In this document: in pieces, positions 1 through 64,000 of the stretch
How the letters are laid out: each line of letters begins with the position of its first letter
How positions within the stretch are numbered: position 1 is the first letter of the stretch
From: Chryseolinea sp. H1M3-3
GTDB lineage: Bacteria > Bacteroidota > Bacteroidia > Cytophagales > Cyclobacteriaceae
NCBI RefSeq assembly: GCF_029360725.1
Contig: NZ_JARKMY010000018.1
Coordinates: forward strand, 434,001-498,000
Length of the DNA stretch: 64,000 nucleotides
Direction of reading: 5' to 3'
The notes under the pieces: model-generated
Databases searched by the model: none
What the model saw: only the letters and a program-made list of their open reading frames with translations
Told to the model about the DNA's origin: nothing
Translations under genes and position numbers: made by a program

Positions 1-202
1 AAGCACATGCTTGCAGATCCTCAGACATCCATACTTCTCCAAAGGCATTACAGAGATCAAAGGAGTACTCCATTAACCCCTTAATCCGATCTTCACGCTT
101 TTGGTCCTGTTTTACAACGTAGTTGACACTCTTATTGTCGTCGAACGATTTTTTTAAAATGTCAATTACTAACTGTCTGTCATTAACAGTTGCACGCCTC
201 AT
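1..202 (-). CDS. GNAT-like N-acetyltransferase, N-terminal part (runs off the window)
   Basis: The reverse strand reads open from an ATG at 200-202 to the window edge, giving 67 residues that begin MRRATVNDRQLVIDILKKSF and go on to a segment around FGEVWMSEDL. The opening pattern (an R-x-A-T/V-x-x-D start, then a helix of the type that follows beta-1 in GNAT folds) is what GNAT acyltransferases look like at their N-terminus. The acetyl-CoA binding motif would lie beyond the window, so the family call is an inference from the first third only. It lies 16 bases downstream of the small XRE regulator, on the same strand, and probably belongs to the same integrative element as the recombinase at 694-1998. 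Confidence 0.5.
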   Translation of the reverse strand, partial: MRRATVNDRQLVIDILKKSFDDNKSVNYVVKQDQKREDRIKGLMEYSFDLCNAFGEVWMSEDLQACA

Positions 203-218
203 ACACAATAAATTAGAA

Positions 219-467
219 TTAGCTTTCTTTCTTCGCCTTAAACTTGAAATCAAGGAGAGTTTTCGGTTCTTCGCCTAACGCAGTCGCGATGACATAAATA
301 GTGGGTAACGTTAATGTTCTTTCTCCTCGTTCAATCCTGCCTAGATGACTAAGCTGTAAACCAGACCTGTAACAAAGCTCTTCCTGGGTAAGATTTTTTG
401 AAAGCCGCAGACGTTTAAGATTCTTCCCAAAAGCTTTGATGTAATCCTGGTGCCTATTGCGTCTCAT
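219..467 (-). CDS. XRE-family helix-turn-helix regulator, 82 aa
   Basis: A small single-domain DNA-binding protein. Residues about 12-70 form the five-helix Cro/C1 fold: a GKNLKRLRLSKNLTQEEL segment, then SGLQLSHLGRIERGERTLTL, which holds the recognition helix and the ER-G-R turn typical of XRE proteins, then a helix leading to LGEEPKTLL. The tail is lysine rich. The frame is also open to a TTG 12 bases upstream, but the ATG at 465-467 gives the usual length. Such proteins in Bacteroidota integrative elements usually act as local repressors; here that is inferred from the place between a recombinase and cargo. No operator could be picked out. Confidence 0.85.
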   Translation of the reverse strand: MRRNRHQDYIKAFGKNLKRLRLSKNLTQEELCYRSGLQLSHLGRIERGERTLTLPTIYVIATALGEEPKTLLDFKFKAKKES

Positions 468-693
468 TAACAGGCGCAAGGTGAGGAAAGCTAATTTTTC
501 ATGTTAGCGTCAAAAGGTGCTATTAAAATGGTTTGTTGTCTGGTTTTCCTGACAAAAACCGGATTTTATGAAAGAATAACTATTTTTTTATTTATGTGCA
601 CCTCCGTAAATTGGAGTTGTCGGGGTTTTAGAATTAGCTTTCAGCACTACTTCCTCCCATAGAGCTCTTCTGGTGAGCAAACTTTGGTTCTGA

Positions 694-1998
694 TTAAGCA
701 ACGTTTAATTCGAGCAATTCAAAGTCATTGAAGAATTTACTTTCAGCAGCAAGTTTTGCATAATCCATTCCGTTGAGTTTTAAGTATTTTAAGAAGCTTG
801 CCTCAGATTTATGACCCGTGCAATTCATTATCTCATAAACCTGCATCGACCGGGAGAGATACGCATTTGTCGCAAAAGATCTGCGGGCCGTGTGAGTGGA
901 AATTTGTTCGCTTTTTTCAACAATGTTGCCTTTTATTGTTATGCGACCAAGTTTGGCTTTTTCCCCTATGGTCTTTAAGAAAAGATTAAATTTTTGATTG
1001 GTGATTACCTTAGGGATATTATCTCCGTATTTATTTAAAATTGACTTGACAATTGGATGCATCGGCAGATGGACAATCTTTTTCCCTTTCTGCTGTGATA
1101 TTTTTAATATTTCTCTTCCATTTTCAATGATAATATTTTCCTTCCTGATCTGGTGCCAATCAGAATGACGTTGCCCAGTATAGCACGCCATAATAAATAT
1201 ATCACGGAGTTTACCTAACGCTGGACTTAGTCCAGCCTTAAGTAGTTTTTTAATATCAATTTCATTTAAATAAATAGAGTCAGATTCCCTTCTGATCACT
1301 TTAAAGGACTTCTTATGAAAGGCGGGGTTAACGTTAATGTCCCGATCTTCTGCTTCGCGTAGAATTGCTTTGATTTCTTTGAAGTGCTTACCGCGGTTAT
1401 TCGGGCTGAAATTTTTTTCGATCATGTAGTTATCAAAATCGTGATAATATACTTTATCAAGGTTCTCGAACGTCAGATTGATTTTATTTTTCGCGCAATG
1501 CTCTTTCACCAGGTTGAGGGTTTGACGTTTGGATCTTTTAGTTCCTTCAGAAATTGGCAACCCATCTTTGTTTTTAGTCGTATTAACAATTTTTTCCCAG
1601 GTACTGAAAAAATTGTTTTCCTTTTCAAGCCTCTGCTTTTCTATTTCAAGCTCCTGCTGCTGTTTGATTAACTTTTGCTTTTCCTCATCTACTTTCATGG
1701 CATTTAGATGCCGTCTCAAATCTTCTCTAAGGAGGGTGATGCTTTTATATTTGGCTGCTAGAAATTCATGAACAAACTGACTTAACTGATCAAGGTAATT
1801 ATTTAGTAAAACCAGTTCTTTCTCTTTTGAAGGAATGATCTTGACTCGTTCTTTCTTTTTTATCCACAATTCAGGGTCGATTATTTCTCCTGTGCTGTAC
1901 TTAAACTTTCGATTTTTAAAACGTGAATCGAATACCCAAAGCACAATTACAGGATCCGATTTACCTTGAGCCCGTAATTTGAAATGAACATTCTTCAT
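694..1998 (-). CDS. Tyrosine recombinase (integrase) of an integrative element
   Basis: A 434-residue site-specific recombinase of the Bacteroidota type. An N-terminal arm-binding region (about 1-100) precedes a SAM-like core-binding domain (about 130-235) and a catalytic domain (about 245-425). The visible catalytic set is Arg277 (in TGQRHSDW), a beta-hairpin Lys near 305, His369 and Arg372 (HTAR), His396 (TGHK) and nucleophile Tyr405. All are present, so it should be active. Between the first two domains lies a charged heptad-like stretch (about 103-130, rich in E, K, Q and L), probably a coiled coil that lengthens the linker. The gene is read away from a tRNA 3'-end-like sequence 170 bases upstream, the normal arrangement for an integrase beside its attachment site, so the rest of its element should lie to the left, outside the window. 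Confidence 0.93.
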   Translation of the reverse strand: MKNVHFKLRAQGKSDPVIVLWVFDSRFKNRKFKYSTGEIIDPELWIKKKERVKIIPSKEKELVLLNNYLDQLSQFVHEFLAAKYKSITLLREDLRRHLNAMKVDEEKQKLIKQQQELEIEKQRLEKENNFFSTWEKIVNTTKNKDGLPISEGTKRSKRQTLNLVKEHCAKNKINLTFENLDKVYYHDFDNYMIEKNFSPNNRGKHFKEIKAILREAEDRDINVNPAFHKKSFKVIRRESDSIYLNEIDIKKLLKAGLSPALGKLRDIFIMACYTGQRHSDWHQIRKENIIIENGREILKISQQKGKKIVHLPMHPIVKSILNKYGDNIPKVITNQKFNLFLKTIGEKAKLGRITIKGNIVEKSEQISTHTARRSFATNAYLSRSMQVYEIMNCTGHKSEASFLKYLKLNGMDYAKLAAESKFFNDFELLELNVA

Positions 1999-2164
1999 AG
2001 GGATATATACGACGGTTAAATAGCTGGGTTTTACAGCAGGGTAACAATCAGGGTAACAAAATTCTTACTTCCCTTAATTTTACTTAGCCTAAATGTAGCG
2101 CTAGTGTAGTCACAAACACGCTTTCAGTCAAGTAAGGACAAGATGGGTAAATGGAGGATAGATA

Positions 2165-2187
2165 GTTCGAATCCGCTCGAGACCTCA
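2165..2187 (+). other. Partial tRNA 3' end: probable attachment site (att)
   Basis: The 23 bases read as a tRNA T-loop (TTCGAAT) followed by the 3' half of a T-stem (CCGCT), the 3' strand of an acceptor stem (CGAGACC) and a U discriminator. The 5' half of the T-stem that should pair (AGCGG) is missing: the bases before the loop are GATAG, and no 5' acceptor strand (GGTCTCG) exists upstream. So only the 3' end is here, with a terminator straight after it. This is what is left at the far end of an element that entered a tRNA gene through its T-loop. The intact tRNA should lie at the other end of the element, left of the window. Confidence 0.6.
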
Positions 2188-2190
2188 TGA

Positions 2191-2225
2191 AACCTCGGAT
2201 ACGATTTGTATTCGAGGTTTTTTTA
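2191..2225 (+). terminator. Intrinsic terminator behind the tRNA remnant
   Basis: AACCTCG (2191-2197) pairs with CGAGGTT (2213-2219), and the inner ATAC/GTAT extends the stem to about 12 pairs with one G-U, closing on a 5-base loop. A run of T follows on the plus strand. It fits the original terminator of the tRNA gene that served as attachment site. Confidence 0.75.
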
Positions 2226-2375
2226 TTTTGCAGTTGAACAATCAGTTGAACAAAATTATTTTTTGTGTTCAATTAAAAAAACATCCTGATTTTTCGAAAT
2301 GGGATTACGTTTCTAGTTCTTGAGTAAATTCGCTTCTGTTCTTTTCCGAATTTCGGGCTGTTTTTAACTTCAAGC

Positions 2376-2528
2376 CTAAAGGGAAGCTATGAAATGCTCG
2401 ATGACATGTTTAGGGTACAGGACGCGCTTACCGGATCTTTTGGGAATTAAGCGCCCTTGAATTTCATATTGTCGAAGGGTGGGTAAAGTAATGCGTAACG
2501 CTTGTGCCGCTTCTTTGCGTGTATACAT
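2376..2528 (-). CDS. Excisionase-like helix-turn-helix (HTH_17/MerR-type) fragment
   Basis: The 50 residues start MYTRKEAAQALRITLPTLRQ and continue with a GRLIPKRSGKRVLY wing, the standard winged-helix of excisionase and HTH_17 proteins: a helix with R-K-E-A-A, a recognition helix with T-L-R-Q-Y, then a basic wing. The reading frame is open for 33 further codons upstream (to about 2627, with a KKLEVVIIDT segment like the usual N-terminus of this family), but that part has no ATG, GTG or TTG and is closed by a TGA. Either translation starts at the internal ATG at 2526-2528 or the gene has lost its start. Full relatives are usually near 90-100 residues. In mobile elements such proteins help excision; here that is inferred. 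Confidence 0.6.
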   Translation of the reverse strand: MYTRKEAAQALRITLPTLRQYEIQGRLIPKRSGKRVLYPKHVIEHFIASL

Positions 2529-3664
2529 TTTAGGCTCTTCTCTAATATAATCTACGTGTGCTTTAATGGTTCTAGTAACCGTATCAATAATGACGACCTC
2601 TAGTTTCTTTATAACTTCTTGCGCAATTCAATTCTTATATTTATTAAAGTTTCCATGCGGCATTTATTCGTTTTAATTGGTTAGTTCACACCATGATACC
2701 AACTTAGGAACGAATTCTCCCACATTTGCGCCCAGCTGACTAGATTTTACATAATTTAATAGCCAAGTAGGTACCCAGTTTAAAAAAATATTTAAGTGAT
2801 TGCTTGAATTGTCGCACACTCCTAGAACAAAAAACCGAGCCGGATCGAGTATGGTGTTTTTTGTGATCCCGCTGGGATGAGAACATGCCATCTTTGTTGA
2901 CCTCTAGCTGCCCCAAAGTACCTTTCAACGGTTACTCTAGTACATTCAACAACCTTGTAAACTCTAGGCATGCCGCAGCCTCTTCTGTAACCCTTTAATG
3001 AGTACGCAGTACCACTATGAAACTGAAATATTTCAAGCTCGTCATCCAAATTCTTAACAGTTCAAATCATTTTAGAAAATGGAAAGGAACGTTAAATGAT
3101 GTTGATCATCGCATTATTACAGGGGCAAGCTTGGAAATGGTCATCAATAAAAAACATAATCGATTAGAACAAGAAAGAGATCGCACACAATTCACGAAAC
3201 AACTGTTAGATCCAAATAAACCATAGATCAGCTTCGAACAAGTAACAAAATGTTCAAAGAAAATCAGAACAAAAGCACAGCAAGAAATATCCAATATGGA
3301 AGCATCACGGATTTAATATTGAATGTTGAGCAGTTTGTTTTCTGACCTTCATTCCAATTGCAAAGCTTGCAAGCCCCGATAGAGAATTTGGAAGAGTGGT
3401 TCACAACCTCATTAGCATGGTTTGAAAACACCAAAGGTCCCTCTCGGGCAGCAACATTGAATAGCCATGGTAACGCTGTCGGCCTATTAGCCAATCTTTT
3501 CAGATAATAAGACTTTAAAAAGAAGAGAAAAGGAGAAGGCGTTTAAAAATTATTCGGCCTAATCGGGTTTGTCGTAAGATCCATTCTTTGTATGGTATTG
3601 AACGAATCTATTAAAATAACCAGTACTCATCACGAATAGATGCTCCTTTAGTGGTTTAAATTTT
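2529..3664. other. About 1.1 kb without a convincing gene
   Basis: No reading frame here has the look of a complete gene. Fragments on the plus strand read like decayed protein sequence, for example 3360-3505, which in one frame gives an intact-looking C-terminus ending in GNAVGLLANLFR, but it is cut by stops and shifts upstream and I could not name a family. I treat the stretch as degenerate accessory DNA. Confidence 0.4.
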
Positions 3665-3672
3665 TATATTTG
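3665..3672 (+). promoter_or_regulatory. Bacteroidota-type -7 box TATATTTG
   Basis: A perfect TAnnTTTG box. The start of transcription, about 6-8 bases on, would fall at the foot of the hairpin at 3678-3725. The -33 region is poor. It is placed to drive the three secreted-protein genes that follow. Confidence 0.5.
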
Positions 3673-3677
3673 TCCGG

Positions 3678-3730
3678 AGCCCATCCACTTCCTCCTTGCC
3701 AAAATGGCTGGAGGGTGGATGGGCTTTTTT
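3678..3730 (+). terminator. Leader hairpin with T-run, possible attenuator or small RNA terminator
   Basis: AGCCCATCCAC (3678-3688) pairs perfectly with GTGGATGGGCT (3715-3725); inner CCTCC/GGAG and GCC/GGC pairs extend it to a small AAAAT loop, and six T follow. It has the form of an intrinsic terminator but sits between a good -7 box and the first gene of the trio, so it would be the very first part of the transcript. It could limit read-through into the protease genes or make a 50-nt RNA. A ten-codon reading frame (ATG at 3704) overlaps the 3' arm. Confidence 0.6.
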
Positions 3731-3755
3731 ATTTAAGTTAAATAACCAACCATTT

Positions 3756-4526
3756 ATGCATATTGTATTTTTCACAATTCTAATTTGCTTGCTGTCGCTT
3801 AGTGCCAATGCTCAAACTGTCGAAATTGAAAGCTCGAAGGACACTGAATCCTTTGCCGAAGAGAAGCAGGATGTTGAAACCTTTTCACGCGGATTTATTG
3901 ATTATGGTTTTGAAGGTCAACTTCAAGCAACTGCGGAACTGATAAAGATAAATATTGGTGAAATAAATAAACTCTACTTACCTATCTACTTGTTAGTCGG
4001 AGCTACAAACGGAGAGATTGGCACCAATGAAATTAACAAGCAAGCAGTTTTGAATTTAATAAGCCCAATAGGCGGGGTATTAAATGTGTCCACAAACTTG
4101 TACGTCAATCTAATTAGGTCAGAAAGCAAAATCACGTTTATCAAATTAGCCGCGTTTGGTGCCGCCAAAGGAATTACTGGACGAGATATAAACACAGGTG
4201 ACTCTAAGTTCATACCTTCTTTTATGTTTGACGGAGGGCTCTTTTTGCAAACTGGCGCCTGGTTAGCCAATGAAGATTATAAAGAAGGTGGTGTTGCATG
4301 GCTTCAGGTGAGATATATGGCCAGCATCATGAGTCAATCCGATTTGGAGACGTTTTTCGGTGAAGATGCTGAGATTCCTCAAGGTCCTAGAATTGAAGCT
4401 GGAATTCTAATAAAGGACAAAGTAAATATCAAGTTTTCGGTTTTCATCCCGAATTCAGGTTCAGGAATTCCAACTCTAGACTCCAATCAGTTTCGGTTAG
4501 CATTAGACTATAAAGTCGCAAAGTAA
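3756..4526 (+). CDS. Secreted or outer-membrane protein of unknown function
   Basis: The ATG at 3756 gives a 256-residue protein that opens with a clear signal peptide (hydrophobic from residue 2 to about 16, ending SANAQ), so I prefer it to the in-frame TTG 60 bases upstream, which lies in the leader hairpin. The mature part is rich in alternating hydrophobic stretches (LYLPIYLLVGA, LYVNLIRSE, FRLALDYKVAK) and ends in a Lys rather than the aromatic residue of classic barrels; an eight-to-twelve strand beta-barrel or a periplasmic beta protein is possible. I do not recognise the family. It is the first of three closely spaced genes (gap of 6 bases to the next) whose other members are a metalloprotease-like lipoprotein and a serine protease. 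Confidence 0.75.
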   Translation: MHIVFFTILICLLSLSANAQTVEIESSKDTESFAEEKQDVETFSRGFIDYGFEGQLQATAELIKINIGEINKLYLPIYLLVGATNGEIGTNEINKQAVLNLISPIGGVLNVSTNLYVNLIRSESKITFIKLAAFGAAKGITGRDINTGDSKFIPSFMFDGGLFLQTGAWLANEDYKEGGVAWLQVRYMASIMSQSDLETFFGEDAEIPQGPRIEAGILIKDKVNIKFSVFIPNSGSGIPTLDSNQFRLALDYKVAK

Positions 4527-4532
4527 GGACAA

Positions 4533-5543
4533 ATGAATTTATCACTATTAGGGAGGTTAATAATTGGCGCTATTATCTGTACAAGTTGCGTTGCATATCG
4601 ACTTGAGCATCGGCTTGTAGAGCAGGTTAATAAAGGAAGATTACATGAAGATTTAACCGTTATCGCTCTCAACAGTCCGGAACTTGCTTGTCCAAAATAT
4701 TCTCAGGGACGTAGCACGGAATGTCCTCCTGGAACGTCGTTGCAACAAAGCGATGGATACGACCCGTCTCTTCCGGACATGGTTTTGTTTAGTATGTTTT
4801 TCCTTCAACATCAATACGATGCTGTAAGGGACATTATAGAAACACCCCCGTTTATAAAAGCTCTGGCACAAGTGCCCGATCCCGACAAAGAGATATTGAG
4901 TTGGTACCGCGATTATAGAAGCACATTTCACTCCTTCTTCATTCCCTCACAAGATTCGAACAGGCTTGAGTGGACGCAGATTCAAATGAAACTACTCCCT
5001 GTATTTCATAACATTCAGTCTTGGAATTTTTGCCCGTCACAGCGTAATACGGCACGAGGAATCGTGCATGGAGTCTACAAAGATGATCAGATTACTTTAT
5101 ACAAAACTGCCTGCAACGCAGGCAAAATCTATGGTTCAAACATAAAAACTTTGGCGAGGTCATACAGATTTCTTTTCATCGGTGCGCATGAACTTGGACA
5201 TGCCATTGATAATGAGGCAGGACTGCTCGACAACTCGACAGGTGATGCTCGTTTGGCAAGTGAAAAGCGCGCTAACTTAAGTGGTTTAATTATGGCTAAG
5301 GCAATGGCTAGGCTTCTGTATAAAAGAACCCAAATGTACCAAAATGGATTTTTAGCCAGTTCCCATAGCGGACGCATGAAGTACGATCAAGCATTTATTC
5401 ACCGACTTGAGTCGAAGGGCGCAAAAGTTGAAAGGTATTTTGACCAACTATTGAAAGATGCTTACAAAGACTTCAGGGCACCCGACAAAAAAAAGATGAA
5501 GCTGAATGAAGGCTGGCGTGGGAACTACTGTTTAGAATATTAA
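4533..5543 (+). CDS. Putative zinc-metalloprotease-like lipoprotein (HExxH)
   Basis: A 336-residue exported protein. The N-terminus has a hydrophobic stretch that ends ICTSC, a passable lipobox with Cys19, so it is probably a lipoprotein. Residues 219-223 read HELGH, the HExxH zinc site of metallopeptidases, within the hydrophobic helix FLFIGAHELGHAIDNEAG. A likely third ligand is a glutamate in ASEKRANL, about 20 residues on, giving a gluzincin-like layout. Six or more cysteines lie in the mature part and may form disulfides. I cannot place it in a named peptidase family. It is the second gene of the trio, and the next gene is also a protease, so a shared secreted proteolytic role is inferred. 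Confidence 0.7.
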   Translation: MNLSLLGRLIIGAIICTSCVAYRLEHRLVEQVNKGRLHEDLTVIALNSPELACPKYSQGRSTECPPGTSLQQSDGYDPSLPDMVLFSMFFLQHQYDAVRDIIETPPFIKALAQVPDPDKEILSWYRDYRSTFHSFFIPSQDSNRLEWTQIQMKLLPVFHNIQSWNFCPSQRNTARGIVHGVYKDDQITLYKTACNAGKIYGSNIKTLARSYRFLFIGAHELGHAIDNEAGLLDNSTGDARLASEKRANLSGLIMAKAMARLLYKRTQMYQNGFLASSHSGRMKYDQAFIHRLESKGAKVERYFDQLLKDAYKDFRAPDKKKMKLNEGWRGNYCLEY

Positions 5544-5562
5544 ATAATTATATCCAAAATTT

Positions 5563-6342
5563 ATGATACGAATAATTGTATTCGTCGCACTTCTTTGTGG
5601 TGGTCACACCGCTTTCACTCAAAATGAGCTGGCGTGCCAACCTGATCCCACCAAAAGGGTACAAATTTTGCAAAAACAACTTCCCAACGACTACACGTGT
5701 TACATGAAACTTGAGCGCGGCTGGTGGTCCATCAATCTCGGAACAGGAATGTTAATTCATCCGCGAGTTATCCTTACTGCTGGACATAACACTGCTTTCT
5801 TTCTGTTTAGCAAAAGCTTTCCATTCGTTTTTTCAAAAGTTAAAAAAGCCACCTTGTACATGGGTTCAATTGCCGAGGAAGAGTATACAATAAAAAAGGT
5901 CGTAGGGCTGAAAAAGAATCGGTCTAGTTTTTTTAAAAAGGGCTACTGGGCTAATGCTAAAATTACGCGCGATTTTGCTGTAATAATTCTTCCGGATGAT
6001 TCGGTTTACCAATCAGTAAAAGGTCATTATCAGATCGCCCCGGTTGTCAGCGCGGATTTAAAACTCATTCACATCACTGGATCGCCTCGTGACAAGGATG
6101 AGCACACAATGTGGACTAGCGAGACTGATAATTTTCAAATTGAAAACGGGTTCATACGCTATGACTTATATACTGAACAACGCAACAGCGGTTCACCCAT
6201 TTGGATTGAGGAAGATAAGACCTATCGAGTAATTGGGGTGCATTCGCGTGGATATGGCGATTGTAATGCAGGCGTCCTCATTGATAAAGTGACATTTGAC
6301 GAGATTCAAAAATGGTGCAAAGAAGCAGGTATCAGCCTTTAG
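5563..6342 (+). CDS. Secreted trypsin-like serine protease
   Basis: A 259-residue chymotrypsin-fold peptidase (S1, V8/glutamyl-endopeptidase-like). A signal peptide covers residues 1-19. The catalytic triad can be read directly: His75 in LTAGHN, Asp137 in TRDFAVI, and Ser209 in RNSGSP. The N-terminal half keeps the GTGML strand before the histidine, and the C-terminal VIGVHSRGY strand forms the usual substrate wall. The length fits a minimal single-domain enzyme with no propeptide that I can see and no PDZ domain, so it is not a DegP-type protein. It is the last gene of the trio, 19 bases after the lipoprotein gene, and probably cleaves extracellular or periplasmic proteins. Confidence 0.88.
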   Translation: MIRIIVFVALLCGGHTAFTQNELACQPDPTKRVQILQKQLPNDYTCYMKLERGWWSINLGTGMLIHPRVILTAGHNTAFFLFSKSFPFVFSKVKKATLYMGSIAEEEYTIKKVVGLKKNRSSFFKKGYWANAKITRDFAVIILPDDSVYQSVKGHYQIAPVVSADLKLIHITGSPRDKDEHTMWTSETDNFQIENGFIRYDLYTEQRNSGSPIWIEEDKTYRVIGVHSRGYGDCNAGVLIDKVTFDEIQKWCKEAGISL

Positions 6343-6583
6343 TTGAAAAATTCTTCAAACCCACAATTATTATTTCCCTCCTCCCAAGTAAAGGTGTCAT
6401 CTCCATTAGCGTACATCACTTTAATGTTCTTTGCAGTAATTGTAAAAGTGTGCAATTTGAGAGATCAAACTAACTGATTGTATATGCGCCCAACCATAAT
6501 TTGCTAACCAACCTATAATAAGTTAATAAGATCGGGATTTCACAATTTCATTGCTTCACCAATCAATCTCCATTCGGAGGAGT

Positions 6584-6766
6584 TCATGTTTTGTAGGATC
6601 CATCGTCATCTACTATATTATAGCACTCACACAATTCTATCTTTTGTGCTTTCAACTCTTCAATGGTATGAATTAAGTGGTAGTGCGCATAGTAATCGCC
6701 AAAAATGTACTCCCTGTTAGCGCGAATGAAATCAGCCGGCTTCTCATAAGTTACAATTCTTGCCAT
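6584..6766 (-). CDS. Short conserved-looking protein, possibly a truncated gene
   Basis: Sixty residues starting MARIVTYEKPADFIRANREY, with a following helix (HLIHTIEELKAQKIELCECY) and a short VDDDGSYKT end. The sequence has good protein character, and its opening resembles the N-terminal part of some GNAT-type proteins that begin with a long helix, but the acyl-CoA site is absent and the stop comes early. I read it as the surviving N-terminal end of a longer gene, or as a small hypothetical. It is divergent from the HEPN gene; the two potential start codons would be only 7 bases apart if the longest HEPN reading frame were used, which is one reason to place that start further in. Confidence 0.4.
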   Translation of the reverse strand: MARIVTYEKPADFIRANREYIFGDYYAHYHLIHTIEELKAQKIELCECYNIVDDDGSYKT

Positions 6767-6866
6767 ACCGAAAATGCTTTTGGTTTCTCAATATAAGAAT
6801 TTGCGATGCTGTAAGAGAACGGATGCAAGTGCTATGATGCATCTTCGTATCTTCATCGGCACAATC

Positions 6867-8234
6867 ATGTCCAATATGGAAGCATGGCGCGCGTATCCCG
6901 ATATTATTGATGTCCCTGTAAAGATGAATCAGCCCAATGAGCAGATTGCCATCCATACCGGGCCATTTGAGCTTTCGCAAAACAACAAAACGGTCGGCCT
7001 GGAGGGGACAATTTCTTTCGGATGGTTTCCTCATATCGGGGTCAAACTCTCTGGAAAGGTCATCAGCGGAAATCCATTAATGTGGGACGACCGTGCTGCA
7101 AAAGTTCAATTGGTTGTGAACTCGCTAATCGTTGGCAACGCCTACCTTACACATATTTCACATGGTGATGAAATTGAACTTGAAGGAAACCTTATTGATT
7201 CTGTCGTATTGGGCGATAAATCCATTACGGTATCCAAAATACATTTTGGCATTCTAAATCTGAGATACTTTTATGGTGAACCCGTGAAGCGGGTGAACGG
7301 CACGAAAGTTCAAACTAGCCGAAGTAGGCTCACGTTTGAAAATGGTAACTTCGTCATAAACCTCGACAAAATTGAAGAGTTTGACAGTAAGCATCGCACA
7401 TTGACTATAGCGGGAGGTTATCTTATACTCTATGGAGGAACTATTGAAAGTAAAAAAGGAACCATCGCGTTCTCAGATCTTCATGAATTATTGATCAGTT
7501 TCTCACATTTCCTAACGTTCCTGAACGGCCGACGGTGCTGCCCCGTGATATTGAAAGGAATGCACAATGACGAAGTTATCTGGACGGACTACTCAGGGTA
7601 CATATGTGAGCAATTCAAATCTGTACCGACGTGGCCATGCCACATGCGAGTGGAAGGGTTAGGAGAATTGTGGAGCAAATGGTCAGAGATAGCGAAAGAT
7701 GAACTTGATTTTGATTTTCTCAAAACAGCCGTGCACTGGTATGCCGAAGCAAATTCAAATGCTGCTTTGGTAGAAGGTTCATTAATTCTTGCGCAAACTG
7801 CGCTGGAACTCATCTATAATTGGTTAGTCGTCGAACAAAAGGGTATCCTAATGGGCCCAGACGCAACAAACATTTCGGCCGCAAACAAGATCCGCGTTCT
7901 TTTAAATCAACTGGATGCGAATTTTGAAATTCCTTCTTCGCTACAACACCTCACAGCCTATAAGAATAGCGTTACGGAAATTCTTGATGGGCCGGAATGT
8001 TTTGTCAGGATACGAAACGCGATCGTTCATGCCAACGAGGATAAAAGAAAGACACTTGCGAAAATTCCCAACATGGCTAGGTATGAAGCATTACAACTTG
8101 GGATATGGTATATTGAACTATCGATGTTGAAAATATTAGGGTTTGAAGGAAGCTATTCGAATCGCTGCAAAGGTGGTGGTTGGGCGGGCGAACATGAAGA
8201 GCCCGTGCCCTGGCGCGCGAAATTGGTTTCTTAA
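6867..8234 (+). CDS. HEPN protein of the ApeA type (probable anti-phage RNase)
   Basis: A two-domain protein of 455 residues from the ATG at 6867; the frame is open to an ATG at 6774 but that start nearly touches the divergent gene. The first 250 residues are beta rich (repeats of short strands with G and V, as in KLSGKVISG and VVLGDKSITVSK), as in the N-terminal domain of ApeA. The C-terminal 200 residues are helical, contain EGSLILAQTALELIYNWLV, and carry the HEPN catalytic motif R-x4-H at Arg383-His388 (RNAIVH). ApeA is a known single-gene abortive-infection RNase. The neighbouring decayed genes and mobile elements agree with a defence role. The assignment to ApeA rather than another HEPN family rests on the architecture read by eye. 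Confidence 0.7.
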   Translation: MSNMEAWRAYPDIIDVPVKMNQPNEQIAIHTGPFELSQNNKTVGLEGTISFGWFPHIGVKLSGKVISGNPLMWDDRAAKVQLVVNSLIVGNAYLTHISHGDEIELEGNLIDSVVLGDKSITVSKIHFGILNLRYFYGEPVKRVNGTKVQTSRSRLTFENGNFVINLDKIEEFDSKHRTLTIAGGYLILYGGTIESKKGTIAFSDLHELLISFSHFLTFLNGRRCCPVILKGMHNDEVIWTDYSGYICEQFKSVPTWPCHMRVEGLGELWSKWSEIAKDELDFDFLKTAVHWYAEANSNAALVEGSLILAQTALELIYNWLVVEQKGILMGPDATNISAANKIRVLLNQLDANFEIPSSLQHLTAYKNSVTEILDGPECFVRIRNAIVHANEDKRKTLAKIPNMARYEALQLGIWYIELSMLKILGFEGSYSNRCKGGGWAGEHEEPVPWRAKLVS

Positions 8235-8340
8235 AGACAAGGTCGATTTTAGTTCAGACTAATTAATCTAATTCGCAAGCTGCACCTAGTCTGTAACCCC
8301 TCTAGCCTATTGGTGATCTTTCTGCATCCCGAAGCCCATT

Positions 8341-8363
8341 GTGTGATCCTGTCCGGATCACAC
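8341..8363. repeat. Perfect 9-bp inverted repeat
   Basis: GTGTGATCC and GGATCACAC flank a 5-base spacer. There is no T-run on either side, so a factor-independent terminator is doubtful. It lies 107 bases after the HEPN gene and 55 bases before the decayed HTH gene, and could be an operator or a weak terminator. Confidence 0.5.
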
Positions 8364-8417
8364 CATTTGACCGTCATTATTCCGGCTCCGTACTATCTTG
8401 GGTGAAAAAAAAGAAAA

Positions 8418-9577
8418 ATGGAAGCGGTCAAAATCAGTCGAAATGAACTCCATACAGCAATTTGGAAAACTCCCACCAAAGAAATTTTGTCTGCAGTACG
8501 ATTTGGATGAGGATGGGTTAGAAAAAATTTGTCGCAGGTTGAATGTCCCTTTCCCGACAAGGCATACTGGAAAAGACTGGCCGAAGGAAAGACGGTCAGG
8601 ATTCTGCCGTTGCCTGAAAAATTCTTCGGCACATACCAAGTTATTCTTTACAAGAGAGATGATGTTACCAACAGTCTCGATCATCGACAAACGTAAAGGC
8701 GCTCCAGGACCAAATCAATCCCGGCAGTCCTGAACTCAAGGATTATTCGTTCGAAAAATTAGTGCTAAGTACAAAAGAAGGTGTTAACAAGGTTTGGGAG
8801 CAACGAGCTGCCTACTTCGACCAATCAAAGCTGCTTGCTGTTTATGTTTCACCAGAAATGTTACCGCGTGCCCTCAATATTATGGATCTGCTTTTGAAAG
8901 GTTTACGGTTTAAAGGGCACCAACTGATCGTGGAACAGCGTCAGACTTATGTGGTTGTTTCCGGAGAAAGATTCGAGATTAGTGTCGGTGAGAAAAACCG
9001 ACGCGTCGAGTTCATTGATAACTATGGACACCCCTCTAGGGACTTGCATCCTACCGGAGTACTGTATCTCAAAAGGGAAGGTAGATCAACAAGGGCTAAA
9101 GAGTGGAAAGATGGTGCAAAGAAAGGAACCCTTGAGCAGTAAATATTTTCCATACTTAACGATCTTGATGAAATAGCGCGAGAACAAAAAGATCAACGCG
9201 AGCGATGGAGAATTCACCAGGAAGAACAAGCTAAAAAGGAAAGGATAAAACGTGAACGTGAAGCCTATCAGAAGCGAGAACTTGCACGATTCAGGGAGCT
9301 CTTGTTTGGATCTCATCAATTTGCGCTTTCAACAATGATTCGAAACTACGTGGACGAGGTGGAGTCGAAGGCAACAGAAAATAATAATCTTACTGAAGAC
9401 GTAAAGTCCTGGATCACCTGGGCAAAAAAGAGCGCCGATTGGTATGACCCGACTTTCCCAAAAGGAAATGAGGAATTACTAGCCGGCGTGGATATTGAGA
9501 ATCTGCGTGTTCAAAATGACGTTTATTACTACGAGCAGAAGGAGCGAAATTTCTGGAAACCCTGGTGGTCAAAATGA
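8418..9577 (+). pseudogene. Decayed HTH/coiled-coil protein gene (three frameshifts and one nonsense codon)
   Basis: Pieces in three frames join into one protein. The first reads VKISRNELHTAIWKTPTKEI, then a different frame gives YDLDEDGLEKICRRLNVPFP, then the first frame again gives YWKRLAEGKTVRILPLPE, and from about 8690 a third frame runs to 9577. The opening is the well-known pattern of a small HTH family (R-x-E-L-x-x-x-I/V-W-x-T-P ... L-x-K-I-C-x-x-x-x-V-P-x-P-x-x-x-Y-W). The third frame is interrupted by an in-frame TAA at 9140-9142, then continues through a charged coiled coil (RERWRIHQEEQAKKERIKRE) to a tryptophan-rich end (FWKPWWSK). The intact form would be about 385 residues. With four disabling changes it cannot make the full protein. 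Confidence 0.75.
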
Positions 9578-9658
9578 GCTCCAATGCTGTTTAATGTATG
9601 AGAGCAGACAAATTCTAGCTATCCTCACGAGGAAATTCCATGAGGTTTATTGAAGGGG

Positions 9659-10132
9659 CTACAAGAGCCCTTCGTCAGCGAATGAATAATATGCTTCACT
9701 GGTAAGAATAATGTGATCTAAAACTTGAATATCTAAAAGCTTCCCTGCGTTGCCTAGTTTCTTCGTCAACTCAATATCTGCATGACTAGGTTGCAAAGCA
9801 CCTGACGGATGATTATGTGCAAGACTTATCCCGCGGGCCGCAGCTTTAAGTGCACATCCAAAAATGAGTTTTGGATCAGCAACTGTACCCGCCATTCCTC
9901 CGGATGAAACCGTAAAGATTCCGATGACTTTATTGTAACGGTTAAGGAGCATAATTTTAAATTCTTCCTGAAGTTCAAGAAGATCTTCATTCCAATATTG
10001 CCGAAGAATATTTTCCGCATCTCTTGATGATGAAATCTTAGGACGTAACGAAGCCTTAACTTTTGACTTGTACGATAGCTGAATCTCGGATACTTCGAAG
10101 AATGTTTTTTCATTTGTGCTTTCCATAATCAT
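9659..10132 (-). CDS. RadC-like JAB/MPN domain protein of mobile elements
   Basis: About 157 residues, of which 35-157 form a JAB1/MPN-type metalloprotease-like domain. The metal site is complete: HNHPSG supplies the two histidines and Ser, and an Asp follows in SHADIELT (the H-x-H-x7-S-x2-D signature, with a Glu upstream in EEF). RadC was named for DNA repair, but that role is disputed and short RadC-like proteins are common cargo of Bacteroidota integrative elements. The start is uncertain among ATGs at 10153, 10132 and 10126; I used 10132. It faces away from the HEPN and pseudogene block and towards it at its 3' end. Confidence 0.85.
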   Translation of the reverse strand: MIMESTNEKTFFEVSEIQLSYKSKVKASLRPKISSSRDAENILRQYWNEDLLELQEEFKIMLLNRYNKVIGIFTVSSGGMAGTVADPKLIFGCALKAAARGISLAHNHPSGALQPSHADIELTKKLGNAGKLLDIQVLDHIILTSEAYYSFADEGLL

Positions 10133-10164
10133 AAGATTTAAATTATGGTGCACCTGGAACGAAG

Positions 10165-10272
10165 GGTGGCCGTCTTGTCAAAAGGAAACGGAATAAATTT
10201 GAAACAACACGATGCCGAAGGCTCATTGAATTTTATGCCGTAGTCTTTTGACAAGACTCAGCATTTGCCACC
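10165..10272. repeat. Nested inverted repeats upstream of the RadC-like gene
   Basis: An outer pair GGTGGC (10165-10170) and GCCACC (10267-10272) encloses a perfect 13-bp pair GTCTTGTCAAAAG (10172-10184) and CTTTTGACAAGAC (10245-10257), around a 60-base centre. There is no T-run. As RNA or single-stranded DNA this would form a long hairpin; as duplex DNA it would give two identical, oppositely oriented 13-bp binding sites. No coding sequence is seen in the centre. Confidence 0.65.
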
Positions 10273-10394
10273 CGGAAGTAGGTTAGCGCCAGAATTTAAT
10301 TATTATGATAATGGTGGGAAAATGGACTTCTGATTCGCAACAGATTAGCGCCCGTACACCACGTCGTTCGACTGAAAATCGAAATTAGCCGCGA

Positions 10395-11747
10395 TTAATT
10401 TGAATTGCTATTTTCGTTATCCTGTCCATTGCACTCCACGTGCTCATGCACAAAACCAAAACGCAACGTCAGTCCTTCTCTATATTTCAATACAATAAAT
10501 GAAGTGGACTTAATCCACGCCCGGCCCTTCCAATTCTCGCTTTCAAATTCACTTCCATCAAAGAGCTCGTTCCCATTAGAATCCGGACCTAGTTCTCTAG
10601 ACAAAAGATTGGTAACATACTCAATCTCTTTGGCCAGGGTTCCAGTAGACCAATTGACACTTTCTCGCAAAAAATAAAAATTATCGGACTCTTCTCCGGG
10701 TAAAAATATCAGCCTGTTGAAATAGCCGTAAAATCGCGGTTGCAGGGTACTCACTAAGCAATCCTCGTTGTTATAGACTGTTCTTTGCATTTTATTCCAC
10801 TCGACTTGATTGATTATTTTAATACATTCCTCGACTGTATTTCTAGGAACCGAATACTTCAGATATAGGAGAAACTCATCGGTTGAAAGCACCTTAGTAC
10901 CGATATCAAATATGTCGTACAAGAATTTTGTTTTCTTAATAAAATCCTCATCACTGGAAACAACCATATCACAAAACGTACCGAAATAGGCGTGCTTGCC
11001 ATCATTCACCATGTTCATCATTTGCTGTTTTCGAGGTTTGCCTTTTACAATCCCGAACATCTCTAGGCCATTATACATGTTAGCGAAAACCGAATTCATA
11101 CTCTTATCGACCGATTGTTTAGCCTGAAAATCTAAATAAGTATCCTTAAAGTCAGTCTTATTGGTGATTGTTTGTCCATCAAATCCTTTTATACCCAATC
11201 CTTCGTAGATTTTTCCTGTTAAAGAATTGCCATGGAGGTATCTCACAAAATCTTTGAACTTTTTCTTGTCCTCGCTCAATTCTTCGGAAAAATTTAAGAA
11301 GCTCATACAAAAATCGTAGAGATTGGATGGCTGTTCTAAGAGAGAAATAAAGTCGGGAGGGCAATCTGCTGGGATCTGATCAAGCTTAATGTATTGCTTA
11401 AAATCAATCGGAATGAACTTTAAAAAATCGAGGAGCGAACGGGTGAATACATCACCAAATATGTCTACTGACGAATCCCATTCGAAGCGATTGTAATACT
11501 GGGTTGGAGAATAGTAGTTAAACTCAATCTTTTTGTCATAATGGTAGCAGTTCTTATCGGCAACCTTCTCAATCAATTCCATATCTCTAAACTTCTCATC
11601 TGACTTATCTCTAACTAAGTCATAAATATGAGCCTCCGAGTAGCAATAGATATTATCATTTTTGCTATTCAAAGTTAGCGCAAGAAGCTCCTCCCCTCCG
11701 TTTCTTTTAAAATCTTGATACACACAACTATCTAGGTAAATTCTCAT
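10395..11747 (-). CDS. PIN-fold nuclease-like protein, last gene of a three-gene operon
   Basis: A 450-residue protein whose ends look like the two halves of a PIN-type RNase domain. The start MRIYLDSCVYQDFKR gives the first acidic residue (Asp6) on beta-1; SEAHIYDL gives Glu38 and Asp43; and the HAYFGTFCDMVVSSDEDFIKK segment gives Asp260 and Asp266 on the strand that usually closes the site, followed by a strand GTKVLSTDEFL. A 200-residue helical insert lies between, which is much larger than in toxin-type PIN proteins (about 130 residues). The last 140 residues have no match that I know. It is 10 bases downstream of the SH3b gene, so probably co-translated with it. I infer a nuclease effector; no antitoxin-like gene is beside it. 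Confidence 0.6.
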   Translation of the reverse strand: MRIYLDSCVYQDFKRNGGEELLALTLNSKNDNIYCYSEAHIYDLVRDKSDEKFRDMELIEKVADKNCYHYDKKIEFNYYSPTQYYNRFEWDSSVDIFGDVFTRSLLDFLKFIPIDFKQYIKLDQIPADCPPDFISLLEQPSNLYDFCMSFLNFSEELSEDKKKFKDFVRYLHGNSLTGKIYEGLGIKGFDGQTITNKTDFKDTYLDFQAKQSVDKSMNSVFANMYNGLEMFGIVKGKPRKQQMMNMVNDGKHAYFGTFCDMVVSSDEDFIKKTKFLYDIFDIGTKVLSTDEFLLYLKYSVPRNTVEECIKIINQVEWNKMQRTVYNNEDCLVSTLQPRFYGYFNRLIFLPGEESDNFYFLRESVNWSTGTLAKEIEYVTNLLSRELGPDSNGNELFDGSEFESENWKGRAWIKSTSFIVLKYREGLTLRFGFVHEHVECNGQDNENSNSN

Positions 11748-11757
11748 TACTGGTTGA

Positions 11758-12747
11758 TCACTTTGTTACAAAGTATTTCTTCTGAACCCATCCGGTCTTC
11801 ACTGAATTATCAGCCAGGTCTATGTATTTTACGAGCATCCATTTGTGCCACTTTGCATTACTATTTTCAAGAACGATAACAGATTCAAAACTTGAGATTA
11901 GAACGATTCTCAGTGATTTAGTATTGGGCTTAGCTCGCAGATAAGTACTTCTGGTACAAAAATGCTTACTCTGCGCAGCCATTTCGGTTGCAATGCTATC
12001 AAGCCGCTCTGTTATGCCATCCAGCTTTTCATTCAAGGTACTTTGTTCCTCTAATATTTCATTTTGATTTTCATCGATTACCTTAAGCTTTTCGTCAGAT
12101 TCTAACTGGCTCATGTACGGAATTATAAACAATACAAATGCAACAATAATTTCGAGATAGAATTTGACGTTCTCAAGAGAAAGAAGTCTAATACTAGGAT
12201 CTTTAATTCCAGATTCTAATGCGCTGAGAGTTGCTTCAATTTTTTCAAGTACTTCTGCAATTGCATCTAACTGTTTGGTCGAAATCTTACCATCGGTGAT
12301 CATATCATTACCTAATACAGACACTGTGTCCGCAAAATCACTACTGGACTCATATTCATCGAATTGCCCCAATCTTGAAGCTTGTAGAGCGATTGCTATG
12401 GAGTTATGTTTAAAAGATTCAATGAGTGGAGATGGGAAATGCACTTTAAAATTGTCAGCGACTTTCATCCGGTCTGACAACAATTTCATAGTTGTATTGA
12501 ACTCAGACAGCGCAGATATCGTGGGCTTCATCATTTTAGCAAAATCATTTCCGAACGTGATACTCTGTAACATCGCACGGTGACCACTCATTGCCTTGTT
12601 AATTTGAATTGATATTGGCTTCATTTGCTGTTGCCAACTACGAGTAAGTTCCATTAATGGAGATCGGAGAATCGCCATCTGAGAGTTCCACATTTTAGCA
12701 GATTCTGCTATTTGAAGTGCCAAAGGTTTATAATTATGCATGAGCAT
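11758..12747 (-). CDS. Membrane protein with coiled coil and C-terminal SH3b domain
   Basis: A 329-residue protein in three parts: an N-terminal helical region (1-190) without signal peptide, a single membrane helix (about 195-213, FYLEIIVAFVLFIIPYM), a heptad-rich stretch (215-262), and an SH3b domain (264-329, TYLRAKPNTKSLRIV ... VQKKYF). Bacterial SH3 domains of this kind usually bind peptidoglycan or proteins; whether this one lies inside or outside the cell cannot be told. Methionines are frequent in the first 100 residues. It starts 1 base after the stop of the upstream gene and ends 10 bases before the PIN gene, so the three are one operon. I know no family for the whole protein. Confidence 0.6.
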   Translation of the reverse strand: MLMHNYKPLALQIAESAKMWNSQMAILRSPLMELTRSWQQQMKPISIQINKAMSGHRAMLQSITFGNDFAKMMKPTISALSEFNTTMKLLSDRMKVADNFKVHFPSPLIESFKHNSIAIALQASRLGQFDEYESSSDFADTVSVLGNDMITDGKISTKQLDAIAEVLEKIEATLSALESGIKDPSIRLLSLENVKFYLEIIVAFVLFIIPYMSQLESDEKLKVIDENQNEILEEQSTLNEKLDGITERLDSIATEMAAQSKHFCTRSTYLRAKPNTKSLRIVLISSFESVIVLENSNAKWHKWMLVKYIDLADNSVKTGWVQKKYFVTK

Positions 12748-12748
12748 T

Positions 12749-14212
12749 TTAATTTTCTGGAAACATATTTATAAAAACGTGATACACATTGATCTCATTT
12801 GTCTCCCTTACATGGGTCACCCTGGCTATTTTAATATTTGCTCGTGGAGGTATCTGGGATACGCCTGTATCAATCTGTGAAATCAGGTACTCTGAAAAAT
12901 CAATCTTCTCGATATACTCCAGATACTTATTCCATGTTAGATTAAATGATTTCGTCTCACAATAAACAATAATGAATAATGGACTGACACCGATTGGCTC
13001 GTTTACAAATATCTTCGTGAGATGGTCCTTGATTATCAAATCATTTTCAACTTCACTTGGAACAGATCTGATACGAAAGCACTCAATTGACGAAACATGG
13101 TTATTGCTTTCATTACAAATCACAATGTCACGAAATGCTACGCCAGCATGTTTCATTTTGCTGTCGCTCTGCGTACTCCCGCCCATTGACTGGTCTTTTG
13201 CCGTCCAACTTTTAGCACTAAACCTCTCATTCAAAAAACTAGAAATTTGAATATTGTATTTGTTTTCGTCAGACATTTTTCGATACTCAGAAACATTATT
13301 TAGGAAGGTTGCAGAAACACTTCCAACAGCTTCTAAAAGATATTCTTCTCCAGCTCTGTTAAGTAAATTTCTTTTAGTTTTTAACCATTCTTTTATCAAT
13401 AACTGATAAATCGGATAATCGCTATGTGCTACCCCTGGCAATTCCGGCAGTACTCGATATTCAACATGATTTAAAAAATCGATTGCTTCCCCTTTGTATT
13501 TCTTAAGATGGAAATCTAGGAAGTAGTTAATTTCTTCGCGTGGTCGTATCTTGATCAACTCCCATCTGAACTCGAAATGATATTGGTTTAACAAATACCG
13601 AGTATCACCGAAACTACTAGTTACTTTGTGCTTGTCCTTAAGAGAAAGATAATCGCGCCAATAATCATTTAAACTTTTTATTTCGTATACATGCTTCGCG
13701 CCTTTCTCGTCAATTTGAACACTATAATATCCCGGAATGTTGTCAGTCTTAATATAAAATTCATCAAGCTGTTCTAACCTGTCAAGAATTTGATAATGTG
13801 GCTTATGTATATCCAGCGGTTCAATTGCAATAATGTTCAATAAAAATCTTTCTGCTTCATCAAAAATTCCAGCGAGTAAACCGATTCGTTCAAAGTCAAT
13901 TTGGTTATCACTCCCTAGGAGAGTTGCGTGATGCTTAATGAAAATAAGGTCCGTTTCAGCAGTAGCATCCTGCTTTACTTTACTTAACCAAAGAATTACA
14001 TCTTCCTTGTTGAAAAGTATAGTTTTCCGCGCTTCCTCAAGCATACCCCTAAGTTGAATTCTTCCTTTCTGAACTTCACCGAGACATCTCCTACGATAAT
14101 CTTTATTGTCGAGAAAATGATCCAATTCTCGACTAAGAATTCGAATTGAGTTCTCGGACTTTTCCTCTAGCATTGAGATCTCGGCCGTGCTTCTCAAGAT
14201 CGAATCTTTCAT
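12749..14212 (-). CDS. Large protein of unknown function, first gene of the PIN/SH3b operon
   Basis: A 487-residue protein from the ATG at 14210-14212 (a TTG 30 bases earlier is in frame but unlikely). The first 130 residues are helical and charged. The middle is a mixed region with many aromatic residues (PGYYSVQIDEKG, FRWELIKIRPREE). The C-terminal 180 residues contain GVAFRDIVI followed by a strand with SSIECFRI; the D ... E-x-F arrangement recalls a PD-(D/E)xK nuclease core with the lysine missing, which is only a suggestion. The end INVYHVFINMFPEN is a closing strand. There is no membrane helix. With its partners it makes a compact leftward operon with no housekeeping neighbour. Confidence 0.55.
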   Translation of the reverse strand: MKDSILRSTAEISMLEEKSENSIRILSRELDHFLDNKDYRRRCLGEVQKGRIQLRGMLEEARKTILFNKEDVILWLSKVKQDATAETDLIFIKHHATLLGSDNQIDFERIGLLAGIFDEAERFLLNIIAIEPLDIHKPHYQILDRLEQLDEFYIKTDNIPGYYSVQIDEKGAKHVYEIKSLNDYWRDYLSLKDKHKVTSSFGDTRYLLNQYHFEFRWELIKIRPREEINYFLDFHLKKYKGEAIDFLNHVEYRVLPELPGVAHSDYPIYQLLIKEWLKTKRNLLNRAGEEYLLEAVGSVSATFLNNVSEYRKMSDENKYNIQISSFLNERFSAKSWTAKDQSMGGSTQSDSKMKHAGVAFRDIVICNESNNHVSSIECFRIRSVPSEVENDLIIKDHLTKIFVNEPIGVSPLFIIVYCETKSFNLTWNKYLEYIEKIDFSEYLISQIDTGVSQIPPRANIKIARVTHVRETNEINVYHVFINMFPEN

Positions 14213-14258
14213 TATTCGTTTAAATTTTAGGCTGAAAATCAATCGATTATAACAAAAT

Positions 14259-14268
14259 GCAAGATATA
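14259..14268 (-). promoter_or_regulatory. Possible promoter of the three-gene operon
   Basis: TATATCTTGC on the minus strand lies 47 bases before the ATG of the first gene and is close to the TAnnTTTG box. It has one or two mismatches and no clear -33 element, so it is offered only as the best candidate. Confidence 0.3.
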
Positions 14269-14326
14269 AATAAAACTAACGATATTAGTTATTTACATTT
14301 ACATTAACACTAAAGTATTTAGTTTT

Positions 14327-14542
14327 ATGAAATCCGTCAGAATCGCGAGCACCGTAAAGCACATTGAAGAGGGCGATGAGCGTGTTACCCTTTTTCGAAT
14401 CCAGGAAATCTTGTCTGAGCACCGATCAACATTAGTTATGGGTATCCTCAGCGACTTGCCAACTTACCTTCAATTTAAGTTTTATACGAAGGTGGACAAA
14501 GAGATGCAGGGAATTTTAAGAGACAAGTTGTTCGCACTATGA
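14327..14542 (+). CDS. Short hypothetical protein, 71 aa
   Basis: An ATG-started frame of 71 codons beginning MKSVRIASTVKHIEEGDERV. It has reasonable protein character, with a charged first half and a hydrophobic middle, but matches nothing I recognise. It overlaps the left end of a decayed SRAP copy in another frame and may be a chance or relic frame. Divergent from the three-gene operon, it would share the 110-base intergenic region. Confidence 0.3.
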   Translation: MKSVRIASTVKHIEEGDERVTLFRIQEILSEHRSTLVMGILSDLPTYLQFKFYTKVDKEMQGILRDKLFAL

Positions 14543-14876
14543 CGCCTCGTTTGCTTCCATTACTGAAGAAGTTGATTTGATCAAAGAGAAGTTCAGTATA
14601 ATGCTCAAGAGAGATGATGCGCTCAAAGCTATCGGATTGGAAAATTCTACCGAGCTTGGGGTGCAAATGCTACGGTATAATGAAAAGAATGCTCTCCCTG
14701 CTAATCTGACCAAGGAAGAACTTAAAGAAATGCGCTGGTATCAACGCTTCCTGAGTGCTTATAACAACGATACGGAATATGAAAGGTACTACGAAAATGC
14801 GTTCGACTATTTTCCAACGCATGTTCTGACAGCAGGAGAGCCAGACAAATGGTATAGTGTACTACGCGGTTTGTGA
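14535..14876 (+). pseudogene. N-terminal remnant of an SRAP (HMCES/YedK-type) gene
   Basis: The frame through the ATG-like start at 14577 reads, from 14535, HYDASFASITEEVDLIKEKF, then LKEMRWYQRFLSAYNNDTEYERYYENAFDYFPTHVLTAGEPD. This matches, piece by piece, the intact SRAP protein at 27985-28872 (DHYSAAFNSINEELNLVKERF, LKWLQKIINSFTD, YHENAFDYLPSPIITAGAPD). The match ends near 14850; the catalytic Cys2 at the start and the whole C-terminal two thirds are missing. It is therefore a broken relative, more diverged than the copy at 17.3 kb. Confidence 0.7.
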
Positions 14877-15090
14877 CTGTCCTTTGCTGAAATTTTCCTG
14901 AAACCATTTGTAAACTCCTATGGGAACTTTTTAAGACGGGCCTTGGAAGAGGTCTTTCTATATCAGGAAAACCAGACAAGATTTATTTAAGGTTTTCAAT
15001 ACACCTCCTTGAATTTGGATCCTGCGATTCCTTTTGAAGGATCACTAAAACTTAGTTCGCATTGTCTTTTCAAACCATTATTTTTGCGTC

Positions 15091-15255
15091 ATGACTCAAC
15101 AAGGCCTTCTACATTCAATTCTCAATGAAACTGAGAAGATAGAAAAAGCACCGCTGCATATTGAGTTAAAACAAGATATACTGGCCAAACTCTTGCATTG
15201 TGAGAAACTGTTGGAATTTGTGTTAGCAGAATTTGTCAAGAACACAGATGCTTAA
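15091..15255 (+). CDS. Small hypothetical protein, 54 aa
   Basis: Starts MTQQGLLHSILNETEKIEKA and ends LLEFVLAEFVKNTDA; one long amphipathic helix is likely. Its stop overlaps the ATG of the next small frame by 8 bases (ATGCTTAA), a normal sign of coupled translation. A diverged copy of its first 25 codons lies at 16585, which supports a real ancestral gene. Function unknown. Confidence 0.45.
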   Translation: MTQQGLLHSILNETEKIEKAPLHIELKQDILAKLLHCEKLLEFVLAEFVKNTDA

Positions 15256-15388
15256 AGCACTGACGGTTCCGGAGGAAGTATTTGAAAGGCTGGATTCTGA
15301 GGAACTTAAAAACAATTATCACAAATTGCTTTTCTTCCAAGGCAAATCAGAAGTAATTAGAAGCACATGGCACCTTTCCATCAAGTAG
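15248..15388 (+). CDS. Small hypothetical protein, 46 aa, coupled to the preceding one
   Basis: Starts MLKALTVPEEVFERLDSEEL and is charged throughout. It overlaps the preceding 54-residue frame by 8 bases. It may be the N-terminal end of a longer gene that has been cut, since the frame stops soon after an unrelated-looking segment. Nothing more can be said about its role. Confidence 0.35.
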   Translation: MLKALTVPEEVFERLDSEELKNNYHKLLFFQGKSEVIRSTWHLSIK

Positions 15389-15752
15389 TTGTTCCTTCAT
15401 GGCCAGGAGAACGATAAAATTTGCAAAGCCTGCGTGGACGGGTAAGCTGTTAGTTACCAATCTTCTGCCATGACATTGTTCATTTTTACACGGAAGAGAC
15501 TTGTGGTTAAACGATCGTAAGATGTAATGAAGCTAAGACATATTCCTAGCTTGTTATGATTCTCGGTGTCATACTCACTCCAGTAATCTAGTACCTTAGA
15601 CTTTATTTTCAAAACATCCACACAAGCTCGTATTTAGGTGGATCGTAACGCAATCCATAGGGGTAAAAGAATATTTGACATCTGGTTTAAGATGTTTTCG
15701 TTGCCGTAGGTATGGCTGGCTCTTTTTTTAGTTTCTGCACAGAAGGCGGAAG
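15389..15752. other. Gene-free stretch before the DUF6090 gene
   Basis: I see no convincing coding frame, terminator or repeat in these 364 bases; both strands are dense in stops. Confidence 0.4.
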
Positions 15753-16478
15753 CTACTCCTTGTGCAATTCCTTATCTATTCGTTTGGTCAACTCCAATAA
15801 ATACTGTTTCGTATCTTCATAGTTTTGAAGAAGTAAACGCCTCATTACAATGTATATGCGAAGCAGTTCAGCGAACTCTCTATCACTCATCAGATTTTTT
15901 GTATCAAATGGGTAAGCTCTTTCCCACATAACGACGATGCGGATTTGCTTTCTCGTGTATGGGAGGAGTTGATCGATATAAAATTTCTCAACAACGCCTC
16001 GCTCAAACCCTATTAAGCCACCATATTTAGTCGAATGTAAATTGGTTATCATTGTCCTTAGTGTATCATTGCTTATTATGTCTAGGCCAACGGATTTCAA
16101 GTTCTCGTAGGCAGATGTATTCGTTAAAAGTCTGGTGTTCCCCAATAGATTGGCAAGGTAAAATTGCAGTGAATCATGGAAAGGAATTTGGTTATCAATG
16201 TGACTTAGCACTATACTGTTAGCATTAATAATTTCACTATTGAATAGGATATTTGATTGGATGTCGTCCAAATCTAAATTCAGATTTACTTTGACTTCAT
16301 TCAAGATTTTCCTTTCCAGCCTTTGTTGTTTTGCTTTTTCATTCCAATTATTTACCTGCATGGCCAACAATATGCCAATCATTACAAGTAAAATTTCTCC
16401 TATTGCGTATAAGAGATATTTCCGTAGCCGAGGAAAATTATTAGAATAATTTAACATCTTGAAAAATCTTGCCATCAT
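15753..16478 (-). CDS. DUF6090 family membrane protein
   Basis: A 241-residue protein with the marks of the DUF6090 family, which is frequent in Bacteroidota: a basic N-terminus (RLRKYLLYAIGEILLVMIGILLAMQVNNWNE, residues about 18-48) with one membrane helix followed by NNWNE, a long helical hairpin (LERKILNEVKVNLNLDLDDIQ), and a helical C-terminus. The length is normal for the family. The function of the family is not known. It lies alone, on the opposite strand to the duplicated small-gene modules on either side (15.06 and 16.56 kb), which suggests that it entered between two copies or that the module was copied around it. Confidence 0.85.
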   Translation of the reverse strand: MMARFFKMLNYSNNFPRLRKYLLYAIGEILLVMIGILLAMQVNNWNEKAKQQRLERKILNEVKVNLNLDLDDIQSNILFNSEIINANSIVLSHIDNQIPFHDSLQFYLANLLGNTRLLTNTSAYENLKSVGLDIISNDTLRTMITNLHSTKYGGLIGFERGVVEKFYIDQLLPYTRKQIRIVVMWERAYPFDTKNLMSDREFAELLRIYIVMRRLLLQNYEDTKQYLLELTKRIDKELHKE

Positions 16479-16565
16479 GCAATTACATAGTTATTCCACT
16501 GTAACATTTCAACACAACGTGGTTCTAACTTGCCGCGAAAGGTAACTTCATTTGCGCCTTCATTT

Positions 16566-16646
16566 CAAAACCATTCTTTGCATTATGATTCTACCATGTA
16601 TTCTACAATCAATTGTCCATGAACTGAGAATAGGGAAAGCTGGGGT
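16566..16646 (+). repeat. Diverged second copy of the 15.07 kb small-gene start
   Basis: This segment resembles 15073-15150: both have CCATT and TTTGC spacing before an ATGA, then a run with CATT(C)TAC, TCAATT and ATGAA...CTGAGAA. In frame they read MTQQGLLHSIL and MILPCILQSIV. The copy at 16585 loses its frame soon after. It is best read as an old duplication with decay. Confidence 0.4.
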
Positions 16647-16658
16647 ATCCAAGGGTAA

Positions 16659-17096
16659 TTGGTTAAATCCGAGGCACTCGGGTGTTCTCGCTTTGTCCTA
16701 CCATTCGCAAGCTTATTGCTAACGCGGCTCAACTTCTTCAATAATTACTTCAAAGATGCATTTTTTGAAGGTCTTGTCGTTCAGACAACGACCAGTTTAG
16801 GTTATCAATTTAACAAAATTAATGTTGTAAGCCAGGCCAACTACTTTATGGATTTGCAAAAAATCAATAATGGTGGGCGTGGTGCAGCCCGACATGCAAG
16901 ATTTATGAATATTCCAGCGGAAGAATTTTCGATTCCTAATCTGGAACAGCAATTCCATCTTTCTATTGTCCCTGTGCTACAATCGTACAAACTGGAATAC
17001 AAGGCTCACTTTGTAGAGTTTGAAGCACTTCTTGATTTAATGACTAAAAGATTTAGGTATTTGCATGATGACGTGGATCATGAGAAACATTTTTAG
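16659..17096 (+). CDS. Hypothetical protein, probably N-terminally truncated
   Basis: An open frame of 145 codons from a TTG. The part from about residue 27 (FNNYFKDAFFEGLVVQTTTS) to the end (TKRFRYLHDDVDHEKHF) has good protein character, with a helical last third; the first 25 residues look like read-through of untranslated sequence. I take it to be the C-terminal portion of a longer gene whose start has been lost. No family is recognised. It sits between the duplicated module and a decayed SRAP copy, in a stretch that is clearly eroding. Confidence 0.4.
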   Translation: MVKSEALGCSRFVLPFASLLLTRLNFFNNYFKDAFFEGLVVQTTTSLGYQFNKINVVSQANYFMDLQKINNGGRGAARHARFMNIPAEEFSIPNLEQQFHLSIVPVLQSYKLEYKAHFVEFEALLDLMTKRFRYLHDDVDHEKHF

Positions 17097-17296
17097 TGCC
17101 TGACGGATGGTCTTAACCAAGACTTCTTATGAGTTCAGAAGCCATTCATTTATTTTATGATCCGCGTTTTAGCGAGTATGCTAAACCTTCTTTCATGTTC
17201 ACTAAATTTTATTGTTCACGGGCCGTGAACAATACAAAATAATGAACGAAAAGCTTGATTTCAACGGGATTGCCTTTGTTTTTCCGTTCTCCAACG

Positions 17297-17461
17297 AAGA
17301 ATTGAATTTAAATAAAAGAACGCTTTTTCAATTCGTGTCTAAAAATGAGATAGCCCTTATCAAAAAAAGTGAAAATCAAGGAATTGAAATGGCTTCAAAA
17401 AATTATTAACAGTTTTACGGATGCGCTAAGCGATATCATGAAAACGCATTCTACTATTTCG
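17297..17461 (+). pseudogene. Second SRAP remnant, close in sequence to the gene at 27985
   Basis: At the DNA level this closely follows 28059-28230: AACGAAGAATTGAATTTA..., then a shared run through AAAATCAAGGAATT..AAATGGCTTC, an AACAGTTTTACGGAT block and AAGCGATATCATGAAAA. Small deletions and a TAA break the frame, and both the start (with Cys2) and the remaining two thirds are missing. It is therefore a recent partial copy of the intact gene 10.7 kb away, not an independent gene. Confidence 0.75.
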
Positions 17462-17483
17462 GCGAGTGATTAAGACCCGCATC

Positions 17484-17518
17484 AAAAAAAGAGTCGGCTC
17501 GAAAGAGTAAGCCGACTC
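17484..17518 (-). terminator. Terminator after the GH76 gene
   Basis: On the minus strand GAGTCGGCT (rc of 17510-17518) and AGCCGACTC (rc of 17491-17499) form a perfect 9-bp stem with a 10-base loop, followed by seven T. It lies 13 bases past the GH76 stop codon and ends the polysaccharide locus. Confidence 0.9.
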
Positions 17519-17531
17519 CAAATCGCCCAAA

Positions 17532-18695
17532 TTAATCTTTCAACAAGGACTTGCTGTTCAGTAAGGCCATAGCTTCCATCAACATGCATCCGCTCAGCTG
17601 TGGATTCAAGTAACCTGTTGTGCCCGGAAGCATGGTCCAATTATGATTAAAAATAACTTTAGGGCGCTCTGTGCCTTTCAGCCACAACGTTTCTGCATTC
17701 TTTTTCAGATAAGCGATGTAGTTGTCACGTGCACCCAGCGGAATATTGGTATTCAATGTTAGCAACGTGAGGTAGCGTACACCGATGCCGTTGAACAAAC
17801 CACCATCACCATTGTCGCTTGGGCGCATAATGCCCGATGGAGACATTATCGGGTCGGCGATCATATTGTTCGCCGTTTTGAGTGCATCCTGCAAATACGT
17901 ATTGTCCTTGGTAATGGTAAACAGCGTAAGGGCGGCACCAATAAATGTGCCCTGGTTATAAGCAAAGCTCCAGCCCGGATCGTCTTGCAGTTTACCGTCA
18001 CCGTTACCGTTGATGCCATCATAAACCAGTCCTGACGTTTTGTTTACGAGGGTAGCCTTCTGCCAGTCATAAATTTTCTTAGCCCACGTGAGGTAGTCTG
18101 CATTTTCGGTTTCATTAAAAAGCCGCGCCGCGAGAATACATGCTGGTGCATTCGCAGGCGTATTTTTATAACCAAGCTGCGATTTTCGCCAGGCTATACC
18201 TCCGCCCATGGTTTCGTTCCATCCGGTCTTAATATCGTTCCATAATATTTTGGAAGCTTCCAACCATTTTGCATCGTCAGTAGCTTCATAGGCACGCAGC
18301 ATCGCCAACGCGTTCCATTCCATATCATCGTAAAATTCATTTAAAAATGTGTCGCCATTTTTTGCTTTTACGCCAACGAACCATTCATCCATGTATTCAA
18401 CGTATTGCCTATTGCTGGTTCGGAGGTAAGCATCGACCAGCACGTCCAGAGCGTGCGCCTGGGGCCAGTAGTGAAACTGTCCATCCCCCGGACTGGCGTT
18501 CTGGTAATACTTCCCGCCATTCCAGAAATTATGATTGAGGGACGTAATACTGCTGTCAGCAATGGCAGTCCATTGAAATTTGTATGTATTCGATCCGGAG
18601 CCCGGAGTCGCCTCATCTTTCTCCGGCTCCAGGCAGGACAGGCAAAGCAGTATATTAAAAATGAAAAGTGTGTACACGTGCAACTTGATTTTCAT
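17532..18695 (-). CDS. GH76 family lipoprotein, probable alpha-1,6-mannanase
   Basis: A 387-residue surface enzyme of the (alpha/alpha)6 type. A signal peptide with a lipobox ending LSC places Cys21 as the lipid anchor. The catalytic double aspartate of GH76 is visible as FYDDMEW (Asp123-Asp124). Other family marks are the FWNGGKYYQNASPGDGQ start, the WPQAHALDVLVDAY helix, GGGIAWRKSQ, and DDPGWSFAYNQGTFIGA. GH76 enzymes cut the alpha-1,6-mannan backbone of fungal cell walls; the enzyme would act at the cell surface and hand fragments to the SusC/SusD pair. It is the last gene of the leftward polysaccharide operon, 36 bases after the SusE-like gene, and is followed by a strong terminator. Confidence 0.92.
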   Translation of the reverse strand: MKIKLHVYTLFIFNILLCLSCLEPEKDEATPGSGSNTYKFQWTAIADSSITSLNHNFWNGGKYYQNASPGDGQFHYWPQAHALDVLVDAYLRTSNRQYVEYMDEWFVGVKAKNGDTFLNEFYDDMEWNALAMLRAYEATDDAKWLEASKILWNDIKTGWNETMGGGIAWRKSQLGYKNTPANAPACILAARLFNETENADYLTWAKKIYDWQKATLVNKTSGLVYDGINGNGDGKLQDDPGWSFAYNQGTFIGAALTLFTITKDNTYLQDALKTANNMIADPIMSPSGIMRPSDNGDGGLFNGIGVRYLTLLTLNTNIPLGARDNYIAYLKKNAETLWLKGTERPKVIFNHNWTMLPGTTGYLNPQLSGCMLMEAMALLNSKSLLKD

Positions 18696-18731
18696 AAGAT
18701 TTCCCCCATACCAGCGTATGTCAGCGTATCA

Positions 18732-19892
18732 TCAATGGATAACATACTCGCTGGCATATGGCTCCTCCGTTGTAAATTTTAATGCAAAGTCAGCGACTTT
18801 CCCCTGGATCGCCGTTCGGTCCAGTTTCCATGCATGATTCCATTGATCGTTATTTTCAATCAGGTAGGCGTGAAAGTAGGATGGATCGGCACTGCCGTAT
18901 TTTCCGTCCTGGCCAGGACTGTCATCGGTCTGATAACCCCACCATTCTTCGAAGTCCGCTGTGCCATCGTTCAACACAACTTTGTATTTATGCCGCTCTT
19001 CCAGACCCCAGGGAACGGAGCTTAATGTAACGGTAACGCCATTGATTCGCCAGATACCGCCGCCATCATAGTTCAGGTCATACAAAACTTTATTTTCCCA
19101 ACAATACCAAAAACCGACAGACTTCACCTCATCGATCCTAGCGGAAATAGCATTGAAGTCAACCCTTATCCGGTAAACTTTTTCTGTACCCGAATAGGTG
19201 GTTTCACTGTCGGTCCCGACAACCTTCTGCCCATCTTCTTCAGTTATAAAAAATGTTCTCGCACTACCCGACAATCCATCAAGGAATTTGTAGTTACCAG
19301 GCGCAAGCTTCGTATAGATCTCAAACTTTCCTGGTGCTGTTTGTTTCATTTTTAAAGCTTGCGAAACATCATCCCCACCTTCTGTTGCAGTTCCTGTGAT
19401 GTATAATGCTGAGGGAAGCACAGCGAATCCGCCCGGTCTTTCCAACTCAATTATTTTTGATGTCGGTGTGATTTTAATGTTACTCCCTTTTGACGCAAGC
19501 ACCGTCCACTTGAATTTTTTCTTTTCAAAAAAATCAGCACCACCCATAGATGCAATTGAATTGAGGTCGGCGTGAGAAAGCGTTAGTTTATTTTCAACGC
19601 CTTTTCCATTGGAAAGGGTTGAATAAAACGGCGCAGAAAAATCACCGTCCACCTGGTCAAACACAACTTCATACAAAACCAGGGAGCCATCCTCTGCCCT
19701 CGCGCGATCCCATTGAAAATCGGTAGAGATATTTTGTGAAGGCTTCAATGCAATTGAAACGTTGTCTTCAGGAGCGAGAAGATTTTGAACCTCTGTAAGA
19801 TTAAGATTCAGGTCTTCTTCGTCATCACATCCGATTATTGTTATGAGCAAACAAAGAGAACTATAGAAGAAAAGATTTTGTAAATATTTCAT
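18732..19892 (-). CDS. SusE/SusF-like surface glycan-binding lipoprotein
   Basis: From the ATG at 19890-19892 the protein has 386 residues; a longer frame starts 36 bases earlier but this start gives a clean lipoprotein signal (hydrophobic stretch ending ITIIGC). The first module (about 25-150) is a SusE-type beta sandwich with FQWDRARAEDGSLVLYEVVFD; a further module with ALYITGTATEGGDDVSQALKM resembles the starch-binding CBM-like domains of SusE/SusF, and a third has WYCWENKVLYDLNYDGGGIWR. Such proteins bind glycan at the surface and assist uptake but have no catalytic site. It lies between SusD and GH76, which fits a mannan-binding accessory role. Confidence 0.85.
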   Translation of the reverse strand: MKYLQNLFFYSSLCLLITIIGCDDEEDLNLNLTEVQNLLAPEDNVSIALKPSQNISTDFQWDRARAEDGSLVLYEVVFDQVDGDFSAPFYSTLSNGKGVENKLTLSHADLNSIASMGGADFFEKKKFKWTVLASKGSNIKITPTSKIIELERPGGFAVLPSALYITGTATEGGDDVSQALKMKQTAPGKFEIYTKLAPGNYKFLDGLSGSARTFFITEEDGQKVVGTDSETTYSGTEKVYRIRVDFNAISARIDEVKSVGFWYCWENKVLYDLNYDGGGIWRINGVTVTLSSVPWGLEERHKYKVVLNDGTADFEEWWGYQTDDSPGQDGKYGSADPSYFHAYLIENNDQWNHAWKLDRTAIQGKVADFALKFTTEEPYASEYVIH

Positions 19893-19921
19893 AGGGTTGG
19901 GATTTAAAGCTTGAGATGTTC

Positions 19922-21523
19922 TTACCATCCAGGGTTATTTGGATTCAAGTTGTTGTTTTGATCTACTTCAGACTGTGGTATTGGCCAGAGGTAATGTTTT
20001 GGCGCTTGAAAAGTCCGTTGCTCGACGATCAAATATCCATGCTCGTCTTGTGGAAATTGACCAGACACTTTAATTCCCTTAACCGGTTGATTCAATACCT
20101 GATCTGCGATTTGCCAGCGACGGATGTCGAAAACTCTAAGGCCTTCGAATGCAAGCTCAGAACGCCGCTCGCGCCGAATAACTTCACGCAGGGATTCTTG
20201 CAAGAGCGCTGGGTCAAAGTCCAGTGCAGACGGTTCAGTGAATCCGGCGCGTTGTCGAATGGGCTTAATTGTTTTGTCCCAGACCTCGGTTGAAAATTGA
20301 TTCAACTCATTCTTAGCTTCTGCATACATCAGCAGCACATCAGCGTATCGCAGGAGAATCAAATTGACACTGGAATTATAGTTCGTTGCTGTTCGGTCAT
20401 AATACTTTCTGAAATAGAAACCTGTAGCAGAAGCGCCCTGGTCTTCGATGGTATTGGTAATGGGGTCAGCCCCTGGCTCGGTAAGAATAGTTTGCGTGCT
20501 GCCATCGAAGTCCACAATTTCCGAGTTGTGATGAACAATCGTCGCTTCCAATCGTGGGTCACGGTTTGCATAAGGGTCGCTTTCATCAAATCCGGAACCC
20601 GCATCACTGATAGCCTTACCGTTAGTCATGATATAGTCATCTACCAGTGACTTGGTAGGCACGAGGTTAGACCGGAGCTTCCCTACGGTTTGTGGCAAAA
20701 AGAATCGTTGTATGCTTTGCAGCCTTGCACCTCCGAATTGCAGGTCAAGAATAATTTCATCGTTATATTCAGCACCTACCGTAAATAAGGCTTCGTAATT
20801 GTCATAAAGAGCAAAAGCCCCGTTCTCTGTAGAGTTAATGAGTTTTTCACAATCAATGACAACGTCGTTCCAGTTTCCCGTGTAAAGATTTACACGTGCG
20901 CGGATGCCGATGGCTGCTGCCTTCGTAATCCGGCCCCGGTCTGCCTCCCCATAAGAAACCGGGAGATGCTGTTGGATATCATTCAATTCATCTCGTACAA
21001 AAGCAATTACGTCGCTTGCGGCCGTTCTTTGAAGTGATGTTGCTTCCGAAAGCGTTAATACATTCGTTACCAGTGGAACGTCACCATACCATGTTGCCAG
21101 GTGAAAAAGCGAAAATGCACGAATGAAGCGCGCCTCCGCTTTTATGCGATTGATCATTTCAGGCGTTGATCCTGAAATACGATCGACATTTTCAATGACG
21201 ATATTACACTTTCGTATGGCCGCGTAATGAAAATTCCATTCGTTCACCACACGTGCCGTCCGCGCATCATAACCGCCGCTTGCAATCTGTCCGACGCCAT
21301 CAAACGAGTTTGATTTGTTATAGGCATTGTCGCTTAATGCGTCGTTGGCGAAGAAGTAATCCGCCGTGTACATGTTTTCATAACATGCAGTCAGCGCGTC
21401 CAACGCATCTTTCTCAGTCTTCCAAAAAGAAGATTCAGTGAATTCCCTTGTGATTGGTTGGTCAACGTCCTCGCAGGAGAGAAGGCCCGCAACCATTATA
21501 GCTATTGTAAATATTCGTTTCAT
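19922..21523 (-). CDS. SusD/RagB family outer-membrane lipoprotein
   Basis: A 533-residue lipoprotein (signal ends GLLSC, Cys17). Family marks are the early ITREFTESSFWKTEKDALDALTACYENMY helices, RFIRAFSLFHLATWYGDVPLVT in the TPR-like core, LRYADVLLMYAEAKNELNQ, and the final LREVIRRERRSELAFEGLRVFDIRRW. SusD-type proteins sit on top of the SusC channel and act as a hinged lid that holds the glycan. It starts 17 bases after the SusC stop and is co-transcribed with it. The cargo is inferred to be alpha-mannan from the GH76 enzyme in the same operon. Confidence 0.95.
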   Translation of the reverse strand: MKRIFTIAIMVAGLLSCEDVDQPITREFTESSFWKTEKDALDALTACYENMYTADYFFANDALSDNAYNKSNSFDGVGQIASGGYDARTARVVNEWNFHYAAIRKCNIVIENVDRISGSTPEMINRIKAEARFIRAFSLFHLATWYGDVPLVTNVLTLSEATSLQRTAASDVIAFVRDELNDIQQHLPVSYGEADRGRITKAAAIGIRARVNLYTGNWNDVVIDCEKLINSTENGAFALYDNYEALFTVGAEYNDEIILDLQFGGARLQSIQRFFLPQTVGKLRSNLVPTKSLVDDYIMTNGKAISDAGSGFDESDPYANRDPRLEATIVHHNSEIVDFDGSTQTILTEPGADPITNTIEDQGASATGFYFRKYYDRTATNYNSSVNLILLRYADVLLMYAEAKNELNQFSTEVWDKTIKPIRQRAGFTEPSALDFDPALLQESLREVIRRERRSELAFEGLRVFDIRRWQIADQVLNQPVKGIKVSGQFPQDEHGYLIVEQRTFQAPKHYLWPIPQSEVDQNNNLNPNNPGW

Positions 21524-21540
21524 AAAATTTGCGTCAAGGG

Positions 21541-24500
21541 TTAGAATTTTATGTCAATACCAGCAGCAAGGACTTTTGCATTCGGATAATTTCTGCCTGC
21601 AATCGGGTCATAGTTTGAAAAATTGAGCTTATTATCAAACTGCGTAAACTCTGCATCGATGCCTATTTTTCTAAAGCGCTTTGGCGAAAACGTTACCAGG
21701 TTTTGCGCTGAAAAATAAATCCTCAAGCTTTGAATGCCAGCTTTGCTGATCCACGATTGTGGCAACGAGTATCCTATCTGCAAATTTTTTAAACGGAGGT
21801 ATTTTGTGTCAAACAACCAGTAATCGGAATAGGCTGTATTGTTTGAGTTAGTAGACGTGCTTGCCGTCAAACGAGGGTATGTTGCATCCGGATTAGTGGG
21901 TGTCCAACGATCTTTGTGTTGTACAAAAGCGTGCTCTTCGTTATTGTGAAACGCTTCAACAATATCGCCTCGCAGGTATTGAACTCTTTTGCCAACACCT
22001 TGCCACAACATCTGGAAATCAAAATTTTTCCATGTGGCGCTATAATTAAAACCGAACGTAAACCGTGGAAATGGATTACCTAGAATGTAACGATCGTTAC
22101 CGTCAATTACACCATCGGAATTTTTATCGATATAGCGAACATCGCCAGGGTTCACACGCTGATTGTATGCGAACGGAACGCTTGGAGCGTTTTCAAGATC
22201 ATCCAAATTCTGGTACAACCCATCGGACTTATAAAGGTAATACGACGAAATAGGAAATCCTTCTTTGATGATGTAGTTGAAATCAGAACCGAGAATCTGT
22301 TCTTCCCCTACGCGAATAACTTTATTGGTGTTATCCGCCACATTGAATCCAACGGTATGGTTAACATCACCGGTGGTTGTTCTCCAGTTTAGCATAAACT
22401 CCCACCCCACATTTTTTACTTTTGCGAAGTTTTGAATGGGCGAGCTTAATCCCAAAGTACCCGGAACAGAGGGTGTGAAATAAATTCCATCCGTGTCTTT
22501 GTTAAAGTAGTCGAAAGAAAGGGAAAGGCTGTTGTCGAAGAGATTTACATCGATGCCATAGTTGGCCATCGTTGATCTTTCCCACTCGAGCTCAGGATTC
22601 ACTGGAGAAAATAAGACACCTTGGGTAGCAGTGTTATTAAAGCTGTATTGCGCCTGGTAAAATTGGTCATCTGCCGGATCGTAAATCACTCGTGACAAAT
22701 AATTAAACCCGCCAATATTTGAGTTACCCACCTGACCAATGGAGTAACGTAGCTTCACTTCGCCCACGTTATCTCTAAAAGGCTTCAAAAAGTTCTCCTC
22801 TGTTACACGCCACCCCAGAGAAACAGCGGGAAAAAAGAACCAACGGTTATCGGGCGCCAGCACTGAAGCGCCATCATACCGCCAGGTAAATTCCGCAAGG
22901 TACTTATCACGGAAAGCATAGTTAACGCGGCCAAACACAGAATTGATAGTCTTCCTTTCAGGATTGGTGATCCCGTTATAGTTGGTGATGTTGCCTGTAA
23001 TATTTCCATTTTGATCTCTGGTGAAATCACCTCCAATGATATAATCGTCGTCGAGCACAGTACCGTTGACTCTATACGCAGACACGAACGAATAATTCGA
23101 TACGTAATCACTCCGGTATCCCACCAGCACCTTGCCGTTGTGATCACCGAATTTTTTTTCATACTCCAGCGTCGCGAAAAAAGTTCGTGTAAGGTCGCTC
23201 CAGTTTGACTTCCGCTGTTCATTGAATTGTGGTGGTGCGGCCGTGGTGTATTGAGGTGCATACGTAAATTCGCGAACCTGAAGTTCTTCATTGTAGAATG
23301 AATAGTTAGCTGAAGTGTTGACGTTAAGTCGCAAATTTTCGATCGGCGTTACCGTTACGTTTAATACGCCAAGAAGATTATTGGATTGCGTGCTTTTAAA
23401 ACCCCCGTTGGAAAGCTGCGCAAAAACACTGTTGCTGGTCAACGGTGGAACAACAAAATTTCCTGCTTCATCCACTATCGGGTAGATGCGTGGCGTGCGC
23501 ATCGCATCCCTGACCATGATACCTGTTGAAAACGGATGGTTCCTGTTAACGCCATGGGTATAGGCAACGTTGAGATCAGTCTTGATCAATTTATTAAGTT
23601 GTGTAGAGATGTTGGTCCTGAAATTATATCGCTTATAGTAAAAACGCTTATCACGCGGTATATAGTCACCGTTAAACATGCTTTGTTGATTCATGTATCC
23701 GGCAGAAAGCAGGTAACTTGTGTTCTTACTGCCTCCCGTTATACTAAGATTTTGATTTTGCTGAGGCACCACGTTATTGACGAACTCATCATACGCCCAG
23801 GGATAGGATCCTGCTGCCCGTTGATCAGCGATTTGTCGTGGTGTGAACTGCGGCGGTAAATTGGAATTGTTAAGCGCTTCATTCTTCAGCGTCATAAACT
23901 CCCATCCTTCCACCGCCTTTGGCGTCGTGGTCGGAGACTGAAGTCCAAACATCCCATTATAATTGATGCTCATCTGTTCATCTCTCTTGCCACTTTTAGT
24001 AACAACATAAATGACACCGTTCGCCGCCTGCGATCCATAAATTGCCGAAGACGCAGCATCTTTCAATACCGTGATGCTCTCCACGTCATTTGGGTTCAGG
24101 TAGTTCAATCCCAGTGAACCTACATTGACACCGTCAACAATAATTAGCGGTGAATTATCAGTAAAACTTCCAACGCCACGGATATTAAGAGTTTGCACGC
24201 TTCCTGGTTCCGCTACATTCTGTTGAATGATGAGATTGGGAGCAAGCCCCTGTAATGCCTGGTACATGTTTGTAACGGGCCTGTTTTCAAGTTGGCCGGG
24301 GTTAATCGTGCTAACCGCTGCCGTAACATTTTTCCGCTCTTGTGTACTGTATCCTACAACAACAACCTCTTGAAGCGTTTGCACATCGGGGTTTAGCTGT
24401 GTTGTAATTTCCGTTCTGTTGCCCACAACTTCCTCGACATTACGATAGCCAACGAAGCTTACGACAAGCACTGCATTTTCGTCCGTAACAGTGAGCGAAT

Positions 24501-25098
24501 AACTGCCAAGATTGTCGGTAACCGTACCGTTGGAGGTACCCTTTTCGATGACATTTACGCCTGGCATTCCTTCGCCGGTTTCATCAATAACCTTTCCCGT
24601 AATTTGGATAGCCGCAACCACCGATACCGTTGCCGGTTCATTCTCGTGGCGAGGCCTCACCTGGCTCACCGTATCACCCACGATGTCCGAAGTATCATCT
24701 GATTTTTTTTCGTACTTGTGCGAATCTTCCGCCTTAAAAATCGTATAGTATTTGTCGGACACCTTGTAATACCGAAGCTTGAGTGGATGGAGCGCATTTT
24801 TTAAAGTTTCTTCCAGGCTGTTCCGGATCTCAACGTCGTCGCCAATCTTTTTATCTTTCACAACCGAGCTTTCAAAAGTGAAGTGGACCTGAAAAGTTTT
24901 TTCAACAGCCGACAAAAAGCCTTTAAGAGGCCTTAGGGATTTTGGATTGTCTTTTGAACGATCGAGTGTTTTTGTCGATTGACTTGCACGGCTCTGACTC
25001 AAAAGGGAAGCAGTTATCTGTGCAGATGCAGCAGTGCTTGAGAAAAGTAGCACGAGTAAAGCTGCCCGGATGACAAAGTTTTGTAAAAGTATTTTCAT
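21541..25098 (-). CDS. SusC/RagA family TonB-dependent receptor with STN domain
   Basis: A 1185-residue outer-membrane transporter. After a signal peptide it has an STN domain (about 57-124, FLSAVEKTFQVHFTFESSVV), a carboxypeptidase-regulatory-like domain (about 167-250, ITGKVIDETGEGMPGVNVIE), a TonB box/plug (QEVVVVGYSTQERKNVTAAV, VTNMYQALQGLAPNLIIQQ, GVGSFTDNSPLIIVDGVNVG), and a 22-strand barrel to the end (ending in AAGIDIKF, with a C-terminal Phe). The STN domain is what talks to the FecR anti-sigma factor, so this receptor both imports oligosaccharide and reports it. It heads the SusD, SusE and GH76 genes and follows FecR and sigma, giving a complete signalling and uptake locus. Confidence 0.96.
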   Translation of the reverse strand: MKILLQNFVIRAALLVLLFSSTAASAQITASLLSQSRASQSTKTLDRSKDNPKSLRPLKGFLSAVEKTFQVHFTFESSVVKDKKIGDDVEIRNSLEETLKNALHPLKLRYYKVSDKYYTIFKAEDSHKYEKKSDDTSDIVGDTVSQVRPRHENEPATVSVVAAIQITGKVIDETGEGMPGVNVIEKGTSNGTVTDNLGSYSLTVTDENAVLVVSFVGYRNVEEVVGNRTEITTQLNPDVQTLQEVVVVGYSTQERKNVTAAVSTINPGQLENRPVTNMYQALQGLAPNLIIQQNVAEPGSVQTLNIRGVGSFTDNSPLIIVDGVNVGSLGLNYLNPNDVESITVLKDAASSAIYGSQAANGVIYVVTKSGKRDEQMSINYNGMFGLQSPTTTPKAVEGWEFMTLKNEALNNSNLPPQFTPRQIADQRAAGSYPWAYDEFVNNVVPQQNQNLSITGGSKNTSYLLSAGYMNQQSMFNGDYIPRDKRFYYKRYNFRTNISTQLNKLIKTDLNVAYTHGVNRNHPFSTGIMVRDAMRTPRIYPIVDEAGNFVVPPLTSNSVFAQLSNGGFKSTQSNNLLGVLNVTVTPIENLRLNVNTSANYSFYNEELQVREFTYAPQYTTAAPPQFNEQRKSNWSDLTRTFFATLEYEKKFGDHNGKVLVGYRSDYVSNYSFVSAYRVNGTVLDDDYIIGGDFTRDQNGNITGNITNYNGITNPERKTINSVFGRVNYAFRDKYLAEFTWRYDGASVLAPDNRWFFFPAVSLGWRVTEENFLKPFRDNVGEVKLRYSIGQVGNSNIGGFNYLSRVIYDPADDQFYQAQYSFNNTATQGVLFSPVNPELEWERSTMANYGIDVNLFDNSLSLSFDYFNKDTDGIYFTPSVPGTLGLSSPIQNFAKVKNVGWEFMLNWRTTTGDVNHTVGFNVADNTNKVIRVGEEQILGSDFNYIIKEGFPISSYYLYKSDGLYQNLDDLENAPSVPFAYNQRVNPGDVRYIDKNSDGVIDGNDRYILGNPFPRFTFGFNYSATWKNFDFQMLWQGVGKRVQYLRGDIVEAFHNNEEHAFVQHKDRWTPTNPDATYPRLTASTSTNSNNTAYSDYWLFDTKYLRLKNLQIGYSLPQSWISKAGIQSLRIYFSAQNLVTFSPKRFRKIGIDAEFTQFDNKLNFSNYDPIAGRNYPNAKVLAAGIDIKF

Positions 25099-25124
25099 AG
25101 CAATGTTTAGGTCGTAAGTTTTTT

Positions 25125-26126
25125 TTACCTGAATATGATTTGGTTCTCCTCTCGATGAATGTCGAGATTATGGGATGCACTAAGCGACTTTAAAACAATA
25201 CCCAGATCGTTGTTAGGCAATGTTCCTGTGAGCTGACGATCAGCAATTGCCTTGTCTTGAATCACGATCTGAACACCGTAGTAATCTTCAATTTTCTGTG
25301 CTACCTCATACAGCGGCGTGTCCTCAAATACCAGCTTGTTCGATTGCCACGCACTGTACCTTTCGGGAGCCACGACTTTGCGTTTGAAGATGGTGTCCTT
25401 TTGAGATATTGAAACCATGTCACCTGGCTTCATATACAAGACAGCATCGTCTTTCGCGTGAAGATCTGACGTTAGCCTTACACTTCCTTCGCTCAGCACC
25501 ACTTCCGTATTACCTCGCCTGTTGTTTACATTGAACTTCGTTCCCAGGACTTCTACATCAACGTTATTAGCGTGAACCAGGAATCGAACATGGTTTGGCT
25601 TTTTCGCGATCGAAAAAAATCCTTCACCTTCCAGCCACACTTCGCGAAACTGAGTAGTACCTAAACTTTTCGGGACCTTTAAGGTGGAATTGGCATTCAG
25701 GGTTACCTCGCTTCCGTCCTCCAGCAAAATATTTTTAGTCATCCCATAAGCAGTGACATAGGTGTCGTAGAAGATTTGGTCACTAAAAAAATAGACCGCA
25801 AATGACATGAATATCAGGATCGATGCAGCAATACCCGTGTATCTTAAGTAAGGCGTTTTTGAAAATAACTTGCGGGCAGGTCGTTGTTGTCGTTGACCTG
25901 ATCGATCAACGGTTTCTGAATCGAGGAACCTTCTGAATGTAGCATTTGCTTTATCTTCGTTGGGCGTATACTGTAGGTGCTTTGCTTCCCAGGCTGCCAG
26001 ATGCTGGTAGAAAATTTCTTCGCTCCCCTCCTCTTGAAGCCACTTTTTGATCATCACCTTTTCATGCGGCGTGGCTCTGTTCTCAAAATAGGCGTTTAAG
26101 ATTCTTTCGGTAACAACTTCTTTCAT
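25125..26126 (-). CDS. FecR family anti-sigma factor
   Basis: A 333-residue single-span membrane protein. The cytoplasmic part (1-90) has the helical sigma-binding domain (ARATPHEKVMIKKWLQE-like segment); a membrane helix lies around 95-115 (YTGIAASILIFMSFAVYFFS); the periplasmic part holds the FecR fold, with TAYGMTKNILLEDGSEVTLN, VWLEGEGFFSIAKKPNHVRF and LGTKFNVNNRRGNTEVVLSEGSVRL, and ends in an STN-like domain (DTPLYEVAQKIEDYYGVQIV). It holds the ECF sigma factor until the STN domain of the receptor signals. It lies between the two genes it connects. Confidence 0.94.
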   Translation of the reverse strand: MKEVVTERILNAYFENRATPHEKVMIKKWLQEEGSEEIFYQHLAAWEAKHLQYTPNEDKANATFRRFLDSETVDRSGQRQQRPARKLFSKTPYLRYTGIAASILIFMSFAVYFFSDQIFYDTYVTAYGMTKNILLEDGSEVTLNANSTLKVPKSLGTTQFREVWLEGEGFFSIAKKPNHVRFLVHANNVDVEVLGTKFNVNNRRGNTEVVLSEGSVRLTSDLHAKDDAVLYMKPGDMVSISQKDTIFKRKVVAPERYSAWQSNKLVFEDTPLYEVAQKIEDYYGVQIVIQDKAIADRQLTGTLPNNDLGIVLKSLSASHNLDIHREENQIIFR

Positions 26127-26203
26127 CCTGACTATGGTTTGTATCCCATAGACAAGTGCAGGCTATCATACCCTATGTCGGAGTTGGTAAAAAATTTTAG
26201 AAA

Positions 26204-26857
26204 TTAATTTCCGGACAGGTAGGCGAGAAAAAAGAGGGTAAGCAGATCGCTGCTTTTGAGTTTTGTTCGAAGGGTGTCCAGTGCTTTACTAATATGCGCT
26301 TCGACAGCTTTTATGGAAATTCCAAGTTGAGCTGCGATCTCCGAATACTTCAGGTTTTCAAACCTGCTGAGCATAAAAACTTTTTTACATTGCGCAGGGA
26401 GGTTATCGATGGTCCTGTTGATTTCCTCGGACAGCTCATCAATTAACATCGTATCCTCTGGTCGAAGAGACTTAAACTGCTCTTCCAGATCGGCAAAGTC
26501 AACATCATTTTTACGTTTACTGAGCTCCCACCGAATGTAATTATAGGCGCTATACCTGACGGCCTTGAAAAGATAAGCACGGTAAGATAAGTTCACCTTT
26601 AAATAATGTTGTTCGCTCCAAAACTTGCAGAAGATTTCTGAAACAATGTCTTCCGCGATTTCTTTTGAGTAGACAAAACGAACGGCGTGACTACAAAGGA
26701 TCTTATAATATTTTTGAAATAATACCTTGCAGCCCTGCTTCGGGTCAGATTCAAAAAACTTCCTGATAAGTGCCTCTTCGTCTATTACTTTGACAATATT
26801 CGACTGGTCGGAAAAACTATTTGTTTTGCTGGAACTTTGAAAATCTGAATGACTCAT
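26204..26857 (-). CDS. ECF-type RNA polymerase sigma factor of the mannan locus
   Basis: A 217-residue sigma factor with region 2 (SHAVRFVYSKEIAEDIVSEI, then FKAVRYSAYNYIRWELSKR) and region 4 (PAQCKKVFMLSRFENLKYSEIAAQLGISIKAVEAHISKAL). It belongs to the large Bacteroidota group of ECF factors paired with FecR proteins. Released from the FecR protein encoded next to it, it should switch on the SusC operon. A good -7 box lies 40 bases upstream. The first 30 residues are polar and probably disordered, with the true region 2 starting about residue 27. Confidence 0.94.
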   Translation of the reverse strand: MSHSDFQSSSKTNSFSDQSNIVKVIDEEALIRKFFESDPKQGCKVLFQKYYKILCSHAVRFVYSKEIAEDIVSEIFCKFWSEQHYLKVNLSYRAYLFKAVRYSAYNYIRWELSKRKNDVDFADLEEQFKSLRPEDTMLIDELSEEINRTIDNLPAQCKKVFMLSRFENLKYSEIAAQLGISIKAVEAHISKALDTLRTKLKSSDLLTLFFLAYLSGN

Positions 26858-26896
26858 AAGTAATTCCGTTTGAACGCGTCAGAACCTTTTGCCAAA

Positions 26897-26904
26897 CAAA
26901 TATA
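26897..26904 (-). promoter_or_regulatory. -7 box upstream of the sigma factor gene
   Basis: The minus strand reads TATATTTG, a perfect TAnnTTTG box, 40 bases before the ATG; TTG at about 20 bases further upstream serves as a weak -33 element. The sigma and FecR genes would be made from it at a basal level by the housekeeping sigma. Confidence 0.6.
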
Positions 26905-27039
26905 AAATTGTTTTCCACAATGCTTTCGAAAACGACACCAGTTAAATTTTTGGCTCATACTCACCTTAGTAGAGAATTTCAATTGGAAGCCGAGCTCCTT
27001 TCGATATAATAATACGTTAGGTTTTTTTAAATTGAATTG

Positions 27040-27798
27040 TCATTGATCCAAATCTTTGAGAATATCAATTATAGCATTAGCAATCAATGTCGTCCCATAA
27101 ATCTTAACGTCCTCTCCGAGGGAGTTCTTTACCGTGTATATATCTACGCTGTCAGGGCCAAGGTATCCGATTATTACTATCCTCCCATGAATCATTTCAC
27201 AATTACTTATAAGTTCACTTGAATCGTGTTCAAGCATTTTAAAGCGCCGGGCTTCATGGAGAACCAAGGGATAGTCTTGTGGCCCTGTTTTTGCCGCCAG
27301 TTCCGAACCCCTATTTTTATCGTGAGTGAGTGCTAGTAAAAACGGAAAACTATATTCCCATTTTCCTCTAAAGTCTATTTGTCTATAATAGCTGTTAGTT
27401 AGCCCATCGTCACGCTGGCTAAGCCCCATAACACCAACCAAATATGCAGCGTCAGAAAACTTTTTGGCCGTTTCAACATGTTTCCCCTCCACAAAACCTT
27501 CAGAAAGAATTACATTATCGGCCTCAATCATGGACTGTGTTAAAATTGAGTCACACATAAAATTGTTTTCATTCCTAAGCATCAGATTAATTCCAATAAC
27601 CTTTGGCTTACATCTCGATAATGTGGCGACAAGTTCTCCAATCCCACACCGGTCTAATTTTCCAACGTTTATAAGGGCAATTTCGTCGGCGTATACAATC
27701 GATGAACCGGGATTAATTTGACTTTTTTCACTTAGCCGTTGCGACTTCCCACATCCAGAGGCGATTACTACGCAAATAACACTTATGCTAAATTTCAT
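27040..27798 (-). CDS. Lipoprotein made of a CHASE2-like sensor domain alone
   Basis: A 252-residue lipoprotein: the signal ends VIASGC, so Cys16 is the probable anchor. The rest follows the CHASE2 pattern: a strand IALINVGKLDRCG, a helix, KPKVIGINLML, a central DAAYLVGVMGLSQRDDGLTN stretch, YSFPFLLAL, then GRIVIIGYLGPDSVDIYTV and a final IYGTTLIANAIIDIL. CHASE2 normally lies in a receptor in front of membrane helices and a kinase, cyclase or GGDEF output; here there is none, so signal output must come from a partner. It stands alone, divergent from the SRAP gene by 187 bases, after the mannan locus. Confidence 0.65.
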   Translation of the reverse strand: MKFSISVICVVIASGCGKSQRLSEKSQINPGSSIVYADEIALINVGKLDRCGIGELVATLSRCKPKVIGINLMLRNENNFMCDSILTQSMIEADNVILSEGFVEGKHVETAKKFSDAAYLVGVMGLSQRDDGLTNSYYRQIDFRGKWEYSFPFLLALTHDKNRGSELAAKTGPQDYPLVLHEARRFKMLEHDSSELISNCEMIHGRIVIIGYLGPDSVDIYTVKNSLGEDVKIYGTTLIANAIIDILKDLDQ

Positions 27799-27984
27799 TG
27801 TATGATTTTTAATATTCAGGTGGCCTCACATTCAGCCGATTTTTTTTTGCATAATTTGTGTACTTGCTTATAATTTTTATAAGAGTATCAAGCCTGAATT
27901 AACCGCTCTTTTTTTGAAAACTTTATAATTGTGAGGCGGTTATTTCAAAACAATCATTGTTAAATTTGACGATACGGATTCTCT

Positions 27985-28872
27985 ATGTGTAACCACAAAT
28001 CCCTAGTAGCTCAATACGATAACTTGATGGATCACTATTCCGCTGCATTTAATTCCATTAACGAAGAATTGAATTTAGTAAAAGAACGGTTTTCAATTCT
28101 AATGTCAAGGAATGAAAAAGAAGCACCGTATCAAAAGGAGGAAATCAAGGAATTAAAATGGCTTCAAAAAATAATTAACAGTTTTACGGATACGCACTAT
28201 AAGCGATATCATGAAAATGCGTTCGACTATTTGCCATCTCCGATAATAACAGCTGGCGCGCCTGATGAGTTTAAATTTTTTAAGTGGGGGCTGGTTCCAT
28301 TTTACTACAAAGACAAAGCTAAGGCAATGGACCTTAGACGTAGCACCGTTAATTGTAAGTCGGAAGAAATGTATAACGACGATAAACCTTCTTTTCGTGA
28401 TGCTGCAAAAAATGGCCAACGATGTTTAATTCCGATAACAGGGTTTTATGAGTGGCGATGGTTGGACGAAAAAGGAAAAGTGAAAATTCCCTACTACGTT
28501 TCTTTTAAGCAAGGAACCATCATGTCTGCCGCCGGTCTGTATAGTCGATGGAAAGATCCAACCACTGGTGAATACTATTATAGCTACACCGTTATTACTA
28601 CAGCTGCAAATTCTCTGATGGAATACGTTCACAACAACGGAAAACGAATGCCGGTGTTCATACCGAAGGAGTACGAAAAAGATTGGTTGAATAGAAGTCT
28701 TTCAAAAGATGATGTGCTAGCATTGTGTCAGCCATTCAAAGCTGACCTTATGAAAGCTAATACAATATCAAAGTTAATCACCACCAAAGAAGCTGAAACA
28801 AACGTCGAAGACGTTCTTAAGCTTCATGAATACGAAAAATTAAATACGGACGAAGTTTTGTCAGAGCTATAA
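27985..28872 (+). CDS. SRAP domain protein (HMCES/YedK family), DNA-protein crosslink enzyme
   Basis: A 295-residue SOS-response-associated-peptidase-type protein. The catalytic cysteine is residue 2 (MCNHK), exposed when the initiator Met is removed; the matching glutamate is Glu156 in GFYEW, and the histidine is His216 in YVHNNGKRMPVF. The conserved RCLIPITGFYEW and GLYSRWKDP blocks are intact. The family binds abasic sites in single-stranded DNA covalently through Cys2 to protect them. An insert of about 80 residues near the N-terminus (residues 10-90, coiled-coil-like) sets this subfamily apart from short YedK proteins. Broken copies at 14.5 and 17.3 kb show that it is prone to duplication. 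The next gene follows by 10 bases. Confidence 0.93.
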   Translation: MCNHKSLVAQYDNLMDHYSAAFNSINEELNLVKERFSILMSRNEKEAPYQKEEIKELKWLQKIINSFTDTHYKRYHENAFDYLPSPIITAGAPDEFKFFKWGLVPFYYKDKAKAMDLRRSTVNCKSEEMYNDDKPSFRDAAKNGQRCLIPITGFYEWRWLDEKGKVKIPYYVSFKQGTIMSAAGLYSRWKDPTTGEYYYSYTVITTAANSLMEYVHNNGKRMPVFIPKEYEKDWLNRSLSKDDVLALCQPFKADLMKANTISKLITTKEAETNVEDVLKLHEYEKLNTDEVLSEL

Positions 28873-28882
28873 AAGTAACTAT

Positions 28883-29185
28883 ATGGGTCGCAATCCAAGT
28901 GTTGAAAACGTGCTGCAAGAAAAAGATTTCGACAAAATATGGGATTATCTCGAAACCAAGTTTGGCTACTCTAAGGAATGGCGCATCGCTTGTTACCAAT
29001 ATATTTATGAGCGTTCGCGGCCTATCACTTCCAAACCAAAGCCGGTCACAGATTTTCTATCCTTCTGTACACGCGAAATCGATCCACTTTTAAACGCTGC
29101 ACACTGTCGACATGAATATCATCCTACGTTCATACGAATGATGTATTTGATGTTCCAGGATAGGATAAAAAATGGAAAACAATAG
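28883..29185 (+). CDS. Small hypothetical protein downstream of the SRAP gene
   Basis: One hundred residues, acidic and aromatic rich at the start (KDFDKIWDYLETKFGY), with a central SRPITSKPKPVTDFLSFCT and a helical end (FIRMMYLMFQDRIKNGKQ). I do not recognise a family. It follows the SRAP gene by 10 bases on the same strand and is presumably co-translated with it, so a link to abasic-site repair is worth testing. A small chance remains that it belongs to the mobile-element cargo rather than the SRAP gene. Confidence 0.65.
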   Translation: MGRNPSVENVLQEKDFDKIWDYLETKFGYSKEWRIACYQYIYERSRPITSKPKPVTDFLSFCTREIDPLLNAAHCRHEYHPTFIRMMYLMFQDRIKNGKQ

Positions 29186-29238
29186 ACCTAACCCTAACCG
29201 GCCAATACTTTTCATTTCACATGGCACGTTGGAACCTA

Positions 29239-29252
29239 TGCTAAGCTTAGCA
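29239..29252. repeat. Perfect 14-bp palindrome in a convergent gap
   Basis: TGCTAAGCTTAGCA is an exact palindrome in the 85 bases between the convergent SRAP partner and WYL genes. There is no T-run, so it is either a short hairpin at the transcript ends or a dimer-binding site. Confidence 0.45.
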
Positions 29253-29270
29253 GATTCTACTTGAAATGAA

Positions 29271-30281
29271 TCAACTCTGTTCATACAACCTCAGGCTCTT
29301 AGCCAACATCTCTTTCAAATCATCTTTTAAGCTCAACGGCTCAAGTACTTTTACCTCCGGACCAAAAGCCAGTAATGTTTGTAATAACTCGTAGTTCGGG
29401 ATCAATTGCAGCCTGACGGTCATGCCTTGCGGTGTGTCACTCACTATTTCTTGTGTGGCGTGTAGATGCTGTGTTTTAACGTAATTTCCCTGTGATGGCG
29501 AAAACCACAGCATTACTTCTTGCACTGGATTGTTGTTTATCGTTACGCCAATCGTATGATAAAAGTATCGTTCGATATCAGCCCCTTTATAGGGTTTGAA
29601 CGATACCTTAGCGGAGGTAACATCTTCAACGCGATCCAGGGCAAGGATGAGTTTGCCCCTACGGTTTTCACTATAACCAAGAAGATACCAGCGGAATTTA
29701 TATTCTTTCAATAAATACGGATGAAACGTATGCTCCTTCCCCGTCAAGTGCTCAAATTTTCTATAGCGTATTGTGACAGGTTTCTGGCGGAGAATCGCCT
29801 GGTACAGCTTATCGAAATGTTCTATGCCCTTGCAATATGGAATCCTCTCAAAGACAATTGGGGAATAAGGTAACTTGGTTTTTTTCTCCTTTAGTTGGCC
29901 CGCGACTTTTCCAAGTTTGTCAAACATACCCTCAAGTTGGTCGAGCACCTGTGCACCTCTAAACCGTTGGAACGATTCTACGATAAGCCCAAAGGTTTCA
30001 ATGTCATTATCTGAAAGCGGTAATTTTTCAATGGAGTAATCTGGGTCTGAATAGTAGAATCCTTTGTTCCTTTTGCAATAAAGAATGGGCGCGTGGTAAT
30101 TCAGCCGTTCGTCATAGCGCATTGCCGCAAAATCCATCTCAAAAGTCCGTTTCGATACGATAATATCACGCTTCTCGGCTTTTTCCATGATCTCCTCGAT
30201 CGTCCAGTATCGCTTTCTTGGATTAGTAAGACATTCATTAATAAGAAGGTAACGGGTAAGGGCATTTTTTACTAGCGGCAT
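29271..30281 (-). CDS. WYL-domain transcriptional regulator
   Basis: A 336-residue regulator with a winged-helix N-terminus (about 1-70: NECLTNPRKRYWTIEEIMEKAEKRDIIVSKRTFEMDF) and a WYL domain (about 135-235: YQAILRQKPVTIRYRKFEHL ... FRWYLLGYSENRRGKLILALDRV), then a C-terminal extension with the MTVRLQLIPNYELLQTLLAFGPEVKVLEP block that ends this class. WYL domains sense nucleic-acid or nucleotide ligands in several defence and repair systems. It is convergent with the SRAP pair, and its upstream region carries three tandem 10-11-bp repeats. Whether it controls the SRAP genes cannot be read from the sequence. Confidence 0.92.
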   Translation of the reverse strand: MPLVKNALTRYLLINECLTNPRKRYWTIEEIMEKAEKRDIIVSKRTFEMDFAAMRYDERLNYHAPILYCKRNKGFYYSDPDYSIEKLPLSDNDIETFGLIVESFQRFRGAQVLDQLEGMFDKLGKVAGQLKEKKTKLPYSPIVFERIPYCKGIEHFDKLYQAILRQKPVTIRYRKFEHLTGKEHTFHPYLLKEYKFRWYLLGYSENRRGKLILALDRVEDVTSAKVSFKPYKGADIERYFYHTIGVTINNNPVQEVMLWFSPSQGNYVKTQHLHATQEIVSDTPQGMTVRLQLIPNYELLQTLLAFGPEVKVLEPLSLKDDLKEMLAKSLRLYEQS

Positions 30282-30320
30282 ATGGGTTGGTTTAAGGTTA
30301 GTGATCGTGAGTATACTGAC

Positions 30321-30352
30321 AGCGGAGCTAAGGCGGAGTTAAGGCGGAGCTA
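30321..30352. repeat. Three tandem 10-11-bp repeats upstream of the WYL gene
   Basis: AGCGGAGCTA, AGGCGGAGTTA and AGGCGGAGCTA follow each other without a gap, 40 bases before the WYL start codon on the promoter side. They could be operator half-sites for the regulator itself or slippage repeats. Confidence 0.6.
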
Positions 30353-30425
30353 GAGTCAGGTTTTTTATATGGTGCGGTCATAATGTCAGGTCTCAAAAAA
30401 AGTAAAAAAAATTTAAATAAAAAAT

Positions 30426-30450
30426 CAGCCCGAAAATAGGCTTCGGGCTG
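30426..30450 (-). terminator. Hairpin with T-run on the minus strand
   Basis: CAGCCCGAA (30426-30434) and TTCGGGCTG (30442-30450) form a perfect 9-bp stem with a 7-base loop; on the minus strand it is followed by a long run of T with a few A. It would stop leftward transcription before it enters the WYL gene, though no leftward gene is upstream. Confidence 0.55.
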
Positions 30451-30548
30451 CCCACCTACTTTTGAAATATCAATTCAACGATAACACCGCGGGTTGTCTG
30501 AGAGGCGATACTAAAATCTATGTTTAACTATTTAAAATTTAAAAATTT

Positions 30549-31118
30549 ATGGCACTTATTAAAGAAAACGACTTAACCGAAGGCATGAGCGGTAAGTTTG
30601 GAAAAAAAATCGTGTTCCGTGTAGTCCAAGGCGTTACTGTGGCAACAAGAAGGTCAACAGCTGAAAGGGTTCAGACCGAAAAACAGCTAGCACAGCGCGA
30701 ACGCTTTCAACGAGCTTCGCAGTATGCTAAAGCAAGGATGGCCGATCCGGTCGCAAAGGCTGAATACAAGCAACTGGCCGGCAAGGGTCCATTTGCCAAT
30801 GCATTCGCTGCTGCGGTTAAGGATTACCTGGTACCTCCGAAGGTATTGGACGTCAAGGTAAGCGAATTTACCGGTGCGGCTGGAAGTACAATTCCAATTG
30901 CAGTCTCCGACAACTTCAAGACCATCAAAATTAAAGTCACCCTAATGGGCCCTGATGGAATTGTTGTGGAATCGGGTGAAGCTTCCTACAAACAAGGGGA
31001 GGTAGAATGGAAATACCTCACGGTACAGGCATTGCCCGTATTAGCTGGTTCGAAGATCGTTGTTACTGCGATCGATCGACCGGGTAATGAAACCACCTTC
31101 GAGAAACTATTAACGTAG
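30549..31118 (+). CDS. Conserved Bacteroidota protein of unknown function, 189 aa
   Basis: Starts MALIKENDLTEGMSGKFGKK, followed by VFRVVQGVTVATRRSTAERV. I have seen this opening (the L-T-E-G-x-S-G-K-x-G pattern with a following strand) in unnamed Bacteroidota proteins of similar length. The first 95 residues are basic and helical (AKARMADPVAKAEYKQLAGK), with a beta-rich last 90 (VTLMGPDGIVVESGEASYKQ, IVVTAIDRPGNETTFEKLL) like a small Ig-like fold. There is no signal peptide. Two candidate roles, nucleic-acid binding for the basic half and protein binding for the rest, are inference only. The gene is alone between the WYL gene and the LpxR-like gene. Confidence 0.65.
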   Translation: MALIKENDLTEGMSGKFGKKIVFRVVQGVTVATRRSTAERVQTEKQLAQRERFQRASQYAKARMADPVAKAEYKQLAGKGPFANAFAAAVKDYLVPPKVLDVKVSEFTGAAGSTIPIAVSDNFKTIKIKVTLMGPDGIVVESGEASYKQGEVEWKYLTVQALPVLAGSKIVVTAIDRPGNETTFEKLLT

Positions 31119-31510
31119 TTTACTAAGGGGAAACTCTTCGGTAGGCACAGCCGCGGCCATTTGGAAGCTTTGCAAAATCTAATATAGAAGGCATTCTCAA
31201 ATCGGACTGTTCGGCTGTCCCTCTAAGGGGTTTTAAAATGGGTCAATAGGACTTCGGCGTCAGGTAGAAGCTGTGCCTGGCGCTTTAGTACTATGTGATC
31301 ATGTCAGAACGATTCTCGGTTACGAGGTATGCGGCTCTCGGTCCTTCGCTTAACTAATAAAAACATTCACGTTCTCTATAATCAAGTCCCCTGAAATGGG
31401 GATTGAATGGACGCGGTTTTTATTTGTATTTCGGATACCGATTCTAGCAATGGTGTTTTCTATCATCGATCAATACGGCACACGCCGTGGTCTTCAAATA
31501 AATATTATTT
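31119..31510. other. 392-base stretch without a gene
   Basis: No convincing coding frame. Small hairpins occur, such as CCCC/GGGG around 31391-31404 and a GCGTCAGG/CCTGGCGC pair near 31250-31275. A TTTATTTG-like sequence near 31420 might be part of the promoter of the LpxR-like gene. Confidence 0.35.
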
Positions 31511-32581
31511 ATGAAACTGATTTTAATCCTGTTACTTTTCTTTCTAACCCAAGTCGCCTATCCGCAGGGTCACTTTAGGCTATATGTTGAAAACGATGTC
31601 TTTGCCTGGAAAGAAAAAGGAGATCGCTACTATACTAACGGCATCAAACTCGAGTGGATTAACCCGAAGTATCATATACGATTTCTGGATAAGATATTTC
31701 CCGATGTTAAAGAACTTACCTCTGAAACGTATGGTTGGGCGCTCGGGCAAAACATTTACACGTCCAGTGACATTACGGTCTCCGATATCATTCCGGGCGA
31801 CAGACCGTATGCAGGATGGCTATACATTAATCTAAAGAAATTTTCCAACAGCACCACTGCACGCAGACGCATCAGCTCAGACCTTAGTCTCGGCGTTATT
31901 GGCCCAGCCGCTTTGGCTTGCCCGGTTCAAAAGGGGTTCCATCAACTGATCAACTCCGATCGCCCCGAGGGATGGTCTCATCAAATCAAAAATAATCCCG
32001 GCATCAATTACAGCATCGAACTAGAACAGGAGTTGTACGACAGTGACAATAAACACATGGACATGATTTGGTTTACCAATGTCGAAGTAGGTACCGTCTT
32101 CGATAATTTCGGTATGGGTACCCTGGTGCGCCTTGCACCCTTCCGGGTATTGGATTCATATTTTGAAAGCACCTTCAGCAAGCATACTACCATTCGGAAA
32201 ATGCGAGAAGGTGTCGAAGGCAAGCATCAAAAAGAAAATGACAGTATTGGCTATCTCATGTCAGAGCAGATTCCTATGAAGGAAAAGAAGAAAGCAGGCA
32301 TCTATTTCTTTGTGAAGCCCTCTGTTCGATTTGTTGCCTACAACGCCTTACTACAGGGCGGTATCTTCAATGGATCTGGTAATGACTATACAATATCTCC
32401 CAACGAACTGGAGCGAATGTATCTAAACTTCGATATGGGGGTGGTCATACCGTTGGGTTACCGTTGGGATGTAGTCTATGGTCAAACGTTCCGTACTACC
32501 GAATTCCGGGGCGCTCCTGTGCATTACTGGGGTTTCATTAATATAATCTACAACTCAAAGACTTCAAGACAATCCCGTTAA
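31511..32581 (+). CDS. LpxR-like outer-membrane lipid A deacylase family protein
   Basis: A 356-residue outer-membrane protein with a signal peptide (1-19, ending VAYPQG). Family marks include NDVFAWKEKGDRYYTNGIKL near the start, DRPYAGWLYINLKKF, LGVIGPAALACPVQKGFHQL and GWSHQIKNNPGINYSIELEQEL, all as in the LpxR (DUF2219) group; the C-terminus closes a beta barrel (GFINIIYNSK). LpxR removes the 3'-acyl chain of lipid A. The conserved Asn, Asp and His near the start fit a catalytic role, but substrate use is inferred from the family. It is followed 29 bases later by an M19-like peptidase gene on the same strand. Confidence 0.85.
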   Translation: MKLILILLLFFLTQVAYPQGHFRLYVENDVFAWKEKGDRYYTNGIKLEWINPKYHIRFLDKIFPDVKELTSETYGWALGQNIYTSSDITVSDIIPGDRPYAGWLYINLKKFSNSTTARRRISSDLSLGVIGPAALACPVQKGFHQLINSDRPEGWSHQIKNNPGINYSIELEQELYDSDNKHMDMIWFTNVEVGTVFDNFGMGTLVRLAPFRVLDSYFESTFSKHTTIRKMREGVEGKHQKENDSIGYLMSEQIPMKEKKKAGIYFFVKPSVRFVAYNALLQGGIFNGSGNDYTISPNELERMYLNFDMGVVIPLGYRWDVVYGQTFRTTEFRGAPVHYWGFINIIYNSKTSRQSR

Positions 32582-32610
32582 ATAATCCTTTTACTTAACC
32601 CACTACCGCT

Positions 32611-34044
32611 ATGTCATACAGTTACATCGACCTCCATTGCCACCCAAGCCTGAAACCTTACGGTAAGAGTTTTAGCATTGAACCAGGTTTAAACAGTCAT
32701 AACCGTCGCGATAAGCACAGCATCTGGTTTTACGATTCTCCGAACTTCTTTGAAAAAGTAATTCAGCTCTTATGCGGCGTATGCAAATTCACACAAGCTG
32801 ATTGCACCACGCTCGCCCATGGCAATGTTCGTGTAGTTTGCGCTTCGTTATATCCTATCGAGCGCGGCTTCTTTCGCAACGACTTTGGTACAGGCCTGAT
32901 TAGCGATCTCGCTGCTTCCTTTGCCACAAGCGTGGGCGATGCGCGCGTAGATTTTATTCAGAATATCAAAAATTACTTTGAAGACCTGGAACGAGAATAC
33001 AATTATTATGTGCAAGGGGCGGGAAGGACGGCAACTACCGACAGCGGGAAATTTAAATATGTTCTTGCTAAGGATTTTAGTACCATCGAGCAACATCTTG
33101 AATCGGAAGAGAAAACTATAATCATTGTTTTCTCAATTGAAGGTCTTCATGTCTTACATAATGATTGGGACAATCCGGATGAGAACATCGCCTTGGCAAA
33201 CGTAAGAAAAATCAAGGCGTGGGAGCACGCACCATTCTTCGTTACGTTCGCCCACCATTTCAACAATCACCTGTGTGGTCACGCAAAAAGTCTGTTTGAC
33301 TTGGTAGGCAAAAAAACGGATCAGAGTCATAACATCAATACTTCCTTTTCTGAAATGGGTAAAAAGGTATTGCGTGAGTTGCTTAGTAAGCAGAATGGCC
33401 GCCGCATTTATATTGACATGAAACACATGAGTGCTCTCGCACGACGCGATTACATTCAATTGGTAACAACCGGCGAGTTCGCTGGTCAGGAAATTCCCAT
33501 CATCATCAGTCACGGTGCATCAAATGGTATGCGGTCCATGGACGAAAAAGTGGTCGACATCATGGAAACAGGGAACACCTTCATGAAAGAAGACATCAAC
33601 TTCTATGACGATGAGATCATCGCTGTAGCAAAATCAAAAGGAATAATAGGCTTGCAGTTGGATGAACGCCGCATTGCCGACAAAGAAACCATCAAGCGAT
33701 TGAAAAATTCCGCCTGGATCGGCAAGCTTCGGCACTATCGTGCATCACTAGTCTGGAACCAGATCCAGCACATCGTCGAACTACTGGATAAAAACAATCT
33801 ATTCGCATGGGACTGCATTGCAATAGGAAGTGATTACGATGGCATCATCGATCCTTTGAACGGTTACCTCACGCACGAGACCATCGTGCATTTGGAGGAA
33901 TACATAGAACGTCATGCCTACAATTACATGCAGGGACGCGCACCAAGCACCATAAAACCCTTCAATCGCATTGAGTCCGATGAAATTGTACAGCGGATTT
34001 TTCATTCCAATGCGATGGGATTTATGCGGAGATATTTTAAATGA
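32611..34044 (+). CDS. Membrane dipeptidase (M19-like) metal-dependent hydrolase
   Basis: A 477-residue cytoplasmic protein of the amidohydrolase TIM-barrel type. The metal-binding DLHCHPSLKPYG lies at residues 7-18; FSIEGLHVL gives the bridging Glu around 178; HHFNNHLCGHA and IISHGASNG give further histidines; and IAIGSDYDG, near residue 405, gives the final Asp. This is the order seen in peptidase M19, although the central region is longer than in small dipeptidases. No signal peptide is present. The expected reaction is hydrolysis of dipeptides or related amides. It is probably transcribed with the LpxR-like gene. Confidence 0.82.
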   Translation: MSYSYIDLHCHPSLKPYGKSFSIEPGLNSHNRRDKHSIWFYDSPNFFEKVIQLLCGVCKFTQADCTTLAHGNVRVVCASLYPIERGFFRNDFGTGLISDLAASFATSVGDARVDFIQNIKNYFEDLEREYNYYVQGAGRTATTDSGKFKYVLAKDFSTIEQHLESEEKTIIIVFSIEGLHVLHNDWDNPDENIALANVRKIKAWEHAPFFVTFAHHFNNHLCGHAKSLFDLVGKKTDQSHNINTSFSEMGKKVLRELLSKQNGRRIYIDMKHMSALARRDYIQLVTTGEFAGQEIPIIISHGASNGMRSMDEKVVDIMETGNTFMKEDINFYDDEIIAVAKSKGIIGLQLDERRIADKETIKRLKNSAWIGKLRHYRASLVWNQIQHIVELLDKNNLFAWDCIAIGSDYDGIIDPLNGYLTHETIVHLEEYIERHAYNYMQGRAPSTIKPFNRIESDEIVQRIFHSNAMGFMRRYFK

Positions 34045-34163
34045 CACAATCATTACACAGATCTATTTAAGCAGTTCGACGTGCAAAAAATGGGTACGCA
34101 GCCAATCAGGAAAAAAGATCCATTTTACCACCTTCAAAATTCTCCGAGTCATTATCTTTGAGA

Positions 34164-34316
34164 ATGCATCCGAAGGATAAGGTGATATTGGAACTTCGAA
34201 AAATCTATCAAAAGTTAGATCGTCAGACCACAATTCTGAAAATAGTGATCGGTGTATTAGTTCTTATATTGGTATTTTTGATTTTCGTTTCAGTGACAGG
34301 TTTGTTAATTACCTAG
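34164..34316 (+). CDS. Small single-span membrane protein, 50 aa
   Basis: Reads MHPKDKVILELRKIYQKLDR followed by a hydrophobic span (ILKIVIGVLVLILVFLIFVS) and a short end. The basic, helical head and one membrane helix make it a plausible real small protein. It lies in the convergent gap before metG; nothing else is known. Confidence 0.45.
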   Translation: MHPKDKVILELRKIYQKLDRQTTILKIVIGVLVLILVFLIFVSVTGLLIT

Positions 34317-34373
34317 TAGACAAGTATGCATCGACAGCATCGGCCGTCGATCATTATTAAGCTTGTAAAGCGC

Positions 34374-36476
34374 TCAACTCACCACCGAGCCCGGAAAAAC
34401 AGCTTCCGAGGGCTGCAACAATTTCAATTTTCCATCGGCATCCTCCGCCATCAGCACCATGCCTTGCGATTCAATACCCATCATCTTTCTAGGAGCCAGG
34501 TTGGCAATCAGCGTTACTTGCTTTCCAATCATTTCCTCCGGAGAGAAATGCTGCGCAATGCCGCTTAACACGGTGCGCTTATCCACCCCGGTATCAATGG
34601 TAAGTTTCAACAGCTTGTTTGACTTCTCCATCTTTTCCGCTGCCAAAACTTTCCCGACACGGATGTCGAGTTTTGAGAAATCATCAAAGGTAACCTCTGG
34701 TTTTAAAGGTGCTACGTCGACTGTAACAGGTTCCATACTTTTTTTCTTATCGTGAAGCTTTTGCAATTGTTTCGCAATGACGTCGTCTTCAATTTTTTCG
34801 AAGAGCAGTGCCGCGGCACCCAGGGGATGCGTGGGATTCAACAAGGCATCCGACCCAGCATCACTCCAGCCTTTAGTCTCCAGGTTCAACATTGCATTGA
34901 TTTTCTTCGCGCTGAAGGGAAGAAAGACTTCGCCGACAATCGCCAGGTTTGCGGCAATCTGCAAGGCAATGTTTAGAATGGTACCTACCCGTGCCGGGTC
35001 TGTTTTATAAACTTTCCAGGGCTCTGTTTCCGCCAGGTATTTATTTCCCAACCGCGCTAGGTCCATCAGCCCTGCCGTTGCTTCACGGAATCTGTATTGT
35101 TCTATCGACGCAGCAATAGTTCTTGGATGTTCTTTCAATGCTCTGATAACCTCTTCATCTACAGGCTGCAATGTTCCGCGTGCAGGCACTTTGTTGTCAA
35201 AATACTTTTGCGTAAGCACCAACGCCCGGTTAATGAAGTTACCGAGGATAGCAACGAGCTCGTTATTATTTCGCGACTGGAAATCTTTCCAGGTAAATTC
35301 GCTGTCTTTGGATTCCGGTAAGTTGGCGAGCAGGCAATAGCGAAGCACATCTGGCTTGTCTGGAAAATCTTCAATGTATTCGTGCATTTCAATCGACCAT
35401 CCCCTGCTGGTTGACATCTTATCGCCCTCCAGGTTCATAAACTCATTGGCCGGTACATTGTCGGGAAGAATAAATTCACCATGCGCTTTCAGGATGATGG
35501 GAAAGATGATACAATGGAAAACGATATTATCCTTGCCAATGAAATGCACCAGTTTTGTTTCGGGATCTTGCCAGTAGGTTTTCCAGTCGTCCGCTTTCGC
35601 ATTTTTAAACTCGCGCTGGGGCTGTGCGTATTTTATTTTGCCAGACGTGATCTCCTGGAAGAAAGCGCGTGTAGCCGAAACGTAACCAATGGGCGCATCA
35701 AACCAGACGTACAATACTTTTCCCTCTGCATCGGGAAGCGGTACTTTTATACCCCAGTCGAGGTCGCGTGTCATGGCGCGGGCTTGAAGGCCTGCATCGA
35801 TCCATGACTTGCATTGACCATAAACGTTGGCTTTCCAGTCGTCGGCATGCTCTTTCAATATCCACTCCTGCAACCAGCCCTCATAATTTTGCAATGGCAG
35901 ATACCAGTGCTTCGTTTCGCGCAGCACGGGTGCTTTTCCTGTTAGGGTAGATTTGGGGTTGATCAATTCACGCGGACTTAACGTCGACCCGCACTTTTCA
36001 CATTGGTCGCCATAGGCGTTGGGGTTGCCACACTTCGGACACGTTCCCACAATATAGCGGTCAGCCAAAAACACATTGGCTTCATCGTCATAGTATTGTT
36101 CGGACACTTCTTCCGTTAACAATCCTTTATTATACAGGGTGAGGAAAATTTCCTGGGACGTTTCATGATGAATTTGCTCGCTGGTACGGTGATAAATGTC
36201 AAAGGCGATCCCCAGTTTTTTGAAGCAATCGTAAATCAGCTTGTGATATTTATCGATGATGGCCTGAGACGTTGTATTTTCCTTTAAGGCTTGGTTGGGA
36301 ATGGCCGTGCCATGTTCATCGCTTCCGCAGACGAACAAAACATCTTTGCCCGCGGAACGGAGGTAGCGAACATAAACATCGGAAGGAATGTAGGCCCCGG
36401 CCAGGTGACCAATGTGTTTGGGACCATTGGCGTACGGCAGCGCTGCCGTAACGGTATATCGTTTGAAATTCTTCAT
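34374..36476 (-). CDS. metG: Methionyl-tRNA synthetase
   Basis: A 700-residue class I aminoacyl-tRNA synthetase. The HIGH motif appears as HIGHLAGAY (residue 21 on), the zinc-binding insert as [18 protein letters not shown], and the KMSKS loop as KMSTSRG. The anticodon-binding helical domain follows, and a C-terminal OB-fold ([41 protein letters not shown]) of the Tyr/Met-RS-associated type closes the protein; this extension is standard for the long MetG form. The zinc knuckle shows it is a four-cysteine type. It is an essential housekeeping gene. The kinase gene lies 66 bases upstream on the same strand. Confidence 0.98.
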
Positions 36477-36542
36477 AAATAAAAACAGACGCTTAATCAG
36501 CGCCCAAATATGATAAGAGAAACGGAGGTAAAAAAATTCCGG

Positions 36543-38678
36543 TTAGAAGGAAGAAGCTCTCAACAGCCTTTCCGATTCATTGTAAGGCGAAGGGGGAAAA
36601 ATAACATAGAATTCGGTATAGCCTTCGGGGGTGGTCAGCAAGCCTACTTTACCCCCAATTTTTTCAGTAGCAGTTTTCGTGATGTATAAGCCAATGCCGC
36701 CAGTCTCCGAACGTTCGGACAACCGGGAAAACATCTGGAACAATTTACCAGGACTGGATTCACTGATACCAATGCCATTGTCGATCACGCGGACTTTGGC
36801 GCCAGCGTTTGGCGTGGTTGTGATATGAATCTTAACAAATGATTTTACACGATCCGAGTCGTTATAGAATTTAATGGCATTATCGATCAGGTTTTCTAAT
36901 ACGATACGCACGAGCTCCTTATCTGATTCAACGCTCACGTCCTCGTCAATTTGAGGAATGATAAGCAACTCCTGGGGTACACCTTTTTTTCGTTCCAGTA
37001 ACAACACATCGCTAACGATACTTTTAAAATCGATGCGTTCAATAGAAAGTTTTGAGTTGTTGATTTGATTGATGATCACCAGTCGTGTAAGGATCGTGTT
37101 CAGGCGTTCCGCAGTCGCATCGAGTTTTTTTAAGTAGTCTAATGCAACTTCATCTTTCACATCCATCAGGGCCACGTTGCACATGCCTTTTAAACTCGCC
37201 AACGGTCCGCGGATATCGTGAGAGGTTTTGTAAATAAAATTGTCCAGCTCGTCATTAACTTGTTTCAACGATGTATTTGCGCGGGCAAGGTCCGCCGTTT
37301 TCTTTTCGACCTGGTAGTCAAGTTCTTTATTCTTGTTTGCAAGCTCCAAGTTCTTTTCCTGGATCACTTCTTTGGCTTCTGAAAGTTTTGCATTAACTCT
37401 TTTGATGTTTCGATTACCGAACTGCAACACCAAAACAAGAAGACCTGCAAGAAGCGCGATAACAGCTACCGCAATGTTCAGATTGTGCTGTTGTTTGATT
37501 AGAACTTCGTTGGAAGCAATTGTCGCTATGTTTTTTCTCTCTTCATATTGAGTTTGGACCTTTGCAATATTTTTAACAAGGTCTTCTCTGAATAAACTGT
37601 CTGTTAACCTAATATATTTGTCCTGGTAAATTGTAGCATTTCTGAAATCATTCGTCTGGCTATACACGAAGGAAAATTGTTTGTATACATCTACTAATAG
37701 CTGATTATAACCCGAACGTGAAGCAATGGAGTCAGCTTTGTTTAAATGATTAATTGCCTCATCATATTTCTTTTTTTGAATATCAATCAGTCCAAGGTAA
37801 ATCAAGTTTTCAGCCTGGAATCTTTTATCGTTAGTCCGTAGTGCTAGATTTAGTGATTCTTTAAACTGATTCTCAGCACGGTCGATTTCTCCCAACCAAA
37901 ACGAAGATTCTCCTAGACCGAATTTTCCCTGTATTTTGATTTGATCATCACACCTGTCACCGCACAATGACAATCCTTTATTAATATCCTGAATCGCTTC
38001 TTCAAACTTTTTTAGATGAACAAAGCATAGGGCTCTGTTTATATAAATCTTTTCTAGTTCGAGCTCGTCACCAACCTGCGCCTTCAAATCCAAGGTTTGG
38101 TTATAGTATTTTAACGCTGATTCATAATTTTTTAGTTTGTAATAGATCAAACCAATATTATTCATTGCAATACTCATCTCCGCTTTATCTCCCTCGTTCT
38201 CTCTGACGACCAAAGATTGAAAATTATACTCCAATGCTTTGTCATAATTAGCCTGGAACGTGTAAGCCAAAGCAAGTGCATTTAGAATTTTCTTATAGTG
38301 TTCGTCATATTTATTTCGCTTAGCAATCGGAAGAATATCAGTGAGAATATCTATTGATTCTTGAAGTCTATCAAATCTTCTTAGCATTTGACCCTTGATC
38401 CTTCCTGCCATTACGATTTGTGCCGAATCACCTAACTGTTTCGCAAGAACATATGCCTCGCTAGAATATTCAAGCGATCGAACTTTATCTGTGTCAAAAA
38501 ACTCATATGCTAATGACACTTTAGCATCTAACTCTTCCTTGTCACTACCTGCATTGTCAAGTGCCTGCATTAAGGAATCTATTCTTCTTTTATCTTGAGA
38601 TTTCGCATCAAAAAAAATTGATGCGCAAAAGACAAAAGTGACTATAAGTTTCGCGGCATTAAAAAATTTATAATACAC
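36543..38678 (-). CDS. TPR-containing sensor histidine kinase
   Basis: A 711-residue inner-membrane kinase starting at a GTG. A signal-like start (1-27) leads into at least seven TPR units (about 45-380) that should be periplasmic; a membrane helix spans 400-420; a coiled coil (430-478) follows; the HisKA box holds His487 in KTSHDIRGPLAS; and the ATPase domain shows ENLIDNAIKF, VIDNGIGI and GGIGLYIT. No receiver domain follows, so a separate response regulator is needed, and none is in the window. The TPR array is a peptide-binding fold. Three tiny exported peptides start 112 bases away on the other strand, with a shared promoter region, which makes them possible ligands. Confidence 0.95.
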   Translation of the reverse strand: MYYKFFNAAKLIVTFVFCASIFFDAKSQDKRRIDSLMQALDNAGSDKEELDAKVSLAYEFFDTDKVRSLEYSSEAYVLAKQLGDSAQIVMAGRIKGQMLRRFDRLQESIDILTDILPIAKRNKYDEHYKKILNALALAYTFQANYDKALEYNFQSLVVRENEGDKAEMSIAMNNIGLIYYKLKNYESALKYYNQTLDLKAQVGDELELEKIYINRALCFVHLKKFEEAIQDINKGLSLCGDRCDDQIKIQGKFGLGESSFWLGEIDRAENQFKESLNLALRTNDKRFQAENLIYLGLIDIQKKKYDEAINHLNKADSIASRSGYNQLLVDVYKQFSFVYSQTNDFRNATIYQDKYIRLTDSLFREDLVKNIAKVQTQYEERKNIATIASNEVLIKQQHNLNIAVAVIALLAGLLVLVLQFGNRNIKRVNAKLSEAKEVIQEKNLELANKNKELDYQVEKKTADLARANTSLKQVNDELDNFIYKTSHDIRGPLASLKGMCNVALMDVKDEVALDYLKKLDATAERLNTILTRLVIINQINNSKLSIERIDFKSIVSDVLLLERKKGVPQELLIIPQIDEDVSVESDKELVRIVLENLIDNAIKFYNDSDRVKSFVKIHITTTPNAGAKVRVIDNGIGISESSPGKLFQMFSRLSERSETGGIGLYITKTATEKIGGKVGLLTTPEGYTEFYVIFPPSPYNESERLLRASSF

Positions 38679-38789
38679 GAGTGATTAAGAAAATTTTATT
38701 TCTACAAAAAGCTTGATGCAATGCTCCAACTTTGACATATCAATTTAGTTCGAAAAAAAACGAATTCAAAAAACCTAAATATACGAGCC

Positions 38790-38921
38790 ATGAAAAAAAC
38801 TATCTACTGTCTACTATTCGCTATCGCCGCCTCTCTAACTTTTTCAGCTTGCACTGAAGAAGAAGTATCTCCATCTCCAATTGAAATGAATGGCGGTGGT
38901 GGTGGAATCGATCCCAAATAA
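38790..38921 (+). CDS. Tiny exported peptide 1 (probable lipoprotein), 43 aa
   Basis: Reads as a signal peptide ending FSAC (Cys21) and then an acidic stretch (TEEEV), a proline-serine segment and a C-terminal GGGGGIDPK. With lipobox cleavage the mature peptide would have 23 residues. The gene is the first of three on the strand opposite the TPR kinase, and its C-terminus is shared with the second peptide, so selection clearly acts on the nine last residues. The start is fixed by the signal peptide; no other ATG is near. It is below the usual size cut-off and is easily missed by gene finders. Confidence 0.75.
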   Translation: MKKTIYCLLFAIAASLTFSACTEEEVSPSPIEMNGGGGGIDPK

Positions 38922-38975
38922 TCAAGCAGACACTTAACTAGCATCTTCAATAAGCCACATCAAAAAACTAAACCT

Positions 38976-39110
38976 ATGAAAAAAATTATTTACCTATTAC
39001 TGTTCGCAATCGCTGGATCATTGACAATCACTTCATGCACCGAAGAAGAAGTTACTCCAACAACAGAACTTAGTCGAAACGGTGGTGGTGGTGGAATCGA
39101 TCCTAAATAA
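38976..39110 (+). CDS. Tiny exported peptide 2 (probable lipoprotein), 44 aa
   Basis: A paralogue of the preceding peptide: same KKIIYLLLFAIAGSLTITSC signal layout, same CTEEEVTP start of the mature part and the same GGGGGIDPK end, while the linker between is different (TTELSRN). Conserved start and end with a variable middle, plus two copies in tandem, is the pattern of secreted signal peptides or of lipoprotein tags. The lipobox ITSC with Cys21 is good. Coding is further supported by many third-position differences between the two genes that keep the amino acids. Reader should treat function as open. Confidence 0.75.
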   Translation: MKKIIYLLLFAIAGSLTITSCTEEEVTPTTELSRNGGGGGIDPK

Positions 39111-39159
39111 TTGATCTCAAATAGTTTAAACAAGTTTAAAAATTCTTAAAAACGATAAT

Positions 39160-39333
39160 ATGAAAACTAAATCATTAATCCTTATAGCATTCGCGGCCAT
39201 CATCACTTTATCATTTTCTTTTGCTGCCACAACTCGTTCTGAAAAACTTAGCTCAAAATCAACAACAACTTCTACTGTCAATCAACATGCTGATGCGCCA
39301 GCTGGTGGCTTCATCGCTGAAGATAAATTCTGA
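39160..39333 (+). CDS. Tiny exported peptide 3, 57 aa
   Basis: A signal peptide (MKTKSLILIAFAAIITLSFS, then FAA as a type I cleavage site) is followed by a Ser/Thr/Lys-rich linker and a C-terminal DAPAGGFIAEDKF. It does not share the GGGGGIDPK end but has the same plan (signal, low-complexity spacer, short conserved-looking tail with Gly-Gly). I have a recollection of similar small Bacteroidota proteins ending in GG...EDKF, not checked. It is 49 bases after peptide 2, so all three are likely to be on one transcript. Confidence 0.65.
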   Translation: MKTKSLILIAFAAIITLSFSFAATTRSEKLSSKSTTTSTVNQHADAPAGGFIAEDKF

Positions 39334-39756
39334 TTCGAAGGTAGGAGCTAATCCATTGACAATCTACTCGTAGCCAAAAGTTTTGGTACTTGAACAAAAG
39401 CGTTTTGCAATTGCCTCGAATAGGTTGGAGTTCAAAAAAATACTGCTGTAAAGCGATCGTTTGTGCTACACTAACGACTGATAGTTAAAGTTATCCGAAA
39501 GGACCTAAAGTAACACTTTAACTTTTTACAGAATGGATGGAAATCTGATCCTTGCGTTAAAAACGGGGTTACCTGCCCACATTTCAGGGTTACCCCCTAA
39601 ATTCAGCCTATGAATCGACATAGGCTACCGTTAGCCGGAAAGTTCAAGCGATAAATGAACGTTACCCCCCAAAAAATCCCAATTCGAAAATGTAATAGGG
39701 TATGACTTTTGTCAGGTTTGGGGGTAAAAAGTACACATTTTGAGGAAAACCTTACA
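39334..39756. other. Gene-free stretch between the peptide genes and bioB
   Basis: No reading frame of note. It has an 8-bp hairpin (AGCCTATG 39605-39612 and CATAGGCT 39619-39626) and several GGGGTTA or TAACCCCC-like runs (around 39565, 39591, 39662 and 39719), on both strands, which might be protein-binding sites or slippage. No T-run marks a terminator for the peptide genes. Confidence 0.4.
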
Positions 39757-40743
39757 TCAAAAAATCGCTGTTTTCGGGGATTTTTCTTTATAAGCAGCGC
39801 GGGGTTTTAGCTCCAATTTTTGGAACATTTCGCGGTCCTGGAGGGTTCCAGGATTGGGTGTAGTAAGCAGTTTATCGCCTGCAAAAATGCTGTTGGCGCC
39901 TGCCAAAAAACAGAGGGCCTGCTCTTCTAAATTCATTCGAACACGGCCTGCAGATAACCGTATCATCGTCTTCGGCATAATGATTCTCGCCGTTGCAATC
40001 ATTCGCACCATCTCCCATACAGAAACCTTTGGCTGATCTTCCAGCGGCGTTCCTTCAACAGGAACCAACGCATTTACCGGCACGGATTCAGGATGCTCTT
40101 TCAACGTAGCCAATACCTGCAGCATGCCAATACGATCTTCTTCCTGCTCTCCCATTCCGATAATTCCTCCGGAGCACACGGAGATCTTGGCTTCACGCAC
40201 GTTCTCCAGCGTCTCCAGGCGATCATCGTAAGTTCGTGTGGAAATGATATCGTTATAAAATTCTTTGCTTGTATCGAGGTTATGATTGTATGCGTATAGC
40301 CCGGCGTCTTTTAGCTTCTGTGCCTGCTCCGGTGTAAGCATGCCCAGCGTGCAGCATACTTCCATGCCCATGGTGCTCACACCTTTTACCATCTCAATCA
40401 CTTTATCGAAGTCACGGTTGTCGCGCACTTCGCGCCATGCTGCACCCATGCAGAAACGTGTGCTGCCACTTTCTTTTGCCTCCATCGCTTTGCTCAGCAC
40501 TTCTTTTACTTCCATCAGCTTCTCCACCTTTACGTCGGTGTGATAACGGGCGGCCTGTGGGCAGTACGAACAATCTTCCGGACATCCTCCTGTCTTTACC
40601 GAAAGCAAGGTGCATACCTGCACTTCCTGCGGGTCATGGAACTCACGGTGCACGGTGGCACCCTGGTAAATTAAATTCAGGATGGGTTGATTGTATATTT
40701 CGCTGATCTCTTCACGGGTCCAGTTATTCCGAATGGTGGTCAT
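39757..40743 (-). CDS. bioB: Biotin synthase
   Basis: A 328-residue radical SAM enzyme that inserts sulfur into dethiobiotin to give biotin. The CxxxCxxC cluster motif is Cys54-x3-Cys58-x2-Cys61 ([12 protein letters not shown]). Other family marks are [37 protein letters not shown], the [12 protein letters not shown]-type segment ([17 protein letters not shown]) and [39 protein letters not shown]. The length is normal and all segments are present. No other biotin gene is adjacent. It ends 25 bases before the coding sequence of sppA on the same strand begins its own end, and so may share an upstream promoter with it. Confidence 0.98.
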
Positions 40744-40767
40744 GTCTAGTGCTCTTGCTGTTAATGA

Positions 40768-42525
40768 TTAATGAATGGTTAATTCGTATGGCATGCGCGC
40801 CTGTGTTCCCTGGTAAGTTTTCACCTGGTTCCAGTACTCATACAAATGATAGTGCTCGCCAAGCGTTTCTTTTAAGGTGCTCCCTTTTTCTTCTTCTACT
40901 TGGGTGATGATTTGCTCTACCAGGGAAGGGGTGTACTGCGGGTAGTAACGCACTTTATAGTCGTCGGTGAGGCCCGCGCTTTTGGCAGCGATGTTCAAGG
41001 CATCATCAAAGTTACCCACTACATCCACGAGCTTTCGCTGCATCGCTTGCGAGCCGGTCCACACTCTTCCTGATGCAACTTTCTTGATGCTGTCGATGGG
41101 AATGTCGCGGCCCTCTGCTGCTTTGCCTGTAAAGGTTTCGTATACTTCATTGGTGCGTATCTGCCAGATTTCTTTTTCGAGCGGTGTCAGTGGTCTGGTC
41201 ACAGTGATGAGTTCGCCGACGTCTCCTGTTTTAATTTCTTCGGTGGTGATGCCGATCTTATTGTTCAAAAATCCGCTGGCATCGAACAGCACACTGAAGA
41301 CGCCGATCGAGCCGGTGATGGTATGCGGCTGCGCTACGATGGTATCGCATGCCATGGCTAGAAAATATCCGCCGGAGGCTGCGTAGTCGGACATCGAAGC
41401 AATCACCGGTTTCTTCTGCGCGGTGAGTTTTATCTCGCGCCACATCGCATCGGAAGCCTGGAAACTGCCGCCAGGAGAATTGATGCGTACAACTACGGCT
41501 TTTACTTCGTCATCATCACGCACGCGTTTCATTTCTTTAGTGAAAGATTCTGCGCCTATGATGTTATCTCCTTTCTCTGATTTACCGGGGATAATGGTTC
41601 CTTCTGCAACAACAACGGCTACTTCATTCTTCGAAGATTTGTAGGCCGAGAAGCTGCGTTTGTATTTCGAATATTTGATAAACTCAAGCTTCTTATCAGA
41701 GTCAATACCCACGCGTTTTTTCAATTCCTGTTCCACCTGGTCTACATACAACAGCGAATCCACCAGGCCATGTTCCATTGCCTGCCTGGCATTTCGCACC
41801 AGCATCTTATCGGCAATCTCTTTCAGTTTGTCTCTCGGAATTTTTCTCGCCTCCGATACGCGATCCAAAATATGATTGTAGATAGAATTGATCATTTCAT
41901 TCAACTGCAACCGGTTCTCGGCGCTCATCTTCTCTAAGAGGAACGGTTCTACTGCACTCTTAAACTCTCCCACGCGAAATACTTCGGGCTTGACTTCAAG
42001 CTTGTCAAACAATCGTTTAAAAAAAGCTACCTCTGCTGACAGTCCGTTGAATTCCAGTTCACCTTCGGGATTTAAATAAATTTTGTCTGCAGCCGAAGCG
42101 AGATAATAAGCCGACTCTGAAAACATTTCGCTGTATACCACTACCCATTTGCCACTCGTTCTGAAATCGATTAATGCCTGGCGGATTTCCTCCAGCACGG
42201 TGTAGCCCGTTTGGGGAAGTGTAACAGTCAGGTAAATGCCTTTGATATTGTCATCATCTTTTGCATGCGCGATAGTTTGCCGGAGTTGTGCCAGGCCGAT
42301 AGGATGCGGCGCTGATGTGCCGCCCATCAATGACACCATCAGGGGTAATTCCTTCTCAATTTCATTTACCGGTGCATCCAGATCAAGTTGAAGGATACTG
42401 CTTTCCTGAACCTTTACTTCGTCGCCGCCTGAGGCCGAAATGATAACGACAATAATGACGCACAATAAAATCATAGCTACCAGTGCACCCAGGCAAGAAG
42501 CGAAAAATGCTTTCCAGAAATTCAT
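40768..42525 (-). CDS. sppA: Signal peptide peptidase SppA (67-kDa type)
   Basis: A 585-residue membrane-bound serine/lysine protease, tandem form. The N-terminal membrane helix is at about 9-33. The first SppA domain has YLASAADKIYLNPEGELEFNG, where the general-base lysine lies, and the second has RINSPGGSFQASDAMWREI and MSDYAASGGYFLAMACDTIVAQPHTITGSIGV, where the nucleophilic serine lies. The enzyme digests signal peptides left in the inner membrane. The gene is divergent from folK with clean -7 boxes for both sides in the 75-base gap. The length matches the E. coli-type long form. Confidence 0.96.
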   Translation of the reverse strand: MNFWKAFFASCLGALVAMILLCVIIVVIISASGGDEVKVQESSILQLDLDAPVNEIEKELPLMVSLMGGTSAPHPIGLAQLRQTIAHAKDDDNIKGIYLTVTLPQTGYTVLEEIRQALIDFRTSGKWVVVYSEMFSESAYYLASAADKIYLNPEGELEFNGLSAEVAFFKRLFDKLEVKPEVFRVGEFKSAVEPFLLEKMSAENRLQLNEMINSIYNHILDRVSEARKIPRDKLKEIADKMLVRNARQAMEHGLVDSLLYVDQVEQELKKRVGIDSDKKLEFIKYSKYKRSFSAYKSSKNEVAVVVAEGTIIPGKSEKGDNIIGAESFTKEMKRVRDDDEVKAVVVRINSPGGSFQASDAMWREIKLTAQKKPVIASMSDYAASGGYFLAMACDTIVAQPHTITGSIGVFSVLFDASGFLNNKIGITTEEIKTGDVGELITVTRPLTPLEKEIWQIRTNEVYETFTGKAAEGRDIPIDSIKKVASGRVWTGSQAMQRKLVDVVGNFDDALNIAAKSAGLTDDYKVRYYPQYTPSLVEQIITQVEEEKGSTLKETLGEHYHLYEYWNQVKTYQGTQARMPYELTIH

Positions 42526-42544
42526 GTTGCAATTATTTAAGTTT

Positions 42545-42552
42545 CAAAAGTA
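42545..42552 (-). promoter_or_regulatory. -7 box of sppA
   Basis: The minus strand reads TACTTTTG, matching TAnnTTTG, 20 bases before the sppA start codon. Confidence 0.6.
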
Positions 42553-42577
42553 AGCAATACTGATTCGAATAAAAAAG

Positions 42578-42585
42578 TATGTTTG
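42578..42585 (+). promoter_or_regulatory. -7 box of folK
   Basis: TATGTTTG matches TAnnTTTG and lies 16 bases before the folK ATG, which supports the ATG at 42601 rather than the in-frame TTG inside the box. Confidence 0.6.
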
Positions 42586-42600
42586 CCGTCAAGTACAAGA

Positions 42601-43089
42601 ATGAAGAACATAAGTTTTCTATTGTTGGGAACTAATCTCGGAGATCGAAAAAAAAATCTCGCGTTAGCACGAACAGCCATCGAAGTTTCCATCGGCCGGG
42701 TTGTAAAAGCTTCATCCATTTATCAAACAGCAGCGTGGGGAAAAAAAGATCAACCGGATTTTTTCAACCAGGCATTGGAGGTTGAAACGGAAATGTCTCC
42801 TGAAAAGATGCTTGGCGAAATTCTTGACATCGAACATCAACTGGGTCGGAAACGCGAAGAACGATGGGGTGAGCGAACGATGGACATTGATATTTTGCTG
42901 TTTGGTGATCTCATATTGAATTCGGCTGATCTTACCATTCCGCATCCGCGGCTCGCGCTGCGGAGATTTGTATTAGCGCCTTTGGCGGAAATCGCCGGGG
43001 GTGTTCACCATCCTGTTCTTAATGCCACCATTCGCCAAATACTGGAAGCATGTGACGATGAATTGGCAGTCCATAAAATTGCTGACTAG
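42601..43089 (+). CDS. folK: 6-hydroxymethyl-7,8-dihydropterin pyrophosphokinase
   Basis: A 162-residue enzyme that transfers pyrophosphate from ATP to hydroxymethyl-dihydropterin in folate synthesis. Typical motifs are LLLGTNLGDRKKNLALA at the start, SSIYQTAAWGKKDQPDFFNQ, the ERWGERTMDIDILLFG block that binds Mg-ATP (Asp-Ile-Asp), and IPHPRLALRRFVLAPLAEI. The length is normal. The start is chosen because a clear -7 box overlaps the alternative upstream TTG. It is alone on the plus strand between two minus-strand genes. Confidence 0.97.
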   Translation: MKNISFLLLGTNLGDRKKNLALARTAIEVSIGRVVKASSIYQTAAWGKKDQPDFFNQALEVETEMSPEKMLGEILDIEHQLGRKREERWGERTMDIDILLFGDLILNSADLTIPHPRLALRRFVLAPLAEIAGGVHHPVLNATIRQILEACDDELAVHKIAD

Positions 43090-43226
43090 TGCAGCGAACC
43101 ATCTTTTAGTTCGTCCGTAATGATGGACACGCACCTGAAGCGTCTATTGCCCTCTAAACAGGAGTTATTCCATGGCTGTCATGGCAGTCTTCAAAATCTC
43201 TTTGACAACAGTAAAATACAGGATAC

Positions 43227-44099
43227 CTAAAGGCTCGACACTTCCGCTGCCGGCACGATTTTCTTTACGAGACCTTGCAATACTTTTCCTGGGCCGCACT
43301 CAATGAAGATGGTGGCACCATCTTTTGCCATGTTTTGAACCGATTGCGTCCAGCGTACAGGCGCAGTAAGCTGGGCGATCAGGTTCTTTTTTATTTCTTC
43401 TACGTCGACCGAAGGCAAAGCATTTACATTTTGATACACCGGACAAATGGGTTTGCTGAACGTGGTTTGTTTAATGGCAGCAGCCAGCTCCTCGCGCGCT
43501 GGTTCCATTAAAGGAGAGTGGAAGGCACCGCCTACCTGCAAAGGTAGTGCACGTTTAGCGCCGGCAGCTTTTAGTTTTTCACAGGCCACTTCAATGCCTT
43601 TCATCGATCCTGAAATGACGAGTTGGCCGGGGCAGTTATAGTTTGCCGCTACAACAACGTCATCAATAGACGCACAGACCTCCTCGACAGCTTTATCTTC
43701 AAGTCCGATGATAGCCGCCATGGTAGACGGGTTGATTTCACACGCATGCTGCATAGCAAGGGCTCGCTTGGAAACCAATTTCAATCCATCTTCAAAGGAA
43801 AGTGTTTTATTAGCCACGAGGGCAGAAAATTCTCCCAGCGAATGTCCTGCTACCATGTCTGGTTTGAACGAATCGGAAGTGAGCGCAATGGCCACAGAGT
43901 GTAGAAAGATGGCTGGCTGTGTTACGCTCGTTTGCTTTTGTTCATCAGCCGTTCCGTTGAACATCACATCGGTTAATTTAAAACCGAGGATGTCGTCTGC
44001 TTGCCTGAACAAGGATGCAGCTTTTGTATTGGCATCAAAAATATCTTTACCCATTCCGGTAAACTGAGCACCTTGCCCGGGAAACACATATGCTTTCAT
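43227..44099 (-). CDS. fabD: Malonyl-CoA:ACP transacylase
   Basis: A 290-residue enzyme that loads malonyl groups on acyl carrier protein for fatty acid synthesis. The nucleophilic serine is in GHSLGEFSALV, the N-terminal FPGQGAQFTGMG is the usual start, and the catalytic His lies in VGGAFHSPLMEPAREEL with the late QNVNALP and FIECGPGKVLQGLVKKI blocks. All are intact. No other fab gene is adjacent. A -7 box (TAATTTTG) lies 26 bases before its start. Confidence 0.98.
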   Translation of the reverse strand: MKAYVFPGQGAQFTGMGKDIFDANTKAASLFRQADDILGFKLTDVMFNGTADEQKQTSVTQPAIFLHSVAIALTSDSFKPDMVAGHSLGEFSALVANKTLSFEDGLKLVSKRALAMQHACEINPSTMAAIIGLEDKAVEEVCASIDDVVVAANYNCPGQLVISGSMKGIEVACEKLKAAGAKRALPLQVGGAFHSPLMEPAREELAAAIKQTTFSKPICPVYQNVNALPSVDVEEIKKNLIAQLTAPVRWTQSVQNMAKDGATIFIECGPGKVLQGLVKKIVPAAEVSSL

Positions 44100-44124
44100 T
44101 GGAGCAGCGTTTAAAATGATGCTG

Positions 44125-44132
44125 CAAAATTA
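44125..44132 (-). promoter_or_regulatory. -7 box of fabD
   Basis: The minus strand reads TAATTTTG, matching TAnnTTTG, 26 bases before the fabD ATG. Confidence 0.55.
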
Positions 44133-44202
44133 AAGGAAAAGTTGAGATTGTATAGTGAATTGCCCTGCGCTCAATTGCCCTACGCTTCAGCGCAGGTATG
44201 GA

Positions 44203-44628
44203 TCAGCCAAGAAACCTTGCCTTCAGATCAGGCGTAGGGATCATGCATTGATCTTGTTTTCCGAAAAGCCGATAACGGTTTTTAGCGATCAGGTTATAAC
44301 AAGCATCGCGAAAAGATTTCGGGAGGACTTTAAATATCGTAAATGCCTTCCACGGTAGGGCTAAATGTTCAGCGATGAATAGCGCAGCATCGCTTCGTTC
44401 ATACATCCGGTGGGCATCGATAACAATAAAACTGTAGAGTACATCGGGGTTTAAATTAAACCGGGTAAGCTGTGTTCTGCCTGTCTCCGACTGAAGGGAT
44501 GCAAATTTAAAGCGTCCTTGAGGATCTCGCTTGATAATGAACTGAACAGTACCGTTACAAAGATTACAAACACCATCAAAGAGAACGAGTATAGGGCTGG
44601 CGTTATCTAGCGGATCAGGTGAACCCAT
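44203..44628 (-). CDS. DCC family thiol-disulfide oxidoreductase-like protein
   Basis: A 141-residue protein of the DUF393/DCC group, named from its Asp-x-x-Cys-x-x-Cys motif, here DGVCNLCNG at residues 19-27. Other marks are FIIKRDPQGRFKFASLQSETG and a later helix with SDAALFIAEHLALPWKAF. The fold is thioredoxin-like; the family reaction is not settled. The ATG at 44626-44628 lies inside the last 22 bases of the upstream giant T9SS protein gene, so the two are translationally coupled. An 8-bp hairpin lies just past its stop (44164-44196) without a strong T-run. Confidence 0.9.
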   Translation of the reverse strand: MGSPDPLDNASPILVLFDGVCNLCNGTVQFIIKRDPQGRFKFASLQSETGRTQLTRFNLNPDVLYSFIVIDAHRMYERSDAALFIAEHLALPWKAFTIFKVLPKSFRDACYNLIAKNRYRLFGKQDQCMIPTPDLKARFLG

Positions 44629-47516
44629 CCTTTGATGATTTTAGTTTTATCAGGAGAAACAATATCAAATGTTACTTCCGCTACATAGTAATATACGCCG
44701 GTTGACAACTGGTTACCGTTCTTGTCTTTTCCATCCCAATCCACATAGATCGAATTGTCATCGTCGTTGATGGAGCCTTCATAGGCATAAACTTCCTGCC
44801 CCCAGCGGTTATAAATTTTTACGTTTACCGCTTCAACAAAGCGTGCACACTTGGTCAATGCTTCCTCGGATATGTTGCAGCCACCTTCTTCTCCGCCGGT
44901 ATTCCTGTCGCTGTAAGCGCTGAACAAATCGTTGCAACCATCGCCGTTCGGTGTAAATACATTGGGGAGCTCATAATAGGGACAGTTGTCATTACAAATC
45001 GGATCACTGAGTTCGCTTTCATTCAACGATCTGTCAACGGCTGAAATTCTATAACAATAAGCAAAGGACGTAACACTTTTGTCAATGAAGAAAGTATCTG
45101 CAACAATACCAACATCCTGCAGCAAGGTAAACTCGCCATCGGCGCTTAGTCCCCGATAAATACGGTATCCCAATATGTCTGTATCGCAGTCGTCTTCATT
45201 TCTGTTCCAATAAATTGTGTTCTCAAAAATATTTGTTCCGCAGTTATCGGGGTTCTGTAAAAAATCCTCACAATTCAAAGACTGCACCAACAGTGTAGGC
45301 TTGCAGGGAGGAATTGTGTCGCCGATCTGCGCACATATAATCTGCGAAAAATTTTCCAGGGGCTCGTCAATGGCAGGATTACCATAGCCACCCCGTGTCA
45401 TGATGCGGTAGCAGTATGTTTGATCATCGGCCAGTTCACCGTGTTGTCCTTCATCAACGAACATAAATCCATTGGCCAAAACATCTACTTCATCTATGAG
45501 TACCAATTCGCTTTCCGTTGCTCCTTCAGGGCCCCGATAAATTAGGTGTTTATTGGGGACTGTCTGAATTTGATTTGACCAGGGCACAAAGGCGCTCCAG
45601 TTCAGTTGAATTCGTCCTACCTGCGACTGAGCGGTTAAGCGCACTGAAGAGGCCGGAAATGCTGAGCCAATCAGCGCATCGTTCGCTGCATACGCGGTAA
45701 CACTATAGTTGTATACATTGTCTTCTGTATTAAGACCTGTGTCCAGAAACGTTGTATCATCGTCATTGATTGTCGCTACCAACACAGAATCCTGGCCACG
45801 GGCAAAACCAACAGCGCGATACAAATCATACCGGTAGGGTCGCGGAAAATCGGTGACATTTGCATCAAAAGGACTTCGCCAGCTAACGCGGATTTCACCT
45901 GTGGACACATCCGTCTTATCGACTGTAACATGTGTCATGATGGGAACGTCCGCCGGCAGCGGTGCAATACAAGTATCCTTGGAGACATAACTTTCACCAC
46001 CACCTTGCAGCGGAAAGATGGCCACTAACCGGTAGCAATACTTAGCGCCCGGCGCCAGTCCCATTCCATTATTTGTATCTACATAGCTGGTTACAGGAAC
46101 CTGGTTATCATCCTTGATAGGCACCTCCCCTAACAATTCATATCCTAAATTGTCGGGCATACCTGTCTCGCAGTTGTCAGGTTCAAAGGGTGATCCATCA
46201 ACCTTTCGCCAGATCTGCATTCGTTCTGCATTCTGGCAGAAGTATGGATCCCACTCAAGCGAAGTAGAACGATTCGAAGTATTGATCTGGATGTCTTCCC
46301 AAACCGGCGGAGGTCCGACGACAGTGATCAGCCACGTTTTGAAAGTAACCAACTTTGGTCCGTTCTCCGGGTTGTCCGTGATTTTAAAAACAACCTGATA
46401 GGGCTGTTGCTTCACGTGGATACATTCGGTGTTCCATTGAAATTTTAATTCAGCAGGAGGAACAGAAGGTTGAAAATCATTTACACCTGGAACGGGAGAA
46501 TACGTAGCCGGCGATTGGCCTGCAGGAAAATTAAAGATCTCTGAGAATGCTTCGATTTTTACATCATCGTTATCAGGATCGATACCCAGGATGGTTTCAT
46601 TTAAAACAGTTCCGGCTACCACACAAGTATCAGGTGGCAAAATCAAGTCAGGCCGTTCGTTATCACAATCGTCGACAAGGATCTGCATATCACGCCGCAC
46701 ATAACCCAGCTGATAATACTTTCCTCCTCTTTTTCTCCATTCAATAACGTGAAAGGCAATGTTGTACTCACCGACCGCACCAGGCGCGTCCCAGGTAATT
46801 GTTCCATCCACCGGGTCGATGGAAAAGGTTGGCTTGCCAGTGCCTTCTTCATTGGCGTTGTTATAATTATTATAGAATTTAGGATCATTAGGATCTCTGT
46901 AGTTCAATACTTCTGTTCTTCTGTCACTGAAAGGGACAACTAACGCATAGGATAGGCTGTCCTTGTCGGGATCATATGCCCCCGGATTATGTGTCCAGGC
47001 AACGCCGGGGCAGGCATGGTCGATGGGTGGTACCAGCAGCACCGGTGTATCGTTACATCCCAGGAAGGCATCCATTTTTATCACGGTCTCCAGGTAGAAA
47101 GTAGTCTGCACTGAAATATCCATGTTCAAAACGCCCTCGTTACGATTGGGCTCGCGGTAGCTGATAACATAAGTTCCCGTTGTGGGATACGTATGAAAAA
47201 CAGTGTAAGAGGCGGTTGCTACGGTACCCTCTGCATCGAGATCGGGCCGCGGGTTATTTTCGGTTTGAGGAACGAATTCCCAGCTACCATCCCCAAAATT
47301 TATGATATCCTGTTCGCCACCGAATCTTACGGTTGAACCAGTGTTGGTATAAACGGTGATTGTTATTTTAAAGGTACGACCGCAATTCACTCTCTCGGCT
47401 ACGATATCACCGGCTCTTAAGTGGGTCGCCTGAGATTCAGTAAGAACAAAAAAAATGAACAACGTCATGACGGAAATTATACGCCACACATTGCTCACTG
47501 CTGTGAAGGGGTTCAT
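44607..47516 (-). CDS. Giant secreted protein with a type B T9SS C-terminal signal
   Basis: A 969-residue secreted protein. A signal peptide occupies about 1-30 (ending SQATHLR). The body has Ig-like or PKD-like blocks near 110-410 and several fibronectin-type III-like repeats (DTFLDTGLNTEDNVYNYSVTAY, CYRIMTRGG, YCYRISAVDRSLNESELS). The last 90 residues are the gliding-motility-type C-terminal domain: LPNVFTPNGDGCNDLFSAYS, VNVKIYNRWGQEVYAYEG and DWDGKDKNGNQLSTGVYYYV, ending KGWVHLIR. This is the type B signal used to pass through the T9SS to the surface. The function, presumably adhesion or scaffolding, is inferred. It is followed with an overlap by the DCC protein gene. Confidence 0.95.
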   Translation of the reverse strand: MNPFTAVSNVWRIISVMTLFIFFVLTESQATHLRAGDIVAERVNCGRTFKITITVYTNTGSTVRFGGEQDIINFGDGSWEFVPQTENNPRPDLDAEGTVATASYTVFHTYPTTGTYVISYREPNRNEGVLNMDISVQTTFYLETVIKMDAFLGCNDTPVLLVPPIDHACPGVAWTHNPGAYDPDKDSLSYALVVPFSDRRTEVLNYRDPNDPKFYNNYNNANEEGTGKPTFSIDPVDGTITWDAPGAVGEYNIAFHVIEWRKRGGKYYQLGYVRRDMQILVDDCDNERPDLILPPDTCVVAGTVLNETILGIDPDNDDVKIEAFSEIFNFPAGQSPATYSPVPGVNDFQPSVPPAELKFQWNTECIHVKQQPYQVVFKITDNPENGPKLVTFKTWLITVVGPPPVWEDIQINTSNRSTSLEWDPYFCQNAERMQIWRKVDGSPFEPDNCETGMPDNLGYELLGEVPIKDDNQVPVTSYVDTNNGMGLAPGAKYCYRLVAIFPLQGGGESYVSKDTCIAPLPADVPIMTHVTVDKTDVSTGEIRVSWRSPFDANVTDFPRPYRYDLYRAVGFARGQDSVLVATINDDDTTFLDTGLNTEDNVYNYSVTAYAANDALIGSAFPASSVRLTAQSQVGRIQLNWSAFVPWSNQIQTVPNKHLIYRGPEGATESELVLIDEVDVLANGFMFVDEGQHGELADDQTYCYRIMTRGGYGNPAIDEPLENFSQIICAQIGDTIPPCKPTLLVQSLNCEDFLQNPDNCGTNIFENTIYWNRNEDDCDTDILGYRIYRGLSADGEFTLLQDVGIVADTFFIDKSVTSFAYCYRISAVDRSLNESELSDPICNDNCPYYELPNVFTPNGDGCNDLFSAYSDRNTGGEEGGCNISEEALTKCARFVEAVNVKIYNRWGQEVYAYEGSINDDDNSIYVDWDGKDKNGNQLSTGVYYYVAEVTFDIVSPDKTKIIKGWVHLIR

Positions 47517-47841
47517 GCCGGTGCGGTAAAATCTTTAATAATCAACATTCAAAGGTCGATAAAGTTACAATATATAACCTTGTTTTGTATCCATAAAATT
47601 CCATCAAGTAAACGTACAACATCTCGCATTAGTCTTGAAATGACAGAAACTTTTTAGTTTTCCGTGGTATCCCGCAGCGTTCAAGCAAAACGTTATCTTG
47701 GTTCTCGTTTTTTTGTAATCATCAATTCGTTACTGAAGACAGAAGCCGTTCAAATAAAATATTTCTTTTAGGCAGTAATGAAGCGTTTCTCATTTCGTTT
47801 AATTTCGCAGGGACCCGACCTATACTTTTAACCATCGTTAC
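47517..47841. other. Divergent intergenic stretch, 325 bases
   Basis: No gene seen. It must hold the promoter of the giant T9SS gene on one side and of the 56-residue gene on the other; no clean -7 box was found for either, and no strong hairpin. Confidence 0.35.
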
Positions 47842-48012
47842 ATGATTCATTCGGACACTAAACTCGATCGTTTTGCCCTTCAAAAAAGGGAGATGGAAAT
47901 TCAACAACTGCTTCGGCAAATGAAGGCAGATAAACTTCACGATAGTCCCGTTTATCAAAAGCTTAAACAAGAGCTTTCCGATTTAAAAAACAAACTCATT
48001 CAATTTCAATAA
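47842..48012 (+). CDS. Small charged coiled-coil-like protein, 56 aa
   Basis: Reads MIHSDTKLDRFALQKREMEI, then two helical runs with heptad character (QQLLRQMKADKL, YQKLKQELSDLKNKLIQFQ). The residues are highly charged and there is no signal peptide, so it is cytoplasmic. It is below common length cut-offs but is likely real because of its helical regularity and its place before another small conserved gene. Function unknown. Confidence 0.5.
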   Translation: MIHSDTKLDRFALQKREMEIQQLLRQMKADKLHDSPVYQKLKQELSDLKNKLIQFQ

Positions 48013-48051
48013 CCCCTCCTCAAATAGTATCAGACTTAACCTCCGGATGCG

Positions 48052-48059
48052 TACATTTG
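48052..48059 (+). promoter_or_regulatory. -7 box of the 79-residue gene
   Basis: TACATTTG matches TAnnTTTG and lies 22 bases before the ATG at 48082. Confidence 0.6.
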
Positions 48060-48081
48060 GTATTTAAATAACCAAAAACGT

Positions 48082-48321
48082 ATGCGTGTTGTAGGGGAAA
48101 TTCCTCACGAGGTTTGTAAGATTACGCTATTTGCATGGAATAATCGCTATTTAATCAAGTTGGAGCACGGACTCTTAGAGCAAACATATAAAGTCAATCA
48201 GTTTGATATAACTTCGGAGGCCGACCTATATAAAATTGTGGACAAGTCCTTCATTGATGACGCCCTGAACCGTTTTGGCGAAATGGATAAGACCCTTCAA
48301 TTGGCCCTGGAAAGGGTATAA
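48082..48321 (+). CDS. Conserved small protein of unknown function, 79 aa
   Basis: The first 25 residues are a beta-type segment (MRVVGEIPHEVCKITLFAWN, then NRYLIKLEHG), and the rest is helical and acidic (DITSEADLYKIVDKSFIDDA, RFGEMDKTLQLALERV). I recall similar small proteins in other Cytophagales but cannot name a function. It has its own -7 box and ends 49 bases before the acyltransferase coding start, so it may share transcription with the acyltransferase and gpsA. Confidence 0.75.
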   Translation: MRVVGEIPHEVCKITLFAWNNRYLIKLEHGLLEQTYKVNQFDITSEADLYKIVDKSFIDDALNRFGEMDKTLQLALERV

Positions 48322-48370
48322 ATCATTAGGTTTTCCAGCATGATGGAATTTGTTTTATTTTGCAGCCCCC

Positions 48371-50065
48371 ATGGAAGTAGTAGAGAAGAAAAATAAGAAT
48401 AAAAGATATAAGCCTATTCTGGAGGGTATACCCGACTGGCCGGTGTATCAATTAAGTAAGAACCGAAAGGAATTTATCGAAGAAGTTGCCCAAAAGACTT
48501 TTTCCCAAATAAAAAAAAACCGTCCGACTACCAAGCAGCTGATTGACGAAATTCAGGCTACGGTTTACCGTGAGCAGCAACGGATGAAAAGAAACCGCTG
48601 GCGTGTAGACGCAGCAGACGAGCCTAAGTTCTGGGCCACGATAAAAGATGAATTGGTAGCATTGTCCAGCAAGACACCCGAAGAGTCACAGGCAAAAGCG
48701 GATGAACTTCTTTATCGCATTGTCTTTCGCTACGCTAACGAGATCGCAGGAAACTTTAAAGCTTCTTCATATCGTGTTACCCGTGAGATTGTAAAATTCT
48801 GGTTTGCCCGTCTATTGAATGGCGCACGTGTGAAAAAATTCGGAGCTTTCTTTCGCAATCGATACTCGTTACGCGATAAAATTCACATCGTTGGTAAAGT
48901 TGGTCAGCTTCGTAAGTTGGCTAAAGAAGGAACTGTCGTTATGGTTCCAACGCACTTTAGTAATCTCGACTCTATCCTCATCGGATGGATCATTCATTCC
49001 CTGGGATTGCCTGCATTTATTTATGGTGCCGGCTTGAATCTTTTTAACATCAAGATATTCGCGTATTTCATGAATAGCCTTGGTGCTTATAAGGTTGACC
49101 GCAGGAAAAAAAATGTTCCATACCTCGAGACTCTGAAGTTTTATTCCATGTTGGCCGTACAAAAAGGTGCCCATAGCATTTTTTTCCCTGGCGGTACCCG
49201 TTCGCGGTCAGGAAAACTGGAGACCCAGCTGAAGCTGGGGTTACTCAGCTCTACCATCGAGGCGCAACGTAATCTCTACCTGGATACTCCGGAAGGACAA
49301 CCGGTGAGAAAGATTTTTATCGTACCTGTCACGTTAAATTATCATTTCGTGCTGGAAGCTCCGGACTTGATCGATGAATATCTTTCATCCAAAGGACAAG
49401 ATCGCTACCTGCCGGAGCAAGACAAATACGGCAGCTTTCAGTTGCTGCGATTCCTTTTTAAATTTTTCACCAAAGGTTCTAACATATCGGTATCGATCGG
49501 TCCCGGACTTGATGTCATCGGAAATTATGTAGATGATGGAGGGAACAGTCTCGATGCACACCAAAGGGTCATTGATACACGTGATTATTTTATTTCAGAT
49601 GGCGCCGTAACGATCGATAAACAGCGTGAGGATGAGTACACCCGCATGTTGAGTCAAAAGATCGTTTCCGAATATCATCGCATCAACAGGGTTTTCGGTA
49701 GCCATCTCGTTGCATTTGTTGCGTTCGAACTCTGGCAAAAGAAACATCCGAACCTTGACCTGTTCGGACTCTTGCGTCTCCCTGAAGAAGACCAGGAATT
49801 AAGTTATGAAGAATTCCGTGCGTCGTGTAAGCGGGTAAGAAAAGAGATCTACAGGCTGCGGGAGGAAAACAAAATTTACTATGCGACACATTTGACCGGA
49901 AAAATTGACCTGGTTATCCGGCATGGATTGGACAACGTTGGCATATTTCACCTGAATCGGCCGTTACTCATGAACAAGGAAGGAAATATCATTACAAAAG
50001 ATTTCAGTACCCTTTATTATTATCATAACCGGCTTGCAGGCTATGACCTCGAGAAGTTTGTCTGA
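48371..50065 (+). CDS. Glycerophospholipid acyltransferase (PlsB/PlsC-like)
   Basis: A 564-residue acyltransferase from the ATG at 48371; an in-frame TTG 21 bases upstream would only add seven residues that overlap a promoter-like TTATTTTG. The HX4D motif is HFSNLD with His195 and Asp200, and the second block is FFPGGTRSRSGKLETQ, with a Gly where the usual EGTRS has Glu. The flanking regions are long and helical; this size is nearer to glycerol-3-phosphate acyltransferases than to PlsC. The next gene, gpsA, makes glycerol-3-phosphate and overlaps its end by 23 bases, which supports the G3P-acyltransferase reading. Confidence 0.85.
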   Translation: MEVVEKKNKNKRYKPILEGIPDWPVYQLSKNRKEFIEEVAQKTFSQIKKNRPTTKQLIDEIQATVYREQQRMKRNRWRVDAADEPKFWATIKDELVALSSKTPEESQAKADELLYRIVFRYANEIAGNFKASSYRVTREIVKFWFARLLNGARVKKFGAFFRNRYSLRDKIHIVGKVGQLRKLAKEGTVVMVPTHFSNLDSILIGWIIHSLGLPAFIYGAGLNLFNIKIFAYFMNSLGAYKVDRRKKNVPYLETLKFYSMLAVQKGAHSIFFPGGTRSRSGKLETQLKLGLLSSTIEAQRNLYLDTPEGQPVRKIFIVPVTLNYHFVLEAPDLIDEYLSSKGQDRYLPEQDKYGSFQLLRFLFKFFTKGSNISVSIGPGLDVIGNYVDDGGNSLDAHQRVIDTRDYFISDGAVTIDKQREDEYTRMLSQKIVSEYHRINRVFGSHLVAFVAFELWQKKHPNLDLFGLLRLPEEDQELSYEEFRASCKRVRKEIYRLREENKIYYATHLTGKIDLVIRHGLDNVGIFHLNRPLLMNKEGNIITKDFSTLYYYHNRLAGYDLEKFV

Positions 50066-51110
50066 CAAAGATAAACCGGTTGGTGTGATCGGTGCAGGGA
50101 ACTTCGGTAGCGTTATTGCTAACCTGCTGGCACAGCATCGTAAAGTACTACTCTACGCTCGCGATCCTAAAGTTGTAGCTCACATTCTTGAGAAGAAAGA
50201 AAATCGTGGATATAAAATGCACGAGCATATTGTACCGACGAATGATCTTGCATCGGTCGCTGAAGCGTGTGATATCATTTTTCCGATTGTTCCTTCGGCC
50301 CACTTTCGCTCCATGATGCGGGAGCTTTCACCCTATCTGCATCCTTACCACCTGCTGATTCATGGTACGAAGGGATTTGACTTAACACTTCCCCAGAACG
50401 AAACCATTGCTACTATAAAAGAGCTTAACCGCAGCATGGTTAAAACCATGAGCGAAGTAATATCTGAAGAAAGCGTTGTGGCGCGCGTTGGCTGCCTGGC
50501 CGGGCCCAACCTGGCGCGGGAACTTGCCGAAGGTCACCCGGCCGCTACTGTAATTGCCAGTCACTTTAATGAAGTTATCAACGTAGGAAAAAAGCTTTTG
50601 CGCAGTGATCATTTCCAGGTGTATGGTAATAATGATCTTGTTGGCGTTGAATTGGCAGGTGTATTGAAGAATGTTATCGCGATTGCCGCTGGCGCACTTA
50701 GCGGAATGGGTTATGGTGAAAATGCCAAAGGCTTGCTGATCAGTAGGGGTATGGTTGAGATGGTTTATCTGGGCAGGGCGCTGGGAGGTAATACCAAAGC
50801 GTTTTTAGGAATCGCTGGTATCGGCGACTTGGCTACCACCTGTAACAGCTCCCTAAGTCGTAACTTTCATGTAGGCTACCGGTTGGCACAAGGAGAAACA
50901 CTTCAAGATATCACCTCAAGTATGGATGAAATTGCTGAAGGGATTAACACCGTGCAAATCGCAAAAAAATGCGCCGATTATTATAAGGTGCGGGCCCCGA
51001 TCACAAAAACACTGTACCATGTTTTGTTTGAGGAAATGACTGTAAAAAAGGCTTTGGAGTATTTAATGCGTTATCCATTAAATGTAGACATTGATTTCCT
51101 GGTAGAATAA
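50043..51110 (+). CDS. gpsA: NAD(P)H-dependent glycerol-3-phosphate dehydrogenase
   Basis: A 355-residue enzyme making glycerol-3-phosphate from dihydroxyacetone phosphate for phospholipids. The dinucleotide-binding start VGVIGAGNFGSVIANLLAQH is complete; the catalytic lysine region is VGVELAGVLKNVIAIAAG and the substrate-binding block is IAGIGDLATTCNSSLSRNFHVGYRL. The start is chosen as the ATG at 50043, inside the last 23 bases of the acyltransferase gene; a TTG 9 bases before is also in frame. Overlap implies coupled translation of the enzyme that makes and the enzyme that uses G3P. Confidence 0.97.
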   Translation: MTSRSLSDKDKPVGVIGAGNFGSVIANLLAQHRKVLLYARDPKVVAHILEKKENRGYKMHEHIVPTNDLASVAEACDIIFPIVPSAHFRSMMRELSPYLHPYHLLIHGTKGFDLTLPQNETIATIKELNRSMVKTMSEVISEESVVARVGCLAGPNLARELAEGHPAATVIASHFNEVINVGKKLLRSDHFQVYGNNDLVGVELAGVLKNVIAIAAGALSGMGYGENAKGLLISRGMVEMVYLGRALGGNTKAFLGIAGIGDLATTCNSSLSRNFHVGYRLAQGETLQDITSSMDEIAEGINTVQIAKKCADYYKVRAPITKTLYHVLFEEMTVKKALEYLMRYPLNVDIDFLVE

Positions 51111-51122
51111 TCAGGGCAACCT

Positions 51123-52004
51123 CTACAGCAGAATTTCACGAACATTATCTCTTATTTTTCCTGCCAGTTCATCCAAAGGCAAATCATTTATATCTCTGCC
51201 GAAAGGGTCTTCAATTTCTTCGGCAATAAGTTCCACGCTAAGGAGGACAAACGAAACAAGTACCACGATTGGAATAGTCATGTATCCGGATTGTGTTACA
51301 AATCCAAAAGGCAATGTGATGATGTAAATGAAAATAAATTTTTTAACGTACATCATATACGAATATGGAATAGGTGTATACTTGATGCGTTCGCAGGCAC
51401 CCAGTATATCAATAAAATCTTTTAACTCTTTATCAAGATTGATCAGGTGATCGCCGCTGAGTTTCTTTTGAATATAAAGCTCATTGACTTTTTGATACAT
51501 CAATGCTGCAATGCGGTTAGGCTTATGTTTGTATTTTTTTAAGTCGTTAATTAAAGACTCATCCGGTGGCGGATCCAGTTCAGCAAACTGTACGCCACCC
51601 CGAAGGCTTTCCTTGGCAGCAAACACAAAATTGGAAATCATTTTAAAGAACCAGTCCCGTTCCTCGTGATTTTCTTTGCTGATATAGGCACTGATCTTCA
51701 ACGCAAAGTTTCTTGTACTGTTAACCATCCCACCCCATAACCGTCTTCCCTCCCACCAACGGTCATAGGCTGTATTGGTCCGGAACACCAAAAACAAACC
51801 CAATACAATCCCAAGCAGGGAGTGCATTGAGACCGTAGGCTGAAATTCAGATTTATGCAACTCGAGATAGTCTATAAAAATATAGCAGGTAATGGAAGTA
51901 TAAACCGCCATAAATATCAAAGCCGGCATCAGTGTACGCATCACGCGCCGGCTGTAGGCATGAAAAATCAGGGAAAACCACTGCTTGGGGTTATACATTA
52001 CCAT
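51123..52004 (-). CDS. Bestrophin family anion channel protein
   Basis: A 293-residue membrane protein of the bestrophin (UPF0187) group. The N-terminal MVMYNPKQWFSLIFHAYSRRVMR leads to a first membrane helix (LMPALIFMAVYTSITCYIF), a second (LLGIVLGLFLVFRTNTAYDRWWEGRRLWGG, the family's signature block with its RTN and YDRWWEGR), and then the C-terminal part with GYMTIPIVVLVSFVLLSVEL and AEEIEDPFGRDINDLPL. Bestrophins form pentameric chloride channels. It is convergent with gpsA with a 12-base gap, and no clear terminator separates them. Confidence 0.94.
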   Translation of the reverse strand: MVMYNPKQWFSLIFHAYSRRVMRTLMPALIFMAVYTSITCYIFIDYLELHKSEFQPTVSMHSLLGIVLGLFLVFRTNTAYDRWWEGRRLWGGMVNSTRNFALKISAYISKENHEERDWFFKMISNFVFAAKESLRGGVQFAELDPPPDESLINDLKKYKHKPNRIAALMYQKVNELYIQKKLSGDHLINLDKELKDFIDILGACERIKYTPIPYSYMMYVKKFIFIYIITLPFGFVTQSGYMTIPIVVLVSFVLLSVELIAEEIEDPFGRDINDLPLDELAGKIRDNVREILL

Positions 52005-52238
52005 ATTTCAGAGTATTTGATGCAATAACTCTATTCATCTAAATATTTGCAATATTAAATGCAGGAAAGCGGTTTTAGGATGATGCCTGACTATTTTATA
52101 AGTCATAATTTATTTCTTGATGAATTGAAAATTTTTATCGCTTATCTTTAAACGTCTTTTCCTAAAACCGAATAATGTACTAAGGAAAGCTGATTTAACA
52201 TGGCGCACCATAATTTAAGCACCTCAACTATACCACCG

Positions 52239-53012
52239 ATGATTAAAAATAGTTTAACTCTATTGTTCGTACTGTCAATAATATTTTCAACAAGTTGTTT
52301 AGCGCAGGATTTTCTTGTAACGGTGCAAGGTGACACACTCCGGGGCGATGTAAAAGCGCTGGATTTTGGTGTTGATAAAAAAGTTCAGATTACAGAAACC
52401 GGTAAGAAGAAAACCGTTTATCCTTTTTTCAAGGTTAAAGGTTTCTCCATCAACAACGAAGTATATCAGCCCGTCAAAGGACCAAACGGATATGCCTTTA
52501 TGAAAGTCGTGAAAACCGGTTACTTATCCCTCTATGCTTTTAAGGCTCAGAATCAAACCACGTATGGTGGGTTGTATCTCCTTAAAAAAGACGGCGAGGG
52601 TATTGAAGTACCGAATCTGACGTTCAAGAAGAACATGCGAAAGTTTTTAGATGATTGTCCAGTCGTAGCCGATAAAATTGACAGGGATCTTTTAAACAAA
52701 AAAGACATTCATAAAATTGTAGACGAATATAATGCATGCGTGGAAAACCGAACCAGCGCTGCGCAGAGCGTTGTAGCAACTGCCACACCCAAAGTAAAAG
52801 TCAGCGACGCCTGGGATGTTCTTGAAAACAAAGTGAAAGCGCATGAGGATTTTGAAGGAAAAGCCAATGCGCTGGAAATGATCAGTGAAATAAAATCGAA
52901 GATTTCTTCCTCACAAAAGATACCGAACTTTTTGATCGAAGGACTTAAAAGCTCTTTAGCGCAAGAAGAATTTAAAGCAGAACTCGAAAATGCCCTGAAG
53001 GAAATCCAATAG
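52239..53012 (+). CDS. Secreted hypothetical protein
   Basis: A 257-residue exported protein from the ATG at 52239, which gives a good signal peptide (LTLLFVLSIIFSTSCLAQ); the in-frame ATG at 52200 would add 13 residues before it. The first mature part is a beta domain (FLVTVQGDTLRGDVKALDF), a form I have seen in Bacteroidota proteins near a DNLRG-type strand; the second part is acidic helical. A Cys just before the signal end is compatible with a lipoprotein only if it is the anchor (SCLAQ), which is not a typical lipobox. Function unknown. Its last 41 bases overlap the end of the DoxX gene on the other strand. Confidence 0.7.
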   Translation: MIKNSLTLLFVLSIIFSTSCLAQDFLVTVQGDTLRGDVKALDFGVDKKVQITETGKKKTVYPFFKVKGFSINNEVYQPVKGPNGYAFMKVVKTGYLSLYAFKAQNQTTYGGLYLLKKDGEGIEVPNLTFKKNMRKFLDDCPVVADKIDRDLLNKKDIHKIVDEYNACVENRTSAAQSVVATATPKVKVSDAWDVLENKVKAHEDFEGKANALEMISEIKSKISSSQKIPNFLIEGLKSSLAQEEFKAELENALKEIQ

Positions 53013-53439
53013 TCAATGCCCAGGCGTTAGACTTTTTTTTTTCTTTCTTGAAATACTGTAGCAGTGAAAATATTTTTTCCCTCGTTCGAAGCATTATAAA
53101 TGCACTGCATAAGGCAACCGTTACGGCAAGAGAGAATAAATAACCACCATCTCCCTGAACTGAAATGCCCAGCAATGTGAGATGCATACCGATTGCACCA
53201 ATCATTAAACCGAAAGCCAGTGAAGCCCCCAGCCATGCGGTTGCATTAAGAAGCAGCAGTATAGCAGCCGTCAACTCCATAATACCAACACCAATTCTTC
53301 CCCACGGTTCCATCCCAACGGTAGTGAAAATGTAAACCGATTCTTCTGATCCAGAAAATTTGAAATATAAGGTTTGCGCTAAGATGATCGCAGCCAATAT
53401 CCGGGCAAACCAGTAGACAACTCGTGAGACTTTTTCCAT
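52972..53439 (-). CDS. DoxX family membrane protein
   Basis: A 155-residue four-helix membrane protein. Helices are at about 8-27 (VYWFARILAAIILAQTLYF), 45-63 (WGRIGVGIMELTAAILLLL), 68-92 (LGASLAFGLMIGAIGMHLTLLG) and 97-115 (YLFSLAVTVALCSAFIMLR), and the motif R-x-x-x-A-x-x-x-x-x-K-F near the start is that of DoxX. The family is linked to redox or quinone roles. The last 14 residues are encoded opposite the last codons of the secreted protein gene, giving a convergent 41-base overlap. Confidence 0.88.
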   Translation of the reverse strand: MEKVSRVVYWFARILAAIILAQTLYFKFSGSEESVYIFTTVGMEPWGRIGVGIMELTAAILLLLNATAWLGASLAFGLMIGAIGMHLTLLGISVQGDGGYLFSLAVTVALCSAFIMLRTREKIFSLLQYFKKEKKKSNAWALTIGFPSGHFRVLL

Positions 53440-53507
53440 GACTTTTTTTTACAAGTCCAAAAGTCGCAATGTTGTCGACGAGAAAATGTCATGTAATTGA
53501 CAACTGC

Positions 53508-54608
53508 TTATTTTTCATGAATAAGGTTTTGCACATCCCAACCTTTGTTGGAATTCAGGTAAATATTTCCGTTTTCAACCGTGAGCGGAGAAACAATATT
53601 ATTTTGATAGATCGCGCCCGTACCTAAGCCGTGCGGCAAATTGATTGGGTAATTAGCGGTAAATTGGCAAATTGCATTCAATCCAATATTTGACTCCAAC
53701 GCAGAAGTAATCCACCACCCTATTCCTTGTTTTTCCGCAGTAGCAATCCATTCGCGACATCCGGTTAAACCTCCATGAAGTGTAGGTTTGAGGATGATAT
53801 ACTGTGGTCGTAGTCTCCTTAATAACTCGGTTTTTCTTTCTCCTGATTCGTATCCGATCAGCTCTTCATCCAAGGCCACAGGTATCGGTGAATGTCTGCA
53901 AATATCCACCATTTCTTCCTGCCCTTGCTTAATGGGCTGTTCAATGGAGTGTATGGCAAATTGATTTAAACGTGTCAGCTTCTCCAACGCTTCATTAGGA
54001 TGGAAAGCGCCATTTGCATCCAGCCTTAAGGTAATTTGCTCCGGGCCATACTGTCGCCGAATATCTTTCAACACTTGACATTCCTTATCGAAATCAAGTC
54101 CGCCAACTTTCAACTTAATACATTTGAATCCCTGTTGAATTTTCTGGTGCACTTGCTGGATCATAAAGTCCACATCTCCCATCCATACCAATCCATTGAT
54201 GGGAATCGCTTTACCCTCTAAAAAGCTATTCTTAAAAACAATTCGCTTGCCTCCATTGAGGAGATCTAGCCATGCCGTTTCCAATCCAAAGGAGATTGCC
54301 GGACAATCTGTCGGAACCATCCGGGCAATATGAGCAAGCATCGCATCCCCGTGTTGGTGAAGGTCACCCGGAAGCTTAATATTCTGAATCTCTTTCAGAA
54401 CGTCCGCTAAGATATTTTCAAAATCCGGTTTTGCATCGGTGCTTAGTCCTGGCAGCGGTCCACATTCTCCAAGTCCGACAATTTCCGGATTTGATTCGTC
54501 CCATAGCTTGATGAACCACGACGTTTTATCTTCCATTAGACCCCGCGACGTTCGGGCATTAAAGTTGAACCGGAAGATTTTCTTTAAAAAAGATGCTTTA
54601 ATCGTCAT
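53508..54608 (-). CDS. menC: o-Succinylbenzoate synthase-like enolase superfamily enzyme
   Basis: A 366-residue enolase-superfamily enzyme with the muconate-lactonizing layout. The KxK pair is KLKVG around residue 165, the metal ligands are Asp in LRLDANGAF, Glu in HSIEQPI and Asp in ALDEELIG, and the second base is Lys in YIILKPTLHGG. This set, with the SALESNIGLNAICQF end, fits o-succinylbenzoate synthase of the menaquinone pathway, which is expected in Bacteroidota; a dipeptide epimerase is the main alternative. No other men gene is in the window to settle it. It starts 57 bases from the divergent queA gene. Confidence 0.88.
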   Translation of the reverse strand: MTIKASFLKKIFRFNFNARTSRGLMEDKTSWFIKLWDESNPEIVGLGECGPLPGLSTDAKPDFENILADVLKEIQNIKLPGDLHQHGDAMLAHIARMVPTDCPAISFGLETAWLDLLNGGKRIVFKNSFLEGKAIPINGLVWMGDVDFMIQQVHQKIQQGFKCIKLKVGGLDFDKECQVLKDIRRQYGPEQITLRLDANGAFHPNEALEKLTRLNQFAIHSIEQPIKQGQEEMVDICRHSPIPVALDEELIGYESGERKTELLRRLRPQYIILKPTLHGGLTGCREWIATAEKQGIGWWITSALESNIGLNAICQFTANYPINLPHGLGTGAIYQNNIVSPLTVENGNIYLNSNKGWDVQNLIHEK

Positions 54609-54642
54609 AAAAATATCCGCGACGAAAATAATGTTTTAAACT

Positions 54643-54650
54643 TAACTTTG
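54643..54650 (+). promoter_or_regulatory. -7 box of queA
   Basis: TAACTTTG matches TAnnTTTG, 15 bases before the queA ATG. Confidence 0.6.
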
Positions 54651-54664
54651 TTTTTTTATCAGCC

Positions 54665-55846
54665 ATGAAGCTTGACGTTAATGACTACACCTACGACCTG
54701 CCGCAAGAGAAAATTGCGTTATACCCGCTGGCACAACGTGATCAATCCAGGCTTCTTGTCTATCATAAAGGTGCCGTAACGCATGAAAAATTTACCAACA
54801 TCGCCGCGTTCTTACCGCCGGACGCATCTTTGTTTTTTAATGAAACAAAAGTTATTCCTGCCCGTCTGCTTTTTCAAAAAGAAACCGGCGCTGAGATAGA
54901 GATATTTCTTCTTCATCCAATCAGACCTTCAACATTGCTTCTGGAAGCTATGCAGGTCACAGGAAGCTGCACGTGGAAATGTGCCATCGGTAATTTAAAA
55001 CGCTGGACTGATAACATTACGCTAGTAAAAAAAATAAATAATCTCACACTCCAGGCCTCACTTGAAAACAAACAAGAAGGCATTGTCACTTTTACCTGGA
55101 CCAACAACGTTTCATTTGCCGAAATAATCCAACGTGCGGGTGATACGCCGCTGCCGCCTTACCTCAAAAGGAATTCAGAAGAACTCGACAAAGAACGTTA
55201 TCAAACGGTTTACTCCAACCAGGAAGGAGCCGTTGCGGCGCCAACGGCTGGCCTGCACTTTACAGCTACCGTATTCGAATCTCTCAAACAAAGAAATGTT
55301 GCTGTCGACTTTCTAACGCTGCATGTCAGTGCCGGAACATTTCAACCCATAAAAGTACAAGATCCATTGGACCATGTGATGCACCAGGAGCAAGTGGTTG
55401 TAAGCCGTGAGAATATTGAAAATCTTTTGAAAGGAAAAAACATTGTTGCCGTGGGGACCACTTCCCTGAGAACATTGGAGAGCCTTTACTGGTTTGGCGC
55501 AAAACTTTTGGTTAACCCTGGCGCAAATTTCACTATATCCCAACAGGATGCCTATACGTACAATGAACCCCCGACATCAACAGCAGCACTTCAAGCTGTA
55601 TTAAAGTATATGGATGAAAGTGAAAAGCAGAAAATTGTTGGAGAAACTTCAATCTATATTGTTCCCGGCTACACGTTTAGAATCGTCAATGCCCTTATCA
55701 CAAATTTTCACCAGCCATCCTCAACGTTGATTCTACTGGTGGCAGCTTTAATTGGCGATGACTGGAAAAAAGTATATCACGAAGCTCTTTTAAATGATTA
55801 TCGATTTTTGAGCTATGGAGATAGTTCACTTTTAATCCCTAAGTGA
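54665..55846 (+). CDS. queA: S-adenosylmethionine:tRNA ribosyltransferase-isomerase
   Basis: A 393-residue enzyme that makes epoxyqueuosine in the wobble position of tRNAs. Family marks are the YDLPQEKIALYPLAQRDQSRLLV start, FFNETKVIPARL, GDTPLPPYLKR, DKERYQTVYSNQEGAVAAPTAGLHFT, and TLHVSAGTFQPIK. It is slightly longer than the usual 340-360 residues because of an insertion around residues 75-140 (segments KRWTDNITLVKKINN); the last half is complete. It is divergent from menC and convergent with the PorE-like gene. The other queuosine genes are not in the window. Confidence 0.96.
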   Translation: MKLDVNDYTYDLPQEKIALYPLAQRDQSRLLVYHKGAVTHEKFTNIAAFLPPDASLFFNETKVIPARLLFQKETGAEIEIFLLHPIRPSTLLLEAMQVTGSCTWKCAIGNLKRWTDNITLVKKINNLTLQASLENKQEGIVTFTWTNNVSFAEIIQRAGDTPLPPYLKRNSEELDKERYQTVYSNQEGAVAAPTAGLHFTATVFESLKQRNVAVDFLTLHVSAGTFQPIKVQDPLDHVMHQEQVVVSRENIENLLKGKNIVAVGTTSLRTLESLYWFGAKLLVNPGANFTISQQDAYTYNEPPTSTAALQAVLKYMDESEKQKIVGETSIYIVPGYTFRIVNALITNFHQPSSTLILLVAALIGDDWKKVYHEALLNDYRFLSYGDSSLLIPK

Positions 55847-55923
55847 AAGTACGGCTATGCCAGATTTCTGAAGTCCCAACCCTAATTAGAAGACCTACAA
55901 ACTTGTTGATTTAGTAGCAATGA

Positions 55924-58248
55924 TTATGGCTTCGCCGCTATTAAGGCACTTAAATCCACAATGTTTACTTCAACACGTCTACCTTCTTCCTTGGAAGCCG
56001 ACTGATCTTTCGTTGCACCGTACCCTTTTGCTACGATTCTCCGGCGAACGATACCTTTGTGATTGATATAATCGAGTACGGCAATAGCACGTTTATTAGA
56101 AAGTTCCCGATTTAACTCCTCTGTTCCTTCGATGGAAGCAAAGCCTAGAATTTCCACGCCGAGTCCTGGGTATTTTTTAAGTTCAGCGAGAATGGCATCG
56201 AGCTGACTATTGTATTGGACCTTTAAGTCACTCTTACCGGCATCGAAATAAATTTTTGCTGACTTGGTTAGTGCAGCCCTATCGAATTCCGTTGCCTTGG
56301 CTTGCAATTTTTGCTTTTGCACCTCCTCTTTCATTATAAAAGTTGGAAGGGAAAAAATTGTTTTTCCACCAACATTCTTTTGTTCAAATTTGCTCTCGTC
56401 ACTTTCGTCATAGTAGTAAGTACGAGACGCTACCTCAATGCGCGAATTTTGCTTTTCATCAAAGTTAACATCCTCAATCGGATCTTTCATTTGAATTAAA
56501 TCCGTCAGGTAAGTCATCCCTTCTTTATCCTGCGATGCAATAAGGTCCAGCATCATATCATAAACGTCCAGGGTACCCCCTTGTACCAATTTAGCCTCGT
56601 GTGTTTTGCGTAAGTCCGCTTTCACATCCTGGTCGGTATCGTAAAATGCATTCTTCACCTGAACCTCCTGGCCGACGACAACATCAAACTGGCGAATGGT
56701 TTTCAGATTGATCATCTGATACAGTTCATAAAAATAGGTTTGATTTGGAATGTTAATGTTTAAGGTGTATGGTAGAAATCCTTCGGATTCAATAACCATA
56801 TCATAATCCTTTGCCGGTGGCAGAATAACGAGGTAGTTACCCGTCACTGGATCCGGATTGTAGACGAAGTCAAGTTTTTTATCCGTCTTATTATCGATCA
56901 GATAAATTTTTGTTGGCATTGGTTTTCCTGTCTCTGCGTTTAAAATTTTTCCTTTTATCATCGTGAGCGGGATGTCAGCAGATTCAGCAGGCATATCAAT
57001 ATAATAAATGTCTTGGCCACCCATACCTCCTTTGCGGTCCGACGAAAAATAACCACGTGTACCGTCTGCGATCAAAGTAAAATAGTTATCGTTGACGGTA
57101 GTGTTGATTGGGTATCCCATGTTCTCCGGATTGCTCCATTTGTTACCGACTAGTCTTGACACGAAGATATCGCGACCACCCATGGTATTGTGACCATCTG
57201 AAGTAAAGAATAAGGTTTTTTGATCGGGGTGAATGAATGGCGCATCTTCATTGGCCTTCGTATTCACTTCAGGACCAAGATTCACAGGTGTACTCCAGGA
57301 CCCGTTAGCCTGCATCGTTGTTTTATAAATATCCAGTCCACCTTGCCCGTTGATACGGTCGCTCGCAAAATAAATTGTTTTACCATCCGGAGTTATACTC
57401 GCTGTTGATTCAAGAAACTTTGGTGTATTGATCGTGGGGGTAATTAAGCTTGGTCTGGACCATTCATCTCCTGATTTATTGATCTGGAATAAACTTCCCG
57501 GATCTGTGGAGCCGCCCATAAAAATAAGCATTTTCTGACCGTCCGCCGAAAGGCCAGCAGTCCCTACGTTGTAATCATGAGCGATGGGAACAAGTTTTGG
57601 TTCAGACCACGCGCCTGAGTTATTAAACGTGATATAAATTTCTTCAATAAACTTATCACCTGTACGGGTCTTGCCGGTATTGGGTCTTAGTGCTGTAAAA
57701 GCCATCACACTCTCGTCAGCCGACAACACAGGATTATACTCTGTGTATTTGCTGTTGATGATGGAATTAAAATGATGTACTGTAAAATCGCGCGGCACCG
57801 ACATTAAAGCTACTGCGTTGTGGCACGTTTGAATGGCTTCATCCGCCATCGCCATAGCTTTCTTATCGGCTTTGCTGCTGGTCTCGCGAAACTTATTAAA
57901 ATATTCCAGTGCTTTTTGAATGTTTTCATCCTTGAGATAGATCGTGCCCAGGTCATAATTTAATATCGCCGGCATGTCTTTACCATTGGCTAATGCAAAT
58001 TCGAAATAGGGTATAGCTTTTATTTGTTGATCGGTCTCCGGAGATTTTTGGTAGCAGACGCCGGTCTTATAATGGACCATTGGATCTTTTTCGCCGGCTG
58101 CTATGGCTTCCAGATATTTTGCCAACGCCATATCATAGCTTCTCACACTAAAAGACCGGTCCGCATCGGCCAAGGCCTTGCTGCTTTGCGCAAATCCCGA
58201 GGTCAGTGAAAAAAGGAATATAAAACACAGTATATGAGCCTTTTTCAT
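55924..58248 (-). CDS. PorE-like OmpA/propeller/TPR lipoprotein-class protein of T9SS
   Basis: A 774-residue exported protein with a signal peptide (1-20) and, in order, TPR units (about 25-150), a PD40 beta-propeller (about 170-440: PVLSADESVMAFTALRPNTG, AGLSADGQKMLIFMGGSTDP, SITPDGKTIYFASDRINGQG and FIHPDQKTLFFTSDGHNTMG), a carboxypeptidase-regulatory-like domain (about 455-530) and an OmpA C-terminal domain (about 655-770: IYFDAGKSDLKVQYNSQLDA, GVEILGFASIEGTEELNREL). That order is as in PorE, which ties the T9SS to peptidoglycan. Alternative: another OmpA-family protein with the same domains, since Cytophagales hold several. The giant cargo at 44.6 kb is evidence that T9SS is present. Confidence 0.85.
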   Translation of the reverse strand: MKKAHILCFIFLFSLTSGFAQSSKALADADRSFSVRSYDMALAKYLEAIAAGEKDPMVHYKTGVCYQKSPETDQQIKAIPYFEFALANGKDMPAILNYDLGTIYLKDENIQKALEYFNKFRETSSKADKKAMAMADEAIQTCHNAVALMSVPRDFTVHHFNSIINSKYTEYNPVLSADESVMAFTALRPNTGKTRTGDKFIEEIYITFNNSGAWSEPKLVPIAHDYNVGTAGLSADGQKMLIFMGGSTDPGSLFQINKSGDEWSRPSLITPTINTPKFLESTASITPDGKTIYFASDRINGQGGLDIYKTTMQANGSWSTPVNLGPEVNTKANEDAPFIHPDQKTLFFTSDGHNTMGGRDIFVSRLVGNKWSNPENMGYPINTTVNDNYFTLIADGTRGYFSSDRKGGMGGQDIYYIDMPAESADIPLTMIKGKILNAETGKPMPTKIYLIDNKTDKKLDFVYNPDPVTGNYLVILPPAKDYDMVIESEGFLPYTLNINIPNQTYFYELYQMINLKTIRQFDVVVGQEVQVKNAFYDTDQDVKADLRKTHEAKLVQGGTLDVYDMMLDLIASQDKEGMTYLTDLIQMKDPIEDVNFDEKQNSRIEVASRTYYYDESDESKFEQKNVGGKTIFSLPTFIMKEEVQKQKLQAKATEFDRAALTKSAKIYFDAGKSDLKVQYNSQLDAILAELKKYPGLGVEILGFASIEGTEELNRELSNKRAIAVLDYINHKGIVRRRIVAKGYGATKDQSASKEEGRRVEVNIVDLSALIAAKP

Positions 58249-58480
58249 TATAGTTTTTGAATTTTAATTCAATACTACAAAAAGATGGGCCATACGAATG
58301 TTGAGATTCGCTCCTAAACTTACAAGCGCTTTATGGATTTGAAATTTTGCTCTAGCTTCAAGGTTTATTACTAGATATATTATGCATTTGTGCATTCAAT
58401 ACTGAATTAAGCGGCTTTTTATGACCTGTTTTGATATTTGAACTTTGAACGTCTTTAACTTTTAATTGCCACCATGTTAT

Positions 58481-58502
58481 ATCTGTTACGAATGTGACAG
58501 AT
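58481..58502. promoter_or_regulatory. Imperfect inverted repeat before the TIR protein gene
   Basis: ATCTGTTAC and GTGACAGAT (9 positions, one mismatch, G-T in RNA) flank GAAT, 45 bases upstream of the ATG at 58548. It may be an operator. Confidence 0.35.
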
Positions 58503-58547
58503 GAGCAGTAAATATTTCTACTATCCTTCTCAACACCATAGTGATTC

Positions 58548-59987
58548 ATGTCTCTCGATATTGATATTTTAATCGTTTTTGCTGACTCTGACAATGCACC
58601 CTCAGATGAAAGTAGCGTGGAATGGGTATCACAATTCAAAAAGTTTTTGGAGTTCATGCTTACCCAGGTGACGAATGAGAAACTTAAAATTATGCTCAAA
58701 GGTGAGTATGACACGCTAACGTCGCCCCGACTGGATAATGTGGGTGTGCTTGTACCAGTCCTCTCCAAAGATTTTATCAGGTCGACCGCGTGTATGCAAC
58801 ATGTCGAGACTTTTTATAATGCCGTAAATAAAAATTCCAACCGCATTTTTAAAGTAACAAAATCGCCACTGACACAACAGGATCAACCTGACTTTTTGCG
58901 CCCATTAATTGGTTACAACATGTATCAGCTTGATCCCGATTCAGGCGAAATCCGCGAGTACTCGGACTATTTCAGTACAGACGCAGAACGCCAATATTGG
59001 ATGGAACTCGTCGATTTAAGCTATGATCTGGTGGGTGCCCTGCATCGACTGAAAAATGGAACCCCAGAGCCTGCTGTAAAAAATCTTTTCAATCGTAAAA
59101 TTGTCTACGTCGCTGAAACAAGCCACGATCTGTCGGTCGAACGAAACATTATCACAAGAGAATTACAACGGCATGGATATGCTGTACTTCCCGACAGGGC
59201 GCTTTCCTACGACACGCCTAACATCGATGAGATTGTCCGCAAAGATCTGGATGAATGTGCTTTGTCAATTCATATGATCGGAAATTCCTATGGCGAAATT
59301 CCAGATGGAAGCGCGCGCTCGTTTGTTGACCTTCAACATAAAATCGCGTCGGATAAAGGTGTGGATGCAAAGCGAAAGAATGAATCGTTTACGCGATTGA
59401 TCTGGATAGCTCCGAATCTGAAACACATCAATGAACGTCAGAAAAAATTTATTGAAACTATCAAGCGCGACGTAGAAATGCAGGAAGGCGCAGAGTTACT
59501 GGAAACACCTCTGGAGGATTTTAAAAACATCATTCGTGAAGAGTTGTTGGAGGCCATCGAACGAAAAGCTGTCAAAGAGACGGGTGGACGCGCCATCTAT
59601 CTTTTGCATGATCGCGAAGATCAGCAGGTAGTAAAACCGTACATTGATTTAATAGAAAGATGTGGCTACCGTGTGCTGATCCCCATGTTTGAAGGAGAGC
59701 TGTTAGAGCAGCGGCAAAAACATATTGAAAACTTACGTGCGCTGGATGCAGCGATTATCTTTAAGGGCAAAGGCCACGACCAATGGGTGCACATGAAAGC
59801 ATTGGATCTGATGAAAGCTCCTGGATTTGGGCGAAAAAAACCAATAGTCGCTAAAGCAATTTTTGCTGCCCCTGGCGAAATCCCTAATCGAGAATCTTTA
59901 AAAAGTCAAAATTTCCGGCTGATTGAAGGTGATCTGCAACACTTTATGGAAGCTCTAAAATTATGGTTGCTTGAATTTGACAATTAG
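58548..59987 (+). CDS. Protein with three TIR-like domains
   Basis: A 479-residue cytoplasmic protein with three Rossmann-like TIR segments. The first (1-100) starts DIDILIVFADSD and holds VGVLVPVLSKDFIRST with a candidate Glu87 in CMQHVETF, as in the S-x-x-F ... C-x-x-E pattern of TIR NADases. The second (about 183-330) has RKIVYVAETSHDLSVERNII, the DUF4062 pattern. The third (about 348-479) has AIYLLHDREDQQVVKPYIDL, VLIPMFEGELLEQRQKH and DAAIIFKGKGHDQWVHM. TIR and DUF4062 domains are common in phage-defence and STAND-type proteins as NAD-consuming or signalling parts. No ATPase partner is adjacent, so it may act alone or with distant partners. Confidence 0.75.
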   Translation: MSLDIDILIVFADSDNAPSDESSVEWVSQFKKFLEFMLTQVTNEKLKIMLKGEYDTLTSPRLDNVGVLVPVLSKDFIRSTACMQHVETFYNAVNKNSNRIFKVTKSPLTQQDQPDFLRPLIGYNMYQLDPDSGEIREYSDYFSTDAERQYWMELVDLSYDLVGALHRLKNGTPEPAVKNLFNRKIVYVAETSHDLSVERNIITRELQRHGYAVLPDRALSYDTPNIDEIVRKDLDECALSIHMIGNSYGEIPDGSARSFVDLQHKIASDKGVDAKRKNESFTRLIWIAPNLKHINERQKKFIETIKRDVEMQEGAELLETPLEDFKNIIREELLEAIERKAVKETGGRAIYLLHDREDQQVVKPYIDLIERCGYRVLIPMFEGELLEQRQKHIENLRALDAAIIFKGKGHDQWVHMKALDLMKAPGFGRKKPIVAKAIFAAPGEIPNRESLKSQNFRLIEGDLQHFMEALKLWLLEFDN

Positions 59988-60198
59988 CACTTGCTTCGGC
60001 AAAATAAAAATAACAACCGTTTTAAACTTAAACTCCATCCTGACCGTTAGCATTGGGATAACTTGAAAATACCTTGCTTTTAGTCCATCTCCTTCACTCT
60101 TTCAGATACGCTGTTAAATACAGATCTGTTATAATTACCGTGAGCTTTGGAGGATAGTATTTCTTATTTTATTTTTAGAGCTTAATCTTCAATGTTTA

Positions 60199-60954
60199 AT
60201 GGAAATTTTCCTTCATCCGGAGGCCTGGATCGCTTTACTTACCCTTACGTTTTTTGAAGTAGTTTTAGGTATCGACAATATTATTTTTATTTCCATTGTC
60301 TCAAACCGGTTACCCGTCGAGATTCGTTCAAAGACACGCAACTTAGGCTTGTTGCTGGCGATGGTGGTCAGAATTCTTTTGCTGCTCACCATCACATGGG
60401 TGATGCGGTTTAAAGAAACACTTTTTACAATTCCTGCTACGCTGATTTTTCAGGAACCATTGCCAATCAGTGGCAGAGATCTGATTTTAATTTTCGGCGG
60501 CCTTTTTCTGATTGCTAAAAGTACACGCGAGATCAATCACGAAATGGAAGGTGAAGAGGAAGAAATGGAAGCGGGCAGTGGGAAAGCCAACGTAGTCGGA
60601 ATAATTGTGCAGATCATTTTACTCGACATTATTTTCTCGTTCGATTCAATACTCACAGCAGTCGGTCTAACGGACCAGGTAATCATCATGATCATTGCGG
60701 TAATTCTCTCTATTGCCATCATGATCATTTTCTCAGGCGCAATCAGCCGATTTATCCACAAGCATCCTTCCATGGAAGTGCTGGCGCTGGGATTTTTAAT
60801 CCTGATAGGATTTATGCTCTTCCTGGAAGGCCTCCACAAGGAAGTCCCGAAAGGTTACATTTATTTTGCTATCGTTTTCTCGATGCTTATCGAAATGGTT
60901 AACATTCGCGTTAGAAGTAGACGAAAAAAAGCTAAAGAACAATTCCATGAATAA
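60199..60954 (+). CDS. TerC family integral membrane protein
   Basis: A 251-residue protein with seven or more membrane helices, of the TerC family that exports manganese in some bacteria and is linked to tellurite resistance in others. Typical marks are LTFFEVVLGIDNIIFISIVS near the start (with the D-N pair), RDLILIFGGLFLIAKSTREI, and the repeat half ILLDIIFSFDSILTAVGLT with a second acidic residue. A central acidic loop (EGEEEEMEAG) is normal. The ATG of the following gene lies inside its last 8 bases. Confidence 0.93.
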   Translation: MEIFLHPEAWIALLTLTFFEVVLGIDNIIFISIVSNRLPVEIRSKTRNLGLLLAMVVRILLLLTITWVMRFKETLFTIPATLIFQEPLPISGRDLILIFGGLFLIAKSTREINHEMEGEEEEMEAGSGKANVVGIIVQIILLDIIFSFDSILTAVGLTDQVIIMIIAVILSIAIMIIFSGAISRFIHKHPSMEVLALGFLILIGFMLFLEGLHKEVPKGYIYFAIVFSMLIEMVNIRVRSRRKKAKEQFHE

Positions 60955-61471
60955 CGAAGAACTCCGTTATCCTATCGGCAAATTTGCCCCGAAAAAAACA
61001 TATACCGCCGAGGAAGTAAAATCCAATATTTTAAGGATTGAAAAATTACCGGCTGCTCTTGAAAAAGTGATCAGCACCCTGAATGCCAAACAATGGGATA
61101 CACCTTATCGCGACGGTGGCTGGACCGCCAGGCAGGTCGTGCATCACATGGCTGATAGTCATATGAACGCTTATATCCGTTTTAAATGGACGCTTACAGA
61201 GCCAACACCTTTGATCAAAGTCTATGATGAAAAAGCATGGGCAGAGACACCAGAAACAAAGCTTGATCCCATCATCTCCGTGTCTTTGTTAAAAACACTT
61301 CATGTGAAATGGACCGCCTTGCTGACTCTTCTGACGGAAAGTGATCTTGACAAAGAATACACCCGCCCCGATAAGAAGGATCCTGTATCACTTGCTAACC
61401 TCATTGCGTTGTATGCCTGGCATGGAGAACACCATGTAGGTCATCTTAAGATTGTGGCCGGCAAGTCATAG
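60947..61471 (+). CDS. DinB/YfiT-like metal-dependent transferase or hydrolase
   Basis: A 174-residue four-helix-bundle enzyme of the DinB superfamily, YfiT type. The metal-binding histidines are at VVHHMADSH (helix 2) and HGEHHVGH near the C-terminus, and the start YPIGKFAPKKTYTAEEV is that of YfiT. Related proteins are bacillithiol S-transferases; here the thiol is not known. The ATG at 60947 overlaps the terC stop (ATGAATAA), giving coupled translation. An upstream start would lie inside terC and is unlikely. Confidence 0.92.
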   Translation: MNNEELRYPIGKFAPKKTYTAEEVKSNILRIEKLPAALEKVISTLNAKQWDTPYRDGGWTARQVVHHMADSHMNAYIRFKWTLTEPTPLIKVYDEKAWAETPETKLDPIISVSLLKTLHVKWTALLTLLTESDLDKEYTRPDKKDPVSLANLIALYAWHGEHHVGHLKIVAGKS

Positions 61472-62420
61472 TGTTAATCTTCTTACGTTGAACTATAAGC
61501 GGCCATCGTTTCTTTTTTCCGGACACCTGGAGACAATATACCCTGCCCTCTTACGATCCATAAACATTGCGTACCGACGGGAAAGGATTGCTACTCCAGA
61601 TGATGATTTTCTAGACCTTGATTGGGTACAAAATAACAACAGCAAGCTTGTTATTATCTCTCACGGGTTAGAAGGAAATTCAACTCGCGCCTATATCAAA
61701 GGCATGGCCCGTGCATTGGCTGAGAAAGGATTCGATATACTGGCGTGGAATTTCAGAGGATGCAGTGAAGAAATGAACCGGCAACTTCGTTTTTATCACA
61801 GCGGCGCCACAGATGATCTTCATTGCGTAATTGCACATGCCATATCAAAAGGTTATAGTGATATAAACCTGATCGGTTTTAGCCTGGGTGGGAATTTGAC
61901 ATTAAAGTATTTAGGTGAGCGGCCTCCCTACCCGGAACTCAGAAAGGCTGTCGCTTTTTCAACGCCACTGGACCTATATACGAGCTGTGTTAAAATTTCT
62001 AAACCCGCGAATCGAATCTACTCAAACCGTTTTCTTACAAGCCTGAAGGACAAGATTATTCGCAAATCGAAAAACGTTTCGGGGCTCGATGTAAAAGACA
62101 TGGACAAGATCAATAACCTGATTTTGTTTGACGATCGGTACACCGCGCCTTTACATGGATTTAAAAATGCGATAGACTATTACAATAAATGCAGTTCTCT
62201 TCAATTTCTGGAGACTATTACTGTTCCTACACTAATCATTAATGCCCAAAACGATCCTTTTTTAAGTGAGCACTGTTATCCTGCTGCCAAACTCCGAAAT
62301 CATCCCTTAATAAAATTCGAGAATCCTTTGCACGGTGGCCATGTGGGCTTCGCTCAATTCAACAAAAATGGATTATATTGGTCAGAAGAGCGGGCGCTTT
62401 CATTTTTAATTTCAGAATAG
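61452..62420 (+). CDS. YheT-type alpha/beta hydrolase
   Basis: A 322-residue alpha/beta hydrolase. The N-terminal YKRPSFLFSGHLETIYPALL is the mark of the YheT group. The nucleophile elbow is GFSLGGN (around residue 142); the acid is in NAQNDPFLS, and the His is in HGGHVGFA. No ATG is in the right place: in-frame TTG codons at 61452 (20 bases inside the preceding gene) and 61488 are the candidates, the latter giving the length usual for the family. The substrate is unknown; the group is linked to esterase activity on short chains. Confidence 0.92.
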   Translation: MWPASHSVNLLTLNYKRPSFLFSGHLETIYPALLRSINIAYRRERIATPDDDFLDLDWVQNNNSKLVIISHGLEGNSTRAYIKGMARALAEKGFDILAWNFRGCSEEMNRQLRFYHSGATDDLHCVIAHAISKGYSDINLIGFSLGGNLTLKYLGERPPYPELRKAVAFSTPLDLYTSCVKISKPANRIYSNRFLTSLKDKIIRKSKNVSGLDVKDMDKINNLILFDDRYTAPLHGFKNAIDYYNKCSSLQFLETITVPTLIINAQNDPFLSEHCYPAAKLRNHPLIKFENPLHGGHVGFAQFNKNGLYWSEERALSFLISE

Positions 62421-62431
62421 AGCGAACGCGC

Positions 62432-62439
62432 TATATTTG
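62432..62439 (+). promoter_or_regulatory. -7 box just before the second SRAP gene
   Basis: TATATTTG matches TAnnTTTG exactly and ends 5 bases before the ATG at 62444. A start site about 6 bases on would give a leaderless message, which supports that ATG as the true start. Confidence 0.6.
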
Positions 62440-62443
62440 CGCT

Positions 62444-63142
62444 ATGATTGAACGCTACAGTATCACAGCATCACCCAAAAAACTCGAACAACGATTTGGC
62501 ATCGATGTGCTGGATACTTATGCTCCAAATTTTAATGCGGCTCCGACACATTTGCTTCCTGTCATAACCTCGACGTCATCGGAAGGCATCTCGACATTTT
62601 ATTGGGGCACGTCTCCCGAATGGTCGAAGAACAAAACACTCAGTGAAAAAATCATTAACATTCGTGTTGAATCCATACCAGAGAAACCGGTACTGAGAAA
62701 AGGGCTTATGAAGGGCCGGTGCCTGATTCCTGCTGACGGGTTTTATGCATGGAAAAAAGTAGGAAAGAAAACTGCAATCCCCTATCGGCTTGTTACCAAT
62801 GATCAGGAATTATTTTCCTTCGCGGGAATGTGGGAGGAATTTGAAGACACCGATGGCAATGAGTTTCATACCTTTTCAATCATCACCACACCTTCCGATG
62901 GGATTGTTGCAACGATTCACGAGCGAATGCCTGTGATTCTCACACAAGACAACGAAAAAATCTGGTTGGATAATCACAGCAACGAAGGTGACTTAATGCA
63001 AGCGTTGATACCTTATCCCTCGGAAAAAATGAATCATTATCCGGTGTCGCCTAGAATCAACAACGCAAGTACCAATGTTCCGTCACTCATCATACCCACT
63101 CCTCCTGCCGACCAATTCGGCAATCTGACTTTATTTGACTGA
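62444..63142 (+). CDS. SRAP-domain paralogue lacking the catalytic residues
   Basis: A 232-residue SRAP protein in the short (YedK) form. The start is MIERYSITASPKKLEQRF where family members read MCGRYS: the essential Cys2 is Ile2. The family glutamate in GFYEW is here Ala102 (PADGFYAWKK). The histidine (His159 in TIHERMPVIL) and the N-x-R-x-E segment (Asn72) remain, and NAAPTHLLPV and AGMWEEF are intact, so the fold and DNA-binding surface should be kept while crosslinking through Cys2 cannot happen. No upstream Cys start is possible, because the -7 box abuts the ATG. It may bind abasic DNA without reacting or regulate its active paralogue. Confidence 0.9.
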   Translation: MIERYSITASPKKLEQRFGIDVLDTYAPNFNAAPTHLLPVITSTSSEGISTFYWGTSPEWSKNKTLSEKIINIRVESIPEKPVLRKGLMKGRCLIPADGFYAWKKVGKKTAIPYRLVTNDQELFSFAGMWEEFEDTDGNEFHTFSIITTPSDGIVATIHERMPVILTQDNEKIWLDNHSNEGDLMQALIPYPSEKMNHYPVSPRINNASTNVPSLIIPTPPADQFGNLTLFD

Positions 63143-63207
63143 TCACCTATCCAAAATTTTCATGAAGTTTAAACTTTCACCATCACGAAAGGTTAATCCA
63201 TACGATT

Positions 63208-64000
63208 ATGAATATTTCGTTATTCCTGCTTTTGATTAGTGTCATTTTCTTTCAACCTGAAAATGAACCGAAATTTAAACCGCATACCATCGATGACAAT
63301 GTTGCTATTGGCTACGGTCTTGCTATAGGGGATGTTGATGGAGATCGTAAACCTGATATCCTGCTGGCAGATAAAAAGCAATTTGTATGGTATCGGAATG
63401 GTGATTGGAAAAGATTTGTAATGGTCGAAAATCTGACAGCAGCTGATAACGTATGCATTGCAGCCCGGGATATTAATAACGATGGCAAAGTTGAAGTAGC
63501 GGTCGGCGCTCAATGGAATCCCGGGGAAACAAGTGACACTGCAAAGTCAGGATCCGTTCACTATCTTATTCGTCCTGAAGATCCCACCAAGTTATGGAAA
63601 CCAGTAAAGCTGCACCACGAGCCGACTATTCATAGAATGCGCTGGGTAAAAGCGGCAGACAATAATTTTCATTTGATTGTATTGCCCCTGCATGGCGTTG
63701 GCAATAAAAACGGAGAAGGAAATCCTGTGAATGTTCTTTGCTATGAAGTGCCAAAGAGCCCTAACACGGCGTGGAAATATTCCGTGATTGATCATTCTAT
63801 GCATCTAACCCATAACCTTGATGTAGTGGAGAGCGATAACCGGGAATTAATTTATATCGGTGGCAAAGAAGGACTAAAAATAATGGGATTTGAAAATGGT
63901 AACTGGTCAGTAAGAGATTGGTTCGTTCAGGGTGAAAGCTTTGGAGAAGTGAGTGTAAACGCAACTGCCAGCCTTGTCGCTGGAGTCCAACCGATGCACG
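63208..64000 (+). CDS. Secreted VCBS/FG-GAP repeat-like protein, N-terminal part (continues past the window)
   Basis: Open from the ATG at 63208 to the window end, 264 codons. A short signal peptide (MNISLFLLLISVIFFQP) is followed by beta-propeller-type repeats: AIGDVDGDRKPDILLADKK and AARDINNDGKVEVAVGAQW are the classic D-x-D/N-G-D ... D calcium-binding turns of FG-GAP/VCBS repeats. The later part gives further blades without the turn (LDVVESDNRELIYIGGKEGL). Such proteins are secreted and often hold enzymes or bind partners; no catalytic domain is seen in the visible part. It is 66 bases after the SRAP gene. Confidence 0.8.
   Translation, partial: MNISLFLLLISVIFFQPENEPKFKPHTIDDNVAIGYGLAIGDVDGDRKPDILLADKKQFVWYRNGDWKRFVMVENLTAADNVCIAARDINNDGKVEVAVGAQWNPGETSDTAKSGSVHYLIRPEDPTKLWKPVKLHHEPTIHRMRWVKAADNNFHLIVLPLHGVGNKNGEGNPVNVLCYEVPKSPNTAWKYSVIDHSMHLTHNLDVVESDNRELIYIGGKEGLKIMGFENGNWSVRDWFVQGESFGEVSVNATASLVAGVQPMH

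Follow-up and report, generated by a model that had tools for sequence, protein, structure and literature searches.

A periplasmic TPR-sensor kinase and two families of small exported peptides: a putative ligand-receptor set in Bacteroidota

Peptide Receptors and TPR-Sensor Kinases

In RRNPP (RRNPPA) systems, including Rap-Phr, NprR and PlcR-PapR, a receptor built on a TPR superhelix is encoded together with a small exported peptide. RapF is reported to use a TPR asparagine conserved among RNPP receptors, and to need the free carboxylate of its peptide (PMC3601957). Species-specific exported peptides also adjoin their cognate kinases in the Gram-positive Agr and ComD two-component systems. These kinases sense through a polytopic membrane domain, and dedicated machinery processes and exports their peptides.

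TPR-sensor kinases are frequent in the Bacteroidota, FimS of Porphyromonas gingivalis among them. NlpE, a folded lipoprotein, acts on the periplasmic sensor kinase CpxA if it is retained at the inner membrane; CpxA has no TPRs. The periplasmic sensor of FimS contains eight TPRs, and as late as 2024 its signal was reported to be unknown (PMC11053733).

A locus from a bacterium of the genus Chryseolinea (Bacteroidota) combines features of these systems. It resembles RRNPP pairs in joining small exported peptides to a TPR superhelix, and FimS in having a periplasmic TPR sensor kinase; as in NlpE-CpxA, a lipoprotein may act on a periplasmic kinase. It shares with Agr and ComD the gene pairing and the species-specific variants, but no dedicated processing or export genes were seen beside it. 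RRNPP receptors are cytoplasmic and carry a helix-turn-helix or Rap three-helix effector, whereas here the TPRs lie outside the cytoplasm of a Gram-negative organism and precede a transmembrane helix and HisKA/HATPase_c domains. Moreover, the module has two peptide families, one of them lipid-anchored. A linked, co-varying peptide family is a concrete candidate ligand for a TPR-sensor kinase.

The Locus

The window, a 64,000-nucleotide stretch, encodes a 711-residue histidine kinase with a GTG start (36543..38678, minus strand); orthologues in four of five relatives from the genus are 63–66% identical. As the preliminary description stated, the gene is divergent from three tiny genes, with 111 bases (38679..38789) between the kinase start and the first ATG. 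These plus-strand genes encode P1 (43 residues, 38790..38921), P2 (44 residues, 38976..39110) and P3 (57 residues, 39160..39333). P1 and P2 indeed share the end GGGGGIDPK (tail codons 38892..38918 and 39081..39107), their last eight codons differing by one synonymous codon; P3 ends in GGFIAEDKF (39304..39330). All three had been described as signal peptide, spacer and tail. That anatomy needs refinement: P1 and P2 are lipoproteins with cysteine at residue 21, and P3 has a hydrophobic leader without cysteine. P1 and P2 (type A) and P3 (type B) thus represent two different peptide families, both exported as judged from their leaders. A metG-like gene (34374..36476, minus) and a bioB-like gene (39757..40743, minus), both named by eye from sequence, form syntenic flanks outside the proposed mechanism. 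The earlier observation that the kinase has no adjacent response regulator holds within the 64-kb window.

The kinase comprises, in order: an N-terminal hydrophobic segment; about eight TPRs; one transmembrane helix (about residues 398–421, 37416..37487, minus; Kyte-Doolittle peak 2.93); HisKA (about 479–534); and HATPase_c (586–696). Both transmitter domains score above the Pfam cut-off in the window protein, which carries the HisKA H-box, N-box and G-box. Across full-length kinases from related modules, DNGxG is present in 63/63 and SHDx[RK] in 59/63; the N-box pattern used here matched just 49/63. The best NCBIfam match is FimS (NF053520), but we rejected a FimS equivalog because the score, 148.3 bits, falls below the cut-off of 600. 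The host genome encodes several TPR-sensor kinases. At its own TPR array, the ORF filter used revealed no small peptides, and four extra TPR kinases stand beside modules without peptides of their own.

The sensor (residues 28–395, 37494..38597, minus) is predicted to form a TPR superhelix of the peptide-binding type. The AlphaFold2 model has a pLDDT of 88.6, with residues 340–373 of the model below 50. Foldseek placed LGN first, in entries titled as complexes with Inscuteable, NuMA and Frmpd4, followed by NprR (5dbk) at rank 31 and Rap-CSF (4gyo) at rank 33. LGN/Pins is a eukaryotic cytoplasmic scaffold rather than a sensor. An asparagine ladder (N133/N174/N214, with N291 as a possible further rung) is kept in 59/59 kinases, on three successive presumed groove helices. 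Both fold and ladder are in keeping with a peptide-binding TPR domain such as RRNPP receptors have.

Type A peptides have the leader, lipobox and cysteine of bacterial lipoproteins: in 60/60 distinct peptides from the first 45 loci, the cysteine lies near position 21 and follows serine or alanine. At least two of the four residues after it are acidic in 88/90 distinct sequences, resembling the surface export signal described in PMC5080379. Type A genes occur in tandem, with up to four copies. Type B peptides have basic residues after the hydrophobic part and an [AV]xA site at positions 17–30 in just 16/67. Because this signal peptidase I site is mostly absent, type B may stay in the inner membrane as an anchor.

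Neither type joins a described family at the scores seen. The PG1828 family model (NF050142) matches residues 1–26 of P1 and P2 at 19.3 and 20.5 bits (cut-off 50), and it reaches E<=0.01 with 19/33 type A members (best 1e-05). DUF6520 (PF20130) gives P3 18 bits against a cut-off of 25.4, and of the type B members, 5/31 match it at E<=0.01 (best 0.0024). PhrA (NF033799) matches two of the 31 at that level, one with the best E of 8.4e-05 and the other at 20.7 bits over residues 1–34, under the 40-bit cut-off; P3 itself has no match to it at E up to 1. All three assignments were rejected.

Small size, a GG motif and weak matches of 3/33 type A members to a RiPP precursor model (best E 6.2e-4) could also mean that the peptides are precursors of RiPPs or bacteriocins encoded with a regulator. 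This is very unlikely: the leaders look like ordinary export leaders, and the listed loci, their ORFs judged by eye, have no maturase or dedicated transporter in common. One module (L144) has a C39-like transporter nearby that does not recur at the others.

Distribution and Linkage

The family draw yielded 66 kinase-peptide modules from 64 genomes and 10 genera, with type A in 66 (export judged from leaders) and type B in 62, at HMM thresholds of E<1e-5 for A and E<0.02 for B; the latter leaves out a weak type B of the second G293 module. Outside this count stand one locus in G115 (L158) and a contig-split module in G260 (L159, L113). One search matched 52 genomes: five of the genus, 40 that were retrieved and seven initially left out, of which G137 was added later.

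Peptides and kinase are linked whichever is used as the starting point, and the association proposed in the preliminary description is well supported. Type A matches at E<=5e-9 all lie at the kinase locus (56/56, in 32 genomes with a module). Conversely, sensor matches at E<=1e-55 occur in 66 genomes of the family, and type A stands beside the kinase in 64 (63 in the module table, plus L159 of G260); in the other two, G015 and G203, contig ends cut the locus. Choosing loci by kinase gave 14 in 13 genomes, 11 of which had no earlier type B match and two weak ones; 13 of these loci carry A and 10 carry B. Kinase and peptides were also kept together at orthologous loci in 4/5 other genomes of the genus. 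A kinase scan of the genome collection by back-translated patterns was too narrow, returning three loci.

Could these be chance reading frames, or unrelated genes that conserved synteny keeps adjacent? The frames are short, and metG together with bioB or sppA flanks 49/64 fetched loci. Modules also occur in other neighbourhoods (L144, L158), and duplicated modules each have their own kinase and type A gene (L143 and L144 in G283; L146 in G293). Given in addition the 66 modules, the purifying selection and the A-B tail co-variation described below, this explanation is exceedingly improbable.

In the 390-genome order draw, type B matches beyond the family had E values of 8e-6 at best, and all lay in frames of at least 109 residues. 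Most of them span the leader; the one in G564 extends over positions 1–49 of 54, in a 200-residue frame.

Evolution of the Tails

The peptide reading frames are under purifying selection, with dN/dS of about 0.3 or less in 16 sister-species comparisons. The preliminary description held that the tail is kept. Within genomes this stands: the last eight residues are identical in 37/48 paralogous type A pairs, 21 of which have leaders less than 80% identical. Between species there is no single word; examples are GGGGGIDPK, SERI, KDDPGF and PIKE. The exact pattern GGxxIDPK-stop occurs in 1/295 family genomes, the host, where it is found twice; the tail word was rejected as a widespread motif, and profile searches took the place of exact ones.

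Type A and type B tails change together. Their similarity within modules exceeds that in within-genus shuffles (z 4.0–6.3), with 0/2000 shuffles reaching it in 23 of 24 tests and 1/2000 in the other; leader and spacer controls in the same shuffles were null. This test covered the 62 modules with both peptides, or 59 after removal of repeated tail sets. Among 29 disjoint nearest-relative pairs, comparison of the last five residues gave 11 positive, two negative and 16 zero (sign p=0.011, sign-flip p=0.0011). The signal is weaker with the last four (sign p=0.073) or six (sign p=0.18) residues, and with local alignment of the last eight or 10 (sign-flip p=0.11 and 0.20). A and B share their last residue in 23/62 modules, against about 10 expected if independent, a count uncorrected for kinship. 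Some pairs are unlike, for example NPNTGGH and GGFVAEDKY, and the correlation of A and B tail distances given the neighbours is weak (r=0.10, 18/3000).

The corresponding tests with the sensor are less specific. Tails correlate with the sensor in partial Mantel tests (0/3000; 54 modules with neighbour genes), but in the same modules the leader regions of A and B do so too, and coevolution of tail and sensor was therefore rejected as proof of binding. Covariation with the tails is stronger for sensor columns than for transmitter columns (p=8e-9), the sensor also being more variable. Presumed groove helices did not differ significantly from outer helices in covariation with tails (p=0.24; two of four features, p=0.04). 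These column and helix comparisons, like the relative-pair test, used the 59 modules with kinases longer than 600 residues.

A Model and Its Alternatives

That two kinds of peptide stand next to the kinase, and that their tails are alike and change jointly with each other, suggests that the sensor detects these peptides. The module is probably a co-inherited ligand-receptor set, with the TPR kinase as receptor and the exported tails as its putative ligands. Within the envelope, lipid-anchored type A and type B, on its hydrophobic leader and perhaps anchored in the inner membrane, would display one and the same short C-terminal tail with a free end. The tails would dock in the concave groove of the TPR superhelix outside the cytoplasm and thereby change how the kinase acts on a response regulator whose gene lies elsewhere. 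We propose that A and B tails change together because both use one receptor site. Their source could be the same cell, making the system a gauge of the envelope or of lipoprotein traffic, or neighbouring cells, making the peptides pheromones; we regard these two versions as about equally probable. Secreted signals would mean peptide communication in a Gram-negative phylum; otherwise, the module would represent a novel means of monitoring lipoprotein traffic within a cell.

One form of the same-cell version, a sub-case of the ligand-receptor set whose chances overlap with it, is more specific. In it the peptides would never leave the cell. Type A would signal how lipoproteins are maturing, being sorted or reaching the surface, and would bind the kinase only if retained at the inner membrane, with type B as a resident competitor. 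The acidic residues after the type A cysteine, the type B leader, and the mostly single module per genome in a common neighbourhood fit such a role. A purely internal gauge, however, would not be expected to diversify its tails between species, nor to maintain multiple type A genes with identical tails, and we consider this form rather unlikely.

Alternatively, the peptides could be the output of the kinase: surface or antagonistic effectors transcribed under its control, with tails that covary through a common processing enzyme or target. A divergent arrangement is typical of a regulator and its target, and type A genes are repeated in tandem. In addition, a promoter-like TTTG box is kept 30–110 nt upstream of the first type A gene in 50/65 sequences, against 12.8 expected from mononucleotide shuffles, simple base shuffles that may make the enrichment optimistic. 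In the host it lies at 38731–38734, within the divergent intergenic region; we take it to be a candidate −7 element of the peptide promoter, following the Bacteroidota −7 consensus. Yet kinase and peptides were duplicated together, the TPR fold is of the peptide-binding kind, and no constant processing, immunity or transport gene was found by eye among the larger ORFs of 24 loci. Lipopeptides also recur next to further TPR sensors, with different gene orders. An output role accordingly appears unlikely, a little more so than the internal gauge.

Other Lipopeptides Beside TPR Sensors

These recurrences come from 29 weaker A-like matches, of which 16 loci were retrieved and 13 left out: other short lipopeptides lie beside other TPR sensors. 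The order lipopeptide, TPR HisKA_2 kinase, LytTR regulator and TIR protein occurs in eight genomes. Tentatively, and with the balance somewhat against it, the ligand-receptor set might exemplify a general class of peptide signalling on periplasmic TPR sensors in the Bacteroidota. In such a class, a cognate receptor, either a TPR kinase or a TPR lipoprotein, would recognise the free C-terminal tails of short peptides anchored by lipid or in the membrane, with lineage-specific "pherotypes"; two differently anchored ligands would compete for one groove; and one branch would be the operon ending in a TIR protein. If true, this would be Gram-negative peptide-pheromone signalling with a receptor layout that we found nowhere described.

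Separately, a NarL-type regulator gene follows metG in one relative (L045) and another lies near the L144 module; these were considered as partners, but neither was assigned.

Kinase and peptides

The TPR histidine kinase of this 6.9-Mb genome (711 residues; 36543-38678, minus strand) is divergent from three tiny genes of 43, 44 and 57 codons on the plus strand, and reading the open frames again gave the 111 bases between starts that the preliminary description reported. Pfam identifies TPR_12 in four stretches along with HisKA and HATPase_c. Hydropathy indicates an N-terminal leader and one transmembrane segment (residues ~398-421), so the TPRs are predicted to be periplasmic. Across 59 orthologues, sensor cysteines C239 and C243 are at least 95% conserved. 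The three peptides, previously treated as one exported set, fall into two families: P1 and P2 are lipoproteins (type A), and P3 is a non-lipoprotein (type B).

None of the three reaches a Pfam or NCBIfam cut-off, and P1 and P2 weakly match phrog_542, a PHROGs family of unknown function (E 1.7e-4 and 0.0047). Across 31 B and 33 A members, family scans yielded weak E-values, 1e-05 at best. Two of the 31 B members weakly matched the PhrA-family model (best E 8.4e-05); a rescan of one of these placed the match at residues 1-34 (of 55) with 20.7 bits, the model's cut-off being 40. Between sister species, 16 comparisons covering A and B gave dN of 0 to 0.15 against dS of 0.19-1.3; by this substitution pattern the frames are real proteins.

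The module across the family

A search with the kinase sensor matched Chryseolinea serpens, C. lacunae, and a Cyclobacteriaceae MAG. Kinase orthologues (63-66% identity) lie between metG and bioB in four of the five other genus genomes examined, each with A and B peptides opposite; the fifth (G015) has just one distant TPR match, interrupted by a contig end. Of 295 family genomes, 52 matched a profile made from the initial five B peptides (E<=0.01), and one locus was fetched from each of 40 of these. B is present in all 40, and the kinase with an adjacent A in 39. The exception starts at a contig end, and the end of another contig of that genome bears its kinase and an A.

In the reverse test, a sensor profile matched 66 of the 295 genomes (E<=1e-55), and 14 previously unseen loci, in 13 genomes, were chosen by kinase; 11 of these genomes had given no B match earlier. 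A was found at 13 of the 14 loci and B at 10, the sole locus without peptides being a truncated contig. The total is 66 modules in 64 genomes and 10 genera, all of them with A and 62 with B, plus an additional module in another genus. At 49 of 64 fetched loci, metG plus bioB or sppA lies within the stretch; several of the remaining loci are short contigs. An A profile built from 33 peptides gave 56 matches at E<=5e-9 in 32 module genomes, every one at the kinase locus: the proposed tie between peptides and kinase is well supported. A B-profile search of 390 genomes of the order returned no strong match outside the family; because all strong matches in this draw are from the same family, the module is family-restricted as sampled. 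No description of such a module was found in the open-access literature, among the matches listed (bioRxiv and most subscription journals fell outside this scope).

Tails alike within a module

Among 48 A pairs from modules with multiple A copies, 37 have identical last eight residues. Leaders are less than 80% identical in 21 of those 37, and 16 of the 21 show synonymous codon differences in the tail (a count conditioned on identical tails). In one genome (G186), all four A genes have the end AISETGGF, and one leader is 16-21% identical to the other three.

The A and B families are unlike in leader and anchor; their C termini agree in many modules. A/B pairs include SERI/SERI, SEKI/SEKI, FERI/LERI, KDDPGF/KDDTTF, GGIGSDPK/GGIVSEDH, and ADGPY/EDQAY, for which the relative instead has ADGPF or ADDAF with ADQAF. 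Unlike tails also occur (for example, NPNTGGH/FVAEDKY). When B was permuted among modules of the same genus (2000 shuffles; 24 window, score and set combinations), the observed tail similarity was attained by 0/2000 shuffles in 23 combinations and 1/2000 in the other (z 4.0-6.3); the leader and spacer controls, at z -1.8 and 0.1, showed no excess A-B likeness. A second test used 29 disjoint nearest-relative pairs, a design that takes out most of the effect of common descent. Over the last five residues, 11 pairs were for and 2 against, with 16 neutral (p=0.011 by sign test, 0.0011 by sign-flip); over the last four the tally was 9/3 (p=0.073 and 0.0087), and over the last six 12/7 (p=0.18 and 0.025). 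Local alignments spanning the 8 or 10 C-terminal residues were non-significant (sign-flip p 0.11 and 0.20), and controls across the 29 pairs were null. Together, the shuffle and pair tests provide good evidence, at the level of sequence, that A and B tails meet one common partner.

The kinase as candidate partner

Modelled from a four-sequence alignment (pLDDT 88.6), the sensor is predicted to form a superhelix of some eight TPRs, with a terminal long helix of low confidence directed to the membrane. Among solved structures it is closest in fold to LGN/Pins bound to partner peptides; NprR and Rap, both quorum sensors, are fold matches at ranks 31 and 33. Asparagines at equivalent places of successive first helices are conserved among 59 kinases (N133, N174 and N214, each 59/59; N291, 43/59); by the usual TPR layout, these helices presumably line the groove. 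The kinase and A are duplicated jointly in two genomes (G283 and G293). Counted against the kinase as partner are four extra TPR kinases that adjoin modules and lack peptides. Passages of a RapF study (PMC3601957) describe an asparagine in the TPR domain, conserved among RNPP family members, that holds the peptide backbone, and a requirement for a free carboxylate on the peptide.

Tail distances track sensor distances (A r=0.205, B r=0.263; 0/3000, with flanking genes and transmitter removed). Parts of the A and B leaders likewise correlate, so this was dropped as proof of binding.

On balance we lean towards the A and B tails as putative ligands of the kinase, which would bind in its TPR groove. 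Type A would probably be located in the outer membrane, possibly surface-exposed, because acidic residues after its Cys resemble a lipoprotein export signal described in passages of PMC5080379. Type B may remain at the inner membrane, because most of its members lack the SPase I site [AV]xA (present in 16 of 67). A single tail shown from two locations could act as signal and competitor, and the signal could be read either from neighbours or from the cell's own envelope. The module thus proposed would act like peptide-receptor signalling; its receptor topology differs from that of RRNPP systems, ruling out membership of that group. FimS equivalog membership was likewise ruled out (kinase 148 bits against a cut-off of 600).

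One locus (L147, 5301-5474, genome G019) has a lone peptide adjoining the kinase, with an A-type leader, a longer unusual body and the end GDQKWE; it is perhaps an ancestral or fused form.

Related lipopeptides and TPR arrays

Ten weaker A-like matches outside the main locus (frames of 54-134 aa) were fetched, and a different TPR gene adjoins nine. Four of the nine (L161-L164, all in genome G252) combine a short lipopeptide, a TPR lipoprotein of ~450-470 aa and an HTH-like gene (Pfam on L161 alone); they represent three distinct loci, L162 and L163 apparently being near-identical copies. The other five (L165, L166, L167, L169, L170) have the operon-like order lipopeptide, TPR kinase, response regulator, TIR protein; L165, the sole domain-checked example, has HisKA_2, LytTR and TIR. 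The same order was seen by eye in L201, L202 and L203, making eight genomes. These lipopeptides have tails like EDDPIxIPPPPxKP, and the arrangement is a possible peptide-gated TIR system. A profile of five of them matched 3 of 375 order genomes at E<1e-16, one being a seed; the remaining matches were leader-only or at the main locus. As a rough control, six matches in frames of 119-416 aa were inspected: five had no TPR match within ~12-13 kb, and the sixth was L203. A lipopeptide adjoining a TPR sensor therefore appears to be a recurring plan.

An array of five sensor-like TPR proteins lies elsewhere in the window's own genome (C12:667000-685000), accompanied by a NarL-like regulator and by a kinase-like protein of 222 aa; Pfam found no HATPase in the one TPR protein scanned, and a size and leader filter found no small leader peptides. 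In genome G182, a NarL-like response regulator (by eye; L045, 15412-16041) immediately follows metG, two genes from the kinase, and shares 75% identity over its N-terminal part with a protein of the C12 array. Adjoining the duplicated module of G283 (L144, 5444-12461) are a LuxR-type response regulator, a 223 aa protein with HATPase_c and borderline HisKA_3, a HATPase-less TPR protein, and an apparent C39-peptidase ABC exporter with an HlyD-like partner (both by eye).
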